Origin: Syntrophomonadaceae bacterium
GTDB taxonomy: Bacteria; Bacillota; Syntrophomonadia; Syntrophomonadales; Syntrophomonadaceae
NCBI GenBank assembly: GCA_012729495.1
Contig: JAAYCZ010000018.1
Coordinates: 1-64,000, forward strand
Direction: 5' to 3'
Length of the DNA: 64,000 bases
Positions 1-64,000 of this stretch are shown here, in pieces. The stretch's first letter is position 1; every line of letters begins with the position of its first letter. The translations under genes were made by a program, and so were the position numbers. The notes beneath the pieces were generated by a model, which saw only the letters and a program-made list of their open reading frames with translations, did not search any database and had not been told where the DNA came from.

Positions 1-300
1 AATAACATTATCAATAAGGACATTCCGGAAGAACTTTTGCACCGTTCGTCCGTTAATGATACTCATGTCACCAGCAAATTAATCCGGGCTTCCTTTATCG
101 GTGCTTCTGCCGGTGAACCTGTCATTTCAGGTTTAATTAAAAAATTTGATATCAAAGCCAATATTTTATATGGAAATATAGATCGGGTGAAAGATACCCC
201 CTTTGGCAATTTAACCCTTGAACTGATCGGCGATCCGGCTTTAATGAATCAGGCTCTGGATTACCTGCGTGACAATGGACTGGAAATAGAGGTGTTGTAG
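1..300 (+). CDS. metN: Methionine ABC transporter ATP-binding protein, C-terminal part (NIL domain), partial at window edge
   Basis: Frame is open from base 1 ([17 protein letters not shown]...); NIL-like C-terminus; directly followed by metI and metQ. Confidence 0.8.
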
Positions 301-301
301 T

Positions 302-1018
302 TTGTTTGATATAATCATCGGTTTTAACATTTCTTCTTACATCAGCGGCGTTTTGGCTGAAAATGCCTGGATGTTGGACAAGGTAGTCCTGGCCACCTGG
401 GAAACAATTTACATGGTAGTGATATCAACTGCTTTCAGTTATATTTTAGGACTGCCCCTGGCGATCATTCTGGTCATCACTGACAATGGACATATAATGG
501 AAAACCTAAAGCTGAACAGAATCCTGGGGGGCATTGTTAATGCCGCCCGTTCCATACCCTTTATCATATTCCTGATTTTGCTTATTCCTTTGACCCGGAT
601 CATCGTAGGCACTTTCATCGGCACCGTGGCTTCCATTGTTCCGCTTACCCTGGCGGCGGTGCCTTTCGTGGCCCGACTGGTGGAAGCATCCTTGAAGGAA
701 ATCGATTGGGGCTTGATTGAAGCGGCCCTGTCCATGGGTGCCAACACCTGGCAGATTATTCGCAAGGTATTGATACCGGAGGCTTTTCCTTCCATAATAC
801 TGGGGGTTGCCATTACGACCATCAATCTGGTCGGCTATTCCGCCATGGCAGGTATTGTCGGCGGCGGCGGACTGGGTACCCTGGCCTATTATTACGGCTT
901 TCAGCGTTATCAAACCGGCATCATGTGGGTGACCGTAATCTTGCTGATTATTTTGGTTCAACTCGTACAGATGCTGGGAGATAAGCTTAGCAATAAAATT
1001 ATTTATAAGAGGAGGTAA
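302..1018 (+). CDS. metI: Methionine ABC transporter permease
   Basis: Multi-TM permease with EAA-type loop (EAALSMGANTWQIIRKVLIPEAFPSI); TTG start; operon with metN/metQ. Confidence 0.92.
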   Translation: MFDIIIGFNISSYISGVLAENAWMLDKVVLATWETIYMVVISTAFSYILGLPLAIILVITDNGHIMENLKLNRILGGIVNAARSIPFIIFLILLIPLTRIIVGTFIGTVASIVPLTLAAVPFVARLVEASLKEIDWGLIEAALSMGANTWQIIRKVLIPEAFPSIILGVAITTINLVGYSAMAGIVGGGGLGTLAYYYGFQRYQTGIMWVTVILLIILVQLVQMLGDKLSNKIIYKRR

Positions 1019-1022
1019 ACAA

Positions 1023-1853
1023 GTGAAAAAGAAACTATTGGTACTGCTCACTGGTCTGATGCTGATGTCTCTGGTACTGGCAGGCTGCTCCAGCCAAAAG
1101 GATACTGAAACTCCCAAGGATGCCGAAACTGCCAAAACCAAAATCGTAGTAGGTGCTACTGCCAAACCCCATGCGCAAATCCTGGAATTTGTTAAACCCA
1201 TGTTGGCCAAAGAAAACGTAGATCTCGAAATCAAAGAATTTACCGATTATGTGCAATTGAATCCGGCTCTGAAAGACAAACAAATCGATGCCAACTTCTT
1301 CCAGCATATCCCCTATCTGGAAGACTATAATAAAAACAACAAGGCCGATCTGGTCTGGACGGTTAAGGTACACAATGAACCGATGGGAGTCTATTCCAAT
1401 AAAATAAGAAATATCAATGATGTTGCGGCCGGCGCCAAGGTTGGTATTCCCAATGACGCTACCAATGGTGGCCGTGCCCTGATGGTACTGGAAAAAGCCG
1501 GTTTGATTAAATTGACCGAAGGTATTGGTGTAAACGCCACTGACAAGGATATTATTGAAAATCCCAAGAAAATTGAAATAAAGATGATGGATGCGGCGAT
1601 GCTGCCCAGATCACTGGCTGATCTTGACATTTGTGTAATCAACAGCAATTATGCCATTGATGCCGGACTCAATCCGGTCAAGGATTCCATATTTATGGAG
1701 CCTAAGGATTCACCTTTTGCCAATGTTCTGGTAGTTAGACCTGAAGATAAGGATAAAGATGCGATCAAGAAACTGGGGGCAGCCCTGCAGTCTCCGGAAG
1801 TGAAAAAATTCCTGGAAGATACTTATCAAGGTTCCTGTGTACCTGCTTTTTAA
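1023..1853 (+). CDS. metQ: Methionine-binding lipoprotein MetQ/NlpA family
   Basis: Lipobox LVLAGCSS; NlpA-type motifs (KVGIPNDATNGGRALMVLEKAGLIKL); GTG start with SD aggaggt. Confidence 0.92.
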   Translation: MKKKLLVLLTGLMLMSLVLAGCSSQKDTETPKDAETAKTKIVVGATAKPHAQILEFVKPMLAKENVDLEIKEFTDYVQLNPALKDKQIDANFFQHIPYLEDYNKNNKADLVWTVKVHNEPMGVYSNKIRNINDVAAGAKVGIPNDATNGGRALMVLEKAGLIKLTEGIGVNATDKDIIENPKKIEIKMMDAAMLPRSLADLDICVINSNYAIDAGLNPVKDSIFMEPKDSPFANVLVVRPEDKDKDAIKKLGAALQSPEVKKFLEDTYQGSCVPAF

Positions 1854-1978
1854 TCACGATATAAATCTATTTCTGGAATCTTAATGACATTTTCTCTTGT
1901 TAGTTTATGTGTACCCGTCTTCTAACATAGGTATAAAATACGGTACTCGTTTTAATTTAACCAAGATAAATATTCAAA

Positions 1979-2017
1979 TAAAAATAGTGGGAGCATTGTT
2001 TGCTTCCACTATTTTTA
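1979..2017 (+). terminator. Rho-independent terminator of metNIQ
   Basis: Perfect long stem aaaatagtgggagca / tgcttccactatttt followed by T-rich tract. Confidence 0.85.
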
Positions 2018-2424
2018 TGGGAGAAGAATGACATGGTCTTTAAGCTATTTAAAATATTACTGAAGTTACCAAGTCATTTAATACGGATCGGAGTACATAT
2101 AAATTAAAGGCTTTGCTTTGATGGAACTGCGTCTGCTGGTTTGTATAATCATGTGTATTAAAGACCATGTCTTTTATTAATGCTGGCTGTTTATAAGAAG
2201 CGGCGTGAACTTTGTCTGTTGCAGTATATTTTGCTGCCTGTTTTGCTGCGAATAATTGAAAATCCAAGCATGAATGTTTTTGTATATATTGCGTCGTTTG
2301 TTCTTTAACCAGCATTATTATTTATTTTATTATTTATTAAGATAGCCTATATCCGACAATTTTGCAAGCATTTTTTCATAATTTCGAGCATTTTTTTTAA
2401 TTATTTGTGGGAATATATGCCACA

Positions 2425-2525
2425 TCTCTTAAAGATTCCCCTGTCGGGGACTACACATATGACCTAACGGTCACGATTAAGGCCGCTTCGCTAGCGCTCG
2501 GAATGACAGTATTGCATGATTTTTT
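2425..2525. repeat. Mosaic short hairpin-rich intergenic repeat (gtcattccgagcg..agcg type, read on minus strand)
   Basis: Minus strand reads actgtcattccgagcgctagcgaagcggcc...ccccgacaggggaatctttaagag; several small palindromes (cccctgtcgggg, gacctaacggtc). Confidence 0.45.
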
Positions 2526-2550
2526 GAATTATGCAAAATCCTCAAATATA

Positions 2551-2598
2551 AAAGATCCGCTCCTTTAATGCTAAAATGCATAATCAGAGCGGATCTTT
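2551..2598 (-). terminator. Rho-independent terminator after ribH
   Basis: aaagatccgctc ... gagcggatcttt, 12-bp perfect stem, T-rich on minus strand. Confidence 0.8.
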
Positions 2599-2619
2599 AT
2601 GGTTATACGCAGGGAAGAA

Positions 2620-3081
2620 TTATATATGCTTCAGCAAATCGACCATTTCGATGGCGGTTACAGCTGCATCCGCGCCTTTATTACCGGCTTTGGTACCGGC
2701 TCTTTCAATGGCCTGCTCGATCGTATCGGCAGTAATTATTCCATAAATGATGGGTTTGCCGGTATTGAGTCCCACCTGGGCTATGCCTTTGGTAACTTCA
2801 GCGGATACATACTCAAAGTGCGGGGTCGCGCCTCTTATAACCGCCCCCAGGCAAATTACGGCATCATAATCCCGGGCAGCCATCTTCTGCGCTGCCAGCG
2901 GCATTTCAAAAGCTCCCGGCACCCAGGCAATATCAATGTTATTTTGATCGACGCCATGTCTGATCAATGTATCCATACAGCCGGAAAGAAGTTTGTTGGT
3001 AATAAATTCGTTAAACCTTGATACAACAATGCCAAAACGTTGATTTTCCCCGATTAGTTTGCCTTCCAGTATTTTTGCCAC
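2620..3081 (-). CDS. ribH: 6,7-dimethyl-8-ribityllumazine synthase
   Basis: [48 protein letters not shown] motifs. Confidence 0.97.
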
Positions 3082-3148
3082 TAAACTGATTCCTCCTTTT
3101 TTTAACCCGCTGACGGGAAAATATTGTTATCATCCAAAAATTATTACT

Positions 3149-4348
3149 TTATTTGTTGCTGGCCAGAAGATGCCCCATTTTATCGCGCTTGGTATGCATA
3201 TAGCGGGCATTTTCAGGCTTGATCTCCATTTCAATCGGTACTCTTTCCACTACTTCGAGTCCGTAACCTTCCAATCCTTTAATCTTCTTGGGGTTATTGG
3301 TCATCAGTCTCATTTTGCGCACCCCCAGATCAACCAGGATTTGCGCACCGATGCCATAGTCACGCAGGTCTTCAGGAAAACCTAAATCCAAATTGGCCTG
3401 GACGGTATCGCGGCCATTATCCTGCAGCTTGTAGGCGCGTATTTTATTGACCAGACCGATACCGCGTCCTTCCTGACGCATGTAGAGCAGAATGCCTTTG
3501 CCTTCTTTCTCAATCATTTCCATGGCCACAGCCAGCTGCTCTCCACAATCACAGCGTTCGGATCCAAATACATCACCGGTAAGACATTCCGAATGAACCC
3601 TTACCAGGATGGGCTCATCGGGTTCCCATTCCCCTTTAACCAGAGCAATATGTCCCTGCTTATCGAGAATGGATTCATATGCCACGGCGGTAAAATTTCC
3701 GTAACGGGTCGGCAGATGCGCATCATCAACTCTTACGATCAGCTTTTCTTTGCGGCGGCGGTATTCAATTAAATCAGCGATGGTAGCAATTTTAAGCTCA
3801 TGTTCGCGGGCAAATTCAATCAGCTCCGGTACTCGCGCCATGGTGCCGTCTTTACTCATGATCTCGCAGATAACTGCCGCCGGATAAAGTCCTGCCAATC
3901 GGGCCAGATCGACTGAACCCTCGGTATGTCCGGAACGGCGCAAAACGCCTCCCGTCCGGCAGCGCAACGGGAAAATATGCCCCGGCCTTCTGAAATCACT
4001 CGGTTTGCTGTCCGGATCAATCAAAGCTTTTATCGTGGCTGCTCTTTCATGGGCAGAAATGCCGGTACTGGTTGTACTATGGTCAACCGATACAGTGAAG
4101 GCGGTCTGATGATTATCAGTGTTTTCCAGCACCATAACCGGGATATCGAGCTGATCCAGACGCTCTCCGGTCATGGGCATGCAAATCAAGCCTTTGGCAT
4201 AGCTGGCCATGAAATTGACCACTTCCGGGCTGCATTTTTCGGCGGCAATAATTACATCGCCCTCGTTTTCACGGTCCTCATCATCGACCAGGATGATCAT
4301 TTTGCCTTCTTTAATGTCATTAAGGGCTTCTTCAATCGTATTAAACAT
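3149..4348 (-). CDS. ribBA: Bifunctional 3,4-dihydroxy-2-butanone-4-phosphate synthase / GTP cyclohydrolase II
   Basis: [20 protein letters not shown] plus [21 protein letters not shown] and RQEGRGIGL motifs. Confidence 0.97.
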
Positions 4349-4364
4349 GCTGCTTCCTCCTTAA

Positions 4365-5021
4365 TTATATAAAACCATTTTCGGCCAGAAATCCCATACT
4401 CATACCCTTTTTAGGGTCGGGAGACTTAATCAGCAATCTTTCCACATAACGGCCAATTATATCGGTTTCCAGGTTGACCGAATCACCGGGTTGTTTGTGC
4501 CCCAGGGTTGTAACCGCTGCCGTATGCGGGATCAGGGATACGGTAAAACTGTCAGGAAACAGATCGACCACGGTAAGACTGATACCATCAATGGCAATGG
4601 ACCCTTTTTTCACCACATAGGCAAGCAGTTCTGGTTCTGCTTTTATGCGCAGCAGGGTGGCAATGTCCATTTTTTTCTGTTCCGCTATTATCCCTACGCC
4701 ATCAACATGCCCTTGCACCAAATGACCACCCATCCTGTCGCCCAGGCGCACGGCTCTTTCCAGATTGACCAGCTGTCCGCTGTGCATTTGACCGAGATTG
4801 GTTTTAGCCAAAGTTTCGGCCATGATATCGGCCGTAAAATGGTTACTGTTTAAAGATGTCACCGTTAGGCAGACTCCGTTAATTGCTATGCTGTCCCCTA
4901 TTTTGGTGCCTTCCAAAACAGTTCTGGCCATTATATTGATGCGGGAGGAGTTGACGCCTCTTTCAATTCGGTTTATAGTGCCTGTTTCTTCAATAATTCC
5001 GGTAAAAATAATGCTCACCAC
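4365..5021 (-). CDS. ribE: Riboflavin synthase alpha subunit (true start probably AUU at 5009 or 5012, see findings)
   Basis: FTGIIEETG N-terminus and duplicated lumazine-binding repeats; operon position. Confidence 0.95.
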   Translation of the reverse strand: MVSIIFTGIIEETGTINRIERGVNSSRINIMARTVLEGTKIGDSIAINGVCLTVTSLNSNHFTADIMAETLAKTNLGQMHSGQLVNLERAVRLGDRMGGHLVQGHVDGVGIIAEQKKMDIATLLRIKAEPELLAYVVKKGSIAIDGISLTVVDLFPDSFTVSLIPHTAAVTTLGHKQPGDSVNLETDIIGRYVERLLIKSPDPKKGMSMGFLAENGFI

Positions 5022-5045
5022 CTTAAAGATAATACCCGGCTAAGT

Positions 5046-6149
5046 TTATTTCCTGAGGTACCCGGTAATGAGAAGATCACGGTCAAATCTTGTAATCTCC
5101 ATGAAATCCAATTCCCTGGCATCTCTTATAAAATCAAATCCTTGGCCCTCAACCGGAGTTAAAGCATCTTTCCCGCCGATTATTTTGGGTGCTATGAACC
5201 AGTATACTTTATCAACCAGTCCTTGTTCCAAAAGAGCACCATTGATGTTTCCTCCTCCTTCCACCAGCAGACTGCATATCTTCATACTGCCCAGGATATC
5301 CAGTACTTCTTCCAGTGCCAGGAGGCCATTGACACTGTTTATGCGCCTTACCTCACAGCCCGCCTGCTCAAGACGATTTTGTCGGGCTTGATCAGCATCA
5401 TGGGCACAAAATATAATGCTGCGCTGCTGGCTGCTGCTGGTGACAATCCGGCTGTACAGAGGTGTTTCCAGGTAACTGTCAATGATAATTCTGACCGGAT
5501 CATTATAATCGCTGCCTGCAAGCCTTACATTAAGCATCGGATCGTCTTTTAAAACCGTTCCGATTCCAACCATGATGGCATCATGAATACCTCTTAAATG
5601 ATGCACATATTCTCTGGACTCCTCGCTGGTTATCCAGCGGGAATCACCGCTGCTGCTGGCGATTTTCCCGTCCAGGGTCATGGCAGTTTTTATTGCTGTC
5701 AGTGGCCGGGAGGTCTTTATATATTTGAAGAAAGCTTCATTCAGTTTTTGCGCTTCCTTTTCCAAAACGCCTGATTCAACTTCAATTCCGGCCGCAAGGA
5801 GTTTCCGCAATCCGTTGCCGGCCACCAACGGATTAGGATCCAGGGTCGCAATCACCGCTTTTTTAATGCCGGCTTTAATTAGCGCATCGGCGCAGGGCGG
5901 TGTAGAGCCAAAATGACTGCACGGCTCCAAACTCACATAGATGGTGGCTCCGTTGGCCTTTTCCCCCGCCTGCCGCAGCGCATGGACTTCCGCGTGAGGT
6001 GTACCGGCCTTTTGGTGATAGCCTTCCCCGACGATCTCATCATCTTTCACAATGACCGCGCCAACGACCGGATTGGGACTGGTTTTTCCCAAGGCAACGG
6101 CGGCCAGACTCAGCGCTCTTTGCATATATTTTTGCTTATCATCATGCAT
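5046..6149 (-). CDS. ribD: Bifunctional diaminohydroxyphosphoribosylaminopyrimidine deaminase / 5-amino-6-uracil reductase
   Basis: HAEVHALRQAG...EPCSHFGSTPPCADAL deaminase motif and reductase domain. Confidence 0.97.
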   Translation of the reverse strand: MHDDKQKYMQRALSLAAVALGKTSPNPVVGAVIVKDDEIVGEGYHQKAGTPHAEVHALRQAGEKANGATIYVSLEPCSHFGSTPPCADALIKAGIKKAVIATLDPNPLVAGNGLRKLLAAGIEVESGVLEKEAQKLNEAFFKYIKTSRPLTAIKTAMTLDGKIASSSGDSRWITSEESREYVHHLRGIHDAIMVGIGTVLKDDPMLNVRLAGSDYNDPVRIIIDSYLETPLYSRIVTSSSQQRSIIFCAHDADQARQNRLEQAGCEVRRINSVNGLLALEEVLDILGSMKICSLLVEGGGNINGALLEQGLVDKVYWFIAPKIIGGKDALTPVEGQGFDFIRDARELDFMEITRFDRDLLITGYLRK

Positions 6150-6175
6150 TCAACATCATTCCCTGAAAAAATAAT

Positions 6176-6198
6176 AACCCCGATGAAACTTCGGGGTT
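6176..6198 (-). terminator. Attenuator terminator of the FMN riboswitch
   Basis: aaccccga tgaaact tcggggtt stem followed on minus strand by ATTATTTTTTC; 27 nt upstream of ribD. Confidence 0.85.
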
Positions 6199-6254
6199 TT
6201 AATGCAAACTTAAGCTGACAAATAAGCGCATACAACGATACGCATCGTTTGCCA

Positions 6255-6364
6255 ACCCTTCTTCTCCCATCCAGACTGTAACTGTCGGCTTCGGAATCTA
6301 ACCGAATCCTGCCCTAAGGCTCGCGGGCTGTACCGCCGATAGGGAATTTCACCCTTCCCCGAAG
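6255..6364 (-). promoter_or_regulatory. FMN riboswitch (RFN element)
   Basis: Minus strand cttcggggaagggtgaaattccctatcggcggtacagcccgcgagcc...gattccgaagccgacagttacagtctggatgggagaag matches the RFN consensus; upstream of ribD. Confidence 0.95.
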
Positions 6365-6548
6365 AAAGTAATCGAAATATGTAGTTTTATTAACAGCCTT
6401 ATAGTAGCATTGTTTTTATGTAAAGGTCAAGATGTGCCGTTAAATTATCTATATATGACCATGTTTAACCTAATTAAATTTTCAGTAATCGCCAAAATAT
6501 TAATGTATGTATTGTCTTGATTAAATTTTTCAATCTATACCATTTATA

Positions 6549-7208
6549 TCAGGCCAGCTCTTGTAATCCCTTGATCGCAAACTGCATATCGGCAGCCGTA
6601 AATATATATGATCCTGCTACCAGAACATCGGCACCGGCTGCTACTACTTCCTTGCCCCATTCCAGATTTATGCCTCCGTCTACCTGCAGCCAGGCCCGGG
6701 ATTTACTGGTTATCAGCATATGTTTCAGGTTCCTGATCTTGTCCAAACTGGCCGGGATAAACTTCTGCCCGCCATATCCGGGATTAACGCTCATGATTAG
6801 TACCAGATCCACATCCGGCAATATGTATTCGACATTTGCCAGGGAAGTGGCCGGGTTTAAGGCTACTCCGGCCTTTAGACCGGCGTCCTTGATCATATGA
6901 ATGACTCGATGCAGATGGGTGCAGGCCTCGGCATGCACGGTGATCAGATCAGCCCCGGCATCGATAAAGGCGGGGATTAAAAGCTCTGGTTTTTCAATCA
7001 TTAAATGAACGTCAAACACTAATCCGCTTATACGCCGAAGATCCCGTACGACCGGTGGTCCAATGGTTAAATTGGGTACAAACTGCCCATCCATCACATC
7101 AACATGCAGCCAGTCGGCACCTGCTTTTTCAAGCTTTTTGCATTCTTCCCCCAGACAGGCAAAATCTGCAGAAAGAATCGACGGGGCAACCAAAACCACT
7201 AATAACAC
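6549..7208 (-). CDS. rpe: Ribulose-phosphate 3-epimerase
   Basis: APSILSADFACLGEE, DWLHVDVMDGQFVPNLTIGP, MSVNPGYGGQKFI motifs. Confidence 0.97.
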   Translation of the reverse strand: MLLVVLVAPSILSADFACLGEECKKLEKAGADWLHVDVMDGQFVPNLTIGPPVVRDLRRISGLVFDVHLMIEKPELLIPAFIDAGADLITVHAEACTHLHRVIHMIKDAGLKAGVALNPATSLANVEYILPDVDLVLIMSVNPGYGGQKFIPASLDKIRNLKHMLITSKSRAWLQVDGGINLEWGKEVVAAGADVLVAGSYIFTAADMQFAIKGLQELA

Positions 7209-8080
7209 CTCTCATTTTCCATAACTTCTTCCAGCATGGTTAAATAATTATGATATCTGGAGGCCAGTATTTTATTATCCTCTACCGCTTTTTTGACCCC
7301 GCAGTTATTTTCTTTATAATGCAGACAATCGGCAAATTTGCAGTCCTCGGTATAATCGATAAAATCGGGAAATAATAAGGGAAGTTCTTCCCGGCGCATC
7401 CGCGGCAGATCCAATACACTGAAACCAGGAGTATCAACCAGCCAGCCGTTATTATCCAGGGGATAAAGTTCTACATGGCGGGTGGTATGGCGGCCACGTC
7501 CAATTTTGTTGCTTACTTCCTGGGTGGGGGCGGTATCCTGGGCGGTAAGCAGATTTAAAATGCTGGATTTGCCTACCCCGGAAGGTCCGGCTAAAACTGC
7601 TATTTCACCGCTGATGGCAGCCTTGAGCTGTTCCATACCTTGTTTGAAACGGGCGGATACGCTCAGTAACGGGAATTTTGCTGGGGGGTAATAGCTTTTA
7701 ATATCGTTGACATACCGATTAGTCTGCAAGTCAGATTTGTTAAGCACAATAAGGGGCTGCAGATGACTATACTGGGCCAGCAACAAAAGCCTGTCCAACA
7801 AGCTCAGACTCGGCAGTGGACGGTCATAGGCCATTACAATCAAAACCATGCTTACGTTGGCCACCCGCGGCCGATACATTTCATTATCACGCGGCAACAC
7901 CTGTTCCAGAATACCCTTGCCATCCTCCAGCGGGGTATACATTACCCGGTCGCCACTCAGTATTCTTGCTTTCAATTTGCCCCGGGTACGGCATTCGACA
8001 ATCTGGGCCCGGCTGTTTTGAACATAGTAAAAACCGCTGTAATTTTTTAATACCAGGCCTTGGTCCTGAGCGTTGGTCAT
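7199..8080 (-). CDS. rsgA: Ribosome small subunit-dependent GTPase A
   Basis: Circularly permuted GTPase: NKSDL, GPSGVGKSSILN, DTPGFS; C-terminal Cys/His zinc motif. Confidence 0.95.
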   Translation of the reverse strand: MTNAQDQGLVLKNYSGFYYVQNSRAQIVECRTRGKLKARILSGDRVMYTPLEDGKGILEQVLPRDNEMYRPRVANVSMVLIVMAYDRPLPSLSLLDRLLLLAQYSHLQPLIVLNKSDLQTNRYVNDIKSYYPPAKFPLLSVSARFKQGMEQLKAAISGEIAVLAGPSGVGKSSILNLLTAQDTAPTQEVSNKIGRGRHTTRHVELYPLDNNGWLVDTPGFSVLDLPRMRREELPLLFPDFIDYTEDCKFADCLHYKENNCGVKKAVEDNKILASRYHNYLTMLEEVMENERCY

Positions 8081-8095
8081 CTTTCCCTCCGCGTT

Positions 8096-9940
8096 CTAGT
8101 TCAGCTTGTATACTTTGACCGATTTGTCGTTGATAAATACTTCGGCCGTTCCAGTTCCGTAATAATTGATGCTGGTATAAATAATATCCCCGCCTTGATG
8201 CGATTGGTTATAAGATTGACGTTCACCATGCAGGTCGTTAACAATTATTTTTACATTCATGATATTATCGTCACTAGGAAGCTTGAACTGCAGAACTTTG
8301 GTTTTTACCTGCGGCCCGGGACCGGTACTGAGGACGACATTTACCGTGGTTCCTTCTTCAACCATCACCCCGGGTTCAGTGTCTTGTTTAGCGATTTGAT
8401 CAGCCACATAGACAGTACTTTCTTCCCGTTTGATTTCTCCCAGCACCAATTTTTTATCTCCCAATACGGTGCGGGCCTTGTCAATGGTCAGGCCTTTAAG
8501 GTCAGGCATCGACACTCTATCCGGCTGTTTGCCCTGACTGACGACTACATTAATGCTGGTTCCCGCTTCTTGCTTGGTTCCTCTGTCTGGATCCTGTGAA
8601 ATAACCATGCCTTCAGGTTTTTCCTCATCGTACGCCGGATCAATTTTGCCCATGTTCAGACCGACATTGCCCAGTTGGATGACCGCATCTTTTATGTCTA
8701 TACCGGTAATATTGGGTACGGTTATTAATTCTGAGCCCTTGCTGATAACCACTTCTACCTTGCGGCCTTCTTTAACTTTCCTGTTTTTGCCCGGATCCTG
8801 CGATATTACTTCGTCTTTTTCAAATTCACTGCTGTATTCCCTGCCGATAACAGTCATTACCAATCCAACCTTGGTTAGTTCTGTATCCGCCTGTTTAAAA
8901 TCCATGCCCTCAACGTTGGGCACGACCACTTCTTTGCCGAACAACCCCCCGCCGGACAGAAGCACTCCTGACAGCAAGCCTAATAACGCAATAGCTATTA
9001 AAGCTATCCCTACCGGGCTCAATTTTTTCTTCTTTTTCACGTCTTCATCCCCCTCAAACAATATTGGCGCGCCTGCCATTCGGTTTTCATTTCTGCGCTT
9101 ATGTTTATATTCTTCCGGTATTTGCATATTAATACTCAGCAACGCATTGCGCATGTCCTGAGCACTGGCAAATCGCTGCCCGGGATTCTTCTGCATCGCT
9201 TTCATGATAATATTTTCCAGGGCGACCGGAACATCAGGATTTAACTTTCGTGGTGAGGGGACTTCATCATGAATGTGTTTCAAGGCAACCGTGATTGCAC
9301 TGTCAGCATTGAAAGGGGCCCTTCCGGTCAGCATTTCATACAGTACGCAGCCAATGGAATAAATATCGCTGGTGCGGTTGACCGTTTCTCCTCGCGCCTG
9401 CTCGGGGGAAATATAATGAACCGAGCCAACGATATTATTGTTGCCGTAGGTTATGGTGGCATTGCTGATAGCACGGGCAATGCCGAAATCAGCTACTTTG
9501 ACCATGCCATGATCGGTAATTAAAATATTATGCGGTTTTATATCCCGGTGGATGATCCCTTTTTCATGGGCATGATGTACTCCGTCACAGATCATAATGG
9601 CAATATCAACTGCACGTTCAACCGCCAGCGGCGCTTCATTGCTGATAATCTCCTTCAGCGTACGGCCTTCAACCAGTTCCATAACAATATAGTAAATATC
9701 GCCTTCCTGGCCAACATCGTAGATATTAACGATATTGGGATGATTGATCCGGGCTGCAGAAAGAGCTTCGGTCTTGAATTTCTCCACAAAACTTTTATCG
9801 CGGGAGAATTCTTCTTTTAATATTTTAACCGCAACAATCCTGTCCAGTATTCTGCAATGAGCCTTATATACTTTGGCCATACCACCTTCGCCGATAATTT
9901 CCAGCAATTCATAACGGCCTCCGAGAATAATGCTTTCCAA
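8096..9940 (-). CDS. prkC: Stk1/PrkC-type Ser/Thr kinase with three PASTA repeats (ORF extends to 9955; TTG at 9940 is better placed after the SD)
   Basis: GRYELLEIIGEGGMAKVYKA, HRDIKPHNIL, one TM helix, three VPN/MPDL..G PASTA repeats. Confidence 0.95.
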   Translation of the reverse strand: MESIILGGRYELLEIIGEGGMAKVYKAHCRILDRIVAVKILKEEFSRDKSFVEKFKTEALSAARINHPNIVNIYDVGQEGDIYYIVMELVEGRTLKEIISNEAPLAVERAVDIAIMICDGVHHAHEKGIIHRDIKPHNILITDHGMVKVADFGIARAISNATITYGNNNIVGSVHYISPEQARGETVNRTSDIYSIGCVLYEMLTGRAPFNADSAITVALKHIHDEVPSPRKLNPDVPVALENIIMKAMQKNPGQRFASAQDMRNALLSINMQIPEEYKHKRRNENRMAGAPILFEGDEDVKKKKKLSPVGIALIAIALLGLLSGVLLSGGGLFGKEVVVPNVEGMDFKQADTELTKVGLVMTVIGREYSSEFEKDEVISQDPGKNRKVKEGRKVEVVISKGSELITVPNITGIDIKDAVIQLGNVGLNMGKIDPAYDEEKPEGMVISQDPDRGTKQEAGTSINVVVSQGKQPDRVSMPDLKGLTIDKARTVLGDKKLVLGEIKREESTVYVADQIAKQDTEPGVMVEEGTTVNVVLSTGPGPQVKTKVLQFKLPSDDNIMNVKIIVNDLHGERQSYNQSHQGGDIIYTSINYYGTGTAEVFINDKSVKVYKLN

Positions 9941-9957
9941 AATATAACCCCCCAAAT

Positions 9958-10665
9958 CTACAAATGTATAAGAATCATGGTTATATTATCATATCCGCCC
10001 CGGGCCAGTGCCAGTTTAAGCAGTTGCTGGCTGGCCTCCTGCGGTTCATTTTTATCTTTAAGCAAATCCCTGATTTCCTGTGGTTTTACCAAATTGCTCA
10101 AACCGTCTGTACACAACAGGATCCAGTCATCGGGGATTAATTTTATCTGATGGATATCTATTTCAACACTTTTATCGACACCCAAAGCCCGGGTTAAAAC
10201 ATGATTGAAGGATTTATAGCGTTCATCATCCTTGTCAATCATTCCGTCTTTACGCATATGTTCGGCCAGAGTATGCTCACAAGTCGGCTTGATGATTTCA
10301 TCAGCGCGAAAAATAAACAAACTGCTATCACCGACATGAGCGATCAGCAATTGTTCATCAAGCATGACCGCTGCGGTCACGGTGGTACCCATTTCATTCA
10401 GCTGTGCATCTGTTTGCCCGGTCTCCCAGATGATGCGATTGGCAGTCTGAACTGCTTTTCCCAATGCTGCCGGCAGATCTTGAATATCGTGGAAAACCAG
10501 TTCTTTATTTATGGTTTCAGTTGCCAGGCGGGAAGCAATATCACCGCCGTGATGGCCTCCCATCCCGTCGCAAACCAGAAACAGATTGCGGTCGGTATCG
10601 ATTAAGTAACTATCTTCGTTTCTTTTGCGTACCAGACCAATATCAGTTATCCCAACTACCTTCAT
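9958..10665 (-). CDS. prpC: PP2C-family Ser/Thr phosphatase (Stp/PrpC)
   Basis: GLVRKRNEDS, FLVCDGMGGHHGGDIAS, LCTDGLSN motifs; paired with the PASTA kinase. Confidence 0.95.
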   Translation of the reverse strand: MKVVGITDIGLVRKRNEDSYLIDTDRNLFLVCDGMGGHHGGDIASRLATETINKELVFHDIQDLPAALGKAVQTANRIIWETGQTDAQLNEMGTTVTAAVMLDEQLLIAHVGDSSLFIFRADEIIKPTCEHTLAEHMRKDGMIDKDDERYKSFNHVLTRALGVDKSVEIDIHQIKLIPDDWILLCTDGLSNLVKPQEIRDLLKDKNEPQEASQQLLKLALARGGYDNITMILIHL

Positions 10666-10682
10666 ATTTCACCTCAATACAC

Positions 10683-11762
10683 CTACATCTGGCGGTCCTT
10701 TTTGGCGGCCAATTGTCCGCAGGCCGCTTCGATATCCGTTCCCCGTTCTTCGCGTAAAGTAACGTTCAGGCCTCCCGCAGTCAACCACTGGTAAAACTGG
10801 TTTATACGGTTCGAGGCCGGTCTTTTGAAATTCAAACCGCTGACTTCATTATACGGTATTAGGTTGACATTCGCCAATATCGGTTTTAACAGCTTTATCA
10901 TAGCTTCAGCATCTTTTTTGCGGGTATTGACCTCATCCAGCAAAACGTATTCAAAAGTCACGCGGCGGTTGCTTTTCTCCGCATATTCCCTGACGGCCGC
11001 CAGAAGTATTTCCAGGGGATACTTTTTATTTAAAGGTACCAGCTCATTTCTTAATTCATTATCACAGGCATGCAGGGAAATGGCCAGCGTCACCTGCAGA
11101 TCTTCCTGCAGCAGTTTTTTAATCCCGGTAACCTCTCCGGCGGTGGAGATCGTAATATGTCTTTGTCCGATATTAATCCCTTTATGTTCATTCAGCATAT
11201 AAACTGACTTGATCATCTCATCGTAATTGAGCAGCGGTTCGCCCATACCCATATAGACAACATTGGTAATCAGTTCTGTATCATTTCTTTTCAGTCTCTT
11301 GGCCAACTCCCGGCGTGAACTTAATACCTGACCAACAATTTCATAGGCCTGAAGATTGCGCTGAAATCCGCCCGCTCCGGTGGCGCAAAAAGCGCACCCG
11401 ACCGGGCAACCCACCTGGCTGGAAATACATACCGTATATTGGGTATTTTTATCATGGGTCTGGGGAATGATTACGGTTTCAACTCGTTTTTTATCATTCA
11501 TCTCCAGCAGAAACTTACGGGTACCGTCACGGGAAACTCTTTGCTTCAAAAATCGGGGCAGCGAAATTTGGGCCACCTCATCCAATTTATAGCGCAGATC
11601 GCGGGGAAGGTCGCTCATTTCATAAAAGGAAGCGGTCTGCTTCTGGTAAATCCATTTATATAACTGACGGGCGCGGAATTTGGGTTCAGAAATACTGGTG
11701 ACGAAATCTTCCAGCTCTGATTGACTCATGCCCAGCAGTTCAATTTTATTCTGACCGTTCAT
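10683..11762 (-). CDS. rlmN: 23S rRNA (adenine2503-C2)-methyltransferase (start refined to MNGQNKIELLG)
   Basis: Radical SAM CxxxCxxC (CPVGCAFCATG), CRISQVGCPVG-type context, MGMGEPLLNYDE. Confidence 0.95.
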   Translation of the reverse strand: MNGQNKIELLGMSQSELEDFVTSISEPKFRARQLYKWIYQKQTASFYEMSDLPRDLRYKLDEVAQISLPRFLKQRVSRDGTRKFLLEMNDKKRVETVIIPQTHDKNTQYTVCISSQVGCPVGCAFCATGAGGFQRNLQAYEIVGQVLSSRRELAKRLKRNDTELITNVVYMGMGEPLLNYDEMIKSVYMLNEHKGINIGQRHITISTAGEVTGIKKLLQEDLQVTLAISLHACDNELRNELVPLNKKYPLEILLAAVREYAEKSNRRVTFEYVLLDEVNTRKKDAEAMIKLLKPILANVNLIPYNEVSGLNFKRPASNRINQFYQWLTAGGLNVTLREERGTDIEAACGQLAAKKDRQM

Positions 11763-13140
11763 TGCTCTCTGTACTCCTTCGCAGGTGTGCATAAAACATA
11801 CCGTCACTTTCGTATTTACCCGGAATGATCGTAAGCCAGCCCCGATCCGCCATTTCCCTATCTTCCTCGTCCAGTGGGAAGGAACTGAGCAGATCCGGGA
11901 AGGGAGCTAAACTAAATTCAGGGTTATGATCAAGAAAGGAGGTTATTATATTTTCGTTTTCAACCGGATTTACAGTACAGGTTGAATAAACCAGAATACC
12001 GCCCGGCGCCGTCATTTTTCCCGCTTTAGTAAGCAAGGCCGACTGCAGTTGGGTTAATGCTTCGATTTCCTGAGGATTTTTGCGCCAGCGCGCATCAGCA
12101 CGCCGATTCAATACTCCCAGTCCTGAACAGGGTGCGTCCAGAAATACCTTCGGCCATAACTTTTTCTCGTCCATTGTCAGGATATCATATTGTTCTGCAT
12201 CAATAATATTGATGCCCAGACGCTGGCAGTTATTATGCAGCAGCGATATTTTATGCGGATACAATTCAACCGCTTTGACCCGACCCTGGTTTTTCATCTT
12301 TTCGGCAAAATGGGTCGCTTTTCCTCCGACACCGCTGCATAAATCCAAAATTTGTTCGCCCGCCTGGGGATTAATTATATCTGCAGCCAGCATGGCCGCT
12401 TCATTTTGGATGTAAAACAACCCTGCCTGATATGAATTCAGGGCGTTAATACTTGCCGGCATGGATTCAACTCTTATTGAATCAGGATGGGACGGGCCGG
12501 GTTTGATTACTACCCCTTCCCCCTGCAATTTCCGGCAAAGGTCTTCTCGATTGGTACGCAAAGTATTGACCCTGAGGGTCAAAAGGGGTTTTTGGTTCAT
12601 ATAAGCCAATATTTTTTCAGTTTGATCAGCGCCGTAACGCTCCAGCCAGAGCTTGACCAGCCATTCCGGCTGGGAATAAAAAACGGACAGATGCGCCAAT
12701 GAGTTGAGCGGCGGATAGGAAAGCTTGTCTTTATTTCTGCTAATATTGCGCAGCACGGCATTGCAAACTCCCGCCATGGTTGGATTAACTTTTTTGCGGG
12801 CAATGGCGACGGCACTGCTGACGCCAGCATAATCAGGAATGCGCTCCATAAATAGAATCTGATAGGCAGCGATACGCAGAATGCTGCGCGCCCAAGGATT
12901 CATTTCAGCAATACTCTTTCTTAGAAACAGATTAAGCACCCAATCCAGGTGCTTAATCATTCTTATGCTGCCATTAACTATTTCGGTGACCAAGTTTTTA
13001 TCACCTGATGACAGTTCAGAACTGCGCAATGCATTTTCCAGGCTCAGGTTGGCGTATGCTCCGTTTTCCATGATGTTATAGACAAGATTTACGGCCATTT
13101 CCCTGGCATCGGTAATATGTGATAGATTCTGATTCTGCAT
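11746..13140 (-). CDS. rsmB: 16S rRNA (cytosine967-C5)-methyltransferase
   Basis: NusB-like N-terminus; DLCSGVGGKATHFAE, DAPCSGLGVLNRRAD, YSTCTVNPVENE. Confidence 0.95.
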   Translation of the reverse strand: MQNQNLSHITDAREMAVNLVYNIMENGAYANLSLENALRSSELSSGDKNLVTEIVNGSIRMIKHLDWVLNLFLRKSIAEMNPWARSILRIAAYQILFMERIPDYAGVSSAVAIARKKVNPTMAGVCNAVLRNISRNKDKLSYPPLNSLAHLSVFYSQPEWLVKLWLERYGADQTEKILAYMNQKPLLTLRVNTLRTNREDLCRKLQGEGVVIKPGPSHPDSIRVESMPASINALNSYQAGLFYIQNEAAMLAADIINPQAGEQILDLCSGVGGKATHFAEKMKNQGRVKAVELYPHKISLLHNNCQRLGINIIDAEQYDILTMDEKKLWPKVFLDAPCSGLGVLNRRADARWRKNPQEIEALTQLQSALLTKAGKMTAPGGILVYSTCTVNPVENENIITSFLDHNPEFSLAPFPDLLSSFPLDEEDREMADRGWLTIIPGKYESDGMFYAHLRRSTESNERSE

Positions 13141-13156
13141 TTATTACTCCCTTGCT

Positions 13157-13831
13157 TTAATTATCTGATGAACCGGCAAATATGGCCAGATAATAAAGCA
13201 GATTGGCAATGGCTGAAAGCGCTGCTGCCACATAGGTCAGCGCTGCTGCTCCCAGTACTTTTTTTACCATCGGTACTTCTTGGTTGCTGATGAGCCCGAT
13301 TTGGCTCAGCTGTAATACAGCGCGATTGGAAGCATTGAACTCAACCGGCAAGGTGACGAGATGAAACAACACCACCGCTGAAAACAGCAGGATACCCACC
13401 ATGATCAGATCCGTACTGGCAAAGATCAGCCCAATTAGCAGAATAGGAAAAGATGCGGTGGATGCAAAATTGGTAACCGGAACAATCTTTTGTCTTATTT
13501 CCATCGGTTTATAACCTTGTTGATGCTGGATGGCATGACCCACTTCATGGGCGGCAACCCCTATGGCAGCGATGGAATCGTTATCGTAAACGGTTTCAGA
13601 CAGTCTCAGCACATGGGCCGAGGGATCATAATGGTCAGTCAGACTGCCCCGGATGGCTTCAACATTTACATTATTGATTCCGTTGTTGCGCAGCAGATTA
13701 TAAGCTACATCCCGACCGGTTATCCCTTTCATCGACCTGACTGATGAATATTTGTTAAAGGTCGATTTCACCTTGAATTGAGCATAAATAGAAAGTAGCA
13801 GGGCGGGAAGTATGAAAATCAAATATCCCAT
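13157..13831 (-). CDS. YugP-like zinc metallopeptidase (membrane)
   Basis: HEVGHAIQH zinc motif; hydrophobic segments typical of the family. Confidence 0.88.
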   Translation of the reverse strand: MGYLIFILPALLLSIYAQFKVKSTFNKYSSVRSMKGITGRDVAYNLLRNNGINNVNVEAIRGSLTDHYDPSAHVLRLSETVYDNDSIAAIGVAAHEVGHAIQHQQGYKPMEIRQKIVPVTNFASTASFPILLIGLIFASTDLIMVGILLFSAVVLFHLVTLPVEFNASNRAVLQLSQIGLISNQEVPMVKKVLGAAALTYVAAALSAIANLLYYLAIFAGSSDN

Positions 13832-13833
13832 GG

Positions 13834-14598
13834 TTATCCTCCTTTACACATCATAATTAATGCCTGTTCAACTTTTTCAATATCAACACTGGTATTGCAG
13901 CAGGGCCCGTTAGGTCTGCAGTTTAATACACCGTAAACAGGCAGCGATCCGCTATCCTGAATACCCAGGGAAAGATCTCTTTCACAGGCGACGGCAATCA
14001 CTCCTGCGGGCCGTTTTTCTTTAATTAGTTTACGGGCCAGCGTACCTCCGGTAGCAACCTTGATCATCGCGGAATATTTTTCACTTAGTTCAACCAAATC
14101 ACTGATGCAGCATTTGCCACAATGCTTGCAATTATTGATATCCATGGTTATTTTATGTGGACATTCTGTATTCTGCAGACAATGCGGCAACAGAATCATA
14201 ACCTGTTCGCCATTGAGAGCTATATGTTTTGATTTTACCAGATTATTATTGACTGCGATATACGAAGACCTGATTTTTTCGGCTTTTATCCCCAATACTT
14301 TTCCAATTACAAGGGTAAGCGGGAAAAGCAGTTCACTGGCCAGTTTGGCTATATTATCCAGGGAAGGTATTGTTTTGGAACGTATAATCATAATTACGAT
14401 TGCCAAAATTCCCAAACCCAGTAATAAAAAAAAGCCGCCTAATATGACAGCAAGGATGGCAAGAATCACCTTGCTAAGCTGAGTATTCTGTCTGAACAGT
14501 AATCCGATCACGGGTATAAGTATTATCAGTGCTGCCAGACTGATAAGCAGCAGTCCAATATAAATACGTTTTTTGCTTTCCATGCTTACAGTCCCCAA
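13834..14598 (-). CDS. DUF116 family membrane protein
   Basis: Two TM segments then Cys-rich C-terminus (CPHKITMDINNCKHCGKCCISDL ... NCRPNGPCCNTSVDIEKVEQAL). Confidence 0.75.
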   Translation of the reverse strand: MGTVSMESKKRIYIGLLLISLAALIILIPVIGLLFRQNTQLSKVILAILAVILGGFFLLLGLGILAIVIMIIRSKTIPSLDNIAKLASELLFPLTLVIGKVLGIKAEKIRSSYIAVNNNLVKSKHIALNGEQVMILLPHCLQNTECPHKITMDINNCKHCGKCCISDLVELSEKYSAMIKVATGGTLARKLIKEKRPAGVIAVACERDLSLGIQDSGSLPVYGVLNCRPNGPCCNTSVDIEKVEQALIMMCKGG

Positions 14599-14619
14599 AC
14601 CAAACCTGTTTACAGAAGC

Positions 14620-15552
14620 TTAATTTCCCAGTACATCACCGATTTTAAGCTTGAAACCCTTCAAAAATTCGCTGCTGGCCATTCTCTTTTTGCCGGCTAG
14701 CTGTAAATCACTTATTTCCAGCATCCCCTCGGCGCATTGAACCACTATACCGGTTGGATTAATTGCTGTAATTTCACCCGGGGCGGTACTGATATTTTTA
14801 TCTATTATCTGCGTAGAAAATATCTTGAAACGATGATCACCCAAGGAGGTATAGGCTGCCGGCCTGGGACTCAGGGCTCTGATCTGATTATATATGGTCA
14901 GCGCGGGCTGCTGCCATTTTATTCTTTCTTCTTCGCGACTGATCATATGGGCATAGGTTGCTTTGTGTGAATCCTGTTTGCGCCGTGGGTAAGATCCGCT
15001 TTTTATGACCGCCAGCGTATCAATCAGCAAATCCGCCCCGGCATTGGCCAGAACTTCAGCATAAATGCCGTAATCCATATCCGCACCGATTTTTACCGGC
15101 AACTGCATGATAATATCGCCCGTATCCAAACCTTGATCCATGGCCATGATAGTTACTCCACTTATCGTTTCCCCCGCCATGATTGCCCGTTGGATAGGGG
15201 CAGCACCGCGATAGCGCGGTAACAGGGATGCATGTACGTTTATACACCCAAGTCTCGGGAATTCCAATATTTCAGGCGGAATGATCTGCCCGTAGGATAC
15301 GACCACTATCAAATCAGGATCCCAACTACGTACATAATCAATCGCCTGGTCATCTCTGATTCTTTCCGGCTGATATATTTCCAGCCCATGCTGTAAGGCA
15401 AACTCTTTTATCGGAGAAGGGATAAGCTTTTGTCCTCGCCCGCGGGGACGATCCGGCTGGGTTACTACGCCAATAATTTTAAGTTCCGCCGCCAGCATTT
15501 TTTGCAGCGACGGGATGGAAAATTCGGAAGTCCCCATAAAAACGATTTTCAT
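14620..15552 (-). CDS. fmt: Methionyl-tRNA formyltransferase (start refined to MKIVFMGTSEF)
   Basis: MKIVFMGTSEFSIPSL, SLLPRYRGAAPIQRAIMAGE. Confidence 0.96.
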   Translation of the reverse strand: MKIVFMGTSEFSIPSLQKMLAAELKIIGVVTQPDRPRGRGQKLIPSPIKEFALQHGLEIYQPERIRDDQAIDYVRSWDPDLIVVVSYGQIIPPEILEFPRLGCINVHASLLPRYRGAAPIQRAIMAGETISGVTIMAMDQGLDTGDIIMQLPVKIGADMDYGIYAEVLANAGADLLIDTLAVIKSGSYPRRKQDSHKATYAHMISREEERIKWQQPALTIYNQIRALSPRPAAYTSLGDHRFKIFSTQIIDKNISTAPGEITAINPTGIVVQCAEGMLEISDLQLAGKKRMASSEFLKGFKLKIGDVLGN

Positions 15553-15577
15553 TTGTATCCCCTCTTTCCGTGTCCGG

Positions 15578-16033
15578 TTATTTTTCTTTTCTGGTCTGAA
15601 TTGCTTTGTCCGGGAAAAGAATTCCATCCAAATGGTCGATTTCGTGTTGAAATGCCCTGGCCAGTAAATCAGTTGCTTCCATTTCAATTTCTTCCCCGTT
15701 GCGGTTCAGTCCTTTTACTCTAACCTTTTGTGATCTTTTACACCAACCCACCAGATCAGGAACACTTAAACATCCTTCCCGGGCAGTTTGTTCACCCTCA
15801 CGGTAAATAATTTGCGGATTAATCATTTCAATCAACTGATCTCCCGGATCAATGACAATGATTCGTTTGGATACACCGATCTGCGGAGCAGCCAAACCGA
15901 GTCCGTCAGCTGCATACAAAGTATCACGCATATTATCCAGAACCCTAAGGACCCCATCATTTATCTTTTCAACTTTTTGTGCTTTTTGCCTTAATACCGG
16001 ATCAGGTACGGTAACAATCTTGTATACTGCCAA
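15578..16033 (-). CDS. def: Peptide deformylase
   Basis: GLGLAAPQIGV, EGCLSVPDLVG, FQHEIDHLDGILF. Confidence 0.97.
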   Translation of the reverse strand: MAVYKIVTVPDPVLRQKAQKVEKINDGVLRVLDNMRDTLYAADGLGLAAPQIGVSKRIIVIDPGDQLIEMINPQIIYREGEQTAREGCLSVPDLVGWCKRSQKVRVKGLNRNGEEIEMEATDLLARAFQHEIDHLDGILFPDKAIQTRKEK

Positions 16034-16046
16034 TTTATTGTCCTCC

Positions 16047-18437
16047 TTAAATGGTCGCCATAGGATTAAGATCCAACTCTAATTTTATGCCGGCGGGATG
16101 ATTTCTAGTATTTATTTTAGCAGCAATGCTGCGCAGCAACAAATTACTGTAGCATTTAATCATTATTTGATAGCGGTAACGGGTCTTTATTTTACTGATG
16201 GGGCAGGGTGCGGGACCCAGAATCATTATATTGTCTTCTCTGGCATCAAGTATTTCCTCAATATATTTTGCCAGTTCGCAGGAATATTTGCGGCAAGTTG
16301 TTTCTGCTTCGCCGCTGATTACAATTCTAAGGATATCAGTAAAGGGAGGATACTCCAATAGTTTGCGTATATTAATTTCATCATTATAGAAACTTAGGTA
16401 ATCATAACTGACAACTTTTTGAAATAACGGTTCCTGCGAGTTATAGGTCTGAATGACAACCTCACCGGGAATGTCAGCCCGTCCGGCCCGGCCTGCCACC
16501 TGCACCAGCAATTGAAAGCAGCGTTCCCGGGCTCTAAAATCTGGTAAATTTAGCATACTGTCAGCATCCACAACCCCGACCAGGGATACCAGCGGAAAAT
16601 CCAAACCCTTGGCAACCATCTGGGTACCGATTAAAATATCAATCCGCCGTTCTTTCATAGCTTCCAAAATCGCTTTTTGTGCCCCTTGGGGACGACTGCT
16701 GTCCCAATCAAGCCTGGCAATGCGGGCGGAGGGAAACAACTGCCGGATTTCTTCCTCTACTTTCTGAGTTCCGGCCCCAACCAACTGCAAATGCCGGCTG
16801 CCACATATCTTACAGACGGATGATTGGGGGCTGTGCCGATTGCAATAATGACAAACGTTTTTGTTCAGATCACGATGAAAAGTCATGCCGACGGAACAAT
16901 CAGGACATGTTGCAATCGTACCACATTCGCGGCAAATCGTCATAGGTGAATGGCCGCGCCGGTTGATGAACAGTATACTCTGCTGCCCCATCAACAAAGC
17001 ATGCTGCAATCGGTTACGTAAATAATCAGAAATCAATCCCGGGTTGCCGCTCTTAAATGAGTTGCGCATATCCTCAATTATTACCTCAGGTACGGCGGCA
17101 CCGGCAGTTCTCTGCGACAAGCGGAGTAATTTCGTTGCCCCGGCAGTAACCTGATAATATGTCTCCAGGGCCGGAGTGGCACTGCCCATCAGGAAAACAG
17201 CCGAGGCTAAACGGGCGCGTTGCCGGGCTATATCCCGCGCATGATAACGTGGGGTTTCTTCCTGTTTATAACTGTTCTCATGTTCTTCATCCATAATAAC
17301 CAGGCCAAGCGCGGGCAGCGGTGCAAAAACAGCCGAGCGCGGGCCCAGTACCAGTTTGGCTTCACCGCGTTTGATCCGCTGCCATTCCGCATGGCGCTGC
17401 GCAACGGTCATGGCACTATGCAATATGGCAATATCAGGTATACGTCGGGAAAATATCTCCACCAGCTGTCGGGTCAAAGCAATTTCCGGTACCAGTACGA
17501 TAACCGAACGGCCGCCAGCAATGGCAGCCTGGGCTGCCTTTATATATACCTCGGTCTTGCCGCTGCCGGTAATCCCGAACAGCAGGTATTCAGAATATTT
17601 TCGAGTATTCAAGCCGGCAATGATCTCGCTGATGGCCTGCTTTTGTTCTTCATTAATCTCAAATTCGGGAGTTATTATCTCCGGTTTAATTCTGGCAATA
17701 CTTATCAGTTCTTTCTTTATTAAAGCGGAAGTAATATGGCGGGCAACTATTTTATCAAATTCAGCACAGCTCATCTCCGGCTGGGCAATCAGCAAATCCA
17801 GCGCCGCGGCTTGACGCGGGGCTTTTTTTCGGATGGTGGGCATTTCCTTTTCCAAATTTGCGTGATTGAGAGCATAGATCCTGTCAATTTTGACCGTACG
17901 GGATGATCCGTACATCCCGGTCAGGCTTACAAGACCCTGGTTTATCAGTTCACCCAGCTGCTTTTTGCTTATATATTTGCGGGCTTCGGCCAGGCTTAAT
18001 TCATTTTTAGTCCACAGCCGCTCAAAAAATTCCTGCATTAAATCATCTGCCGGGTTATAAAGCTCATGATATTCTTCCCTGCTGACCGCGGCATTTATCC
18101 GCAATGAGGCTTTACGCTGCAGTTGGCGGGGAATGATCATCGATAAAATCAGGGCCAGCGGAGCCGAATAATAATCTGCCATCCATTGTGCCAGTGCAAG
18201 CAACTGGTAGTCAAAAACTGCCTCCTGATCCAAGACCTTTAGAATCGGCTTAAGTTCAGGATCAGCTTCAATTTCCAATGATTCGATAATAAATGCTTCG
18301 GTTTTCCGGCCGCGGAAATCAACCAGCACTCTTTTGCCAAAGCATGCTTCACCGGCTAGTTCTTCCGGCACCAAATAGGTAAAACTGTTATTTAATTGTG
18401 GCGTGCTCAGATTTACAATTACACTGACCGCTTGCAT
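16047..18437 (-). CDS. priA: Primosomal protein N' (replication restart helicase)
   Basis: FGITGSGKTEVY, MDEEHENSYKQEETPRYHARD, zinc-binding CRECGTIATCPDCS...CHYCNR. Confidence 0.96.
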   Translation of the reverse strand: MQAVSVIVNLSTPQLNNSFTYLVPEELAGEACFGKRVLVDFRGRKTEAFIIESLEIEADPELKPILKVLDQEAVFDYQLLALAQWMADYYSAPLALILSMIIPRQLQRKASLRINAAVSREEYHELYNPADDLMQEFFERLWTKNELSLAEARKYISKKQLGELINQGLVSLTGMYGSSRTVKIDRIYALNHANLEKEMPTIRKKAPRQAAALDLLIAQPEMSCAEFDKIVARHITSALIKKELISIARIKPEIITPEFEINEEQKQAISEIIAGLNTRKYSEYLLFGITGSGKTEVYIKAAQAAIAGGRSVIVLVPEIALTRQLVEIFSRRIPDIAILHSAMTVAQRHAEWQRIKRGEAKLVLGPRSAVFAPLPALGLVIMDEEHENSYKQEETPRYHARDIARQRARLASAVFLMGSATPALETYYQVTAGATKLLRLSQRTAGAAVPEVIIEDMRNSFKSGNPGLISDYLRNRLQHALLMGQQSILFINRRGHSPMTICRECGTIATCPDCSVGMTFHRDLNKNVCHYCNRHSPQSSVCKICGSRHLQLVGAGTQKVEEEIRQLFPSARIARLDWDSSRPQGAQKAILEAMKERRIDILIGTQMVAKGLDFPLVSLVGVVDADSMLNLPDFRARERCFQLLVQVAGRAGRADIPGEVVIQTYNSQEPLFQKVVSYDYLSFYNDEINIRKLLEYPPFTDILRIVISGEAETTCRKYSCELAKYIEEILDAREDNIMILGPAPCPISKIKTRYRYQIMIKCYSNLLLRSIAAKINTRNHPAGIKLELDLNPMATI

Positions 18438-18491
18438 AAATAACTCCCCTGTTGTGCCTGTCTAAAAACAAAAAGCTGGTTTTGCCCGCCT

Positions 18492-18653
18492 CAGAGCGTC
18501 AAAAAAGGTGAATTGCTTACGTTATGCAAAAAGCTGTTCAGTCAGCGTATTTGTTTCAGGGACATCCCCCTTAAGGGTGTGTCCCCAAACCTTAAGACGC
18601 TTCAATCACGTACTTTTTACAAGCCTTGCTCTTCGCCTTTTTTTCTTACTCTA
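18492..18653. repeat. Fold-back/MITE-like element, copy A (3' of metK)
   Basis: Imperfect TIR cagagcgtcaaaaaaggtgaa... / ...ttcgcctttttttcttactcta; central hairpin gggacatccccc ttaa gggtgtgtcccc. Confidence 0.75.
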
Positions 18654-18718
18654 TTGATTTTGGCCATGGTTAACAGTCATAAGGCGGGATCGCCCGCCTT
18701 TGATAGATTGAAGAAATT

Positions 18719-19909
18719 TTATAAGCCGGCTGATTTTCTGATGGCGTCGGCCTTGTCGGTTCTCTCCCAGGTAAATTCACTTTCGTTACGGCCAAAATGA
18801 CCATAAGCGGCTGTTTTTTGGTAGATGGGGCGTCTTAAATCAAGATCTCTGATAATGGCTGCCGGGCGCAGATCAAAATATTCTCTGATCAGGGCAACGA
18901 TTTTCTCATTGGGTATTTTATTGGTACCAAATGTTTCCACGGCAATTGAAACCGGATGAGCAACCCCAATGGCGTAAGCCAACTGAATTTCGAGCCGATC
19001 TGCAACGCCTGCGGCGACCATGTTTTTGGCAACATACCTGGCCGCATAGGCAGCCGAGCGGTCAACCTTGGTTGGATCTTTGCCGGAAAAGGCTCCGCCT
19101 CCGTGGCGCGCCATACCGCCATATGTATCAACGATTATTTTTCTGCCGGTCAGTCCGCAGTCTCCCTGCGGCCCGCCAATGACGAAACGACCGGTGGGAT
19201 TGATAAAATATTTGGTTTCTTCATCAAGCATGGCGGCCGGAACTACTTTTTTTATTACCTGTGTAATAATGTCATCTTCGATCGTAGCCAGATTGACTTC
19301 GGGATGGTGCTGAGTGGAGACAACTACGGTGTCAACCCGTACCGGTTGACCGTCTTCATACTCAACGGTCACCTGGGTTTTGCCATCCGGGCGCAGATAG
19401 GGAATAATTCCTTCTTTTCTGACCGCGGTCAATCGTTGGGCCATTTGACTGGCCAGCAGGATCGGCAGGGGCATAAACTCAGCAGTTTCATTGGTGGCAT
19501 AACCAAACATCATACCCTGATCGCCGGCGCCGGTAGCGGCAATTTCTGAATCATTCATTTCACCGCGTTTAGCCTCCAGGGCATTATTAACGCCCATGGC
19601 AATGTCGCCGGATTGTTCATCCAGAGAAGTTAAAACGGCACAGGTTTCACTGTCAAAACCATACTTGGCCCGGGTATAGCCTATTTCCTTGATCGTATTT
19701 CTAACCAGCCGGGGAATATCAACGTAGCATTCCGTCGTTATTTCACCCGAAACCAGCACCAGACCGGTGGTAACAATCGTTTCTGCGGCCACCCGAGCAA
19801 ATGGATCCTGCGCCAGGATCGAATCCAAAACGGCATCGGAAATTTGATCCGCCATTTTGTCCGGATGTCCCTCCGTTACTGATTCAGATGTAAATAATTT
19901 TTTGCTCAA
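18719..19909 (-). CDS. metK: S-adenosylmethionine synthetase
   Basis: [58 protein letters not shown]. Confidence 0.98.
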
Positions 19910-19936
19910 TTCCTTCTCCTCTTTCCTGCTGACATT

Positions 19937-21139
19937 TTATGCTTGTAACAAATTAACCACGCGGTCAAGAATTGCAACCGCAACTTCTTCTTTCATCATT
20001 TTGGGCAAAGACACGACTTCCCCGTTACGTGAAATAAAAGTCACGACATTGGTATCCGTTGCAAATCCTGCTCCTTCCATGGTTACATCATTGGCCACGA
20101 TAAAGTCAAGATTTTTCGATTTTAGTTTTTTGCGGGCATTTTCCAGAAGGTTTTCAGTTTCGGCTGCAAATCCAACCATAATCTGACTTCCCTGCTTGCG
20201 CTTGCCCATTTCCTTAAGTATATCAGTAGTTCCCACTAATTCAAGCATTACCGACTGGGGACCGTCATCGGTTTTCTTAATCTTTTGTTCAGCGATCGCG
20301 GCCAGCCGAAAATCTCCGACCGCCGCCGCCCCAATTATTATATCGCTTATTGGCTGGTATTTTAACATCGTGTCGCACATTTCCTGGGAACTCCACACTT
20401 CAATAAGTTTTACATTGGCGGGTGCTTCCAGGTGAGTTTTACCGCTGACCAGAATCACTTCGGCACCCCGTGCACATGCTTCACGGGCAATGGCATAACC
20501 CATTCTGCCGGTTCCGCGGTTGCCGATAAAACGCACCGGATCAATATCCTCGCAGGTGGAGCCGGCATTAACCAGTACCCTCTTCCCGGCCATATCGTTT
20601 TTGGGATAGAGCAGGGACATTATTCTATCATAAATAACATCAACTGCAGGCAAACGGCCTTTACCCACAACGCCGCAGGCTAGCATGCCGCTGTCCGGAT
20701 CCTGGATATGATAACCGTATGACTGCAGCTTCTTAATATTATCCTGAACGATGGGATTCTTAAACATGTCGGAATTCATGGCCGGGGCCACCAATACCGG
20801 AGCAGTATTGGCCACTGCCACTGTGGACAGCAGATCATCGGCAATTCCATGCGCCATTTTGGCAATGAAATTGGCAGTAGCCGGGGCGATAACCAGCAGG
20901 TCAAGCTGTTCGGCAATCCCAATATGCTGAACTTTATATTCAAGTGATTCTGACCATAAGTCAGTCACCACTTCCCGGCCCGATAAAGTCTTAAACGTCA
21001 GCGGAGTGATAAAACGGGTTGCCCCTTCGGTCATCATTACGATTACATCGATGCCGTTGTTTTTTAATTTGCTGACCAGATCCGCAATTTTATATGATGC
21101 AATACCGCCGGTAATACCTATACCAACAGTTTTAGCCAT
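19937..21139 (-). CDS. coaBC: Bifunctional phosphopantothenoylcysteine decarboxylase / phosphopantothenate-cysteine ligase
   Basis: GITGGIASYKIADLV, APAMNSDMFKNP, ACGVVGKGRLP, NRGTGRMGYAIA. Confidence 0.96.
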   Translation of the reverse strand: MAKTVGIGITGGIASYKIADLVSKLKNNGIDVIVMMTEGATRFITPLTFKTLSGREVVTDLWSESLEYKVQHIGIAEQLDLLVIAPATANFIAKMAHGIADDLLSTVAVANTAPVLVAPAMNSDMFKNPIVQDNIKKLQSYGYHIQDPDSGMLACGVVGKGRLPAVDVIYDRIMSLLYPKNDMAGKRVLVNAGSTCEDIDPVRFIGNRGTGRMGYAIAREACARGAEVILVSGKTHLEAPANVKLIEVWSSQEMCDTMLKYQPISDIIIGAAAVGDFRLAAIAEQKIKKTDDGPQSVMLELVGTTDILKEMGKRKQGSQIMVGFAAETENLLENARKKLKSKNLDFIVANDVTMEGAGFATDTNVVTFISRNGEVVSLPKMMKEEVAVAILDRVVNLLQA

Positions 21140-21165
21140 AGCTATGCCTCCTTGTCAGAAGAAGA

Positions 21166-21357
21166 TTACTTGTAAACAATCGTTATTTTGGATGACAATA
21201 TCTCTTCCAAAGCTTCGGTAACCATGCTGGAGAGGCGATAATTCTCATCGTTTTTTTTATCTTCGGATAATTTCCTGGCCTCTTTGGCAACTGCTACAAC
21301 CACCGCATATTTGCTCTGGCTGATATCCATAAGTTCTTTGGTTGACGGTGTAATCAA
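21166..21357 (-). CDS. rpoZ: DNA-directed RNA polymerase omega subunit
   Basis: Short; KYAVVVAVAKEARKL motif; between gmk and coaBC as in other Firmicutes. Confidence 0.88.
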   Translation of the reverse strand: MITPSTKELMDISQSKYAVVVAVAKEARKLSEDKKNDENYRLSSMVTEALEEILSSKITIVYK

Positions 21358-21953
21358 CTCCCAATCACCCCTTCATTATTTTTCCTGATTCTGCAGCGCT
21401 CGGCCACAATGATGGAGTATACTTTAACAACTGCCTCCTGCAAATCATCATTAGTTACCAAATAATCATAATAGCGGCTGTGTTCCATTTCTTCCCGGCA
21501 GGCGGCCATGCGTCTTTTAATGCTTTCCTCGGAATCTGTACCCCGTTTGCATATTCGCTGCGCCAGTTCTTCAATGCTGGGCGGTTCAATGAAAATAAAC
21601 ACACCCTGCGGCATTTTTTCTTTGACCTGCATAGCTCCCTGTATATCGATTTCCAGTAGGACATCAGAACCATCGGCAAGTTTATTGCTTACAAAACTTT
21701 GCGGGGTTCCGTACATATTATTATATACTTGCGCCCATTCAAGGAATTCACCCTGTTCAAGCATGGCTTGAAATTTTTCCGTATCGATAAAATAATAATC
21801 CTGTCCGTCAGTTTCTCCCACACGGGGTGGTCGGGTGGTCGCTGATACAGACACTTTAATATCAGTCAATCGTTTGAGCACAGCATCTTTTACTGTACCC
21901 TTACCGACGCCTGAAGGGCCGGAAATGACAAATAAAATACCAGTTCTATTCAT
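21354..21953 (-). CDS. gmk: Guanylate kinase
   Basis: FVISGPSGVGKGTV, TRPPRVGETDGQDYYFI. Confidence 0.97.
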   Translation of the reverse strand: MNRTGILFVISGPSGVGKGTVKDAVLKRLTDIKVSVSATTRPPRVGETDGQDYYFIDTEKFQAMLEQGEFLEWAQVYNNMYGTPQSFVSNKLADGSDVLLEIDIQGAMQVKEKMPQGVFIFIEPPSIEELAQRICKRGTDSEESIKRRMAACREEMEHSRYYDYLVTNDDLQEAVVKVYSIIVAERCRIRKNNEGVIGS

Positions 21954-21968
21954 ACTGCTGCACTTTCT

Positions 21969-22232
21969 TTAAATATCCTCGTTGGAATTATCTTTTGCTC
22001 CCAGACGATTGGCAACGGTTTCCGGCTGAACCGCGGATAGAATCACATGACTGCTGTCCGTAATAATTACCGCCCTGGTTCTGCGTCCGTAGGTGGCATC
22101 GATCAGAACACCCTTTTCGCGCGCTTCCTGGATTATTCTTTTAATGGGAGCTGACTCAGGACTGACGATGGCAATGATGCGATTAGCGGTGACAATGTTC
22201 CCGAAACCGATATTAACCAGTTTAATTTCCAT
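21969..22232 (-). CDS. remA: RemA-like extracellular matrix regulator (DUF370)
   Basis: [44 protein letters not shown]; position upstream of gmk. Confidence 0.92.
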
Positions 22233-22265
22233 AAAACCCCGGTTGGCCCGGATCCACCTCCTGCT

Positions 22266-23147
22266 TTATTCAATATTTTGAATTTGTTCTCTGATTTTTT
22301 CCAGTTCAGCTTTTACTCTGATTACGATTTGGCCAATTTCAATATCATTGGCTTTGGAAGCAACTGTATTTATTTCTCTGAACATTTCCTGAACCAGAAA
22401 ATCGCTTTTGCGGCCGATTGCTTCTTCGCTGTTCATCAGTGTTTCATTTAACTGCTGGATGTGACTTTGTAAACGTACGATTTCCTCAGTTATACTTACA
22501 CGGTCTGCAAATATGGCCACTTCCTGCAAAATCCTGTTTTCGTCCACAGTATCCTGCGGTATCATTTCTTTTATTTTGGTACGCAGTTTTTCTTCATATT
22601 CCTGTTCCAGAAGCGGTGCTCTTTTTTCCAGTGTGCTGACTTCATTTAAAATAAAATCAGTTCTGGCCAGCAGATCGGTCAGTAAATTTCGGCCTTCCCG
22701 AATCCGCATATCCATCAATCCGTCAATGGCCTCGGCCAGCGATTTCTGTAAAGTCTGCCAGGTTATTTCCAGATCTTCTTCAGCCTCTTCCAGACTAAAT
22801 ACATCCGGTAAACGAAATATGTCAATCAGGCTGAAATTGGCATGCATATCCAGATTTTTTGCCAAATCCTTCAGTGAATTATAATAAGCCATCGCCAATT
22901 CTTTGTCAACCTTGATATTTCTCGTGCTTTCTCCTGTTTTCTCAATATTAATACTTAATTCAATGCGGCCGCGTTGAATGTGTTTTTTCATCTCTTCCTT
23001 GACCTTGTCCTCTAAAAGGCCATAACGGCGCGGCATTCTGATATGAGGGTCAAAATAACGATGATTGACCCCTTTCATTTCACAACTGATGGCATAGCCG
23101 TTTTCATTGAGCTGACTGCGGCCAAATCCAGTCATACTTTTAATCAT
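22266..23147 (-). CDS. yicC: YicC family endoribonuclease
   Basis: [13 protein letters not shown]-terminus; C-terminal NTVASKANDIEIGQIVIRVKAELEKIREQIQNIE. Confidence 0.95.
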   Translation of the reverse strand: MIKSMTGFGRSQLNENGYAISCEMKGVNHRYFDPHIRMPRRYGLLEDKVKEEMKKHIQRGRIELSINIEKTGESTRNIKVDKELAMAYYNSLKDLAKNLDMHANFSLIDIFRLPDVFSLEEAEEDLEITWQTLQKSLAEAIDGLMDMRIREGRNLLTDLLARTDFILNEVSTLEKRAPLLEQEYEEKLRTKIKEMIPQDTVDENRILQEVAIFADRVSITEEIVRLQSHIQQLNETLMNSEEAIGRKSDFLVQEMFREINTVASKANDIEIGQIVIRVKAELEKIREQIQNIE

Positions 23148-24319
23148 TAAAATTCAACCTTTCCCAATACTTTATACATCCGCGCAAACGCTTCCTGCAT
23201 TCTTTCCCGGGAAACGGTGAGAGCTATACGGAAATATCCTTCCCCATGTTCTCCGTAACCATTACCCGGAGTAATGATAACACCTGCTTTTTCCAGAATC
23301 AATTCGGCAAATGAGGCAGAATTATAGCCGCGCGGAACCGGCGCCCAGAGATAGAAGGTAGCCTGGGGGGCTTTGATATCCCAACCCATTTTACGAAGGC
23401 CGGCCATAGCTACATCGCGGCGCTCCTGATATATTTTACAGTTTTCTTTTATGGTATCCTGGGGTCCTTTTAAAGCTTCGATGCCAGCATATTGAATAGC
23501 CTGGAAAACACCTGAATCTACATTTGATTTGAATCGCCCCAGCGCTTCGATGGCATCCCGGTTACCGGCTGCCCAGCCAATGCGCCAGCCAGTCATATTA
23601 TATGTTTTGGACAGGGAATGAAATTCGATGGCCACATCTTTGGCCCCTGGAGCCTGCAAAAAACTGGGCAGCACAATGCCGTCAAAGGCCATCTCTGAAT
23701 AAGGCGCGTCATGGCAGACAAGAATATCGTATTGGCGGGCAAATTCCACTACTTTGACAAAAAAGTCGAGGCCGGCGATGGCGCCGGTAGGATTGTTGGG
23801 ATAATTTAAAAACATAAGCTTGGCCTGGCGGGCTATGTCCGAGGGAATGTCTTCCAGTACCGGTAAAAATCCATTTTCGGCTTTAAGCGGCATCATATAT
23901 GACTGTCCCCCGGCCAGCAGGGCTCCAATTCCGTAGACAGGATAGCCCGGATCCGGCACCAGGCTGATATCACCTTTATCCAGATAAGTAAAGGAAATAT
24001 GAGCTATACCCTCCTTGGAGCCCAACAAAGTGACTACTTCGGTTTTAGGATCCAGCTGTATCTGAAAACGCCGGTTGTACCAATCAGCAACCGCCGCTCT
24101 GAACTCCAGCAAACCAACGGAACTGGGATACTGGTGATTGGCACCGTCATAAATAGCGGTTGCCATCCGGTCAATGATATGTTTCGGGGTCGGTCGGTCG
24201 GGGTCACCAATGCCCAGATTAATGATATCGATTCCTTTTTCTCTGGCCTCGGCCGTTTTTTGTTCGATGCGGGCAAATAAATACGGGGGTAAATTTTGCA
24301 TGGCATGATTCACGTTCAC
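23147..24319 (-). CDS. dapL: LL-diaminopimelate aminotransferase
   Basis: [43 protein letters not shown]; adjacent to dapF. Confidence 0.88.
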
Positions 24320-24358
24320 GGTATCCCTCCAATAATAATGTTATATTGACTCTGTAGC

Positions 24359-25195
24359 TCAAATAAGTTCAATCTTACCACTGAAAACATATTCAGCCGG
24401 TCCGGTCATATAGACATGCCGGTCCTTTTCGTTCCATTCAATCAACAGGTCGCCGCCCGGCAAATGAATCGTGGCCTGACGGTCACTCAAATCATTCAGT
24501 ACCGCTGCTGCCAGCACGGCACAGGCACCGGTTCCACAAGCCAGGGTAAGGCCGGCACCTCTTTCCCAAACCCTCATAATCATTTCATCCCGGGCCAATA
24601 CCTGCACAAATTCCACATTGGTTTTAGCCGGAAACAGGGGATCAGTTTCGATAACACTCCCCCAGGCAGCGATTGGTACCTGATTGATATCATCAACAAA
24701 TATTATACAATGAGGATTGCCCATGGAAACGGCCGTAATTTCAAATTCACCCTGACTCGTTGGCAATAAAGCCTTGACCGGTGAACCGTCCCCCTGCATG
24801 GGAATCAGGGATCGCTCCAGCACAGGCTGTCCCATATCCACGCGCACGTTTACTGCCTTGCCGGCCACAGTTTGGAGCTGGGGATAACGGGCTCCGGCCA
24901 GGGTTCTGATGGAAATATTTTCATTATTAACCCAGCCTTTATCAAACCCATAGCGGGCTACACAACGGATGGCATTGCCGCACATTTCCGGCTCGCTGCC
25001 GTCAGGATTGAATATGCGCATAAAAATATCCATCGCCTCATCCGGTCCGATTGCCACCAGTCCGTCAGCCCCAATGCCAAAATGGCGGTCACATAATAAC
25101 GATGCATATTTCTGCAGGTAATCAGCTTCATTCCAGGAACCGGTTTCGACGATGATAAAATCATTCCCCAGGCCTTGCATTTTAACGAAATCCAT
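24359..25195 (-). CDS. dapF: Diaminopimelate epimerase
   Basis: MQGLGNDFIIVE, PEMCGNAIRCVARY, ERGAGLTLACGTGACAVLAAA. Confidence 0.97.
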   Translation of the reverse strand: MDFVKMQGLGNDFIIVETGSWNEADYLQKYASLLCDRHFGIGADGLVAIGPDEAMDIFMRIFNPDGSEPEMCGNAIRCVARYGFDKGWVNNENISIRTLAGARYPQLQTVAGKAVNVRVDMGQPVLERSLIPMQGDGSPVKALLPTSQGEFEITAVSMGNPHCIIFVDDINQVPIAAWGSVIETDPLFPAKTNVEFVQVLARDEMIMRVWERGAGLTLACGTGACAVLAAAVLNDLSDRQATIHLPGGDLLIEWNEKDRHVYMTGPAEYVFSGKIELI

Positions 25196-25250
25196 CTTTT
25201 ACCTCCCTATTTATCAGGAATGTCTGGATATTGCGTATTCTTTTCAACAG

Positions 25251-27962
25251 CTATTCCATTTTAACATATCTGATATTGGAAACAAAAACCCTTTGCCAGG
25301 TATACAAAAGCAAACGAGCGATTACTCTTATGCCGGATAAACTAAGAATTAACAACCATTGCCAGCCCAGCAGGGGAACGGTTTTAAAAACAGACTGTAA
25401 AAAGGGCAGATAAATTACGCTCAATTGCATCATGACGGAAAAACATACAGCGAAAATTAAAAATTTATTTTTAAAAAACCCCAATTCAAACGGGGAATAA
25501 TTTTCCGAACGACATTCAAATACATAAAACAACTGAGCCATGACCAGGGTAGTGAAGGCCATGGTGCGGGCCAGATCAAGGCCATTTTGGCCCTGGGAAA
25601 CGCTCCAGCCGTAGGCAATCATAAATATAGCAATAGTGATCACCGCAATATAAATGCCGCGGCTGAAAATCGTCAAAGCCAGTTTATGAGCAAATATGCT
25701 TTCATTTTTAGGGCGGGGCCGACGTTTCATAATCCCGGGTTCAGGAGGTTCCACCCCCAATGCCATCGCCGGCAGGCCGTCTGTGACCAGATTGACCCAT
25801 AGTATTTGGATGGGCAGCAGGGGCAGCGGCAAAGCCATGATCGAAGCCAGCAGCATGACCATAACTTCACCGATATTGCAGCCCAGCAGATAACGGATAA
25901 ACTTTCTGATATTGTCATAGATGGCCCGGCCTTCATAAACCGCTTGTACGATGGTGGAAAAATCATCATCCATCAATACCATCGATGATGCTTCCCGGCT
26001 TACTTCCGTTCCGCTGATGCCCATGGCAATACCTATATCTGCCGCTTTTATGGCCGGAGCATCATTGATCCCGTCGCCGGTCATGGCCACCACCTGGCCA
26101 TGAGATTTCAGCACTTGCACAATCCGATTTTTATGTTGCGGTGAAACTCTGGCCAGCACCCGCTCTTTAATAACTCTTTGATATAGTTTTTCATCATCGA
26201 GATGGTCAATTTCGTGACCGCTAATAACCTCTCTGCCCTTAACCATTCCAATTTCCCTGGCGATGGCGCTGGCGGTCAGGGGGTGATCACCGGTAATCAT
26301 CACCGGAATAATCCCGGCACTGATGCATTGTCTGATCGAGCGTGGGGTTGCCTGACGCGGCGGATCTATCATTCCGCAAATACCGGCCAGAATCAGACCT
26401 GATTCCAGTTCCTTATCACTCATGTTTTCCCATTTACCGCTCGGCAGCGGTTTATACGCAAAACCAAGTACCCGCATCGCTTCATCTGCCCATTGGGCCT
26501 GTAACTTCAGGAAATACTTCTGCTCATTATGGCTGAGCATTAATATTCCTTCGGGTTTGATCAAACGGTCACAGGCAGGCAGGATAACTTCCAAAGCACC
26601 TTTTACCAGTGCCAGATACTCTCCGTTTTCTTCAATAATGGTGGTCATGCATTTGCGGTTGGAATCGAATGGTATTTCCCGCAGAATCTTTTGGCGTATA
26701 TGCAGGCCGGCCTTAGCGGCCATCACCAGCAATGCTCCTTCGGTGGGATCACCTTCAACTTCGTAACCATTCTGTGACGGTTTTAATTGGGCCTGATTGC
26801 AATTGAGGGCCACATTGAGGATCATACGGCTATTTACTGACTGCAGCGGATTAATAGATTTTCCCAGACTGGTAAATCCACCTTCGATCTGATAGCCGTC
26901 ACCGCCTAACTCCGCTATAGTATTGGAGGTGGCTATTTTTCGGACCGTCATTTGATTGCGGGTAAGAGTTCCGGTTTTATCCGAACAAATAACTGTCGTA
27001 CAACCAAGCGTTTCCACGGCCGGCAGTTTTCTAATGATGGCGTTGCGTTTGGCCATTCTCTGTACACCCAGTCCCAGCACAACTGTAACGATCGCCGGCA
27101 GTCCTTCCGGTATGGCAGCCACCGCCAGACTTATCCCGGCCATAAACATAGTCAGCAGCTTTTCCCCGCGTAAAATACCAAGTATGGAAACCAGGGCACA
27201 GACGGCGATACAGATTATAATCAGGATCTTGCCCAGATGATCCAGTCTTATCTGCAAGGGCGTCATAGATTTATCATTTTCTTTCATCATAGCGGCAATT
27301 TCACCCATAACCGTATCCATACCAGTGCCGACTACCAGGGCACGGCCTCTGCCGCGGGTTACAGAGGTTCCCATAAAGCACAGGTTGCTTCGTTCCGCCA
27401 ATACCGTTTCCGGCGGACATATTCCGCCGGCATCTTTGCTAACCGGCACGGATTCTCCGGTCAGGGCAGATTCATCAATTTCCAGACTGCTGCTATAGAC
27501 CAGACGCAAATCAGCCGGAACTTTATCACCGGCTTCAATTAATACCAGATCGCCCGGCACTACATCTACAGCCGCAATTTTTATGCGCTCACCGCCGCGT
27601 ATTACCATTGCCGTCGGGGAAGCTAACTTTTTTATCGCTTCCAGGGATTTTTCCGCCCGATATTCCTGGATAAAACCTAAAACCGCATTAATAACGACAA
27701 TTGCCATTATCGTTATAGCATCTCCCATTGCCCCTACCAAGCCTGAAATCAATGTTGCTACCAGCAGAACCAGCACCATGGTGTCAGTAAATTGATTCAA
27801 CAAAATCAGGGCCGGGTGAATTTGAGATGCAGAAATGAATGTATTATTGAATGTTTCCTTCCTTTTTAATGCTTCTTCGCCTGTCAGTCCCTGTTCTGTA
27901 TCACTTTTGAGCAGTTTAGCGGTTGCATCAATCGGCAGATTCCACCAGACATTTTTTGTCAT
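25251..27962 (-). CDS. P-type cation (Ca2+)-transporting ATPase
   Basis: ICSDKTGTLTRNQM, TGESVPV, MTGDGINDAPAIKAADIGIAMG, PEGLPA TM4 motif. Confidence 0.93.
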   Translation of the reverse strand: MTKNVWWNLPIDATAKLLKSDTEQGLTGEEALKRKETFNNTFISASQIHPALILLNQFTDTMVLVLLVATLISGLVGAMGDAITIMAIVVINAVLGFIQEYRAEKSLEAIKKLASPTAMVIRGGERIKIAAVDVVPGDLVLIEAGDKVPADLRLVYSSSLEIDESALTGESVPVSKDAGGICPPETVLAERSNLCFMGTSVTRGRGRALVVGTGMDTVMGEIAAMMKENDKSMTPLQIRLDHLGKILIIICIAVCALVSILGILRGEKLLTMFMAGISLAVAAIPEGLPAIVTVVLGLGVQRMAKRNAIIRKLPAVETLGCTTVICSDKTGTLTRNQMTVRKIATSNTIAELGGDGYQIEGGFTSLGKSINPLQSVNSRMILNVALNCNQAQLKPSQNGYEVEGDPTEGALLVMAAKAGLHIRQKILREIPFDSNRKCMTTIIEENGEYLALVKGALEVILPACDRLIKPEGILMLSHNEQKYFLKLQAQWADEAMRVLGFAYKPLPSGKWENMSDKELESGLILAGICGMIDPPRQATPRSIRQCISAGIIPVMITGDHPLTASAIAREIGMVKGREVISGHEIDHLDDEKLYQRVIKERVLARVSPQHKNRIVQVLKSHGQVVAMTGDGINDAPAIKAADIGIAMGISGTEVSREASSMVLMDDDFSTIVQAVYEGRAIYDNIRKFIRYLLGCNIGEVMVMLLASIMALPLPLLPIQILWVNLVTDGLPAMALGVEPPEPGIMKRRPRPKNESIFAHKLALTIFSRGIYIAVITIAIFMIAYGWSVSQGQNGLDLARTMAFTTLVMAQLFYVFECRSENYSPFELGFFKNKFLIFAVCFSVMMQLSVIYLPFLQSVFKTVPLLGWQWLLILSLSGIRVIARLLLYTWQRVFVSNIRYVKME

Positions 27963-28077
27963 TAAATAGTCTCCCCCAAATTACTTATTGACAAATGCTT
28001 ATTCACGGGACAGCTATAAAATGACATTAGACAGGCTATAGATTGGTCTTTTAAGCCAAAAACAACCGACACAAAAA

Positions 28078-28097
28078 ACCGCGGTAATTACCGCGGT
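28078..28097 (-). terminator. Rho-independent terminator
   Basis: Perfect 20-bp palindrome accgcggtaattaccgcggt followed on minus strand by TTTTTTG. Confidence 0.85.
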
Positions 28098-28126
28098 CGC
28101 CAGATAACTTTAAATATATTGATGCT

Positions 28127-28750
28127 TTACAGTAATGATTTTATTTTTATGGCAGATTCTTCCGTAAATTTGGTCTCATCAACACAGATTATATAATGGC
28201 TGCCATTATAATGAAAATTAGTGTTTACCTCCGCCAGATCAAAAACCCCGCAAGATTTCAGGACATATTCGCCTACTCTGGTACCAAACAGAATTACATA
28301 ATCAGGACGCAGGATTTCTATTTCTTCCATAAGATAAGGCAGGCAATTCATCAGCACATCAACCGAAGGCTTAATCGGTATGCCTTCGCATTTTTGATTA
28401 GTCAGTAAACAGTTGTATTCTTTGTCAATTAATTTGTTGGACATAAAACAATTGGTATTTTCCTTAACCGCACAAGCTTTGGGCTGACACCTGTCCATAA
28501 ATGTGTAATAAATTTTTTCGGTATTTAAATGCTTTATTAACATACTTCTGAGTTCAAGTACGGCTTCACGGTTCTTGGTAAATTTATTGTCACATTCAAA
28601 CACCATCAGCAACTGCGGTTGCAGATCACCTTTGCCCAGCGACGGGCGCCTTATACATTGGGTCAGCTCCTGACAGCGGTTGCATTTTACGATTCTGTCT
28701 TCCATGTCGATAATTCGTTTGATATTTTGTTCCCGAGTACCCTTTTTCAT
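28127..28750 (-). CDS. Uracil-DNA glycosylase superfamily-like protein, apparently degenerate
   Basis: CNRCQELTQCIRR Cys cluster near N-terminus and RPDYVILFGTRVGEYVL segment resemble Fe-S UDGs; GEAPG and HPS motifs not recognisable. Confidence 0.5.
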   Translation of the reverse strand: MKKGTREQNIKRIIDMEDRIVKCNRCQELTQCIRRPSLGKGDLQPQLLMVFECDNKFTKNREAVLELRSMLIKHLNTEKIYYTFMDRCQPKACAVKENTNCFMSNKLIDKEYNCLLTNQKCEGIPIKPSVDVLMNCLPYLMEEIEILRPDYVILFGTRVGEYVLKSCGVFDLAEVNTNFHYNGSHYIICVDETKFTEESAIKIKSLL

Positions 28751-28782
28751 AATATATCCCCCGTATAAGCAGCCAATTTACC

Positions 28783-29163
28783 CTAGAATTTTTCTAAATA
28801 TTCCCGGGTATGTTGATTGATACCCCAGGTTGAATCAGCTATCTTGCTGCAAATATAAGCGCGTATATTATCATCCATTGCAGGATCTTCTTTGTCTATC
28901 AGCAGGAAAAAGCAGCGTAAAATATCAACCATATTAAGAAACAAACGTTCAGTAGGCGTTTTTTTCAGCAGATTATCTTTTTTGCCATAGAAATAAACCA
29001 TCCTTTTGATTACCCAGGCAATTTCCGCATTGTTCCATAAACGCTTAGACAGAATTTCGGATAATAATTGCTCCGGGCCAATGGCATTTTCTCTTATCTC
29101 CAGTTCCTGCCAATCTTGCTTTCCCAATACCGTGGAAGGTATCCCGAACATTTCCTGTTCCAT
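28783..29163 (-). CDS. Hypothetical protein (about 126 aa from MEQEMFGIPSTVLG)
   Basis: ORF 28783-29232; ATG at 29163 is preceded by aaggggaac SD, which removes the overlap with the upstream gene. Confidence 0.6.
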   Translation of the reverse strand: MEQEMFGIPSTVLGKQDWQELEIRENAIGPEQLLSEILSKRLWNNAEIAWVIKRMVYFYGKKDNLLKKTPTERLFLNMVDILRCFFLLIDKEDPAMDDNIRAYICSKIADSTWGINQHTREYLEKF

Positions 29164-29191
29164 ATTGTTCCCCTTATGATTTATATAGAGA

Positions 29192-30040
29192 TCAGCGAAT
29201 AATTCTTCTGGCTCCGACATATGATCTCGCATAATATGATGAACTCATGGCAGTATATATAACTCCGCCGCTGCGGGGTGAACTCGAATGAATCATCTGG
29301 CCGTTGCCGGCATAAATGCCGACGTGATCAATACTGCCGCTGGCAGCATAAAAAAGCAGATCGCCTGGCTGCAGGTCGCTTTGGTCAACGGCTGTACCGA
29401 CTGAATACTGCCCGGCAGCCGTTCGGGGCAGACTGATACCGGCGCGGGCAAATATGTAACTGGTAAAACCGGAACAATCAAAACCACCGGGGCCGGAACC
29501 GCCATATTTATATGGTGTGCCTAAATACTGCGCCGCATCTTCCACCAGTCTTGTCCCACTTACATTGTCACCGGATCTTGACACGGTTGTATTGGCGGCG
29601 GCAGAAGCTTCAATTTTAAGCGTTTGACCAATTTTCAGATTATCAGAAGACAATCCGTTGCTGGTCTTTATGTTATTAATACTGGTTCCGAAATGCCGGG
29701 CAATCGCCCATAAACTATCGCCGCTTTTCACCACATATGTATGTGTATTGGCCGTTACCTCAGCTGATGCAGCCGGGGCTGGATTTGCTGCCGCTGCGGT
29801 TGTTGTCACCGTCTGATTGGAATTACTGGTAAGAATCAGATTCTGCCCGATTCTCAAAAAATCCGAATTCAGTCCATTTAATTTTTTAATTTGGTCTATG
29901 CTAACCCCATATGTATTGGAGATCTTCCATAACGTATCACCGGCTTTTACTATATAATTAGCTGGGGTTGCCAGTGCCATAGCTGTCATCAAAGTCCAGA
30001 TAAATAATGTTGCCAAAAAGAATAATAGCTTTTTTTTCAT
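29192..30040 (-). CDS. Secreted LysM (x2) - NlpC/P60 peptidoglycan hydrolase
   Basis: Signal peptide; two LysM repeats (YIVKAGDTLWKISNTYGVS, YVVKSGDSLWAIARHFGTS); NlpC/P60 GGFDCSGFTSYIF...GDLLFYAASGSIDHVGIYAG. Confidence 0.95.
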   Translation of the reverse strand: MKKKLLFFLATLFIWTLMTAMALATPANYIVKAGDTLWKISNTYGVSIDQIKKLNGLNSDFLRIGQNLILTSNSNQTVTTTAAAANPAPAASAEVTANTHTYVVKSGDSLWAIARHFGTSINNIKTSNGLSSDNLKIGQTLKIEASAAANTTVSRSGDNVSGTRLVEDAAQYLGTPYKYGGSGPGGFDCSGFTSYIFARAGISLPRTAAGQYSVGTAVDQSDLQPGDLLFYAASGSIDHVGIYAGNGQMIHSSSPRSGGVIYTAMSSSYYARSYVGARRIIR

Positions 30041-30132
30041 CCTACCCTACCTTTCGTTGAACAATTGCAATAAAATACTTAATTCAACACAGGTAGGGTA
30101 CTTTCCTGCAAACATTAATTATTTTTCATAAA

Positions 30133-30978
30133 TTATGTTAATTTATTTTTATATGCCTTTAAGCTCACCATCGTTTCCCGATCAATACCTGACACTCCAA
30201 GTTGGTCACGGCTTTCACTGCTACCCGGGCCATGATAGTCAGAGCCTCCGGTAACCAGCAGTTTTTTTTCACGGGCCAGCTTTAAGTAATCCGCGGTCTG
30301 TTGTTTACTGTGCCGAGGATAATATACTTCCAAACCCTCAATCCCGGTCTTTATCAACCTGCCTATCAGCGCCTGATTCTTAATCAAGCCGGGATGGGCC
30401 AGGACGGCTATGCCGCCGCTCGACTTGATTAATTCAATCGCTTCCCGGGGAGGAAATTTATAGCGTTTAACGTAGGCCGGCCGCCCATAGTCAATGTATT
30501 GTTCAAAAACCTGTCTGATATTTTCGGCATAGCCCGCCTCCACCATGGCCATGGCGATATGCGGCCTTCCAATCAGATCACTGCCGGCCAGACTGGCAAC
30601 TTTTTCAAAGCTTAGCCTGCATCCCAAATCATTTAATTTCTCCACCATCTGCAGGGCCCGGTTTCTTCTTTGCGTACGAATTTCGTGCAATCTGTCTCGG
30701 AAGCCGGGATGATTATAGCCAATGTAATATCCCAAAATATGAACTTCATTGCCCTCTTCCTCCGGTTCCGTATTTAACTCGATGCCGGGAACATAATCAA
30801 TTTTAAGGGCAGCGAACTTTATATAAGTAATTGTTTCTTCCACACCATCAAGGGTGTCATGGTCTGTGATGGAAATACCGACCAAACCTTGAGCAATCGC
30901 TTTTTTTATTAACGATTGCGGACTGAGGGTCCCGTCTGAAAAAGTTGAATGAACATGCAAATCATATTCGCAGTGCAT
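30133..30978 (-). CDS. PHP-domain phosphoesterase (TrpH/YciV-like); start refined to MHCEYDLHVHS
   Basis: DLHVHSTFSDGTLSP, SITDHDTLDGV, VLAHPG, GGSDYHGP. Confidence 0.92.
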   Translation of the reverse strand: MHCEYDLHVHSTFSDGTLSPQSLIKKAIAQGLVGISITDHDTLDGVEETITYIKFAALKIDYVPGIELNTEPEEEGNEVHILGYYIGYNHPGFRDRLHEIRTQRRNRALQMVEKLNDLGCRLSFEKVASLAGSDLIGRPHIAMAMVEAGYAENIRQVFEQYIDYGRPAYVKRYKFPPREAIELIKSSGGIAVLAHPGLIKNQALIGRLIKTGIEGLEVYYPRHSKQQTADYLKLAREKKLLVTGGSDYHGPGSSESRDQLGVSGIDRETMVSLKAYKNKLT

Positions 30979-30991
30979 AATTTGCCTCCTG

Positions 30992-31915
30992 TTAAATAAT
31001 TTGCTGCAGGGCATACAACACATTGGCAAATAAAATTTTCTCTGTTTCCGCGGCAGTAAAACCGCGATTTTGAATCATTTCCGGCAAAAACTGATATCCG
31101 CCTACCTCACTAATAATCATATCATCGGCTCCGTCAAAATCCGAACCCAAAGCCAGATATTCCACTCCGATCAGATCGGCAATATAGACCATATGATCAA
31201 GCATGGCATCATAATCTTTGCGTTCCTGGCTGACAAAATCAGCCACCTGGGTAATGCCTATTAAGCCTCCATGGTCAGCCAGCTTTTTTAATTGCTCATC
31301 ATCCAGATTGCGAGGATGAGGGCATAGGCTGAAGGCGTTGGCGTGGGTTACCATGACCGGTTTGCGGTAGTACTCCAGGGCATCATAAAAAGATCCCTTG
31401 GACATATGGGCCAGATCCAGGACCATCCCCAGCTGATCCATTTCCATAACCAGGCGGCGGCCAAGTTTGCTCAAGCCTCCGGCTGCCTCTGCCTCAGAGG
31501 CTCCGGCTGCAAATTGGTTGCGCTCGTTCCAGGTCGGACCGATACTTCTTAGACCGGCTCGATAAAGTAAGTATAATATGTCCAGATCATGACCCAGACA
31601 TTCCGCTCCTTCCAGATGCAACAAGGCCCCCATTGTTCCCGTCCGCTCAGCCGCCATGATGTCATCGTAACAGCGCACTTGCTGTATCTGCGCGGGGTTG
31701 GCTTCGATTTCCTGATAAAACTTCTGTAATTGTTGCAAGATCATCCGCAAAGTCCGGTTGGGTTCATCCGGCCGGGTAAACATGGCAAAAAATTGTAATC
31801 CTATGCCGGCCCGGACGGCACGTTCCAGATCAAATTGGCCCTGATTGCAGTCCAGATTCAGATCATTTTGCTGCAAGAAAGATATTGTATCACAATGCAG
31901 GTCAGCAATTCTCAT
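30992..31915 (-). CDS. Membrane dipeptidase (renal dipeptidase family); start refined to MRIADLHCDT
   Basis: ADLHCDTISF, MVTHANAFSLCPHPRNLDDEQLK, LGSDFDG; ggagag SD before ATG 31915. Confidence 0.93.
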   Translation of the reverse strand: MRIADLHCDTISFLQQNDLNLDCNQGQFDLERAVRAGIGLQFFAMFTRPDEPNRTLRMILQQLQKFYQEIEANPAQIQQVRCYDDIMAAERTGTMGALLHLEGAECLGHDLDILYLLYRAGLRSIGPTWNERNQFAAGASEAEAAGGLSKLGRRLVMEMDQLGMVLDLAHMSKGSFYDALEYYRKPVMVTHANAFSLCPHPRNLDDEQLKKLADHGGLIGITQVADFVSQERKDYDAMLDHMVYIADLIGVEYLALGSDFDGADDMIISEVGGYQFLPEMIQNRGFTAAETEKILFANVLYALQQII

Positions 31916-31999
31916 AGAAATTCTCTCCAATTCATTGGTCTTTTTGTGCTCATAATTAATATTTTATAAATTATATTATGTGCACGGGCAAGAGAAAAA

Positions 32000-32020
32000 A
32001 ACCTGCCACAAAAGCAGGTT
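32000..32020 (-). terminator. Rho-independent terminator, separated from spoVS by repeat copy B
   Basis: Minus strand AACCTGCTTTTGTGGCAGGTTTTTTTC. Confidence 0.8.
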
Positions 32021-32022
32021 CC

Positions 32023-32186
32023 CAGAGCGTCAAAAAAGGTGAATAGCTGCGTTATGCCAAAATCCCGTTCAGTCGGTGTACTTTTTATGGGGACATTCCC
32101 CGCCAAGGGGTGTGTCCCCATACCTTACATCGCCTCAATCATGGGCTTTTTGCAAGCCTTGCTCTTCGCCTTTTTTGCTCACTCTG
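32023..32186. repeat. Fold-back/MITE-like element, copy B (3' of spoVS)
   Basis: TIR cagagcgtcaaaaaaggtgaatagctgcgtt / gccttgctcttcgccttttttgctcactctg; hairpin ggggacattccccgccaaggggtgtgtcccc; flanked by 16-bp direct repeat acaaaagcaggttccc. Confidence 0.8.
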
Positions 32187-32245
32187 TTGATTTTAGACTT
32201 TATTGACAGTCTGAAAGCCGGTTACAAAAGCAGGTTCCCCAAGCC

Positions 32246-32506
32246 TTATCTCGGTTCAATAATAAGCTTAATGGCAGTTCTCTCCTCACCGTCAATCATA
32301 ATATCCGTAAATGCCGGAATGCAGATCAGATCCATTCCGCTGGGGGCAACAAAACCACGGGCTATGGCAATGGCTTTGATGGCCTGGTTGATTGCGCCCG
32401 CGCCGATCGCTTGTATTTCTGCTGATCCTTTTTCTCTTAAAACACCAGCTAATGCTCCTGCAACCGAATTAGGACTCGATTTCGCTGATACTTTTAATAC
32501 TTCCAT
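32246..32506 (-). CDS. spoVS: Stage V sporulation protein S
   Basis: MEVLKVSAKSSPNSVAGALAGVLREKG...AIGAGAINQAIKAIAIARGFVAP; gggagg SD. Confidence 0.97.
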   Translation of the reverse strand: MEVLKVSAKSSPNSVAGALAGVLREKGSAEIQAIGAGAINQAIKAIAIARGFVAPSGMDLICIPAFTDIMIDGEERTAIKLIIEPR

Positions 32507-32639
32507 TAAAATAACCTCCCTCAATAATGAAAAACTATCTTTATTATTGTTGTGATTGGTTGCTCTTATAGAAGTATATTCTCATTTCTTTCAGTAATTC
32601 CTTCTTTTTTCCAGCTTTTCTTTGGATATATTTTCATAT

Positions 32640-33431
32640 TTAAACTTTATTGTTTAAAACGTGCGATATTCTCTCAATGTTAATGGTTTTCATACTGTCC
32701 TCATCCACCTGCAGAACTACTCCCTGCAGCTGAGCTGCTCCTTCGGCCACCTGAAAGCGACTCGGTCTGGCATTTAGAAAACGCTCAATAATCGGTTGTT
32801 TTTCCATCCCCAGAATGGAATCAATCGGTCCGGTCATACCCAAATCAGTAATGTAAGCCGTCCCGTTGGGCAGAATCTTTTCGTCGGCGGTCTGAATGTG
32901 AGTGTGGGTGCCCAATACAGCAGAAACCCGACCATCAAGATAATAACCGAAGGCAACTTTTTCAGAAGTAGCCTCGGCATGAAAATCAACAATGATATAA
33001 TCGACAAGCGTATGAATTTCCTGCAATGTATCATCCAGCGCCCGAAAAGGACAATCAAGGGCGGGCAGGAATACTCTGCCGCTGGCATTGATGACCGCAA
33101 TTTTTTTGTTGAATCCGGCTTTAAATATGTGTATCCCCTGACCGGGACAATCAGCGGGATAATTGATGGGTCTGATCAAGCGCGGTTCATCATCAATAAA
33201 CGAAAATATGTTTTTATTATCCCAAACATGATTACCCATGGTCAGGCAGTCAATCCCGATGCCCAGCAGTTCATTCTTGACATCAAGGGTTAGACCACGG
33301 CCGCCGGCGGCATTTTCAGCATTGGCTATGGTAAAATCAATATTATACCGGGTTTGAATCCAGCTCAGCATACTTTTTAATATTTCCCGTCCGGGCCGGC
33401 CGACAATATCACCGATAACAAGTATATTCAA
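32640..33431 (-). CDS. ymdB: YmdB family metallophosphoesterase
   Basis: MNILVIGDIVGRPGREIL, ANAENAAGGRGLT, GNHVWDNK, GTHTHIQTADE. Confidence 0.96.
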   Translation of the reverse strand: MNILVIGDIVGRPGREILKSMLSWIQTRYNIDFTIANAENAAGGRGLTLDVKNELLGIGIDCLTMGNHVWDNKNIFSFIDDEPRLIRPINYPADCPGQGIHIFKAGFNKKIAVINASGRVFLPALDCPFRALDDTLQEIHTLVDYIIVDFHAEATSEKVAFGYYLDGRVSAVLGTHTHIQTADEKILPNGTAYITDLGMTGPIDSILGMEKQPIIERFLNARPSRFQVAEGAAQLQGVVLQVDEDSMKTINIERISHVLNNKV

Positions 33432-33446
33432 ATTATAATCCTCCGT

Positions 33447-33938
33447 CTATTTATCAAACACAAACATTTTACCCCGATCACGATAGGCAAAAATATTATT
33501 GGCCCTATCATTTTTATGGTTGATGTTTTGCATCAGCCGTTTTTTAATATCATTAATCTTGTTATTTTGCAGAACCGACTCATCTGTTTCCCGCAGCAGC
33601 ATATTGGAGAACTCTAACCCGGCAAGTCTTACATACAAATCGATTTCTTCTTCCGTCAACGTAAAAGCGTCTCGGTACAAAGTTAAAATACTAATATTGC
33701 CTTGATTGCAAAATTCTATACTCAGTTTTAAAGCTTCTTTGCCTTTCAGCTGATGCAGCATCTTCAGGGCTGCCGTTGTCCGGCGCAGGAATAACTGCTG
33801 CTTTTGGCAATCTATATTATCAGTCAGGATCATTTCCATTACGATAGTATTCTGCCTGGCTTTATACTGGATAGAACTGAGTTCGGGGTTGCGAATAAAA
33901 GCTGATATTACTGCATCTAATCCAACATCGACAATCAT
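33447..33938 (-). CDS. Hypothetical protein between rny and ymdB
   Basis: 163-aa ORF MIVDVGLDAVISAFIRNPELSS..., tightly packed upstream of ymdB; no family recognised. Confidence 0.6.
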   Translation of the reverse strand: MIVDVGLDAVISAFIRNPELSSIQYKARQNTIVMEMILTDNIDCQKQQLFLRRTTAALKMLHQLKGKEALKLSIEFCNQGNISILTLYRDAFTLTEEEIDLYVRLAGLEFSNMLLRETDESVLQNNKINDIKKRLMQNINHKNDRANNIFAYRDRGKMFVFDK

Positions 33939-34057
33939 TAATTCCTATCCCCTTGTTAAAAAACTATCCCGCATACTTTCGGCATAAACAAACGGGATTC
34001 CTTTATTCTGGCTTGGTAATTTTAAACAACATAAAACAAAGCATCCGCAGACCCTTG

Positions 34058-34221
34058 CAGAGCATCAAAAAAGGCTTATAGCTGCGTTAATACGGGAGGC
34101 CTGTTCAATCAACGTAATTGTAATGGGGACATTCCCCCCTTAGGGGGTGTCCCCATACATTGTACCGTCTCAATTACAGGCTTCCTGATTGCCTTGCTCT
34201 AAACCTTTTTGGCTCACTCTG
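34058..34221. repeat. Fold-back/MITE-like element, copy C (3' of rny)
   Basis: cagagcatcaaaaaaggcttatagctgcgtt ... ggctcactctg with ggggacattccccccttagggggtgtcccc hairpin. Confidence 0.75.
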
Positions 34222-34236
34222 TTGATATTAGACTAT

Positions 34237-35787
34237 CTATTTAGCATATTCTACAGAACGGGTTTCCCTGATGACCATAACTTTGATTTGACCGGGATAA
34301 TCCAATTCCTGTTCCACTTTGCGGGCAATATCCTTTACCAGGGTGATTGCCTCCAGGTCATCAATTTCATCCGGTTTAACAATGATTCTTATCTCCCGGC
34401 CGGCCTGAATGGCAAATGATTTATCCACTCCCGAGAATGAGTCGGCCAGATTTTCAAGTTTTTCCAGTCGCTTGATATAATTCTCCAGCGTTTCTCTTCT
34501 GGCCCCCGGACGCGAAGCGGAAACCGCGTCGGCAGCCTGTACCAGGATTGCTTCTATGGTATGCGGTTCAATATCTCCATGATGGGCTTCGATACCATGA
34601 ATAACTTCCTTGCTCTCCCGGTACTTTTTCGCCAGATCTATGCCGATTTCAACATGAGGTCCGGCGACTTCGTGGTCGACCGCCTTGCCGATATCATGCA
34701 GCAGACCGGATCTTTTGGCCAGAGCTACGTCAACATCAAGCTCCGCGGCCATAACCCCGGCCAGATGTGCCACTTCAATTGAATGTTTCAGCACATTCTG
34801 CCCGTAACTGGTACGATATTTTAATCTGCCCAGTAATTTTATCAATTCCGGGTGCAAACCATGTACGCCCACCTCAAAAGCAGCCTGTTCGCCGACTTCT
34901 CTTAATTCCTGATCCACTTCTTTCTTGGCCTTGTCCACCATTTCTTCTATACGGGCAGGATGAATACGGCCATCAGACACCAAATGCTCCAGTGCCAACC
35001 GTGCCGTTTCCCGCCTTACCGGGTCAAAGGCCGACAATATTACGGCTTCCGGGGTGTCATCAATAATCAGATCAACACCCGTAAGGGTTTCAAACGTACG
35101 AATATTGCGGCCTTCACGTCCAATGATACGGCCTTTCATCTCATCATTGGGCAGCGCTACAACCGATACCGTAGATTCAGATACGACATCTGCCGCACAA
35201 CGTTGTATCGCCAGAGAGACAATATTCTTGGCTCTCTTGTCACATTCCTCTTTAGCCTCTGCTTCCAGGGTTCTGATCATAACCGCCGTTTCCTGGCGAA
35301 TTTGTTGCTCAACATTGTTTAACAGCAATTCCTTGGCTTCTTCCGAGCTTAACCCGGAGAGACGCTCCAATTCTTTCAGCTGTTGGGTTAAAATAAGCTG
35401 CAAATCCTGCTGGGTCTTGTCAATATCCTTTTCTTTTTCAAAAAGACTGATTTCCTTTTTCTCAATGTTCTCCGATTTTTTTTCAACCAGTTCCTCTTTT
35501 TGCAGTACTCTTCTCTCGAGACGATCTAATTCTCTTCTTCTTTCCCGTAAATCCTTTTCAAACTCCTGGCGATTACGATGGATTTCATCTTTGGCTTCCA
35601 GGAGTAATTCTTTTTTTACGGCTTCCCCCTCTTTGGTTGCTTCATCTACGGTCCGCGCAGCCTCTTCTTCGGCGGACCCGATTTTACTCTCGGCTACAAT
35701 CTTTCTCAAGTAATAACCGGCAGCTATACCAACTGCCAATACAACTATACCAATCACATAACTTAATAACGGATCGATACTTTTCAC
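34237..35787 (-). CDS. rny: Ribonuclease Y (true start probably AUC at 35778, see findings)
   Basis: N-terminal TM, long coiled coil, KH domain ([15 protein letters not shown]), HD domain ([15 protein letters not shown]). Confidence 0.96.
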
Positions 35788-35825
35788 CTCCCTTTTTTTT
35801 TATAAAACTTATTTTTTTAAATGGA

Positions 35826-35850
35826 AAAGCCGAGTACAAAACCCGGCTTT
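35826..35850 (-). terminator. Terminator just upstream of rny
   Basis: Minus strand AAAGCCG-GGTTTTGTACT-CGGCTTTT. Confidence 0.65.
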
Positions 35851-36033
35851 CAGAAAACCTCACTATTTATTGTTTTCCGGAACCTGAAATAAGCTCATCT
35901 TTAAAAAGAGCTTTTCAGTTAAAGGGAAACAACTCACCCAACCTTATACGAGCACAAATATACAATCTATATTTATCAGCAGTTCGAAGAACTTGCTAAA
36001 ACTTCGACACGCCGTCCACCTTATCTAATGTTG
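35826..36033 (-). ncRNA. Candidate structured ncRNA or rny leader
   Basis: Own TTGACA/TATAAT-like promoter, several strong hairpins, ends in terminator; about 210 nt noncoding between recA and rny. Confidence 0.45.
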
Positions 36034-36039
36034 GAATAA

Positions 36040-36066
36040 ATTATATATATATAAATTAAGTGTCAA
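36040..36066 (-). promoter_or_regulatory. SigA-like promoter upstream of rny leader
   Basis: Minus strand TTGACA (36066-36061), 15-nt spacer, TATAAT (36045-36040); a TAATTT alternative gives a 17-nt spacer. Confidence 0.55.
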
Positions 36067-36136
36067 TATGGTTAAGCTTCCAAGTGAGGCTTTATCTTTT
36101 AGCCTACTTAGATTTTAGTTAGTTTCCCTGATAGTG

Positions 36137-37168
36137 TCAAGTTTCCTCTGTTTCGATCTTTGCGGCGGTTGGGAAAATTTTTTCATGAATCGTTTGCTGC
36201 AAAGTCTTATAAATCTCAGGATTATTTTTCAGATATTCCTTGGCATTTTCACGTCCCTGTCCCATCCGTTCACCTTCGTATGAATACCAGGAACCGCTTT
36301 TCTGGATAATGCTTAAATCACTGGCTACGTCCAACAGGTCACCCTCCTGGGAAATCCCAGTGCCATACATGATGTCAAATTCGACTGATTTGAAGGGCGG
36401 GGCAACTTTGTTTTTCACTACTTTAACCTTGGTGCGGTTACCGATCAGATCGTTCCCCATTTTTATGGCCTCACCCTTGCGTATTTCCAAACGCATGGAA
36501 GAATAAAACTTCAAGGCCCGGCCGCCGGTAGTTACTTCGGGATTGCCGTACATCACGCCTACTTTCTCACGGATCTGGTTTATAAAAACAACACAGCAGT
36601 TGGATTTGCCAATGTGGGCGGTCAGTTTGCGCAGCGCCTGGGACATGAGTCGAGCCTGCAGACCAACATGAACGTCTCCCATCTCACCATCCAGCTCAGC
36701 CTTGGGAACCAGTGCCGCTACCGAGTCGATTACGATAATATCGATGGCATTACTGCGTACCAGCGCTTCAGCGATTTCCAATGCCTGCTCCCCGCTGTCC
36801 GGTTGTGAAACCAAAAGGTTATTAATATCTACCCCTAATTGCTTGGCATACATCGGATCAAGTGCATGCTCGGCATCAATAAATGCGGCAATGCCTCCAT
36901 CCTTCTGCGCCTGGGCAATAACATGCAAAGTAACCGTGGTTTTGCCCGATGATTCCGGTCCAAATATCTCTATTACTCTTCCCCGCGGTAATCCGCCTAC
37001 ACCAGTAGCCAGATCCAAAGAAATGCAGCCGGTGGAAATTGATTCTACATTCATAGCTGTGGATTCGCCCAGTTTCATTATAGAACCCTTGCCGTAGGTC
37101 TTTTCAATGTTTCTGATGGTATTATTAAGCGCCTCAGTTTTACCCTGCATGATCTCGTTGTTATCCAA
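36137..37168 (-). CDS. recA: Recombinase A
   Basis: [54 protein letters not shown]. Confidence 0.99.
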
Positions 37169-37181
37169 AACTGTCCCCCCT

Positions 37182-37195
37182 CAAACATATGTTCG
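37182..37195 (-). promoter_or_regulatory. LexA/DinR SOS box upstream of recA
   Basis: Minus strand CGAACATATGTTTG matches Gram-positive CGAACNNNNGTTYG. Confidence 0.88.
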
Positions 37196-37239
37196 TTTTT
37201 ATCATTATAAACATAATAAATAAATGCTGTCAACAATAT

Positions 37240-37800
37240 TTATCCATTTAATCTATAAGTATCCAGAACCGAATACTGCGGTCCCTGTGAATCAAGCACA
37301 CTCTGCATGAGATGGAATTCTTCGACCCTGAAACAGCGTAATTTATTCCAGTCAGGATACTTTTCCAGTATGTTCATCATCTCTTTTATGTTTTTTTCCG
37401 AGCGGATCCTGCCCAGAGTCAGATGCAGGCGATGATCCTTTTCCGGCGCAAATCCCATGGCAGACAGATATGCATCTACCCGGTCACATAAAAATGCAGC
37501 CTTTTCAATTTCTCCTTTGATACCCATCCATATGACCCGGGGACGGGATTGATTGGGAAAAAAACCGAGGGTGCCGGCTGACAGATTAAAGGCTGGTACT
37601 GCATCTGCAATCAAAGCAAGATTGCGTTTGATTTCCGGCAGATCTTTAATATCTACTGCACCCAAAAATTTAACCGTCAAATGATAATTCTGATATTCAA
37701 CCCATTTAATGTCCGGCCTGGCCATGCCCAGTTTGTTGCGCATCATGCGGGCATACTGCTTTATGTCATCTGGTACTGGTATGGCAACAAAAGCTCTCAT
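37240..37800 (-). CDS. thpR: RNA 2',3'-cyclic phosphodiesterase (LigT-like)
   Basis: Two HxTx motifs: YHLTVKFLG and HLTLGRI; FVAIPVPDD N-terminus. Confidence 0.92.
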   Translation of the reverse strand: MRAFVAIPVPDDIKQYARMMRNKLGMARPDIKWVEYQNYHLTVKFLGAVDIKDLPEIKRNLALIADAVPAFNLSAGTLGFFPNQSRPRVIWMGIKGEIEKAAFLCDRVDAYLSAMGFAPEKDHRLHLTLGRIRSEKNIKEMMNILEKYPDWNKLRCFRVEEFHLMQSVLDSQGPQYSVLDTYRLNG

Positions 37801-37802
37801 TT

Positions 37803-39080
37803 TTATCCCCCTTGTTGGTCAAGATGACGGCGCAGCAAATCAAGCGCTGATTTGGCTGACAATTTGCGAATTGTTTCCCGGGAACCGATAAATTTTAATT
37901 CTTTTACGCTGCACCCATTTTCATAGGCCAGCGCAATATAAACAAGTCCCACCGGCTTCTCCGCGGTTCCTCCACCGGGCCCGGCGATGCCGGTAATGGC
38001 CAAAGCATAATCAGCACCTGACAGCTGCAGGGTACCCCGGGCCATTTCTTCCGCAGTCTGGCGGCTGACCGCCCCGTACTGCTCCAGGGTGGATGCTCTG
38101 ACCCCGAGAATTTTCATTTTGCATTCATTGCTGTAAGTAATTACACCGCCCCAGAAATATTCGGAACTGCCTGCAACTTCGGTTATCATGCTGCCTAGCA
38201 TGCCGGCTGTGCAGGACTCTGCCACCGCCAGTTTCCGGGCGCTTGCGGCCAGCATTTTGCCTATTTTCTGCGGCAGGGTATCATCATCATAGCCGAAAAT
38301 ATGTTTGTTTAACTTAGCATGGATGGCTTGGCTCATTTCGTCCAAAATTTTATGGCGGTCAGCTTCGTCAACGCCTTCGGCTGTGATTTTGATGTGAATT
38401 TCACCTTCCTTGGCCAGCAGCGCCATTGAACATCCCCGGGGGTTATCCATTAATGAGGCCAGTATTTCCTCGACCTGAGATTCTCCCGGGCCCAAAACCT
38501 TGATCGTCCTGCAGATCACTTTTTGCAGCTCGGCGGCATAATCCCTTTCCAGACGGGGTTTAACCTGTTCCAGATACATCTTTGTCATTTCCCGCGGCGG
38601 TCCCGGCAGCAGGATCAACAGTTTGTTGTTATGGCGCAGATACATTCCCGGTGCAGTTCCCTGAGGGTTGGGCAGAACCTCTGCTTCTGGCGGGAACATG
38701 GCCTGTTTTAAATTAATCTCCGGCATCGGGCGTTTACGCTGGGCAAAATAATCGCGCAGACGTTTTTCCTCCTCCGGCCGGAGCACCGGAATGCATCCCA
38801 TTAATTCGCAGGCTACCGTCTTGGTCAGATCATCAAAAGTCGGTCCCAGTCCGCCGGTGGAAATAACGATATCAGCACTTTCCAGCCCGCTGTGAAAGGC
38901 TTTTTCAATCTGAGCACGGCGGTCGCCGACGGTGGCCTTGCCGACAACTTTGATGCCGATATCTTCCAACTGCCGGGCCAAATATACGGAATTGCTGTCG
39001 AGGGTAGTTCCCAGCAGCAGTTCGGTACCGGTTGATATTATAAATACTTTCTGCAAGCATTCCACTCCTGTCGTTATCAA
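37803..39080 (-). CDS. cinA: Competence/damage-inducible protein CinA
   Basis: STGTELLLG, STGGLGPTFDDLT, AESCTAGMLGSMITEVAGSSEYFWGGVITYSN. Confidence 0.96.
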   Translation of the reverse strand: MITTGVECLQKVFIISTGTELLLGTTLDSNSVYLARQLEDIGIKVVGKATVGDRRAQIEKAFHSGLESADIVISTGGLGPTFDDLTKTVACELMGCIPVLRPEEEKRLRDYFAQRKRPMPEINLKQAMFPPEAEVLPNPQGTAPGMYLRHNNKLLILLPGPPREMTKMYLEQVKPRLERDYAAELQKVICRTIKVLGPGESQVEEILASLMDNPRGCSMALLAKEGEIHIKITAEGVDEADRHKILDEMSQAIHAKLNKHIFGYDDDTLPQKIGKMLAASARKLAVAESCTAGMLGSMITEVAGSSEYFWGGVITYSNECKMKILGVRASTLEQYGAVSRQTAEEMARGTLQLSGADYALAITGIAGPGGGTAEKPVGLVYIALAYENGCSVKELKFIGSRETIRKLSAKSALDLLRRHLDQQGG

Positions 39081-39310
39081 CTCAATTAATCATGATGGCG
39101 AAACAATATCGTTTTCTATAGCTTAGCATAGACTAAAGTTACGGTTAATACAATTTCAGAACGGTCATTAAGCGAAATAAAAATCAAATCGGCCCTTGCG
39201 CTGCCGATACAATAACATTGCCCGACCTGGTTATTAATAAGCAGAAAAACCACTTGGGACAGCACATATTGTGGTACTGGTACGCTTCCCTATTTTTAAA
39301 TAAACAGAAA

Positions 39311-39336
39311 AAACCCGGGAGCTGTGCTTCGGGTTT
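39311..39336 (-). terminator. Rho-independent terminator after ftsH-like gene
   Basis: Minus strand AAACCCG-AAGCACAGCTCC-CGGGTTTTTTC. Confidence 0.8.
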
Positions 39337-39385
39337 GATCAGATTGCAGTATTTATTCAGGCGCAACGGGCAAGAGGCAAGGCGT

Positions 39386-40852
39386 TTATGCGTAGAGTAT
39401 TTTTTCCAGGCTGGGGCGACCCAGGCTTTCCTGCTGGCTCAGACAGACGGCCAGATTAAATAGGCGCTCCTTATTTTCTTCCAGCAGCGTGCGGGTTTTG
39501 CTCTCGGCCGCTGCAATGATGCGTTTGCCTTCATCATAAACGGTCTGCACCGGTATATGGTCATCGGAAACCACACCCAATGAGGATAGACCGCTGCTGA
39601 TCATTTCCCGGGCGACATTCCAGGCCTGTTGAAAATCATTTCTAGCCCCGCTGCTGCGGCTGCCAAAACGTAATTCTTCGGCCAGCGCTCCGGCCAACAT
39701 CGTCATGATCTGCTGTTCCAATTCTTCATAAGTATAGAGATATTGATCATCCTGCGGTGACCGGCGCATAAAACCCAGGGCTTTGCCGCGCGGAACAATG
39801 GTCAGCGAAGCTACCGAGCCTGGTTGCAGGAAATCACAGACCAGGGCATGGCCGCTTTCGTGAATGCTGATTCTCTCCATTTCGCTTAAGGAAGGCTGTC
39901 GATCCAGTTTTTCTCCCATCATAACTTTGTCGATGGCTTCCCGAAAATGATTCTGTTTAATTATAGGGCTGTCTTCCCGCATGGCCAGTATGGCGGCTTC
40001 ATTGGCCAGGCTTTCCAGATGGGCGCCGGAAAATCCAAAAGTTGCCCGGGAGACATCATCCAGATTTACAGCGGGATCAAGCGGCTTGTTGCGGGTATGG
40101 ATGGACAGAATCTTGGCCCGTCCAGCGCGATCCGGCAAATCAACCTGTACCTGGCGATCAAACCGGCCCGGTCTTAACACCGCCGGATCCAGCAGATCGG
40201 CCCGATTGGTAGCGCCAATCAATAAAATACGGGGATCTTTGTTCTGGCTCATACCGTCCATTTCCACCAACAGCTGATTAAGGGTCTGGTCATACTCCAT
40301 ATGGCCGCTGTGACTACCCCGCTTGGCGGCCAGTACCTCCAACTCATCTATAAATATGATGGCACTCTTTTTGTTCAGTCTTTTGGCCTCTTTGCGTGCC
40401 GATGAGAAAATCTGACGAATCCTCTTGGCTCCGACTCCGGCATACATTTCAATGAATTCACTGCCGGAAGCAGCAATAAAAGCGGAGCTGGTAAAACTGG
40501 CTGCCGCTCTGGCCATCAGGGTTTTACCGGTTCCGGGCGGTCCTGCCAGCAGGATCCCCTTAAGCGGTCTGATGCCCATATGATCGATTTTTTCAGGCTG
40601 CATAACAAACTGCAGTGCTTCCTGCAGCTCGTTGATGGCGCAGTCCTGGCCTCCGATTTGATCGAAATTCAATTTACTGTTTTTATCACGGCTGCTGCCG
40701 CCGCTGCCAAGTTTCATCTGCCCCTGTCCCAGCATCAGATAAAACAGGGCCAATATTAGTGCCGCCGCAATAATTAACGGCATAATATTAAAGCCGTTAA
40801 GCCACAGAAATATAACGATTGCCAAAGCTGATCCAATTAAAACTGATTTCAT
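39386..40852 (-). CDS. FtsH-like AAA+ zinc metalloprotease lacking the extracytoplasmic loop (start refined to MKSVLIGSA)
   Basis: GPPGTGKT, FIDELE, NRADLLDPAVLRPGRFDRQV, HESGH zinc motif; two TM helices separated by only a few residues. Confidence 0.9.
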   Translation of the reverse strand: MKSVLIGSALAIVIFLWLNGFNIMPLIIAAALILALFYLMLGQGQMKLGSGGSSRDKNSKLNFDQIGGQDCAINELQEALQFVMQPEKIDHMGIRPLKGILLAGPPGTGKTLMARAAASFTSSAFIAASGSEFIEMYAGVGAKRIRQIFSSARKEAKRLNKKSAIIFIDELEVLAAKRGSHSGHMEYDQTLNQLLVEMDGMSQNKDPRILLIGATNRADLLDPAVLRPGRFDRQVQVDLPDRAGRAKILSIHTRNKPLDPAVNLDDVSRATFGFSGAHLESLANEAAILAMREDSPIIKQNHFREAIDKVMMGEKLDRQPSLSEMERISIHESGHALVCDFLQPGSVASLTIVPRGKALGFMRRSPQDDQYLYTYEELEQQIMTMLAGALAEELRFGSRSSGARNDFQQAWNVAREMISSGLSSLGVVSDDHIPVQTVYDEGKRIIAAAESKTRTLLEENKERLFNLAVCLSQQESLGRPSLEKILYA

Positions 40853-40856
40853 GAAA

Positions 40857-41399
40857 TTACTCCTTTTTCTCCCCCGCAACCTTATCTGCATCATTGCGCT
40901 CAATTATTTCATATAAAAATTTGTCCCCCCGGCTTATTTGTACGTATAGTCTCTGCTGGTCAATCTGCAGCCGGTAAATAAAATGATCCCGGGCAGCCGT
41001 GTCAGCAAAACGCTGCTCCAAGTCAAGATAGCTGTTTTGAGCGAGGGCCTCGTAAAGGGACAACTCCATTTTCTGCAGTTGATTCTGCAGAAAAGCATCA
41101 CGCCTATCGCCAATTTTTATTTCATAGGGGCGTTTTTTTATCTTGGCAGCGATTATTTTATCAATCTCTTGATATTCATTTTTTAAATTACCCGGCTGCC
41201 TGATATGAACTTTTATTTGATATATACCATCTGTTTTGCTTATGGCTGCGCTCTCTACATAGCTCAGGGCATGCAGTTCCTTTATAATCGGTTTTTCAAC
41301 CATATTGGCATGATAGAGCTTCTGCCCCCCCAGCAGCACCCCCAGAGTGAGCAGCAAGGCCAGCAGTATCAGGGCAATTTTGATTTCGTTGCGTTTCAT
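40857..41399 (-). CDS. Hypothetical membrane-anchored extracytoplasmic protein, putative partner of the FtsH-like protease
   Basis: Single N-terminal TM (IALILLALLLTLGVLLGG) then about 150-aa soluble domain; 4 bp upstream of protease start. Confidence 0.7.
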   Translation of the reverse strand: MKRNEIKIALILLALLLTLGVLLGGQKLYHANMVEKPIIKELHALSYVESAAISKTDGIYQIKVHIRQPGNLKNEYQEIDKIIAAKIKKRPYEIKIGDRRDAFLQNQLQKMELSLYEALAQNSYLDLEQRFADTAARDHFIYRLQIDQQRLYVQISRGDKFLYEIIERNDADKVAGEKKE

Positions 41400-41600
41400 G
41401 CTTTCCCCACCTTTACTGGCTTATTATAACATGCATAACGCCGCTGCTTGAGGTTCAATTTATGGTAATACAGGCTTTTGCCGGCAGTGATTTTAAGGGG
41501 AATTAAACTGATTCAACCAAAGCTGTACGCACATAAAAAAACGATACGTCCGGGCGTTGGCCGGAGGTATCGTTGGGTTGTCCTATAATTATTATGCAGT

Positions 41601-42128
41601 TTATTCTTCCATACCTTTGAATTTCAGGAAATAGTCGACTCCAGAGATGACGGTAATCGCCAGAGCTATGTAAATCGCCCATATGCCGACGATATGCAGC
41701 GGGGGGTAGAGACTCTCCAAAATGATGATGATGACCGCTAAAATCTGGGATATGGTTTTAAATTTGCCTAATTTGCTGGCCGGAATGATGATGCCTTCTT
41801 CAGCTTTTACTGATCTGAGACCTGATACGGCAAACTCCCGGCCCAGAATCACGATGGCGATCCAGCCTTGCAATCTACCCAGTTCCACCAGGCAGATCAG
41901 GGCTGCGGTTATCAGCAGTTTATCGGCAATAGGATCAAGGATGATACCCAATTTGGTTACCTGTTTGTATTTGCGGGCCAGATACCCGTCCAGACTGTCG
42001 GTCAATGCCGCTGCTATAAATATAAGTGCGGCCAGCAAATCTCCGTAAGGTATATGCAATACCAAAACCACCACAAAAACCGGCACCAGAAATATTCTCA
42101 GGAGAGTCAGGCTATTTGGAATATTCAT
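41601..42128 (-). CDS. pgsA: CDP-diacylglycerol-glycerol-3-phosphate 3-phosphatidyltransferase (start refined to MNIPNSLTLLR)
   Basis: MNIPNSLTLLRIFLVP; CDP-alcohol motif DSLDGYLARKYKQVTKLGIILDPIADK. Confidence 0.96.
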   Translation of the reverse strand: MNIPNSLTLLRIFLVPVFVVVLVLHIPYGDLLAALIFIAAALTDSLDGYLARKYKQVTKLGIILDPIADKLLITAALICLVELGRLQGWIAIVILGREFAVSGLRSVKAEEGIIIPASKLGKFKTISQILAVIIIILESLYPPLHIVGIWAIYIALAITVISGVDYFLKFKGMEE

Positions 42129-43470
42129 CCGCAATTTCTCCAATCATGTCATAATTACGTATCGCTTTTAAATCTACTTTTACAAATTCACCCCGGGGCA
42201 ACTTCCGTTCGCTCTTGATCATGGTAACGCCGTCGACTGCAGGAGCCTGAAAATAACCCCGGCCCAGGTAAAGGTTTTGCGAAGGCTGTGATGATATAAG
42301 TATCTCATAATTTTTCTGTAAGCGCTTTTTATTTTTTTTACGGCTGATATTTTTTTGCAGTTTCATGATCGCTGCCAATCTTTCCTGCTTTATTTCCTCC
42401 GGGATTTGATTGGGCATGGCGAAAGCTGGCGTACCTTCTTCCGGGGTGAAAGCAAAAGCACCCAGCCAGTCAAACTCTGTTTCCCCAATATAATCATAGA
42501 GTATCTTGAAATCATCCTCACTTTCACCGGGAAATCCGAGCATAACCGTAGTTCTTAAGACAATCCCGTCAATAGCTACCCGCAGCGTTGGTATAAGGCG
42601 GCGCAGGTCTGCCGCCGAATGTCTGCGATGCATAGCTTTTAACATTTTATCGGCAGCATGCTGGATCGGTATGTCAAGATAAGGAATGACTTTATCTAAA
42701 GTGCCAATGGCATCAATAATATTCTGATCAATATGGGCGGGGTGCAGGTAGAGCAGGCGGATCCAGTGCAGACCGTCGACTTGGGCAAGCTGCTGCAGAA
42801 GTTCGCTCAGGTGTGTATTATTATTTAAATCCTGTCCGTATACCGCCGTATCCTGACCAATCAGCACCAGTTCCTTAATACCTTTGCCTGCCAGTTCCCT
42901 GGCTTCACTGACCAATTCAGCCTGAGCCCGGGAGCGCAATCCGCCCCGGATGGCAGGTATTGCACAAAAACTGCAGCGATTGTTGCAGCCCTCGGTTATT
43001 TTCAGATAGGCACTGCCGGGAGGTGTCGTCAATACCCGCGGGCCTTTTTCAATAAATGTCTGTGGCGGCGGGCTGACTGCTGCAAGTCTTGTGCCGCTGA
43101 TTATGCTGTGCAGGTGCTTGTCAATCTCGGGAAAAGAAGAGATACCGACCAATCCATCCAATTCAGGCAGTTCGTCCAGCAATTCCTGGCCATAACGCTG
43201 CGCCAGACAGCCCGTTGCAACCAGAAACTGCAACTGACCCCGTTCTTTCAGCTGACCGGTGGCAATAATGGTATTGACCGACTCCTGACGGGCATCTTCG
43301 ATAAAACCGCAGGTATTGATGATTACTATATCCGCTCTGTCAATATTGGAAACAATTTTATAGCCTTTATTTTTTAACCGGGCAATCATTATTTCACTGT
43401 CAACCTGATTTTTAGCGCAGCCCAGACTAATAAAACCAACCCGGTAATCACTATTTTTAATATTTGTCAC
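42112..43470 (-). CDS. rimO: Ribosomal protein S12 methylthiotransferase (likely GTG start at 43470)
   Basis: VGFISLGCAKNQVDSE, EGCNNRCSFCAIPAIRGGLRSR, TRAM-like C-terminus. Confidence 0.95.
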   Translation of the reverse strand: MTNIKNSDYRVGFISLGCAKNQVDSEIMIARLKNKGYKIVSNIDRADIVIINTCGFIEDARQESVNTIIATGQLKERGQLQFLVATGCLAQRYGQELLDELPELDGLVGISSFPEIDKHLHSIISGTRLAAVSPPPQTFIEKGPRVLTTPPGSAYLKITEGCNNRCSFCAIPAIRGGLRSRAQAELVSEARELAGKGIKELVLIGQDTAVYGQDLNNNTHLSELLQQLAQVDGLHWIRLLYLHPAHIDQNIIDAIGTLDKVIPYLDIPIQHAADKMLKAMHRRHSAADLRRLIPTLRVAIDGIVLRTTVMLGFPGESEDDFKILYDYIGETEFDWLGAFAFTPEEGTPAFAMPNQIPEEIKQERLAAIMKLQKNISRKKNKKRLQKNYEILISSQPSQNLYLGRGYFQAPAVDGVTMIKSERKLPRGEFVKVDLKAIRNYDMIGEIADEYSK

Positions 43471-44182
43471 TCTTTTTAAATTCCTTTTCTGCCACTTGTC
43501 CTCTTTCACCTAGGGAAGCTATGAGCTTGTCATTAATTTTAATATCAACTGCGCCGGCATTGCCAAGTTTTATATAAATACTTTCGTTAGCCGTAAATAT
43601 CTGTTCCTGACCGTCATTAAGCGTAGCTTCAAGCTGGTTCTGCCCATCTGCTATAACCCTTACCCAGCATTGCATGTCAGGTTTGACCTTGAGCTGCAGT
43701 TTTAAGGTTTCAGTTTCAGGCTTGCCCGGCTGAATCGGAACAGTAGGAGGCTTGTTATCGGCTATCGGTGGTGGCGGAGACGGACTTTTTATTCTATCAC
43801 TCAGATAACCGACAAAAAGGTTGCCTGCCCAGATGGCCAGCAATAAAAATAAAACCGCAGCAGCAATATTCCGGTAAGGCAGACGGGGTAAATCCAAGGA
43901 CTTTTTCTTTTTAACCGGCCGGTCTGCAGTAACTTCCGCAAGTGCTTCGGGATAAGCCAGTTGCTTGAATTCCCTGACCAGAGCGTCACCGTCAAGATTA
44001 AGCAATTGGGCATAACGCTTGACAAAACCTGCCGCATAGACCTGGGGAGGCAGAATAGAAAAATTTTCTTTTTCCAGGGCTTCGATATAAAGTTTGCGTA
44101 TCTTGGTCTCGGCTTCCACTTCTTCCAGCGTGATGCCATAACTTTCACGGGTTTCACGTAGTTTTGCTCCAAATCCGCTCAA
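43457..44182 (-). CDS. rodZ: RodZ-like HTH membrane protein
   Basis: N-terminal HTH (GAKLRETRESYGITLEEVEAETKIRKLYIEALE), one TM helix, C-terminal beta domain (RodZ/DUF4115 type). Confidence 0.88.
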   Translation of the reverse strand: MSGFGAKLRETRESYGITLEEVEAETKIRKLYIEALEKENFSILPPQVYAAGFVKRYAQLLNLDGDALVREFKQLAYPEALAEVTADRPVKKKKSLDLPRLPYRNIAAAVLFLLLAIWAGNLFVGYLSDRIKSPSPPPPIADNKPPTVPIQPGKPETETLKLQLKVKPDMQCWVRVIADGQNQLEATLNDGQEQIFTANESIYIKLGNAGAVDIKINDKLIASLGERGQVAEKEFKKSDKY

Positions 44183-44260
44183 TATTATTCACCTCTAGTC
44201 TTAAACATATAGTATAACATCGATAATGAATAAATTGGAGTTTAATTATTATTAAGTAAA

Positions 44261-45220
44261 TCAAGGTTCGTTTTTCGAAGCTTGGGCAGTGGCTATTCTG
44301 ATCGCCTGTCGCATTGGATATCCCGCTGCCAGACCATAAACCAGTCCCGCCAGGAATAAATGCAGCTCATTTTTACTGTCAAAACTTTGATTGGGAGGCA
44401 GGGTGAAATCCTGGATACCATTTTTGCTAAACCATAAAATCATGGAATTCCCATCGGTCATGAGCAAGTTTTCTACGCCTGCCTGTACCATTTCCAGGCC
44501 TATTTGCTGCCGCTGCTCGAGTTTCTGAAAATTAGTAACGCCCAGTACCAGCAAATGATATTGCTGCAGATATTCCGGTAAATCGCCGTCCCAATAATTG
44601 CATGTACAGGTTACCGGAGAATTTTCATCGCGGAAAAATGATTTATTGGCCAGCATTTTTTGAAATTGGCCATCAATCAGCAGCCATTCACAGTTTTGCA
44701 TCAGCCATTCACGACTCTCAATATCACGGCTTATTTTTTCATCCGCCATGGTTTCTGAATAGCGCAAAATATTATCAACATATACCTTTCGTGCGGTTCT
44801 GTATTGTTCGGATCTGATTACATTACTCACATCTACTTCCTGATTTTTTAAGCGGTTGAGGATTTGAGCACCCAGCTCATCGGCGCCCAGTACCGTCAGC
44901 AGTTTCGTTGCCAGGCCGAGTTTTACCAGCGCCTGACTTGCTTCCAGGGCAAATCCGGAGATTTCAGTATCGATCCGGCAATCATTATTATTATTGCTGA
45001 TATTTATGCGCAGCAGTATTTCTCCGGCTACAACCGCAGAGACTTTTTTATTGAATACATAGCCTTTGCCCAGAATGACGCCTTTTTTCATCAAATTAGA
45101 AATATGTACAGCTACTGAAGAACGGCTGATTCCGAAGCGGGCCGCCAGATCTTCCTGGGATGCAAGCGGATCCTGGGTCAGTACTTCAACTATTTCCTGC
45201 TCTCTTGAGGTAAGTTTCAT
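44261..45220 (-). CDS. HTH-PfkB (ribokinase-like) fusion with lost catalytic motif; putative sugar/nucleoside-sensing regulator
   Basis: N-terminal wHTH (TQDPLASQEDLAARFGISRSSVAVHISNLMKKGVI) plus PfkB fold; DTxGAGD replaced by DSKNELH. Confidence 0.82.
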   Translation of the reverse strand: MKLTSREQEIVEVLTQDPLASQEDLAARFGISRSSVAVHISNLMKKGVILGKGYVFNKKVSAVVAGEILLRINISNNNNDCRIDTEISGFALEASQALVKLGLATKLLTVLGADELGAQILNRLKNQEVDVSNVIRSEQYRTARKVYVDNILRYSETMADEKISRDIESREWLMQNCEWLLIDGQFQKMLANKSFFRDENSPVTCTCNYWDGDLPEYLQQYHLLVLGVTNFQKLEQRQQIGLEMVQAGVENLLMTDGNSMILWFSKNGIQDFTLPPNQSFDSKNELHLFLAGLVYGLAAGYPMRQAIRIATAQASKNEP

Positions 45221-45264
45221 AAATATACTTCCCCCGCTACATTACTTTATTATAGTGTAACATA

Positions 45265-47547
45265 TTAAAAATATCTGGACTCCGGGTTTAATTTATCGAG
45301 TTGTTCCTGGTCGATTAAAATTTCTCGTTTTTTATTATTGTCTATCTCTGAGACAATTCCTCTTTCCTCCATGCAGTCCACCAGCCGGGCGGCACGGGCA
45401 TAACCGATCTTCAGCTTGCGTTGCAATAAGGAAACTGATGCTTTTTTGCTGTCTACAAATACCTGCACTGCTTCCCAGAACATCTCGTCATCTGCTTCCA
45501 GATCCATTTCTTCCAATTTAAATTCCAGCTCATTGCTGCTTTCCGCTTCACCACCGGGCAATTGCTCTTTGATAAACATAACCGTATTTTCGATGTCGGA
45601 ATCGGAAACAAATGCCCCCTGTAAACGATACGGTTTGATGGCACCCACCGGGAAAAAGAGCATGTCGCCTTTGCCCAGCAGTTTTTCCGCTCCGCCCATA
45701 TCGAGAATGGTACGGGAATCAGCCTGCGATGAAACGGCAAAAGCAATTCTTGAGGGAATATTGGCTTTTATAATCCCGGTGACGACATCCACTGATGGCC
45801 GCTGGGTGGCAACAATCAGGTGAATGCCGGCGGCGCGGGCCATTTGCGCCAGTCTGCAGATGGAATCCTCCACCTCCACCGGGGAAACCATCATCAGGTC
45901 GGCCAGTTCATCGATTATGATAACGATAAAAGGCATCTTTTCAGTAGCATTCTGATTGTAACGATAAATGTCACGGACCCCTTTTTCAGCAAATGATTTG
46001 TAGCGTTTGTCCATCTCGGTCGTCATCCAGCGCAGAATGACGGCCGCCTTTTTGGGATCGGTAACGACCGGGGTCAGCAGATGCGGAATCCCGTTATAAA
46101 CCGTCAATTCAACCATTTTAGGATCTATGAATACCAGTTTTAGTTCATCCGGGGTGACATTGTGCAGTATACTCATGATAATGCTGTTCAGGCATACACT
46201 TTTGCCTGAACCGGTGGACCCGGCGATCAGCAGATGAGGCATATCACTTAGTTTGGCAACGACGGAATTACCGGCAATATCTTCGCCCAGGGCGATCGCC
46301 AGGGGGCTGCTAAGATTACGGAAGGCAGGTGAACTTAATATACTGCGCAGACCAACGCTGCTTATTTTGGCATTGGGGACCTCGATACCGATGGCAGATT
46401 TACCGGGAATAGGAGCTTCAATGCGGATCCCCGGTGCGGCCAGATTGAGCTGCAAGTCATCTGTAAGACTGATAATCCGGCTGATTTTCACCCCGGGGGC
46501 AGGCGTCAATTCATAACGGGTCACAGCCGGGCCGCAGCTGACTTGATTCACCTTGACCGAAACCCCGAAACTGTTAAAGGTGTCTTCCAGGATGGCAATG
46601 CTATCCTTGATATTCTTTTTATCGATGACCCGGTTGGTATTGATTTCATGCAGCATCTCCACCGGCGGTTTCATATATTCAAAAGGTTCGTCCTGACCCA
46701 AAAAGACGATTTCCGGCCCTTCTTTCGGCCCGGCTGTTTTACGGCTGTTGCCGACCAGTTTCAAGGAAACAGGATTTTCCGGGTTCTGCACTTCCGGTTC
46801 AATTTCCTGCTGTTCAATAGTTGCAGAAGCATTGTCAATGATAAGTGCATCGAGTTTCTTAACCGCCCTTGGTTCTGTGGCTGCCGTTGCTGCTATCGGC
46901 TCGTTTTCTTCATAAAACATGATTTTGTTGAGGCCCGCCCCCAGCAGTTTCAGCCATTGCCAAACCGCTGCTGCAATATCGGCAACAGGTTTCTCCAGCA
47001 TCATAACGATAGCCAGGAGCGCCAACAGGAGCAACATTATGGTTGATCCCAGTTGTCCCAGCAGACGCAGCAAAATATAGGCCAGACCGCCGCCGATTAC
47101 TCCGCCGCCCATTCCCTTTAATCCCGCTTCCCAGGTACTTATCCCCTGGGGAACGTCATGGATACTAATGGCCGCTAGGATGGAAAGGGCCATGATGGTT
47201 AAACCCCACATGCGGATGGACCACATCTTTTTGGTGATACCGATATGTATTGACCAGCAGAGCAGATAAAACGATACCAGCAACGCCGCCGTTCCGAACA
47301 TGAGTTGCAGCGATTTGGCCAGTTGCGTCCCCAGTAACCCGATAAATTGCTGATCTTCGGGACTGCCGTGGAAATTCCGCAGACTGATAAAGATAAAAAC
47401 CGCCAACATGAAGAATACAGCTGAAGCCGCTTCTTCCCGGAATCTCCATCCCTTGTCGTTGGCTGCCGGGTTTTTGACTTTGGATGTTTTACGATCAGGC
47501 AAAGGGGAACGTTTTTTGGGGGAACTGTTTTTTTTCGCCTGCGCCAT
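45265..47547 (-). CDS. spoIIIE: FtsK/SpoIIIE DNA translocase
   Basis: 4-TM N-terminus, AGSTGSGKSVCLNSIIMSIL, IIDELADLMM, C-terminal gamma winged helix. Confidence 0.95.
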   Translation of the reverse strand: MAQAKKNSSPKKRSPLPDRKTSKVKNPAANDKGWRFREEAASAVFFMLAVFIFISLRNFHGSPEDQQFIGLLGTQLAKSLQLMFGTAALLVSFYLLCWSIHIGITKKMWSIRMWGLTIMALSILAAISIHDVPQGISTWEAGLKGMGGGVIGGGLAYILLRLLGQLGSTIMLLLLALLAIVMMLEKPVADIAAAVWQWLKLLGAGLNKIMFYEENEPIAATAATEPRAVKKLDALIIDNASATIEQQEIEPEVQNPENPVSLKLVGNSRKTAGPKEGPEIVFLGQDEPFEYMKPPVEMLHEINTNRVIDKKNIKDSIAILEDTFNSFGVSVKVNQVSCGPAVTRYELTPAPGVKISRIISLTDDLQLNLAAPGIRIEAPIPGKSAIGIEVPNAKISSVGLRSILSSPAFRNLSSPLAIALGEDIAGNSVVAKLSDMPHLLIAGSTGSGKSVCLNSIIMSILHNVTPDELKLVFIDPKMVELTVYNGIPHLLTPVVTDPKKAAVILRWMTTEMDKRYKSFAEKGVRDIYRYNQNATEKMPFIVIIIDELADLMMVSPVEVEDSICRLAQMARAAGIHLIVATQRPSVDVVTGIIKANIPSRIAFAVSSQADSRTILDMGGAEKLLGKGDMLFFPVGAIKPYRLQGAFVSDSDIENTVMFIKEQLPGGEAESSNELEFKLEEMDLEADDEMFWEAVQVFVDSKKASVSLLQRKLKIGYARAARLVDCMEERGIVSEIDNNKKREILIDQEQLDKLNPESRYF

Positions 47548-47990
47548 TTATTAATTCACCCTCCCCACAAAAGTATTACATAATTTACCATTTATTGTTC
47601 GTCTGTACAACTGTTTATTCCTGCCCGGAAAAATATTTTTTCAAATCAGCGGCTATTTTTCCGGTGTATTTCTCCAACCAACTTCAATCTTTATCCGTAT
47701 TTTTAAGCCTATTAATATTAATAAATGATCCTGGCCCGTCGATGATTGGCCATAATCAGCTTTTAATCTCGGATACTTTTCCGGCCAAAACGGAAAACCC
47801 GTTTTGTCGCTATTTAACAAACTCTATTTGAAGGAAACCTGGTTTGTCAATTTAGACCAAAACGAGTTTTGAGCTATATTTTTCATGATTATATGCTGAT
47901 ATGCGGGCATAACTTCTTCTCCCCGGTCTTGATATAGCTATCCCCATCTTAACGTTGATGTTGTCAGAGTGTCAAGCAAGCCGTTTCCGT

Positions 47991-48212
47991 TCAGCTCTCC
48001 GGGGTATAGGAAATATTCAGTATGCGGCCGGGCTGAAGATCTGCATGCATATAATCCATCGGGTCAGTGCTGACGATGCTGGCAACACGAGCCTGTTGGT
48101 TATCAATGATCTCCAGTTGCAGCAGCCCTCCGGAGGGAAGGCTAACCGTGTGCAGCTGGTTGGCTTTCATCTCCGGCAACAAGTCCATGGGATCGGCGGT
48201 GTAAAATATCAT
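47991..48212 (-). CDS. ylzJ: YlzJ-like family protein
   Basis: [12 protein letters not shown]; downstream of tepA as in Bacillus. Confidence 0.85.
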
Positions 48213-48940
48213 TGCAGCAAACCTCCTGCCTTAAATGAATTCAGCTTGCGCAGCGCATCCTGCAGTCCCCCCAGTTCGTCAATAAGTCCGCATTCCACGG
48301 CATCCCTGCCCACCAGAACCGTACCGATATCCCGGGCCAGATCCCCGGTTTTGAACATTAATTCCCGGAAACGTTGCTCGGTAATATGAGAATTGCTGAC
48401 CACAAAATTTACGACTCGATCTTGCATTTTATCAAGATACTCATATGTTTGCGGAACACCTATGACCAGACCGGTCAGCCGGATGGGATGAATCGTCATC
48501 GTTGCGGTAGGGGCTATATAGGTGTAGTTGGTGCTGACGGCTATGGCAGCGCCGATGGAATGTCCTCCTCCCATAACAATAGATACGGTGGGCTTGGACA
48601 AGCTGGCAATCATCTCCGCCAGGGCAAGTCCCGCTTCCACATCCCCGCCCACCGTATTAAGCACCACCAGCAATCCCTTTATATTGGGATTTTCCTCCAC
48701 TGCTACCAGCTGCGGAATAACGTGTTCGTAGCGGGTGGTCTTGTTTTGCGGCGGCAAGACCATATGTCCTTCCACCTGGCCGGCAATCGTCAGGCAATGT
48801 ATGTCAGTTTTAAAATTGGGGATTTCAATTTGCCCCAGTTCCTTTAGATTCTGCAGTTTTTGTTGCTCCTGGCCTTCCTGGGGTTCAGTTGCAATATCAG
48901 GATCAGCGGGTAATTCTGTCACAGCCAAAACTCCTTTCAT
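48209..48940 (-). CDS. tepA: ClpP-family serine protease TepA (translocation-enhancing protein)
   Basis: [42 protein letters not shown]; position next to ylzJ/spoIIIE. Confidence 0.93.
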
Positions 48941-49002
48941 TTATGATTAGTCCTGAACTTAGATTTGCCAGCGGCTGATTAAAAAATACGTCTGCAGACA
49001 AA

Positions 49003-49049
49003 AAAGAAGCTGTCCGAATCCGAGCTAAGGATTCAAGCACAGCTTCTTT
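49003..49049 (-). terminator. Rho-independent terminator after acyl-CoA synthetase gene
   Basis: aaagaagctgt ... acagcttcttt with inner gaatccgagctaaggattc stem. Confidence 0.85.
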
Positions 49050-49063
49050 AGAAGAACCAGTGT

Positions 49064-50680
49064 TTATTCTTGCGCCAGTTCCATTTGGCGAAGTTCTTTT
49101 TTCAGAATTTTTCCGCTGGAGTTGCGGGGGATGTTATTGGTAATATCAATAACTTCCGGAATCTTGTAGCGGGCGATTTTATCCTTAAGGAAATCCATGA
49201 TTTCCTCTGCACTAAGGTTTTGCTCCGGCCGAGGAATGATATAGGCTTTGACTCTTTCACCCAGAGCCGGATCAGGGATGCCAATGACGGCCACCTCGGA
49301 AACTTTGGGGTGGGCTTCGATGACGATTTCTATTTCCCGGGGATAAATGTTTTCCCCGCCGCGATTAATCATATCTTTTTTCCGGTCAACGATATAAAAA
49401 TAACCTTCTTCATCCATGTAACCAATGTCGCCGGTATGTAGCCAGCCGTCTTTCAGGGTCTCGGCCGTGGCTTCAGGCTGGTTCAGGTAAGCCAGCAGGT
49501 TGGCTTCCCCGCGCATGCAGATCTCTCCTTTTTCTCCCGGGGGAAGGATTTGATTGTTGTCATCCATAACCGCTACTTCCTGCTCAGGATAGTTCAATCC
49601 AACTGAGCCGGCCTTCTTTTTGCCCAACGGCGGATTAACCGTAGATACCCCGGTTACTTCTGTAAGCCCATAGCCTTCTAATATATCAACATTAAATTTA
49701 TCCTTGAATCCGCGGATGAGTTCTACCGGCAGCGGCGCGGCACCGGAAAATGCATACCGAAGCTTGAGCTTATCGCGGTCGATGATTTTCGGATCCGCGG
49801 CATTGAAAATATAGTTAAACATTGCCGGTACGCCAAATACTACATTAACCCCGTACTGCATGACCGCCGGCCAGAAATCAAGCGGTGAAAAATTTTTCCT
49901 GATGCAGACCGTATGACCGCCATAGATGAGGGGATAAGTCCAGACACAAAGCGGATTGGTGTGAAACATGGGCAAAATAATCATCATGATATCCCGGCCG
50001 TGAAACAGCTGGATACGGTTCATATCGCGGCAAACAGAGAGCTGGGCCCGGTTGGGCAGAAGAATCCCTTTGGGTACACCGGTAGTACCGGAAGAATATA
50101 AAAGCAGGAATGGATCCTCCGGCATTTGCGGCACCAGGGTTTCGATTTCAGGATATGAGGCCAGAATTTCTTCCAGCTTGCAGACCGCAATCTGGCTGTC
50201 ATGGGGTACGCCGGTGGCGACTTCCACCACAATTGGTTTATGCCCGGCCAGCTCATAGCCGGCAGCAAAATCCTTCATAAATTCACTGCCTACAAAGGCA
50301 ACTTTGGGCTTGGAATCGTTTAGTACATAGGCAATTTCCGGGCCTTTCAGCATATAGTTGATAGCTCCGGCCACCGCCCCCAGCTTCTGGGCCCCAAACA
50401 TAGTATAATAAATTTCAGGCGAGTTTAAGACCATGATCGATACGATATCGCCTTTTTGTACGCCGTTTTCCTTGAGATAATTGGCTACCTGGTTGGAGCG
50501 CTGGTTGGTCTGGGCATAGGTAATCACCTGATCATAAAATAACACATGCGTAGCGGCAGGGTCTTCCTGCACCCGCGTATAAATCATCTCCGCTATACTA
50601 TTAAAATTCAGCTGCCTGCCTTGCAGATAGGGCAGCTCCTCCAGTCTGGCAATGGGAAATTCCAATCTTTTTCCACTCAA
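49064..50680 (-). CDS. Acyl-CoA synthetase (AMP-forming)
   Basis: LLYSSGTTGVPKGILL, GYGLTEVTGVSTVNPP, YFYIVDRKKDMINRGGENIYPREIE. Confidence 0.93.
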   Translation of the reverse strand: MSGKRLEFPIARLEELPYLQGRQLNFNSIAEMIYTRVQEDPAATHVLFYDQVITYAQTNQRSNQVANYLKENGVQKGDIVSIMVLNSPEIYYTMFGAQKLGAVAGAINYMLKGPEIAYVLNDSKPKVAFVGSEFMKDFAAGYELAGHKPIVVEVATGVPHDSQIAVCKLEEILASYPEIETLVPQMPEDPFLLLYSSGTTGVPKGILLPNRAQLSVCRDMNRIQLFHGRDIMMIILPMFHTNPLCVWTYPLIYGGHTVCIRKNFSPLDFWPAVMQYGVNVVFGVPAMFNYIFNAADPKIIDRDKLKLRYAFSGAAPLPVELIRGFKDKFNVDILEGYGLTEVTGVSTVNPPLGKKKAGSVGLNYPEQEVAVMDDNNQILPPGEKGEICMRGEANLLAYLNQPEATAETLKDGWLHTGDIGYMDEEGYFYIVDRKKDMINRGGENIYPREIEIVIEAHPKVSEVAVIGIPDPALGERVKAYIIPRPEQNLSAEEIMDFLKDKIARYKIPEVIDITNNIPRNSSGKILKKELRQMELAQE

Positions 50681-50724
50681 TTGACTGCCTCCTTTGCGGT
50701 TTTATTGCCTCCTCAAGCAAAAGG

Positions 50725-50740
50725 CCGGTAATATTACCGG
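50725..50740. terminator. Perfect 16-bp palindrome, possible terminator between MBL and acyl-CoA synthetase genes
   Basis: ccggtaatattaccgg; minus strand followed by CCTTTTG. Confidence 0.45.
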
Positions 50741-50751
50741 GAAGGTGGTTT

Positions 50752-51555
50752 TTACTTTTCAGGAAATACTCTACCCATCAAGGCCGGATCATGGCCGGGG
50801 AGAATGTGTTTACGGCGACCGGCAATTTTTAAAACCCGCCAGACGCTTTCATACCAGTCAGTTAAATCGGTATGAATGCCGGGCGGATAAAAAGCATGGC
50901 CGGGTTGCGGAGTACAGGCAATTTTATTGCCGAACATATCAATTATTTCGTCTTTTTCCGGGTAGATATTATTATAGGTATAGAGCAGGTCACCGGCCAC
51001 CACATATTTTCCATCGCTGGTATTGACAACCACTGCCTGCTGTCCTTTGGTATGGCCGGGTACACAAATGACATTTACGCCCTCCGCTACTTCATAGCCG
51101 TCTTCTGCCAGCACCAAATCAAAGCTCTCCAATTGACCGAGTATTTCGGTCATATAGACGCCACGCTGAATCGGCAGCGGTGCTTGGGCGTATTCCCATT
51201 CTTTTTTCTGCAGGATAAACTGGGCCTGGGGAAACAGATTTATATTGGCGGCATGATCAAAATGCAGATGGGTAATGATAACAATATCAATATCATCGGG
51301 CTTGAGTCCTATATCTGCCAGCGCCTCAATCATGCCTTGGGTACCGGCATTAAACAAGGGAAAACCATGAAAGGTTCCATCTTCTCCAGCGCTTACTACC
51401 CCTGTATCAATCAGGATTTTTTGGGGCCCGCCCTCCAGATAGAAAGCCAGCACTGGAACCACCACCGGGGTCATCATATCCACCATATGGGTGGCCACAC
51501 CTTTGACGGCACCAATTTTCGCGACTACCAATGGACGAATCTTATATTCTGCCAA
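50752..51555 (-). CDS. Metallo-beta-lactamase fold hydrolase, N-acyl homoserine lactonase-like family
   Basis: ITHLHFDHAANINLF (HxHxDH), CVPGHTKGQQAVVV, VAGDLLY, LPGHDP. Confidence 0.88.
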   Translation of the reverse strand: MAEYKIRPLVVAKIGAVKGVATHMVDMMTPVVVPVLAFYLEGGPQKILIDTGVVSAGEDGTFHGFPLFNAGTQGMIEALADIGLKPDDIDIVIITHLHFDHAANINLFPQAQFILQKKEWEYAQAPLPIQRGVYMTEILGQLESFDLVLAEDGYEVAEGVNVICVPGHTKGQQAVVVNTSDGKYVVAGDLLYTYNNIYPEKDEIIDMFGNKIACTPQPGHAFYPPGIHTDLTDWYESVWRVLKIAGRRKHILPGHDPALMGRVFPEK

Positions 51556-51737
51556 GCGAATCCCTCCCCGTAATTATGTTGGACAAATAAAAATAGTTCC
51601 TGCCAATAGCCCCTATCACCCCCCAATGTAATAACTGCAAAGGAATTTCGAAGCCACTGAAAAAGTCTCTTAAATGTGTCATGCTGACGTCGCTACATCT
51701 CATAACCGGATAAATGTATTAATATGGTTTTGTTGAT

Positions 51738-51849
51738 GAGACCCACCAGGCTCAGGGTGCTATGCTTGCCTTCTGATCGTTTACGGCACTAGATGCCAGA
51801 TGGCATCGTCGCTTCGTCGCCTTCGGCTTATCAGGATGACAAAACATGT
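51738..51849. repeat. Intergenic repeat, copy 1 (inverted relative to 59424-59538)
   Basis: gagacccacc...gatgccagatggcatcgtcgcttcgtcgccttcggcttatcaggatgacaaaacatgt; near-identical reverse complement at 59424. Confidence 0.85.
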
Positions 51850-52060
51850 ACCGTATTCCATATATTTCATTGTATTATGATTATATAAAAGCAGTCCATA
51901 TATTTAGTAAATTTTCAAAATAATCAAATCGACGAGGTTGTGTCAGGATCTATGACGAGTTCTAACAATGCAGCTCATTAATTCGGAGATAACAAAATTG
52001 ATGTAATTAATAATGATACATGCTTTCATAGATTATTGACGGTTGTTTTTTGTCCAAAAA

Positions 52061-52143
52061 AGCCCATATCACCTTAATAAGCTGAACCCTGTCAAATAAA
52101 CAATACTTCAAAGGGTAGCACAGCATAAAAATGTATATGGGCT
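52061..52143 (-). terminator. Branched terminator-like structure after rnj
   Basis: Minus strand AGCCCATAT ... GCTG..CCCT...AGGG..CAGC ... ATATGGGCTTTTTTGG. Confidence 0.55.
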
Positions 52144-52222
52144 GGCTTGATTATATGATATTTTCGGAATTGGGGAAAAGGCTATTGGCAACGTTCAAAC
52201 TTAAGCGCCGGCCTTAATATGA

Positions 52223-53884
52223 TTATACTTCCATAATGATGGGCAGTATCATCGGCCTTCGGCCCGTTCTTTCAAACAGGCTTTTGCTGAGTTTTTCCCT
52301 GATCTGGGTTTTGATCAGCGCCCATTCAGAGATGTTCTTTTGGAAACAATAATCCAAAGCTTCTTTTACTCTGTTTTTGGCACTTTCAATCAGTTCTTCC
52401 GACTCTCGCACATAAACAAATCCGCGGGTTACAATATCAGGACCGGCAACCACTTCTCCGTTTTCCTTGTCAATGGTTACAACCACAATCATGATTCCAT
52501 CCTGAGATAGCTGCTTGCGATCCCGCAGTACGATATTGCCGACATCGCCGACGCCCAGACCATCAATTAAAACCTTGCCGGCGGTAACTTTGCCGGTAAT
52601 GCTGGCTTTCTTTTTGCCAATTTCAATAATCTGTCCGTTCTCGGCTACAAATACCCGTGAGCGCGGCATACCTAGACTCTCGGCCAGATGGGCGTGTTTC
52701 ATCAAATGCCGGTACTCGCCATGCACGGGGAGAAAATATTTAGGCTTGATCAGATTCAAAACAATTTTCAGTTCTTCCTGGGAAGCGTGACCGGAAACAT
52801 GTACGCCGCTGGTTCTTTCATATATTACTTCGGCACCTTGCTTATACAATAAATCAATCGTTCGGGATACCAGTTTTTCATTGCCGGGAATTGGCGTAGC
52901 CGAAATAATCACCGTATCACCCGGCATAATTCCCACCCAACGGTGATCCGCAGTGGCGATACGGGTCAGAGCAGACATTGGTTCACCTTGGGAACCGGTG
53001 GTAACCACCACCATTTTTTCCGGGGGATAATTATCGATTTCTTCCATTTCCACCAGAATCCCTTCGGGTATGTCTATATACCCTAAAGAGTTGGCTACTT
53101 TCACATTATTGATCATGCTGCGGCCTATTATGGTAACTTTGCGGCCAAATCGGTCGGCGGTTGAGATTACCTGCTGAATACGGTGTATGTTGGAGGCAAA
53201 AGTCGTGACGATGATCCGGCCTGTGCATTTGCCGAAAAGTTCCTCAAAAGTATTGCCGACCACTTTCTCTGACATGGTAAAACCGGTGCGGTCAGCATTG
53301 GTGCTGTCCGCCATCAAGACCATAACGCCTTGCTCACCCAATTCGGCCATCTTGCCAAAATCGGTCACCTGACCGTCCACCGGAGTTTGGTCGAGTTTAA
53401 AATCACCGGTATGCAAAACGATGCCAAGGGGCGTATGAATGGCTAGACCCATACAGTCGGGGATGCTGTGACTTACCCGGAAAAATTCAATTTCAAAAAT
53501 ACCCGCTTTGATTTTGTCCCGCGGGCGGACAATATTCAGCTGGACATTGCCCAAATTCTGTTCTTTCAGTTTGCCTTCTACAATCCCGATGGTAAGCCGG
53601 CTGCCGTAAACGGGCGGATTTATCTCCCGCAGGACATAGGGCAGTGCCCCTACATGATCTTCATGACCGTGGGTCAGCAGAATCGCCTTTACCTTCTCTT
53701 TATTTTCTACCAGATAGCTTATGTCAGGTATGACCATATCAATGCCAAGCAGCTCATCTTCCGGAAACATAAGGCCAGCGTCGATAACAACAATGCTATC
53801 CTGGTATTTGATTGCCATCATGTTTTTGCCGATTTCCCCCAAACCGCCCAGGGGAATTATCTGTATCCGTGCGTCGTCTGACAC
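52223..53884 (-). CDS. rnj: Ribonuclease J
   Basis: LLTHGHEDHVGALPYV, GDFKLDQTP, HVSGHASQEELK, PVHGEYRHL. Confidence 0.96.
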   Translation of the reverse strand: MSDDARIQIIPLGGLGEIGKNMMAIKYQDSIVVIDAGLMFPEDELLGIDMVIPDISYLVENKEKVKAILLTHGHEDHVGALPYVLREINPPVYGSRLTIGIVEGKLKEQNLGNVQLNIVRPRDKIKAGIFEIEFFRVSHSIPDCMGLAIHTPLGIVLHTGDFKLDQTPVDGQVTDFGKMAELGEQGVMVLMADSTNADRTGFTMSEKVVGNTFEELFGKCTGRIIVTTFASNIHRIQQVISTADRFGRKVTIIGRSMINNVKVANSLGYIDIPEGILVEMEEIDNYPPEKMVVVTTGSQGEPMSALTRIATADHRWVGIMPGDTVIISATPIPGNEKLVSRTIDLLYKQGAEVIYERTSGVHVSGHASQEELKIVLNLIKPKYFLPVHGEYRHLMKHAHLAESLGMPRSRVFVAENGQIIEIGKKKASITGKVTAGKVLIDGLGVGDVGNIVLRDRKQLSQDGIMIVVVTIDKENGEVVAGPDIVTRGFVYVRESEELIESAKNRVKEALDYCFQKNISEWALIKTQIREKLSKSLFERTGRRPMILPIIMEV

Positions 53885-54043
53885 TCAAACACCTCCTGTA
53901 ATATTTAGTTAATAATCCAATAAAATGATTATCCGTTCACAAATGTATGCTTTATTATAGCCCAAAGATTATGTACATACAACTTAATAAAATGTTATTT
54001 TTTGTTAAAGAGAAAATATAAATGGACACGCAAATGTCCATTG

Positions 54044-54276
54044 CAGAGCGTCAATAAAGGTGCATAGCTGCGTTATGTAAAGAAAACCGGGCTTGTAACA
54101 AGCCACAGGCGCAGTCAGAAGCCCTGATTGCACTTATGCTGTAAAGTGCAAAAAAACCGTTCAGTCAGCGTACTTGTTACGGGGACATTCCCCCTAAGGG
54201 ATGTGTCCCCATACCTTATACCGCCTCAATCACGGCTTTTTTGCGAGCCTTGTTCTTCGCCTTTTTTGCTCGCTCG
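54044..54276. repeat. Fold-back/MITE-like element, copy D (3' of dapA), about 70 bp longer
   Basis: cagagcgtcaataaaggtgcatagctgcgttatg ... gttcttcgccttttttgctcgctcg; extra segment about 54080-54155 with two hairpins. Confidence 0.75.
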
Positions 54277-54344
54277 GTTGATTTATTATTGACCAATAGC
54301 TCGTTAATACGGGAAGCCCAATGGGTGTGGCCCCATACTTTTTT

Positions 54345-55223
54345 CTACAGCAGCCGGTATTGCTCCAGCAGACTGCGAATTGCTTCCAGTTCCTTCTCAC
54401 CGGCCTGGCACAGCGGCAGACGAAATCCGCCCACATTTATCCCCAGCATATTGAGGGCTTCTTTGACCGGGATGGGATTGGTGGTTATAAAAAGCCCCTT
54501 AAACATCGGGAAGAGGTGTTTGTGCAGGGCCAGAGCCTGGGCATGATCCCCGTTGTCAAAGGCGCTTAGCATGAGCTTGATCTCGTTGCCGACCAGATGG
54601 GAAGCGATGCTGACCACCCCGCTGCCTCCCAAGGCCAGCATGGGCAGGGTCATGGAATCATCGCCCGAATATATGGACAGACGGTCCCCTAAGCTAACCT
54701 TCAGTTGGGAAACCTGATCCATGTTACGGCTGGCTTCTTTGATGGCCGTGATGTTTTCTGTCTCCGCCAGTCTGACCACGGTATCGGGCAGCAGTTCCAC
54801 CCCGGTGCGGCCTGGTATATTATACAGCATAACCGGCAGCGAAACGCTCTCAGCAATGGCCTTGAAATGCTGATACATACCTTCCTGGGTAGGTTTGCTG
54901 TAGTATGGATTGACCAGCAGCAGCCCGTCAACACCTGCTTTTTCAGCTGCCTGACTTAATTGGATTGATTCTCTGGTATTGTAGGAACCGGTTCCGGCCA
55001 AAACCTTAACCTCAGGGCCGACCGCCCTTTTAACCGTCGTAAACAATTCAATTTTTTCTTCCTGACTTAATACCGGAGATTCCCCGGTGGTTCCACTGAC
55101 CACCAGACCGTCGCTGCCGTTGGCAATCAGATAGCGCGCCAAAGCAGCGGCTTTGTCATAGTCAACTGCTAATTTTTCATTATACGGGGTGACCATTGCG
55201 GTAATCAGTTTCAAACCCAACAT
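54345..55223 (-). CDS. dapA: 4-hydroxy-tetrahydrodipicolinate synthase
   Basis: GTTGESPVLSQEEK, LYNIPGRTGVEL, IKEASRNMDQ. Confidence 0.97.
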   Translation of the reverse strand: MLGLKLITAMVTPYNEKLAVDYDKAAALARYLIANGSDGLVVSGTTGESPVLSQEEKIELFTTVKRAVGPEVKVLAGTGSYNTRESIQLSQAAEKAGVDGLLLVNPYYSKPTQEGMYQHFKAIAESVSLPVMLYNIPGRTGVELLPDTVVRLAETENITAIKEASRNMDQVSQLKVSLGDRLSIYSGDDSMTLPMLALGGSGVVSIASHLVGNEIKLMLSAFDNGDHAQALALHKHLFPMFKGLFITTNPIPVKEALNMLGINVGGFRLPLCQAGEKELEAIRSLLEQYRLL

Positions 55224-55243
55224 TTTTGTTCACCGCCCTGTTT

Positions 55244-56473
55244 TTATTTACATCCCAGCTCAAACTTGTCATGCAACGCCTGGACTGCCTTTTCCATATG
55301 TTCACGTTTGACCAGACACCATATATTGGTATATGAATCACCGGATTGGAGTATGGTGATTTCGTTTTCGGTCAAGGCTTCAACCACTTTGGACATAACT
55401 CCGGGGATACCGGTCATGGCAGCCCCGACGATGGCTACCTTGGCACAATTGAACTCTATATCAGGCATAATATCCAAATTCCTTAACACTTCCTGGGCTT
55501 TTTCCGCCTGATCTATATTTACCGTGAAGCGGATGCTTTCCGGATGAACCGTGATAAAATCAACACTAATGTCAGCCAGAGCCAGCGCTTTAAACACTTT
55601 AAGTTCTATTCCCCGGGTATCTGGCAGATTACCAGTATTGATCATGATCTGGGCAATGTTGGAAGTATAGGTTATTCCGGTTATCATGCGATCAGCAATG
55701 ATGCGCATACGATTATCTGCACCCGGCATTTGGTTGGCCACCATGGTTCCCAGCGAATCGGTAAATGTACATCTTACCCGCAGCGGTATGCTTTTCTGCA
55801 TGGCAATCTCAATGGCACGAGGATGAACTACTTTGGCGCCTTCACGAGCCAGCTGACAAATTTCGTTGTAGGTGATGGCATCAAGCAGTCTGGCATCTTT
55901 GACTATGCGCGGATCAGCCGTCATCACTCCTTCAACATCGGTAAATATATCGATATATTCAGCATTCAGGGCAACTCCCAAAGCACTGGCAGTCGTATCG
56001 CTGCCACCTCTGCCCAGGGTTGTCAGTTCACCGTTTTCCGCTATACCCTGGAAACCGGCTACCACCACTACCTTGCCTTCCTTCAGGTGTTCCAGAATTT
56101 TCTGCGCATCAACATAAAGTATGTGAGCGTCACCAAAATTACCGTCGGTTACGATACCGGCCTGCTCTCCGCTTAAAAAAACCGCCGGTATATTTCGGGC
56201 CCAAAATTGACTGGTCAAAAGCACCCCGGATATAGTTTCGCCGCAAGACATCAGAATATCCATTTCACGAGGCGGCGGACTAGGATTGGTCTCTTTCATT
56301 AAATTGATAAACGTATCTGTGGCATAGGCATCATTATTTCTGCCCATCGCCGAGACCACTACCACCATGCTTATACCTTCCTCAAGATTCGAAGCTACTA
56401 TATCGCAAACTCGGGATCTTAATTCCGGTTTCGCCAAGGACGTTCCACCGAATTTCTGCACAATTATTCGCAA
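55244..56473 (-). CDS. dapG: Aspartate kinase
   Basis: IVQKFGGTSLAKPE, LGRGGSDTTASALGVALNAEYIDIFTDVEGVMTADPRIV, two ACT domains. Confidence 0.95.
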   Translation of the reverse strand: MRIIVQKFGGTSLAKPELRSRVCDIVASNLEEGISMVVVVSAMGRNNDAYATDTFINLMKETNPSPPPREMDILMSCGETISGVLLTSQFWARNIPAVFLSGEQAGIVTDGNFGDAHILYVDAQKILEHLKEGKVVVVAGFQGIAENGELTTLGRGGSDTTASALGVALNAEYIDIFTDVEGVMTADPRIVKDARLLDAITYNEICQLAREGAKVVHPRAIEIAMQKSIPLRVRCTFTDSLGTMVANQMPGADNRMRIIADRMITGITYTSNIAQIMINTGNLPDTRGIELKVFKALALADISVDFITVHPESIRFTVNIDQAEKAQEVLRNLDIMPDIEFNCAKVAIVGAAMTGIPGVMSKVVEALTENEITILQSGDSYTNIWCLVKREHMEKAVQALHDKFELGCK

Positions 56474-56486
56474 ACTTCACACCATC

Positions 56487-57503
56487 CTAATATTGGTTTT
56501 TGTTTACTAATAGTTCGGCAATTTGAATCGCATTGGTGGCAGCTCCTTTTCTGATCTGATCAGATGCTACCCATAAAGCCAGCCCATTTTCAACACTGAT
56601 ATCTTTTCTGATTCTGCCCACAAATACCTCATCTTTATTCGAACTGTACAAAGGCATTGGATATATATTGTTTTCCGGATCATCCTGAACAATTATTCCC
56701 GGGGCTGCAGCCAGTATGGTTCTTGCTTCAGCAGGAGATAACGTTTGCTCCGTTTCCAAGTGGATAGCTTCCGAATGGCTTCGGAAAACCGGAACTCTGA
56801 CGGCGGTGGCAGCGATTTTTAAATCAGGCGCATGCATTATTTTGCGGGTTTCATAAACCATTTTCATTTCTTCCCGGGTATAGTCTTGTTCCACAAAGAC
56901 ATCGATATGAGGAATTAAATTGAAAGCGATCGGATGCTGGAACGCTTCGGGTACTGCCTCACGGCCCTCGAGATAATCACGACTGGCCTGTTCCAATTCA
57001 TGCAGGCCGGCAATACCGGCACCGGAAACGGCCTGATAAGTAGAAACCACAATTCTTTTCAGACCGGCTGCCTGGTAAATTGGATAGACCGCCATCACCA
57101 TGATAGTGGTAGAACAATTGGGGTTGGCTATAATTCCCCGATGCCAGTCTACGTCATCCGGATTGATTTCCGGCACCACCAGCGGCACTGATTCATCCAT
57201 TCTAAAGGCATAGCTATTATCAATGACCACGCAGTTATTATCAACGGCCATACCGGCCAGTGATTTGCTGATGTCTGTACCAACGGCAAATAAAGCCAGG
57301 TCGGATTTTTTAAACTGTTCCGAGCCGGCTGCCTGTACGGTAAATGTTTCTCCCTTGAATTTAATTTTGGTTCCGGCTTCGCGCGGATCGGCCAAACAGA
57401 TCAATTCCTTGATTGGAAAATCTCTTTCTGCCAAAATCTTAAGCATTTCCTGCCCTACTGCTCCGGTTGCACCTACTATTGCTAATCTGACTCCTGCACC
57501 CAT
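56487..57503 (-). CDS. asd: Aspartate-semialdehyde dehydrogenase
   Basis: AIVGATGAVGQEMLKIL, IIANPNCSTTIM, VSTYQAVSGAG. Confidence 0.97.
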   Translation of the reverse strand: MGAGVRLAIVGATGAVGQEMLKILAERDFPIKELICLADPREAGTKIKFKGETFTVQAAGSEQFKKSDLALFAVGTDISKSLAGMAVDNNCVVIDNSYAFRMDESVPLVVPEINPDDVDWHRGIIANPNCSTTIMVMAVYPIYQAAGLKRIVVSTYQAVSGAGIAGLHELEQASRDYLEGREAVPEAFQHPIAFNLIPHIDVFVEQDYTREEMKMVYETRKIMHAPDLKIAATAVRVPVFRSHSEAIHLETEQTLSPAEARTILAAAPGIIVQDDPENNIYPMPLYSSNKDEVFVGRIRKDISVENGLALWVASDQIRKGAATNAIQIAELLVNKNQY

Positions 57504-57583
57504 TTTTATACCTCCCGTTCTGCTGCATTCAATGTGTAATTTAACTTGTATTCTACCACAATCATTTTAATTACTACAATTGA

Positions 57584-58177
57584 TTAGGTGCCAAGCATCA
57601 GGGGTTGAATTTGTTTGCCCTGCAGGGCGCAGACTACGGTATCAAGCAACAGATCAAGTCTGGCTACAACAGAATTAGGCTTGTTTTGCGGGTCATCCTG
57701 CCGGAACGGAACAAAAAAGATATACTTCATATTTAATAAAAGGCCGATATTTTTAGCATTAATGCCGAGCGCATCATTGGTTGAGACGGCTATAACCACC
57801 GGGCGCTGATTGCGCAGATGTGCTTTGATTGCCATCAGGGCCGGGGTATCTACAATTCCGTTGGCCAGTTTGGCAACCGTATTGCCGGTGGCGGGTACAA
57901 CAACTACTACATCCAGCATCTTTTGCGGTCCGATCGGTTCTGCTCCAACTATAGTATTAATCAATGGCCGGGCAGTAATCTTTTTAAGGTCGGTCTTTAA
58001 GTCGTCCGCTTGATAAAAGCGGTTATTGGCTTCATTTACGGAAAAAGATAAAATCGGATAAATATCGGCGCCTTCGGTTTTTAACAGCTGGATCTGCGTC
58101 AGGGTGTCGGCCATCGTACAGTGGGAACCCGTCAAAACAACCCCTGCTTTCACTCCTTCCAGGCGGGCATGTTGCAC
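57584..58177 (-). CDS. dpaB: Dipicolinate synthase subunit B
   Basis: Flavoprotein-like fold; GSHCTMADTLTQI, VVVPATGNTVAKLANGIVDTPALMAIKAHLRNQRPVVIAVSTND; after dpaA. Confidence 0.94.
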   Translation of the reverse strand: MQHARLEGVKAGVVLTGSHCTMADTLTQIQLLKTEGADIYPILSFSVNEANNRFYQADDLKTDLKKITARPLINTIVGAEPIGPQKMLDVVVVVPATGNTVAKLANGIVDTPALMAIKAHLRNQRPVVIAVSTNDALGINAKNIGLLLNMKYIFFVPFRQDDPQNKPNSVVARLDLLLDTVVCALQGKQIQPLMLGT

Positions 58178-58192
58178 TTTTCCACCTCCTTG

Positions 58193-59107
58193 CTATGCGT
58201 AGATCGAAGTAGGTTCGAGTTTAACGAGTTCCTTGATGATCAGGCCCGGAATTACACCGGCCAGTATCTTTCCGGCCGAAAGGGAGGCCACTTTACCCGG
58301 CAATCCCGGCGCCAGGATAGCTTTCAGACCGTAATTGTTGGCCGCCTCAAAATCTGTCCCGCCCGGTTGTGCCGCCAGATCAATAATTAAAGCATCCGGG
58401 TTGGCATATTTTAATACCGAACGATCCAAAACCAATTCCGGGATCGTATTGAAAGCTAGATCTGCTGTATGCATGATCTCCTGTAAATCAGCAAGCTCTG
58501 CCTTTTTACAGCCCATTTCATAGGCTCGGGCCAACTGGCCATGATTCCTGGCCACCACCGTAACCTCTGAGCCCAGGGCCTTTAAAGTCCGGGCCAAAGT
58601 AATCCCTACCCGGCCAAAACCAATTACACAGCTTTTGCTGCCGTGGATGGTAAAATTGGTTTCCTCCATGGCGATCTGGATTGCACCTTCGGCGGTGGGA
58701 ATGGAGTTTAAGATAGCAATTTCGTCTATTTCAGCCACTTCCAGCAAATTCAGATTCCGACTGCTGATCCATTTTTTCAGAAAATCGCGGGCCGATCCGA
58801 TGATTATCAGCGCTTGTGGGGCCAGAAAAGAAATTGCTTTTTCCGTCAGCTTTAATTCCTTGTCTGAATATACGGCGCGGATAAATCCCTCCGGACTGGT
58901 ACCCGGCAAAGGCAGAATAGCGATTTCAGCTCCTTTACAGGCTTCCTCCGGATCATTCAGTACAAAAGCACCATGACCCACCATTTCACGCGGAAAACCG
59001 CACACCACCACCGTAGCTCCCATACGCACCAGTTCATTTACCAGGATCAACTCCCGATCATCGCCGCCTAATACTGCGATTTTTATGCCTGACAGAACTG
59101 AACTCAA
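58193..59107 (-). CDS. dpaA: Dipicolinate synthase subunit A
   Basis: AVLGGDDRELILVNEL, CVIGFGRVGITLARTLKALGSEVTVVAR; operon with dpaB-asd-dapG-dapA. Confidence 0.94.
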   Translation of the reverse strand: MSSVLSGIKIAVLGGDDRELILVNELVRMGATVVVCGFPREMVGHGAFVLNDPEEACKGAEIAILPLPGTSPEGFIRAVYSDKELKLTEKAISFLAPQALIIIGSARDFLKKWISSRNLNLLEVAEIDEIAILNSIPTAEGAIQIAMEETNFTIHGSKSCVIGFGRVGITLARTLKALGSEVTVVARNHGQLARAYEMGCKKAELADLQEIMHTADLAFNTIPELVLDRSVLKYANPDALIIDLAAQPGGTDFEAANNYGLKAILAPGLPGKVASLSAGKILAGVIPGLIIKELVKLEPTSIYA

Positions 59108-59244
59108 TTTTTAACCTCCTCCGGGTAGTTACCGATTTATGCGGAATTATTAGCAATATATGAAGAGTGAACATAACTGGTGCTTGTCCCGAATAAATGA
59201 AAAGAACTATTTTCTGGGTTATGGTAAAAAATCCGCTATTTTTT

Positions 59245-59300
59245 TGCAAAAAAAATCGCCCCGTCAGCGTACCAACAAACGCATCCGGAGCGATAATATA
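59245..59300 (-). terminator. Terminator of dapB transcription unit
   Basis: Minus strand ATCGCTCCGGATGCGT TTGTTGGT ACGCTGACGGGGCGAT TTTTTTT. Confidence 0.7.
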
Positions 59301-59332
59301 AATTTGCTTTATTTTGTTACCCCCAAAAGCAT

Positions 59333-59372
59333 AGGAAGCATGGGAAGCATGGGGACGTTCTTTTTGCTTCCA
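59333..59372. repeat. REP-like hairpin repeat (ggaagcatggggacgttctttttgcttcc)
   Basis: Stem ggaagca/tgcttcc with ggggacgtt core of the kind seen near RAYT transposases. Confidence 0.5.
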
Positions 59373-59423
59373 TTTAATAGGGAAATGCCACGTATGGAGA
59401 CGCTCTGTGACTTCCGAAAAGGC

Positions 59424-59538
59424 ACATGTTTTGTCATCCTGAGGAGCCGAAGGTGACGAAGCGACGATGCCATCTGGCATCTAGTGCCGTAAGCGATCAG
59501 AAGGCAAGCATAGCACCGCCTGAGCGTCGTTGGGTCTC
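59424..59538. repeat. Intergenic repeat, copy 2 (inverted relative to 51738-51849)
   Basis: acatgttttgtcatcctgaggagccgaaggtgacgaagcgacgatgccatctggcatctagtgccgtaagcgatcagaaggcaagcatagcacc... Confidence 0.85.
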
Positions 59539-59599
59539 CTCAAAATAACGTAATAATTGCATTTATCGGTTCATCACTGATATCCAGGAAGGGATAATA

Positions 59600-60400
59600 T
59601 TACAAAAAGTTTTCCAGACCGTAGACCAACCCTTTAATTTCGGTTATTTTATTGATGGTCAGCAAAACCCCGGGCATAAATCCCACCCGATCATATGAAT
59701 CGTGGCGGATGCTCAAGGTCTGACCGATGCCGCCAAAAATAACCTCCTGATGGGCTACGAACCCAGGCAGTCTTACGCTGTGTATTCTGATTCCGTTCAC
59801 TTCCCCGCCCCGGGCTCCGGTTACTTTTTCAAATTCCCGGGCATTGCGGGCCGGTATCCGCTGGCGGTTGGCGGTAATCATTTCCGCTGTTTTTATTGCG
59901 GTGCCGGAAGGTGCATCCAGCTTTTGATCATGATGCAGTTCAATAATCTCAACATCAGGAAAATATTGTGCCACCTGCTGCGACAATTTCATCATCAAGA
60001 CCGCACCCAGGGCAAAATTCGGAATAACTGCCACCCCGACCTGATTTTCCAGAGCGATTTTTTCCAGCTGCGCCAGTTCCATATCATTTAAACCGGTGGT
60101 CCCAATCACACAATTTACCTTTTGCTTTAATGCCGTGCGGGTATTGTTAAAAACTGCCTGCGGATTGGTGAAATCAACCATTACATCCGGGCGGGCAGCT
60201 GCAATCAACTGATCCAGATCGCTTTCCACTGTCATCTTCAGTTCCCTCAAGGCAAGAATATCGCCCATCGATTCGCCTTTCCCGCGTACGTCGACCATGC
60301 CCGCCAGCTCCAGGCCAGGTTCATTAAATATTGCTTTGACGGCTTCTTTGCCCATCTTACCCAGGGCGCCGGCTACGATTACCTTGATTTTATCAGCCAC
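59600..60400 (-). CDS. dapB: 4-hydroxy-tetrahydrodipicolinate reductase
   Basis: VAGALGKMGKEAVKAI, VDFTNPQAV, ELHHDQKLDAPSGTA. Confidence 0.97.
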   Translation of the reverse strand: MADKIKVIVAGALGKMGKEAVKAIFNEPGLELAGMVDVRGKGESMGDILALRELKMTVESDLDQLIAAARPDVMVDFTNPQAVFNNTRTALKQKVNCVIGTTGLNDMELAQLEKIALENQVGVAVIPNFALGAVLMMKLSQQVAQYFPDVEIIELHHDQKLDAPSGTAIKTAEMITANRQRIPARNAREFEKVTGARGGEVNGIRIHSVRLPGFVAHQEVIFGGIGQTLSIRHDSYDRVGFMPGVLLTINKITEIKGLVYGLENFL

Positions 60401-60480
60401 CCGTTTAACCTCCCATGTACTTTATAATGAATAGTTTTATATATTTCGCCGCTGTCGTCAAGGTTGGCTGATTAAAATAG

Positions 60481-60515
60481 CTTAATAACCTGGTGCCTGG
60501 CACCAAGTTATTAAG
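60481..60515. repeat. 35-bp near-perfect palindrome between divergent dapB and rqcH
   Basis: cttaataac-c-tggtgcc-t-ggcacca-a-gttattaag. Confidence 0.8.
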
Positions 60516-60660
60516 TTATTATGGAATTGAATGCGACCGGCGGTAAATGTTATACTGAGTGCTGATAGTTGAGAGTTTTACATAATTTGAAAAAATCATG
60601 CAATACTATCACTCTGAACGATAGTGAAGCGTTGATTTAAATTTTTTAAGGAAATTTGCT

Positions 60661-62445
60661 GTGCCTTTTGACGGACTTACGATCAGAGCTCTGTGCCGGG
60701 AACTGGATCTGGAATTAAACCATGCTCGCCTGGATAAGATCCACCAGCCGGAACGGGATGAACTGAATATTACCATACGACAGATAAAAAGCAGCAACCA
60801 GCGCCTTTTAATCTCGGCTAATGCACGCTGGGCCAGATTTCACCTGAGTACCGACAGGAAGGAAAATCCCAGCCAGCCTTCTGCTTTTTGCATGCTGCTG
60901 CGCAAATATCTGGAAGGCGGCAAGATAAAGGAAATCAAACAAATTGGCATGGAACGCATCATCCATATTCGGATTGAAGCGTTGGATGATTTCAAGGAAT
61001 GGAATGATAAGCTGCTCATCTGCGAATTTATGGGACGCCATTCCAACATTATCCTGGTCAATCCGGAAAATAACGTGATCCTGGATGCAATCAGGAAATA
61101 CGGCAACGATGTCAGTTCTTACCGCGAAGTACTGCCAGGCAAAGAATACGTAATTCCCCCCACCCAGAACAAACTTGATCCGCTTACCACTGCCTGGGAG
61201 GATTTTACTGCCGCCATGTGGGATCAGGCGGAAGACACTGCCCTATCGACGGCCATATTTAATATATATACCGGTATCAGCCCGTATTCGGCGCGCAAGA
61301 TATGTTTGCAATGCAACCTTGATCCGGCTGTGCCGGTGGGGCAGACCGGCGAATTCGAACTGCATAAGTTGTATTATTATATCCGCAATTTACTGGATGA
61401 TATCGATCAGGGCCGGATCATTACGAGGATTCACTACAACCATAAAAAGCAGCCGATCGAGTTCAGTCTGTTTGATGATACGGACGACGATACGATTGCC
61501 TTCAGCCGGGCCTATGCCAGCATGAATGAAGTATGCAACGAATTTTACGGGCAGAAGATGAGCATGCTGCGGCTTGATTCCATGAAAACCAATCTTTTGC
61601 GTAATATCAAAGAACGGCTTGATAAGTATTACAAAAAGCGTTTCCTGCAGGAGGGCGATCTGGTCAAAGCCCTGGAAAACGAGAAATACAAGACCTGGGG
61701 TGAACTGTTGACCGCATATGCACATTTGTTTGTCAAAGGCGACCGTGAAGCGGTGCTGGAGGATTTCGACAGCGGCGAACAGATCAACCTGCCGCTGGAT
61801 CCACGCTACACTCCGATTCAGAATGCGCAAAGGTTTTTTAAAATTTACAATAAGAGTCGCGGCGCCCAAAAACATCTGGAAGTGCTGATGGCCCAGAATC
61901 AGGAGGAAATTGATTATCTGGAATCGGTGACGGTGGCCGTACAACAGGCGGAAAATCTTGCCCAGATCGATGAAATCATAGAGGAATTGGAGAAGGAGGG
62001 GTATATGAAAGGCAGTTCCCGCAAAGGCAAAAAACGCGAGCAACGCAGTCAGCCGCGCCGGTTTAACTCCTCAGATGGACTGCTTATTTCCGTGGGTAGG
62101 AATAATCGTCAGAATGACTGGCTGACGCTGCGGGAGGCTGAGCGTAATGATCTCTGGCTGCATACCAAGGATGTCCCCGGCACCCATGTGATTATCAAAC
62201 TGCCGGCCCATATAAAATCGATTCATGACGTGCCTGACCAGACGCTGGTGGAAGCGGCTAGTCTGGCAGCCTATTACAGCAAGGCCAGCCAATCCAACAA
62301 AGTCGCGGTCGATTACACCTTTTGCCAAAATGTAAAAAAACCCAACGCGGCCAAACCCGGGATGGTTATTTATGATAACTACTGGACGATCATGGCCAAT
62401 CCTTGCTCCGAGCTGTTGACCCGGCTGTTGGAAAACGATTTGTAA
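60661..62445 (+). CDS. rqcH: Rqc2/NFACT family ribosome quality control protein (FbpA-like)
   Basis: MPFDGLTIRALCRELDLELNHARLDKIHQPERDE; NFACT-R region NDLWLHTKDVPGTHVIIK; GTG start. Confidence 0.95.
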   Translation: MPFDGLTIRALCRELDLELNHARLDKIHQPERDELNITIRQIKSSNQRLLISANARWARFHLSTDRKENPSQPSAFCMLLRKYLEGGKIKEIKQIGMERIIHIRIEALDDFKEWNDKLLICEFMGRHSNIILVNPENNVILDAIRKYGNDVSSYREVLPGKEYVIPPTQNKLDPLTTAWEDFTAAMWDQAEDTALSTAIFNIYTGISPYSARKICLQCNLDPAVPVGQTGEFELHKLYYYIRNLLDDIDQGRIITRIHYNHKKQPIEFSLFDDTDDDTIAFSRAYASMNEVCNEFYGQKMSMLRLDSMKTNLLRNIKERLDKYYKKRFLQEGDLVKALENEKYKTWGELLTAYAHLFVKGDREAVLEDFDSGEQINLPLDPRYTPIQNAQRFFKIYNKSRGAQKHLEVLMAQNQEEIDYLESVTVAVQQAENLAQIDEIIEELEKEGYMKGSSRKGKKREQRSQPRRFNSSDGLLISVGRNNRQNDWLTLREAERNDLWLHTKDVPGTHVIIKLPAHIKSIHDVPDQTLVEAASLAAYYSKASQSNKVAVDYTFCQNVKKPNAAKPGMVIYDNYWTIMANPCSELLTRLLENDL

Positions 62446-62478
62446 CTGCCGGCAACCCGAGCATGGTTAACCGTTGCC

Positions 62479-63780
62479 TTAAAAGTGGTGTTGAAAACCG
62501 ACCGAATTATGCGGATTGGGCATCCGGATGGTTTCGGAGACATTCGATTTATTCGCTTCATCTATACTGCTGCGCATCCAGAATTGAATTTTCATGGCGG
62601 CGGCTTTGGCATTGCTGCGAGCTTCATCTTCACTGGCACCGGTTGCGATTACATATGCATAGCGGTCTAGCATGGACAAAGGCGGCCTCAGATAAGCCCC
62701 CCGCCGTGGCCGTACAAAGACTTCCAGCACCCCTGCAGATTTGGTGGCGCGGTTCATGCCGGTTACTTTATCCAGTATGCCACCCTGGGCCACGATACGA
62801 TATTGGACGAAAATATGCCGCCGGTAGCGCGGACTTAGATCAGGTTGCTGCCCCAAAGCCAGTTTGATGGTTTCCGCCGTCAGTTCCACCCCCAAACCCA
62901 AATAGATCAGTTTGTTCATCGCCCCTCCGGAGATGCGGGGATTGATTTCAATCAATTTCCACTGTTGATTGACCAGACGCATTTCCAGATGACAGGCACC
63001 GGTTTCCATTCCGTGGGCTTTGACAATTGCGGCTACCGCCCCGGGCAGATCCTGGAGTTTTTCCGGCAGTTCCAGCAGCAAATTGTAACCAGTGATAATA
63101 AAGCGCTGATAAAATGTGACTTCCTGCTCGATGATCGCTGCGATCAGCACATTTTTTTCATGCACTAGAACTTCAATCAAATATTGTGGCCCTTCCAGCA
63201 TCTCTTCGACCAAAATGGATTCAGAGGGACGTTTATTCTGCAGATGACGCAGATAGTAGTTCAACTCCTGCCGGTTGTTGATTTTAAAAACATTTGCCGA
63301 ACCGGTTGAACTCGGTGACTTGATAACGAAGGGATAGGGAAATCCCAGCAAGGGTTCGATATCAGACAACGCCGCCGAGGCTGATATGGCCATAAAACGC
63401 GGACTGTAATCAGTCAGCGATAATATTTCGCGGGAGATGATTTTGTTTTTCATTTGTTTAATGGCATGACAGGTGAATTGATGCAATCCGAATTCATCCG
63501 CCATAATGCAGGCAGTCAGGCAATGGGCTTCGGTAAAACTAACGATAGCGCAAACCTTAATATCACGCATCTGTATTTTAACAATGTTTAATCTAATTTC
63601 TTGCAGATCACGCAAATTGCATGGCAGCATGCTATCGACTTCGGTAAAATCATTGCTCTGCTCAAGATGAGAGCGCCGGTCTGTAAACAGTATTACATAA
63701 TAACCCATTTTTTTTGCCGCTCTCAGCGCATCGCGACTGGAGCCTGACTTTAGGGTACCCAGAAATAAGATCGCCTGCAA
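62479..63780 (-). CDS. ATP-grasp domain protein (carboxylase/ligase-like); TTG at 63780 preferred over ATG at 63807
   Basis: ATP-grasp signatures FPYPFVIKSPSSTGSANVFKI and LIEINPRISGGAMNKLIY; aaaggagagg SD before TTG 63780. Confidence 0.85.
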   Translation of the reverse strand: MQAILFLGTLKSGSSRDALRAAKKMGYYVILFTDRRSHLEQSNDFTEVDSMLPCNLRDLQEIRLNIVKIQMRDIKVCAIVSFTEAHCLTACIMADEFGLHQFTCHAIKQMKNKIISREILSLTDYSPRFMAISASAALSDIEPLLGFPYPFVIKSPSSTGSANVFKINNRQELNYYLRHLQNKRPSESILVEEMLEGPQYLIEVLVHEKNVLIAAIIEQEVTFYQRFIITGYNLLLELPEKLQDLPGAVAAIVKAHGMETGACHLEMRLVNQQWKLIEINPRISGGAMNKLIYLGLGVELTAETIKLALGQQPDLSPRYRRHIFVQYRIVAQGGILDKVTGMNRATKSAGVLEVFVRPRRGAYLRPPLSMLDRYAYVIATGASEDEARSNAKAAAMKIQFWMRSSIDEANKSNVSETIRMPNPHNSVGFQHHF

Positions 63781-63815
63781 ATTATCCTCTCCTTTAACTG
63801 GAATCATTTATACCA

Positions 63816-64000
63816 TCAGTTGCCGCTGCGCGCATTTCGTGCCAGATACATGGCGTAATGGATCGTATTTCTGACCACATCCAGTTCCAGATCGAAGGCC
63901 GGTGGACAACCGGGGCGCCAATTCACCTCAAAAATCCAGTAGTGGCCTTTGTCATCAAGTCCCATATCAATGCCGATTTCATCGAGCTTCTCCTCAAAAA
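63816..64000 (-). CDS. YheC/YheD-like ATP-grasp protein, C-terminus only (truncated by window)
   Basis: Translated by hand: FEEKLDEIGIDMGLDDKGHYWIFEVNWRPGCPPAFDLELDVVRNTIHYAMYLARNARSGN*. Confidence 0.75.
   Translation of the reverse strand, partial: FEEKLDEIGIDMGLDDKGHYWIFEVNWRPGCPPAFDLELDVVRNTIHYAMYLARNARSGN

Follow-up and report, generated by a model that had tools for sequence, protein, structure and literature searches.

A putative transcription-attenuating leader RNA of the ribonuclease Y gene rny in Syntrophomonadaceae, with related elements in other Bacillota

Terminator/antiterminator riboswitches and attenuators of Bacillota contain a closing helix P1, a terminator and an alternative pairing of a terminator arm. 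The leader described here has the same layout (leader, closing P1, terminator and a candidate alternative terminator-arm pairing); unlike them it has no Rfam 15 match or known ligand, and the gene that would be controlled encodes an RNase. The 5' UTR of E. coli rne is a feedback leader of RNase E that acts through mRNA decay. It is likewise the structured leader of a main decay endonuclease, with a feedback use that is hypothetical here, whereas the enzyme, the RNA and the bacteria are different and its target is mRNA decay, not a leader terminator. Much of the mRNA decay in Bacillota is initiated by RNase Y, and the known feedback in B. subtilis is cleavage of its own mRNA: the enzyme cuts the 5' UTR of rny, reducing its own synthesis (PMC10303841). 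That UTR and the present leader belong to the same gene and share a long untranslated region (164 nt in B. subtilis) and a sigma-A promoter; the B. subtilis UTR differs in its control through mRNA decay, in that no terminator is mentioned, and in its AUG start codon (PMC10303841).

In the literature on rny control (openly licensed papers, hence weak evidence) decay was described and attenuation was not found. RNase Y and recA were absent from the main text of the structured-RNA catalogues PMC2864571, PMC6429828, PMC8632094 and PMC11109978 and of the premature-terminator survey PMC2965389, all of them again openly licensed and of weak weight. Among transcription attenuators, a known kind, the leader is rated here as a new RNA family, and its gene is unexpected. 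A conserved terminator leader before rny in dozens of families would put the supply of the decay enzyme under transcriptional control too, and it provides a defined RNA and hairpin for asking how cells measure their own RNA-decay capacity.

Leader between recA and rny

The window was a stretch of 64,000 nucleotides from a Syntrophomonadaceae bacterium (contig JAAYCZ010000018.1). On its minus strand recA (36137-37168; product matching TIGR02012) is followed by rny (product matching TIGR03319) and, farther on, by a TIGR00282 metallophosphoesterase gene. The recA-rny gap, described as free of ORFs in the first-pass annotation, did contain no plausible ORF on this strand; between recA and the leader the window showed no hairpin terminator, and no phage match was found. 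Coordinates are collected in Table 1.

Table 1. Features of the rny leader region (window coordinates).
Feature	Position	Strand	Remark
Promoter TTGACA (36140-36135), 17 nt spacer, TAAAAT (36117-36112)	36112..36140	-	overlaps the recA end
Leader RNA	35825..36108	-	5' end estimated at 36108-36104, about 7 nt past the -10 box; runs as far as the terminator; region with homologues in 48 Syntrophomonadaceae genomes
5' element AGGCU (candidate antiterminator)	36101..36105	-	possible partner AGCC (35848-35845) in the 5' terminator arm; pairing weak here, stronger in relatives
P1, 5' strand	36083..36097	-
P2, 5' strand (GCUUAACC)	36070..36077	-
P3, 5' strand	36060..36068	-	includes TTGACA 36066-36061
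A/U-rich motif AUAUAGAU, conserved, within the arm	35965..35972	-	hypothetical fit to the RNase Y cutting preference
P3, 3' strand	35945..35955	-
P2, 3' strand (GGUUGGGU)	35936..35943	-
Third hairpin (GUUGUUUCC ... GGAAAACAAU)	35869..35933	-	noted in the first-pass annotation
P1, 3' strand	35852..35864	-	immediately 5' of the terminator
Terminator-like hairpin AAAGCCGGGU/ACUCGGCUUU	35825..35851	-	U tract short; homologous to the conserved CCGAGU..ACUCGG terminator
rny translation start: Shine-Dalgarno GGGAGG (35792-35787), probable start codon AUC (35778-35776)	35776..35792	-
rny, ribonuclease Y, gene behind the leader	34237..35787	-	listed GTG start inside the Shine-Dalgarno sequence

The promoter TTGACA-17-TAAAAT scored 11/12 in 47 of the 48 Syntrophomonadaceae leaders and 10/12 in one. 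A promoter with its -35 box at 36066-36061 had been proposed earlier; this site reads TTGACA in 1 of 33 tabulated family genomes (the window) and mostly TAGAC(A/T) in the relatives, since a strand of a conserved helix, P3, lies there, and the promoter that is kept is the one at 36140-36112. The RNA of the first-pass annotation started at 36066, inside P3, and therefore P1 and the true promoter were missed; the 5' strand of P1 lies in the part left out (36108-36067), and so does the antiterminator-like element. The full leader was folded at -80.4 kcal/mol (shuffles -61.1 +/- 4.6; z -4.16; 0 of 200 as good), and z was only -2.5 against shuffles from the earlier start.

P1 ties the 5' end of the leader to the bases before the terminator and encloses the P2/P3 arm and the third hairpin. 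Among the hairpins proposed earlier, the large 3' one (35933-35869) was recovered, and AGCAAGUUC-UUC-GAACUGCU was absent from the minimum-energy fold of the complete leader. The terminator expected just before rny corresponds to the terminator-like hairpin at 35851-35825, though its U tract is short (UUUUCC), and a simple terminator scan gave no call there.

The GTG chosen for rny by ORF callers falls within the Shine-Dalgarno sequence; in 12 of 48 relatives it is not in frame. At proper Shine-Dalgarno spacing the start was AUA, AUU or AUC in 44 of 48 family genomes (L005-L053; AUG in 4) and in 69 of 100 sampled Bacillota genomes (L165-L264; AUG in 17). Judged from these positions, rny appears to be initiated at a near-cognate AUC, AUA or AUU codon, which recalls infC and pcnB of E. 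coli.

Covariation and distribution

Usable rny leaders were obtained from 48 of 54 Syntrophomonadaceae genomes. The 5' strand of each helix was paired with its own 3' strand and with 3' strands from other genera, and genera were permuted 5000 times; the permutation ignores deeper relatedness, and its counts are inexact probabilities. Pairing energies in the Syntrophomonadaceae leaders (own vs foreign, kcal/mol): P1, -16.7 vs -10.2; P2/P3, -12.1 vs -9.6; terminator, -12.4 vs -10.5; each with 0/5000 permutations. All three helices thus covary across the 48 leaders. For P2/P3 the alignment-based count on A1 gave support mainly via the slide control, with few double changes. UUGACCAUAUAGAC and GUCUGUUUAGGUUAAGGUGAG are conserved in sequence within the family; the base of P2/P3 is conserved in this one family, the inner arm is variable, and the arm is absent in sister families. 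A 5' hairpin P0 rivalling P1 was strong in genera g2 and g9, was not general and was rejected.

Model R2 was built from the 5' part and the P2/P3 arm of 18 relatives, the window being excluded. It recovered the window leader at E 1.8e-6 and gave E <= 1 in 38 of 54 family genomes (the window and 37 others), with all strong matches before rny; over 399 Bacillota genomes no match was found outside Syntrophomonadaceae. In the sister families of the order (order-level and class-level searches covered the same 63 genomes) the promoter at the recA end, a short P1 hairpin and the terminator ACCGAGUU(C/U)UGACUCGGU are kept; the large arm is mostly missing, with a short hairpin in its place.

A terminator of nearly fixed sequence (CCGAGUUUCUACUCGG) and P1 precede rny far beyond Syntrophomonadaceae. 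The pattern CCGAG-(3 to 12)-CUCGG with a T-rich tract, at most 170 nt from rny, was counted in 100 Bacillota genomes of 63 other families: it was present in 60 genomes and 37 families (shuffle mean 0.01; 1 in the stretch farther upstream). RCCGAGTTTCNACTCGGY was matched exactly 14 times in 150 whole genomes, each time within about 110 nt before rny. Outside Syntrophomonadaceae (42 leaders, 24 families) P1 pairing was -21.6 own vs -13.2 foreign (0/5000), and the leaders of Bacillota have in common GGGAGAAACUAGG at the 5' end, CUACCA in P1, CGGGUUU and UAUAUA(G)AU. The terminator motif was not found in most named records checked outside the family (Tissierella, Clostridium, Christensenella, several Bacilli) and was present in one Clostridiales MAG (L074). 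The element stood at rny in all cases examined. The stem and loop sequence of intrinsic terminators is normally not kept; its retention before one gene suggests a second constraint, e.g., an alternative pairing or a bound protein.

In two Peptococcaceae MAGs (L077, L083) the leader of rny shows a strong promoter, its terminator (ACUGGUCUAACCAGU) is a different one, and a AACCUUUAAAGGUU hairpin may compete with a P1-like pairing.

Candidate antiterminator pairing and attenuation model

How well the 5' element pairs with the terminator's 5' arm was evaluated in the same manner. In Syntrophomonadaceae it was -7.6 (own) vs -6.8 kcal/mol (foreign), at 1/5000 permutations, and the family mean was -7.5 vs -4.1 +/- 0.26 for shuffled arms and -4.0 for other stretches of the same RNAs. 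Compensated changes were GCUUGGUU/AGCCAGGC in L052, GCUC/GAGC in genus g11 and AAUCUGG with CCGGGUU in L029-L031 and L033; the window has GGCU/AGCC only. In truncated transcripts the mean probability that the CCGAG core is paired with the first 18 nt was 0.76 within the family (shuffled arms 0.52); elsewhere real and shuffled arms did not differ (0.43 vs 0.42). A looser measure of antiterminator formation separated real from shuffled arms poorly (0.99 vs 0.79). Outside the family 18/5000 permutations (all leaders) and 144/5000 (long leaders) were counted. The antiterminator pairing is supported within Syntrophomonadaceae, is weak in the window and is only suggestive elsewhere. In the folded full-length RNA the terminator had a probability of 0.995 vs 0.09 for the antiterminator, and with the terminator dominant in the finished RNA antitermination would need kinetics or a stabiliser.

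In 23 of 58 leaders no more than 35 nt separate the end of the terminator from the rny start, and the sequence beyond the terminator is poorly promoter-like; a second promoter often has no room there, and therefore transcription of rny must read through the terminator. The arrangement found is that of an attenuator, i.e., promoter, leader and intrinsic-terminator-like hairpin before rny, with no second promoter. At the sequence level an attenuating cis-acting leader of rny, as had been proposed from the window letters, is well supported by its conservation and synteny, by covariation and by the missing second promoter, and the probability that it is a transcription attenuator of rny is put at about 0.6. 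Such a leader would probably set the amount of RNase Y made, and we infer that termination is regulated. Transcription would start from the promoter at the recA end, and the first bases and the P1 strand would pair, across about 200 nt of arms, with the bases just before the terminator. The antiterminator sits just outside P1 and would lengthen it, so that in Syntrophomonadaceae the P1 helix could extend into the 5' arm of the terminator. Where the extended P1 holds, the terminator would be blocked and rny transcribed; where it fails, the terminator would form and a leader RNA of about 280 nt would be released.

Signal, alternative readings and known RNA families

The signal tentatively preferred, at less than even odds, is RNase Y itself. 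Autoregulation of RNase Y through the leader is a hypothesis in which the enzyme would cut or bind the nascent A/U-rich arm before P1 closes, so that the 5' strand would be separated and termination favoured. RNase Y is membrane bound, which counts against such a signal. In A/U-rich RNA the enzyme cuts preferentially after G (PMC4608709). AUAUAGAU would satisfy this preference and occurs in 13 of 21 Syntrophomonadaceae genera vs 1.1 expected; AUAGAU occurs in 13 of 34 other families vs 4.0 expected, mostly 30-52 nt from the start. By these counts the A/U-rich motif is a lead as a putative RNase Y site; against it, several families have the motif without G (AUAUAU). The broader proposal, which we consider unlikely, is a widespread attenuator family of Bacillota in which the nascent leader would let RNase Y gauge how much of its activity is spare: left intact, the leader would zip its 5' end onto the terminator and rny would be on; cut before P1 closure, it would lose the strand and terminate; and with the near-cognate AUU, AUA or AUC start, RNase Y synthesis would be restricted at translation as well as at transcription.

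Read-through could instead be set by a metabolite, an ion or an RNA-binding protein other than RNase Y that binds the folded leader, either at the conserved stem-loop of the terminator or at the base of P2/P3. Many riboswitches likewise have a P1 that closes an arm before a terminator, UUGACCAUAUAGAC and GUCUGUUUAGGUUAAGGUGAG keep their sequence within the family, and the terminator stem and loop are kept in sequence across many families, which a plain terminator would not need. The arm, however, is variable inside and absent in sister families, unlike a ligand pocket, and the element is found only before rny, so that no gene context points to a ligand; such a riboswitch or protein-responsive attenuator is judged somewhat unlikely. 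Quite unlikely is an unregulated arrangement in which P1 guards the 5' end, the hairpin ends recA transcripts and rny receives constant read-through. The absence of a visible hairpin terminator between recA and the leader in the window and the weak U tract there would agree with it, but all relatives have a near-consensus promoter of the leader's own, and the terminator sequence is kept far beyond the order, whereas plain terminators vary in sequence.

The first-pass annotation had also considered a free small RNA. The terminated leader of about 280 nt would then be the product, and rny would live on leaky read-through; stable free RNAs, too, can have a P1 that joins both ends directly before a terminator, and the terminator dominates the full-length fold. 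Against this, in all genomes examined the element is kept before rny, another rny promoter would often not fit behind the terminator, and sister families have a short hairpin in place of the long arm. It is very unlikely that the main function is that of a free small RNA; the terminated leader would still be released as one, and attenuator and free RNA may be combined in a dual role.

Rfam 15 covariance models gave no family match in the window leader, in 14 relatives or in 20 Bacillota leaders, where only sub-threshold matches at chance level appeared; this agrees with the earlier comparison by eye, in which no likeness to the FMN, SAM, T-box, 6S or c-di-AMP consensus was recognised. 6S RNA (RF00013), named there as a possible identity, was searched for and rejected: there was no match in the leader at E <= 10, and in 48 of 54 family genomes 6S RNA maps to a different locus. 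The Syntrophomonadaceae genomes G001, G004, G024, G028 and G074 each had two 6S RNA genes that exceeded the gathering score. The window also holds an FMN riboswitch (6255-6370, minus strand) before riboflavin genes, an ordinary member of its family, and matches to group II intron domains were obtained downstream of rny in L016 (1029-1321).
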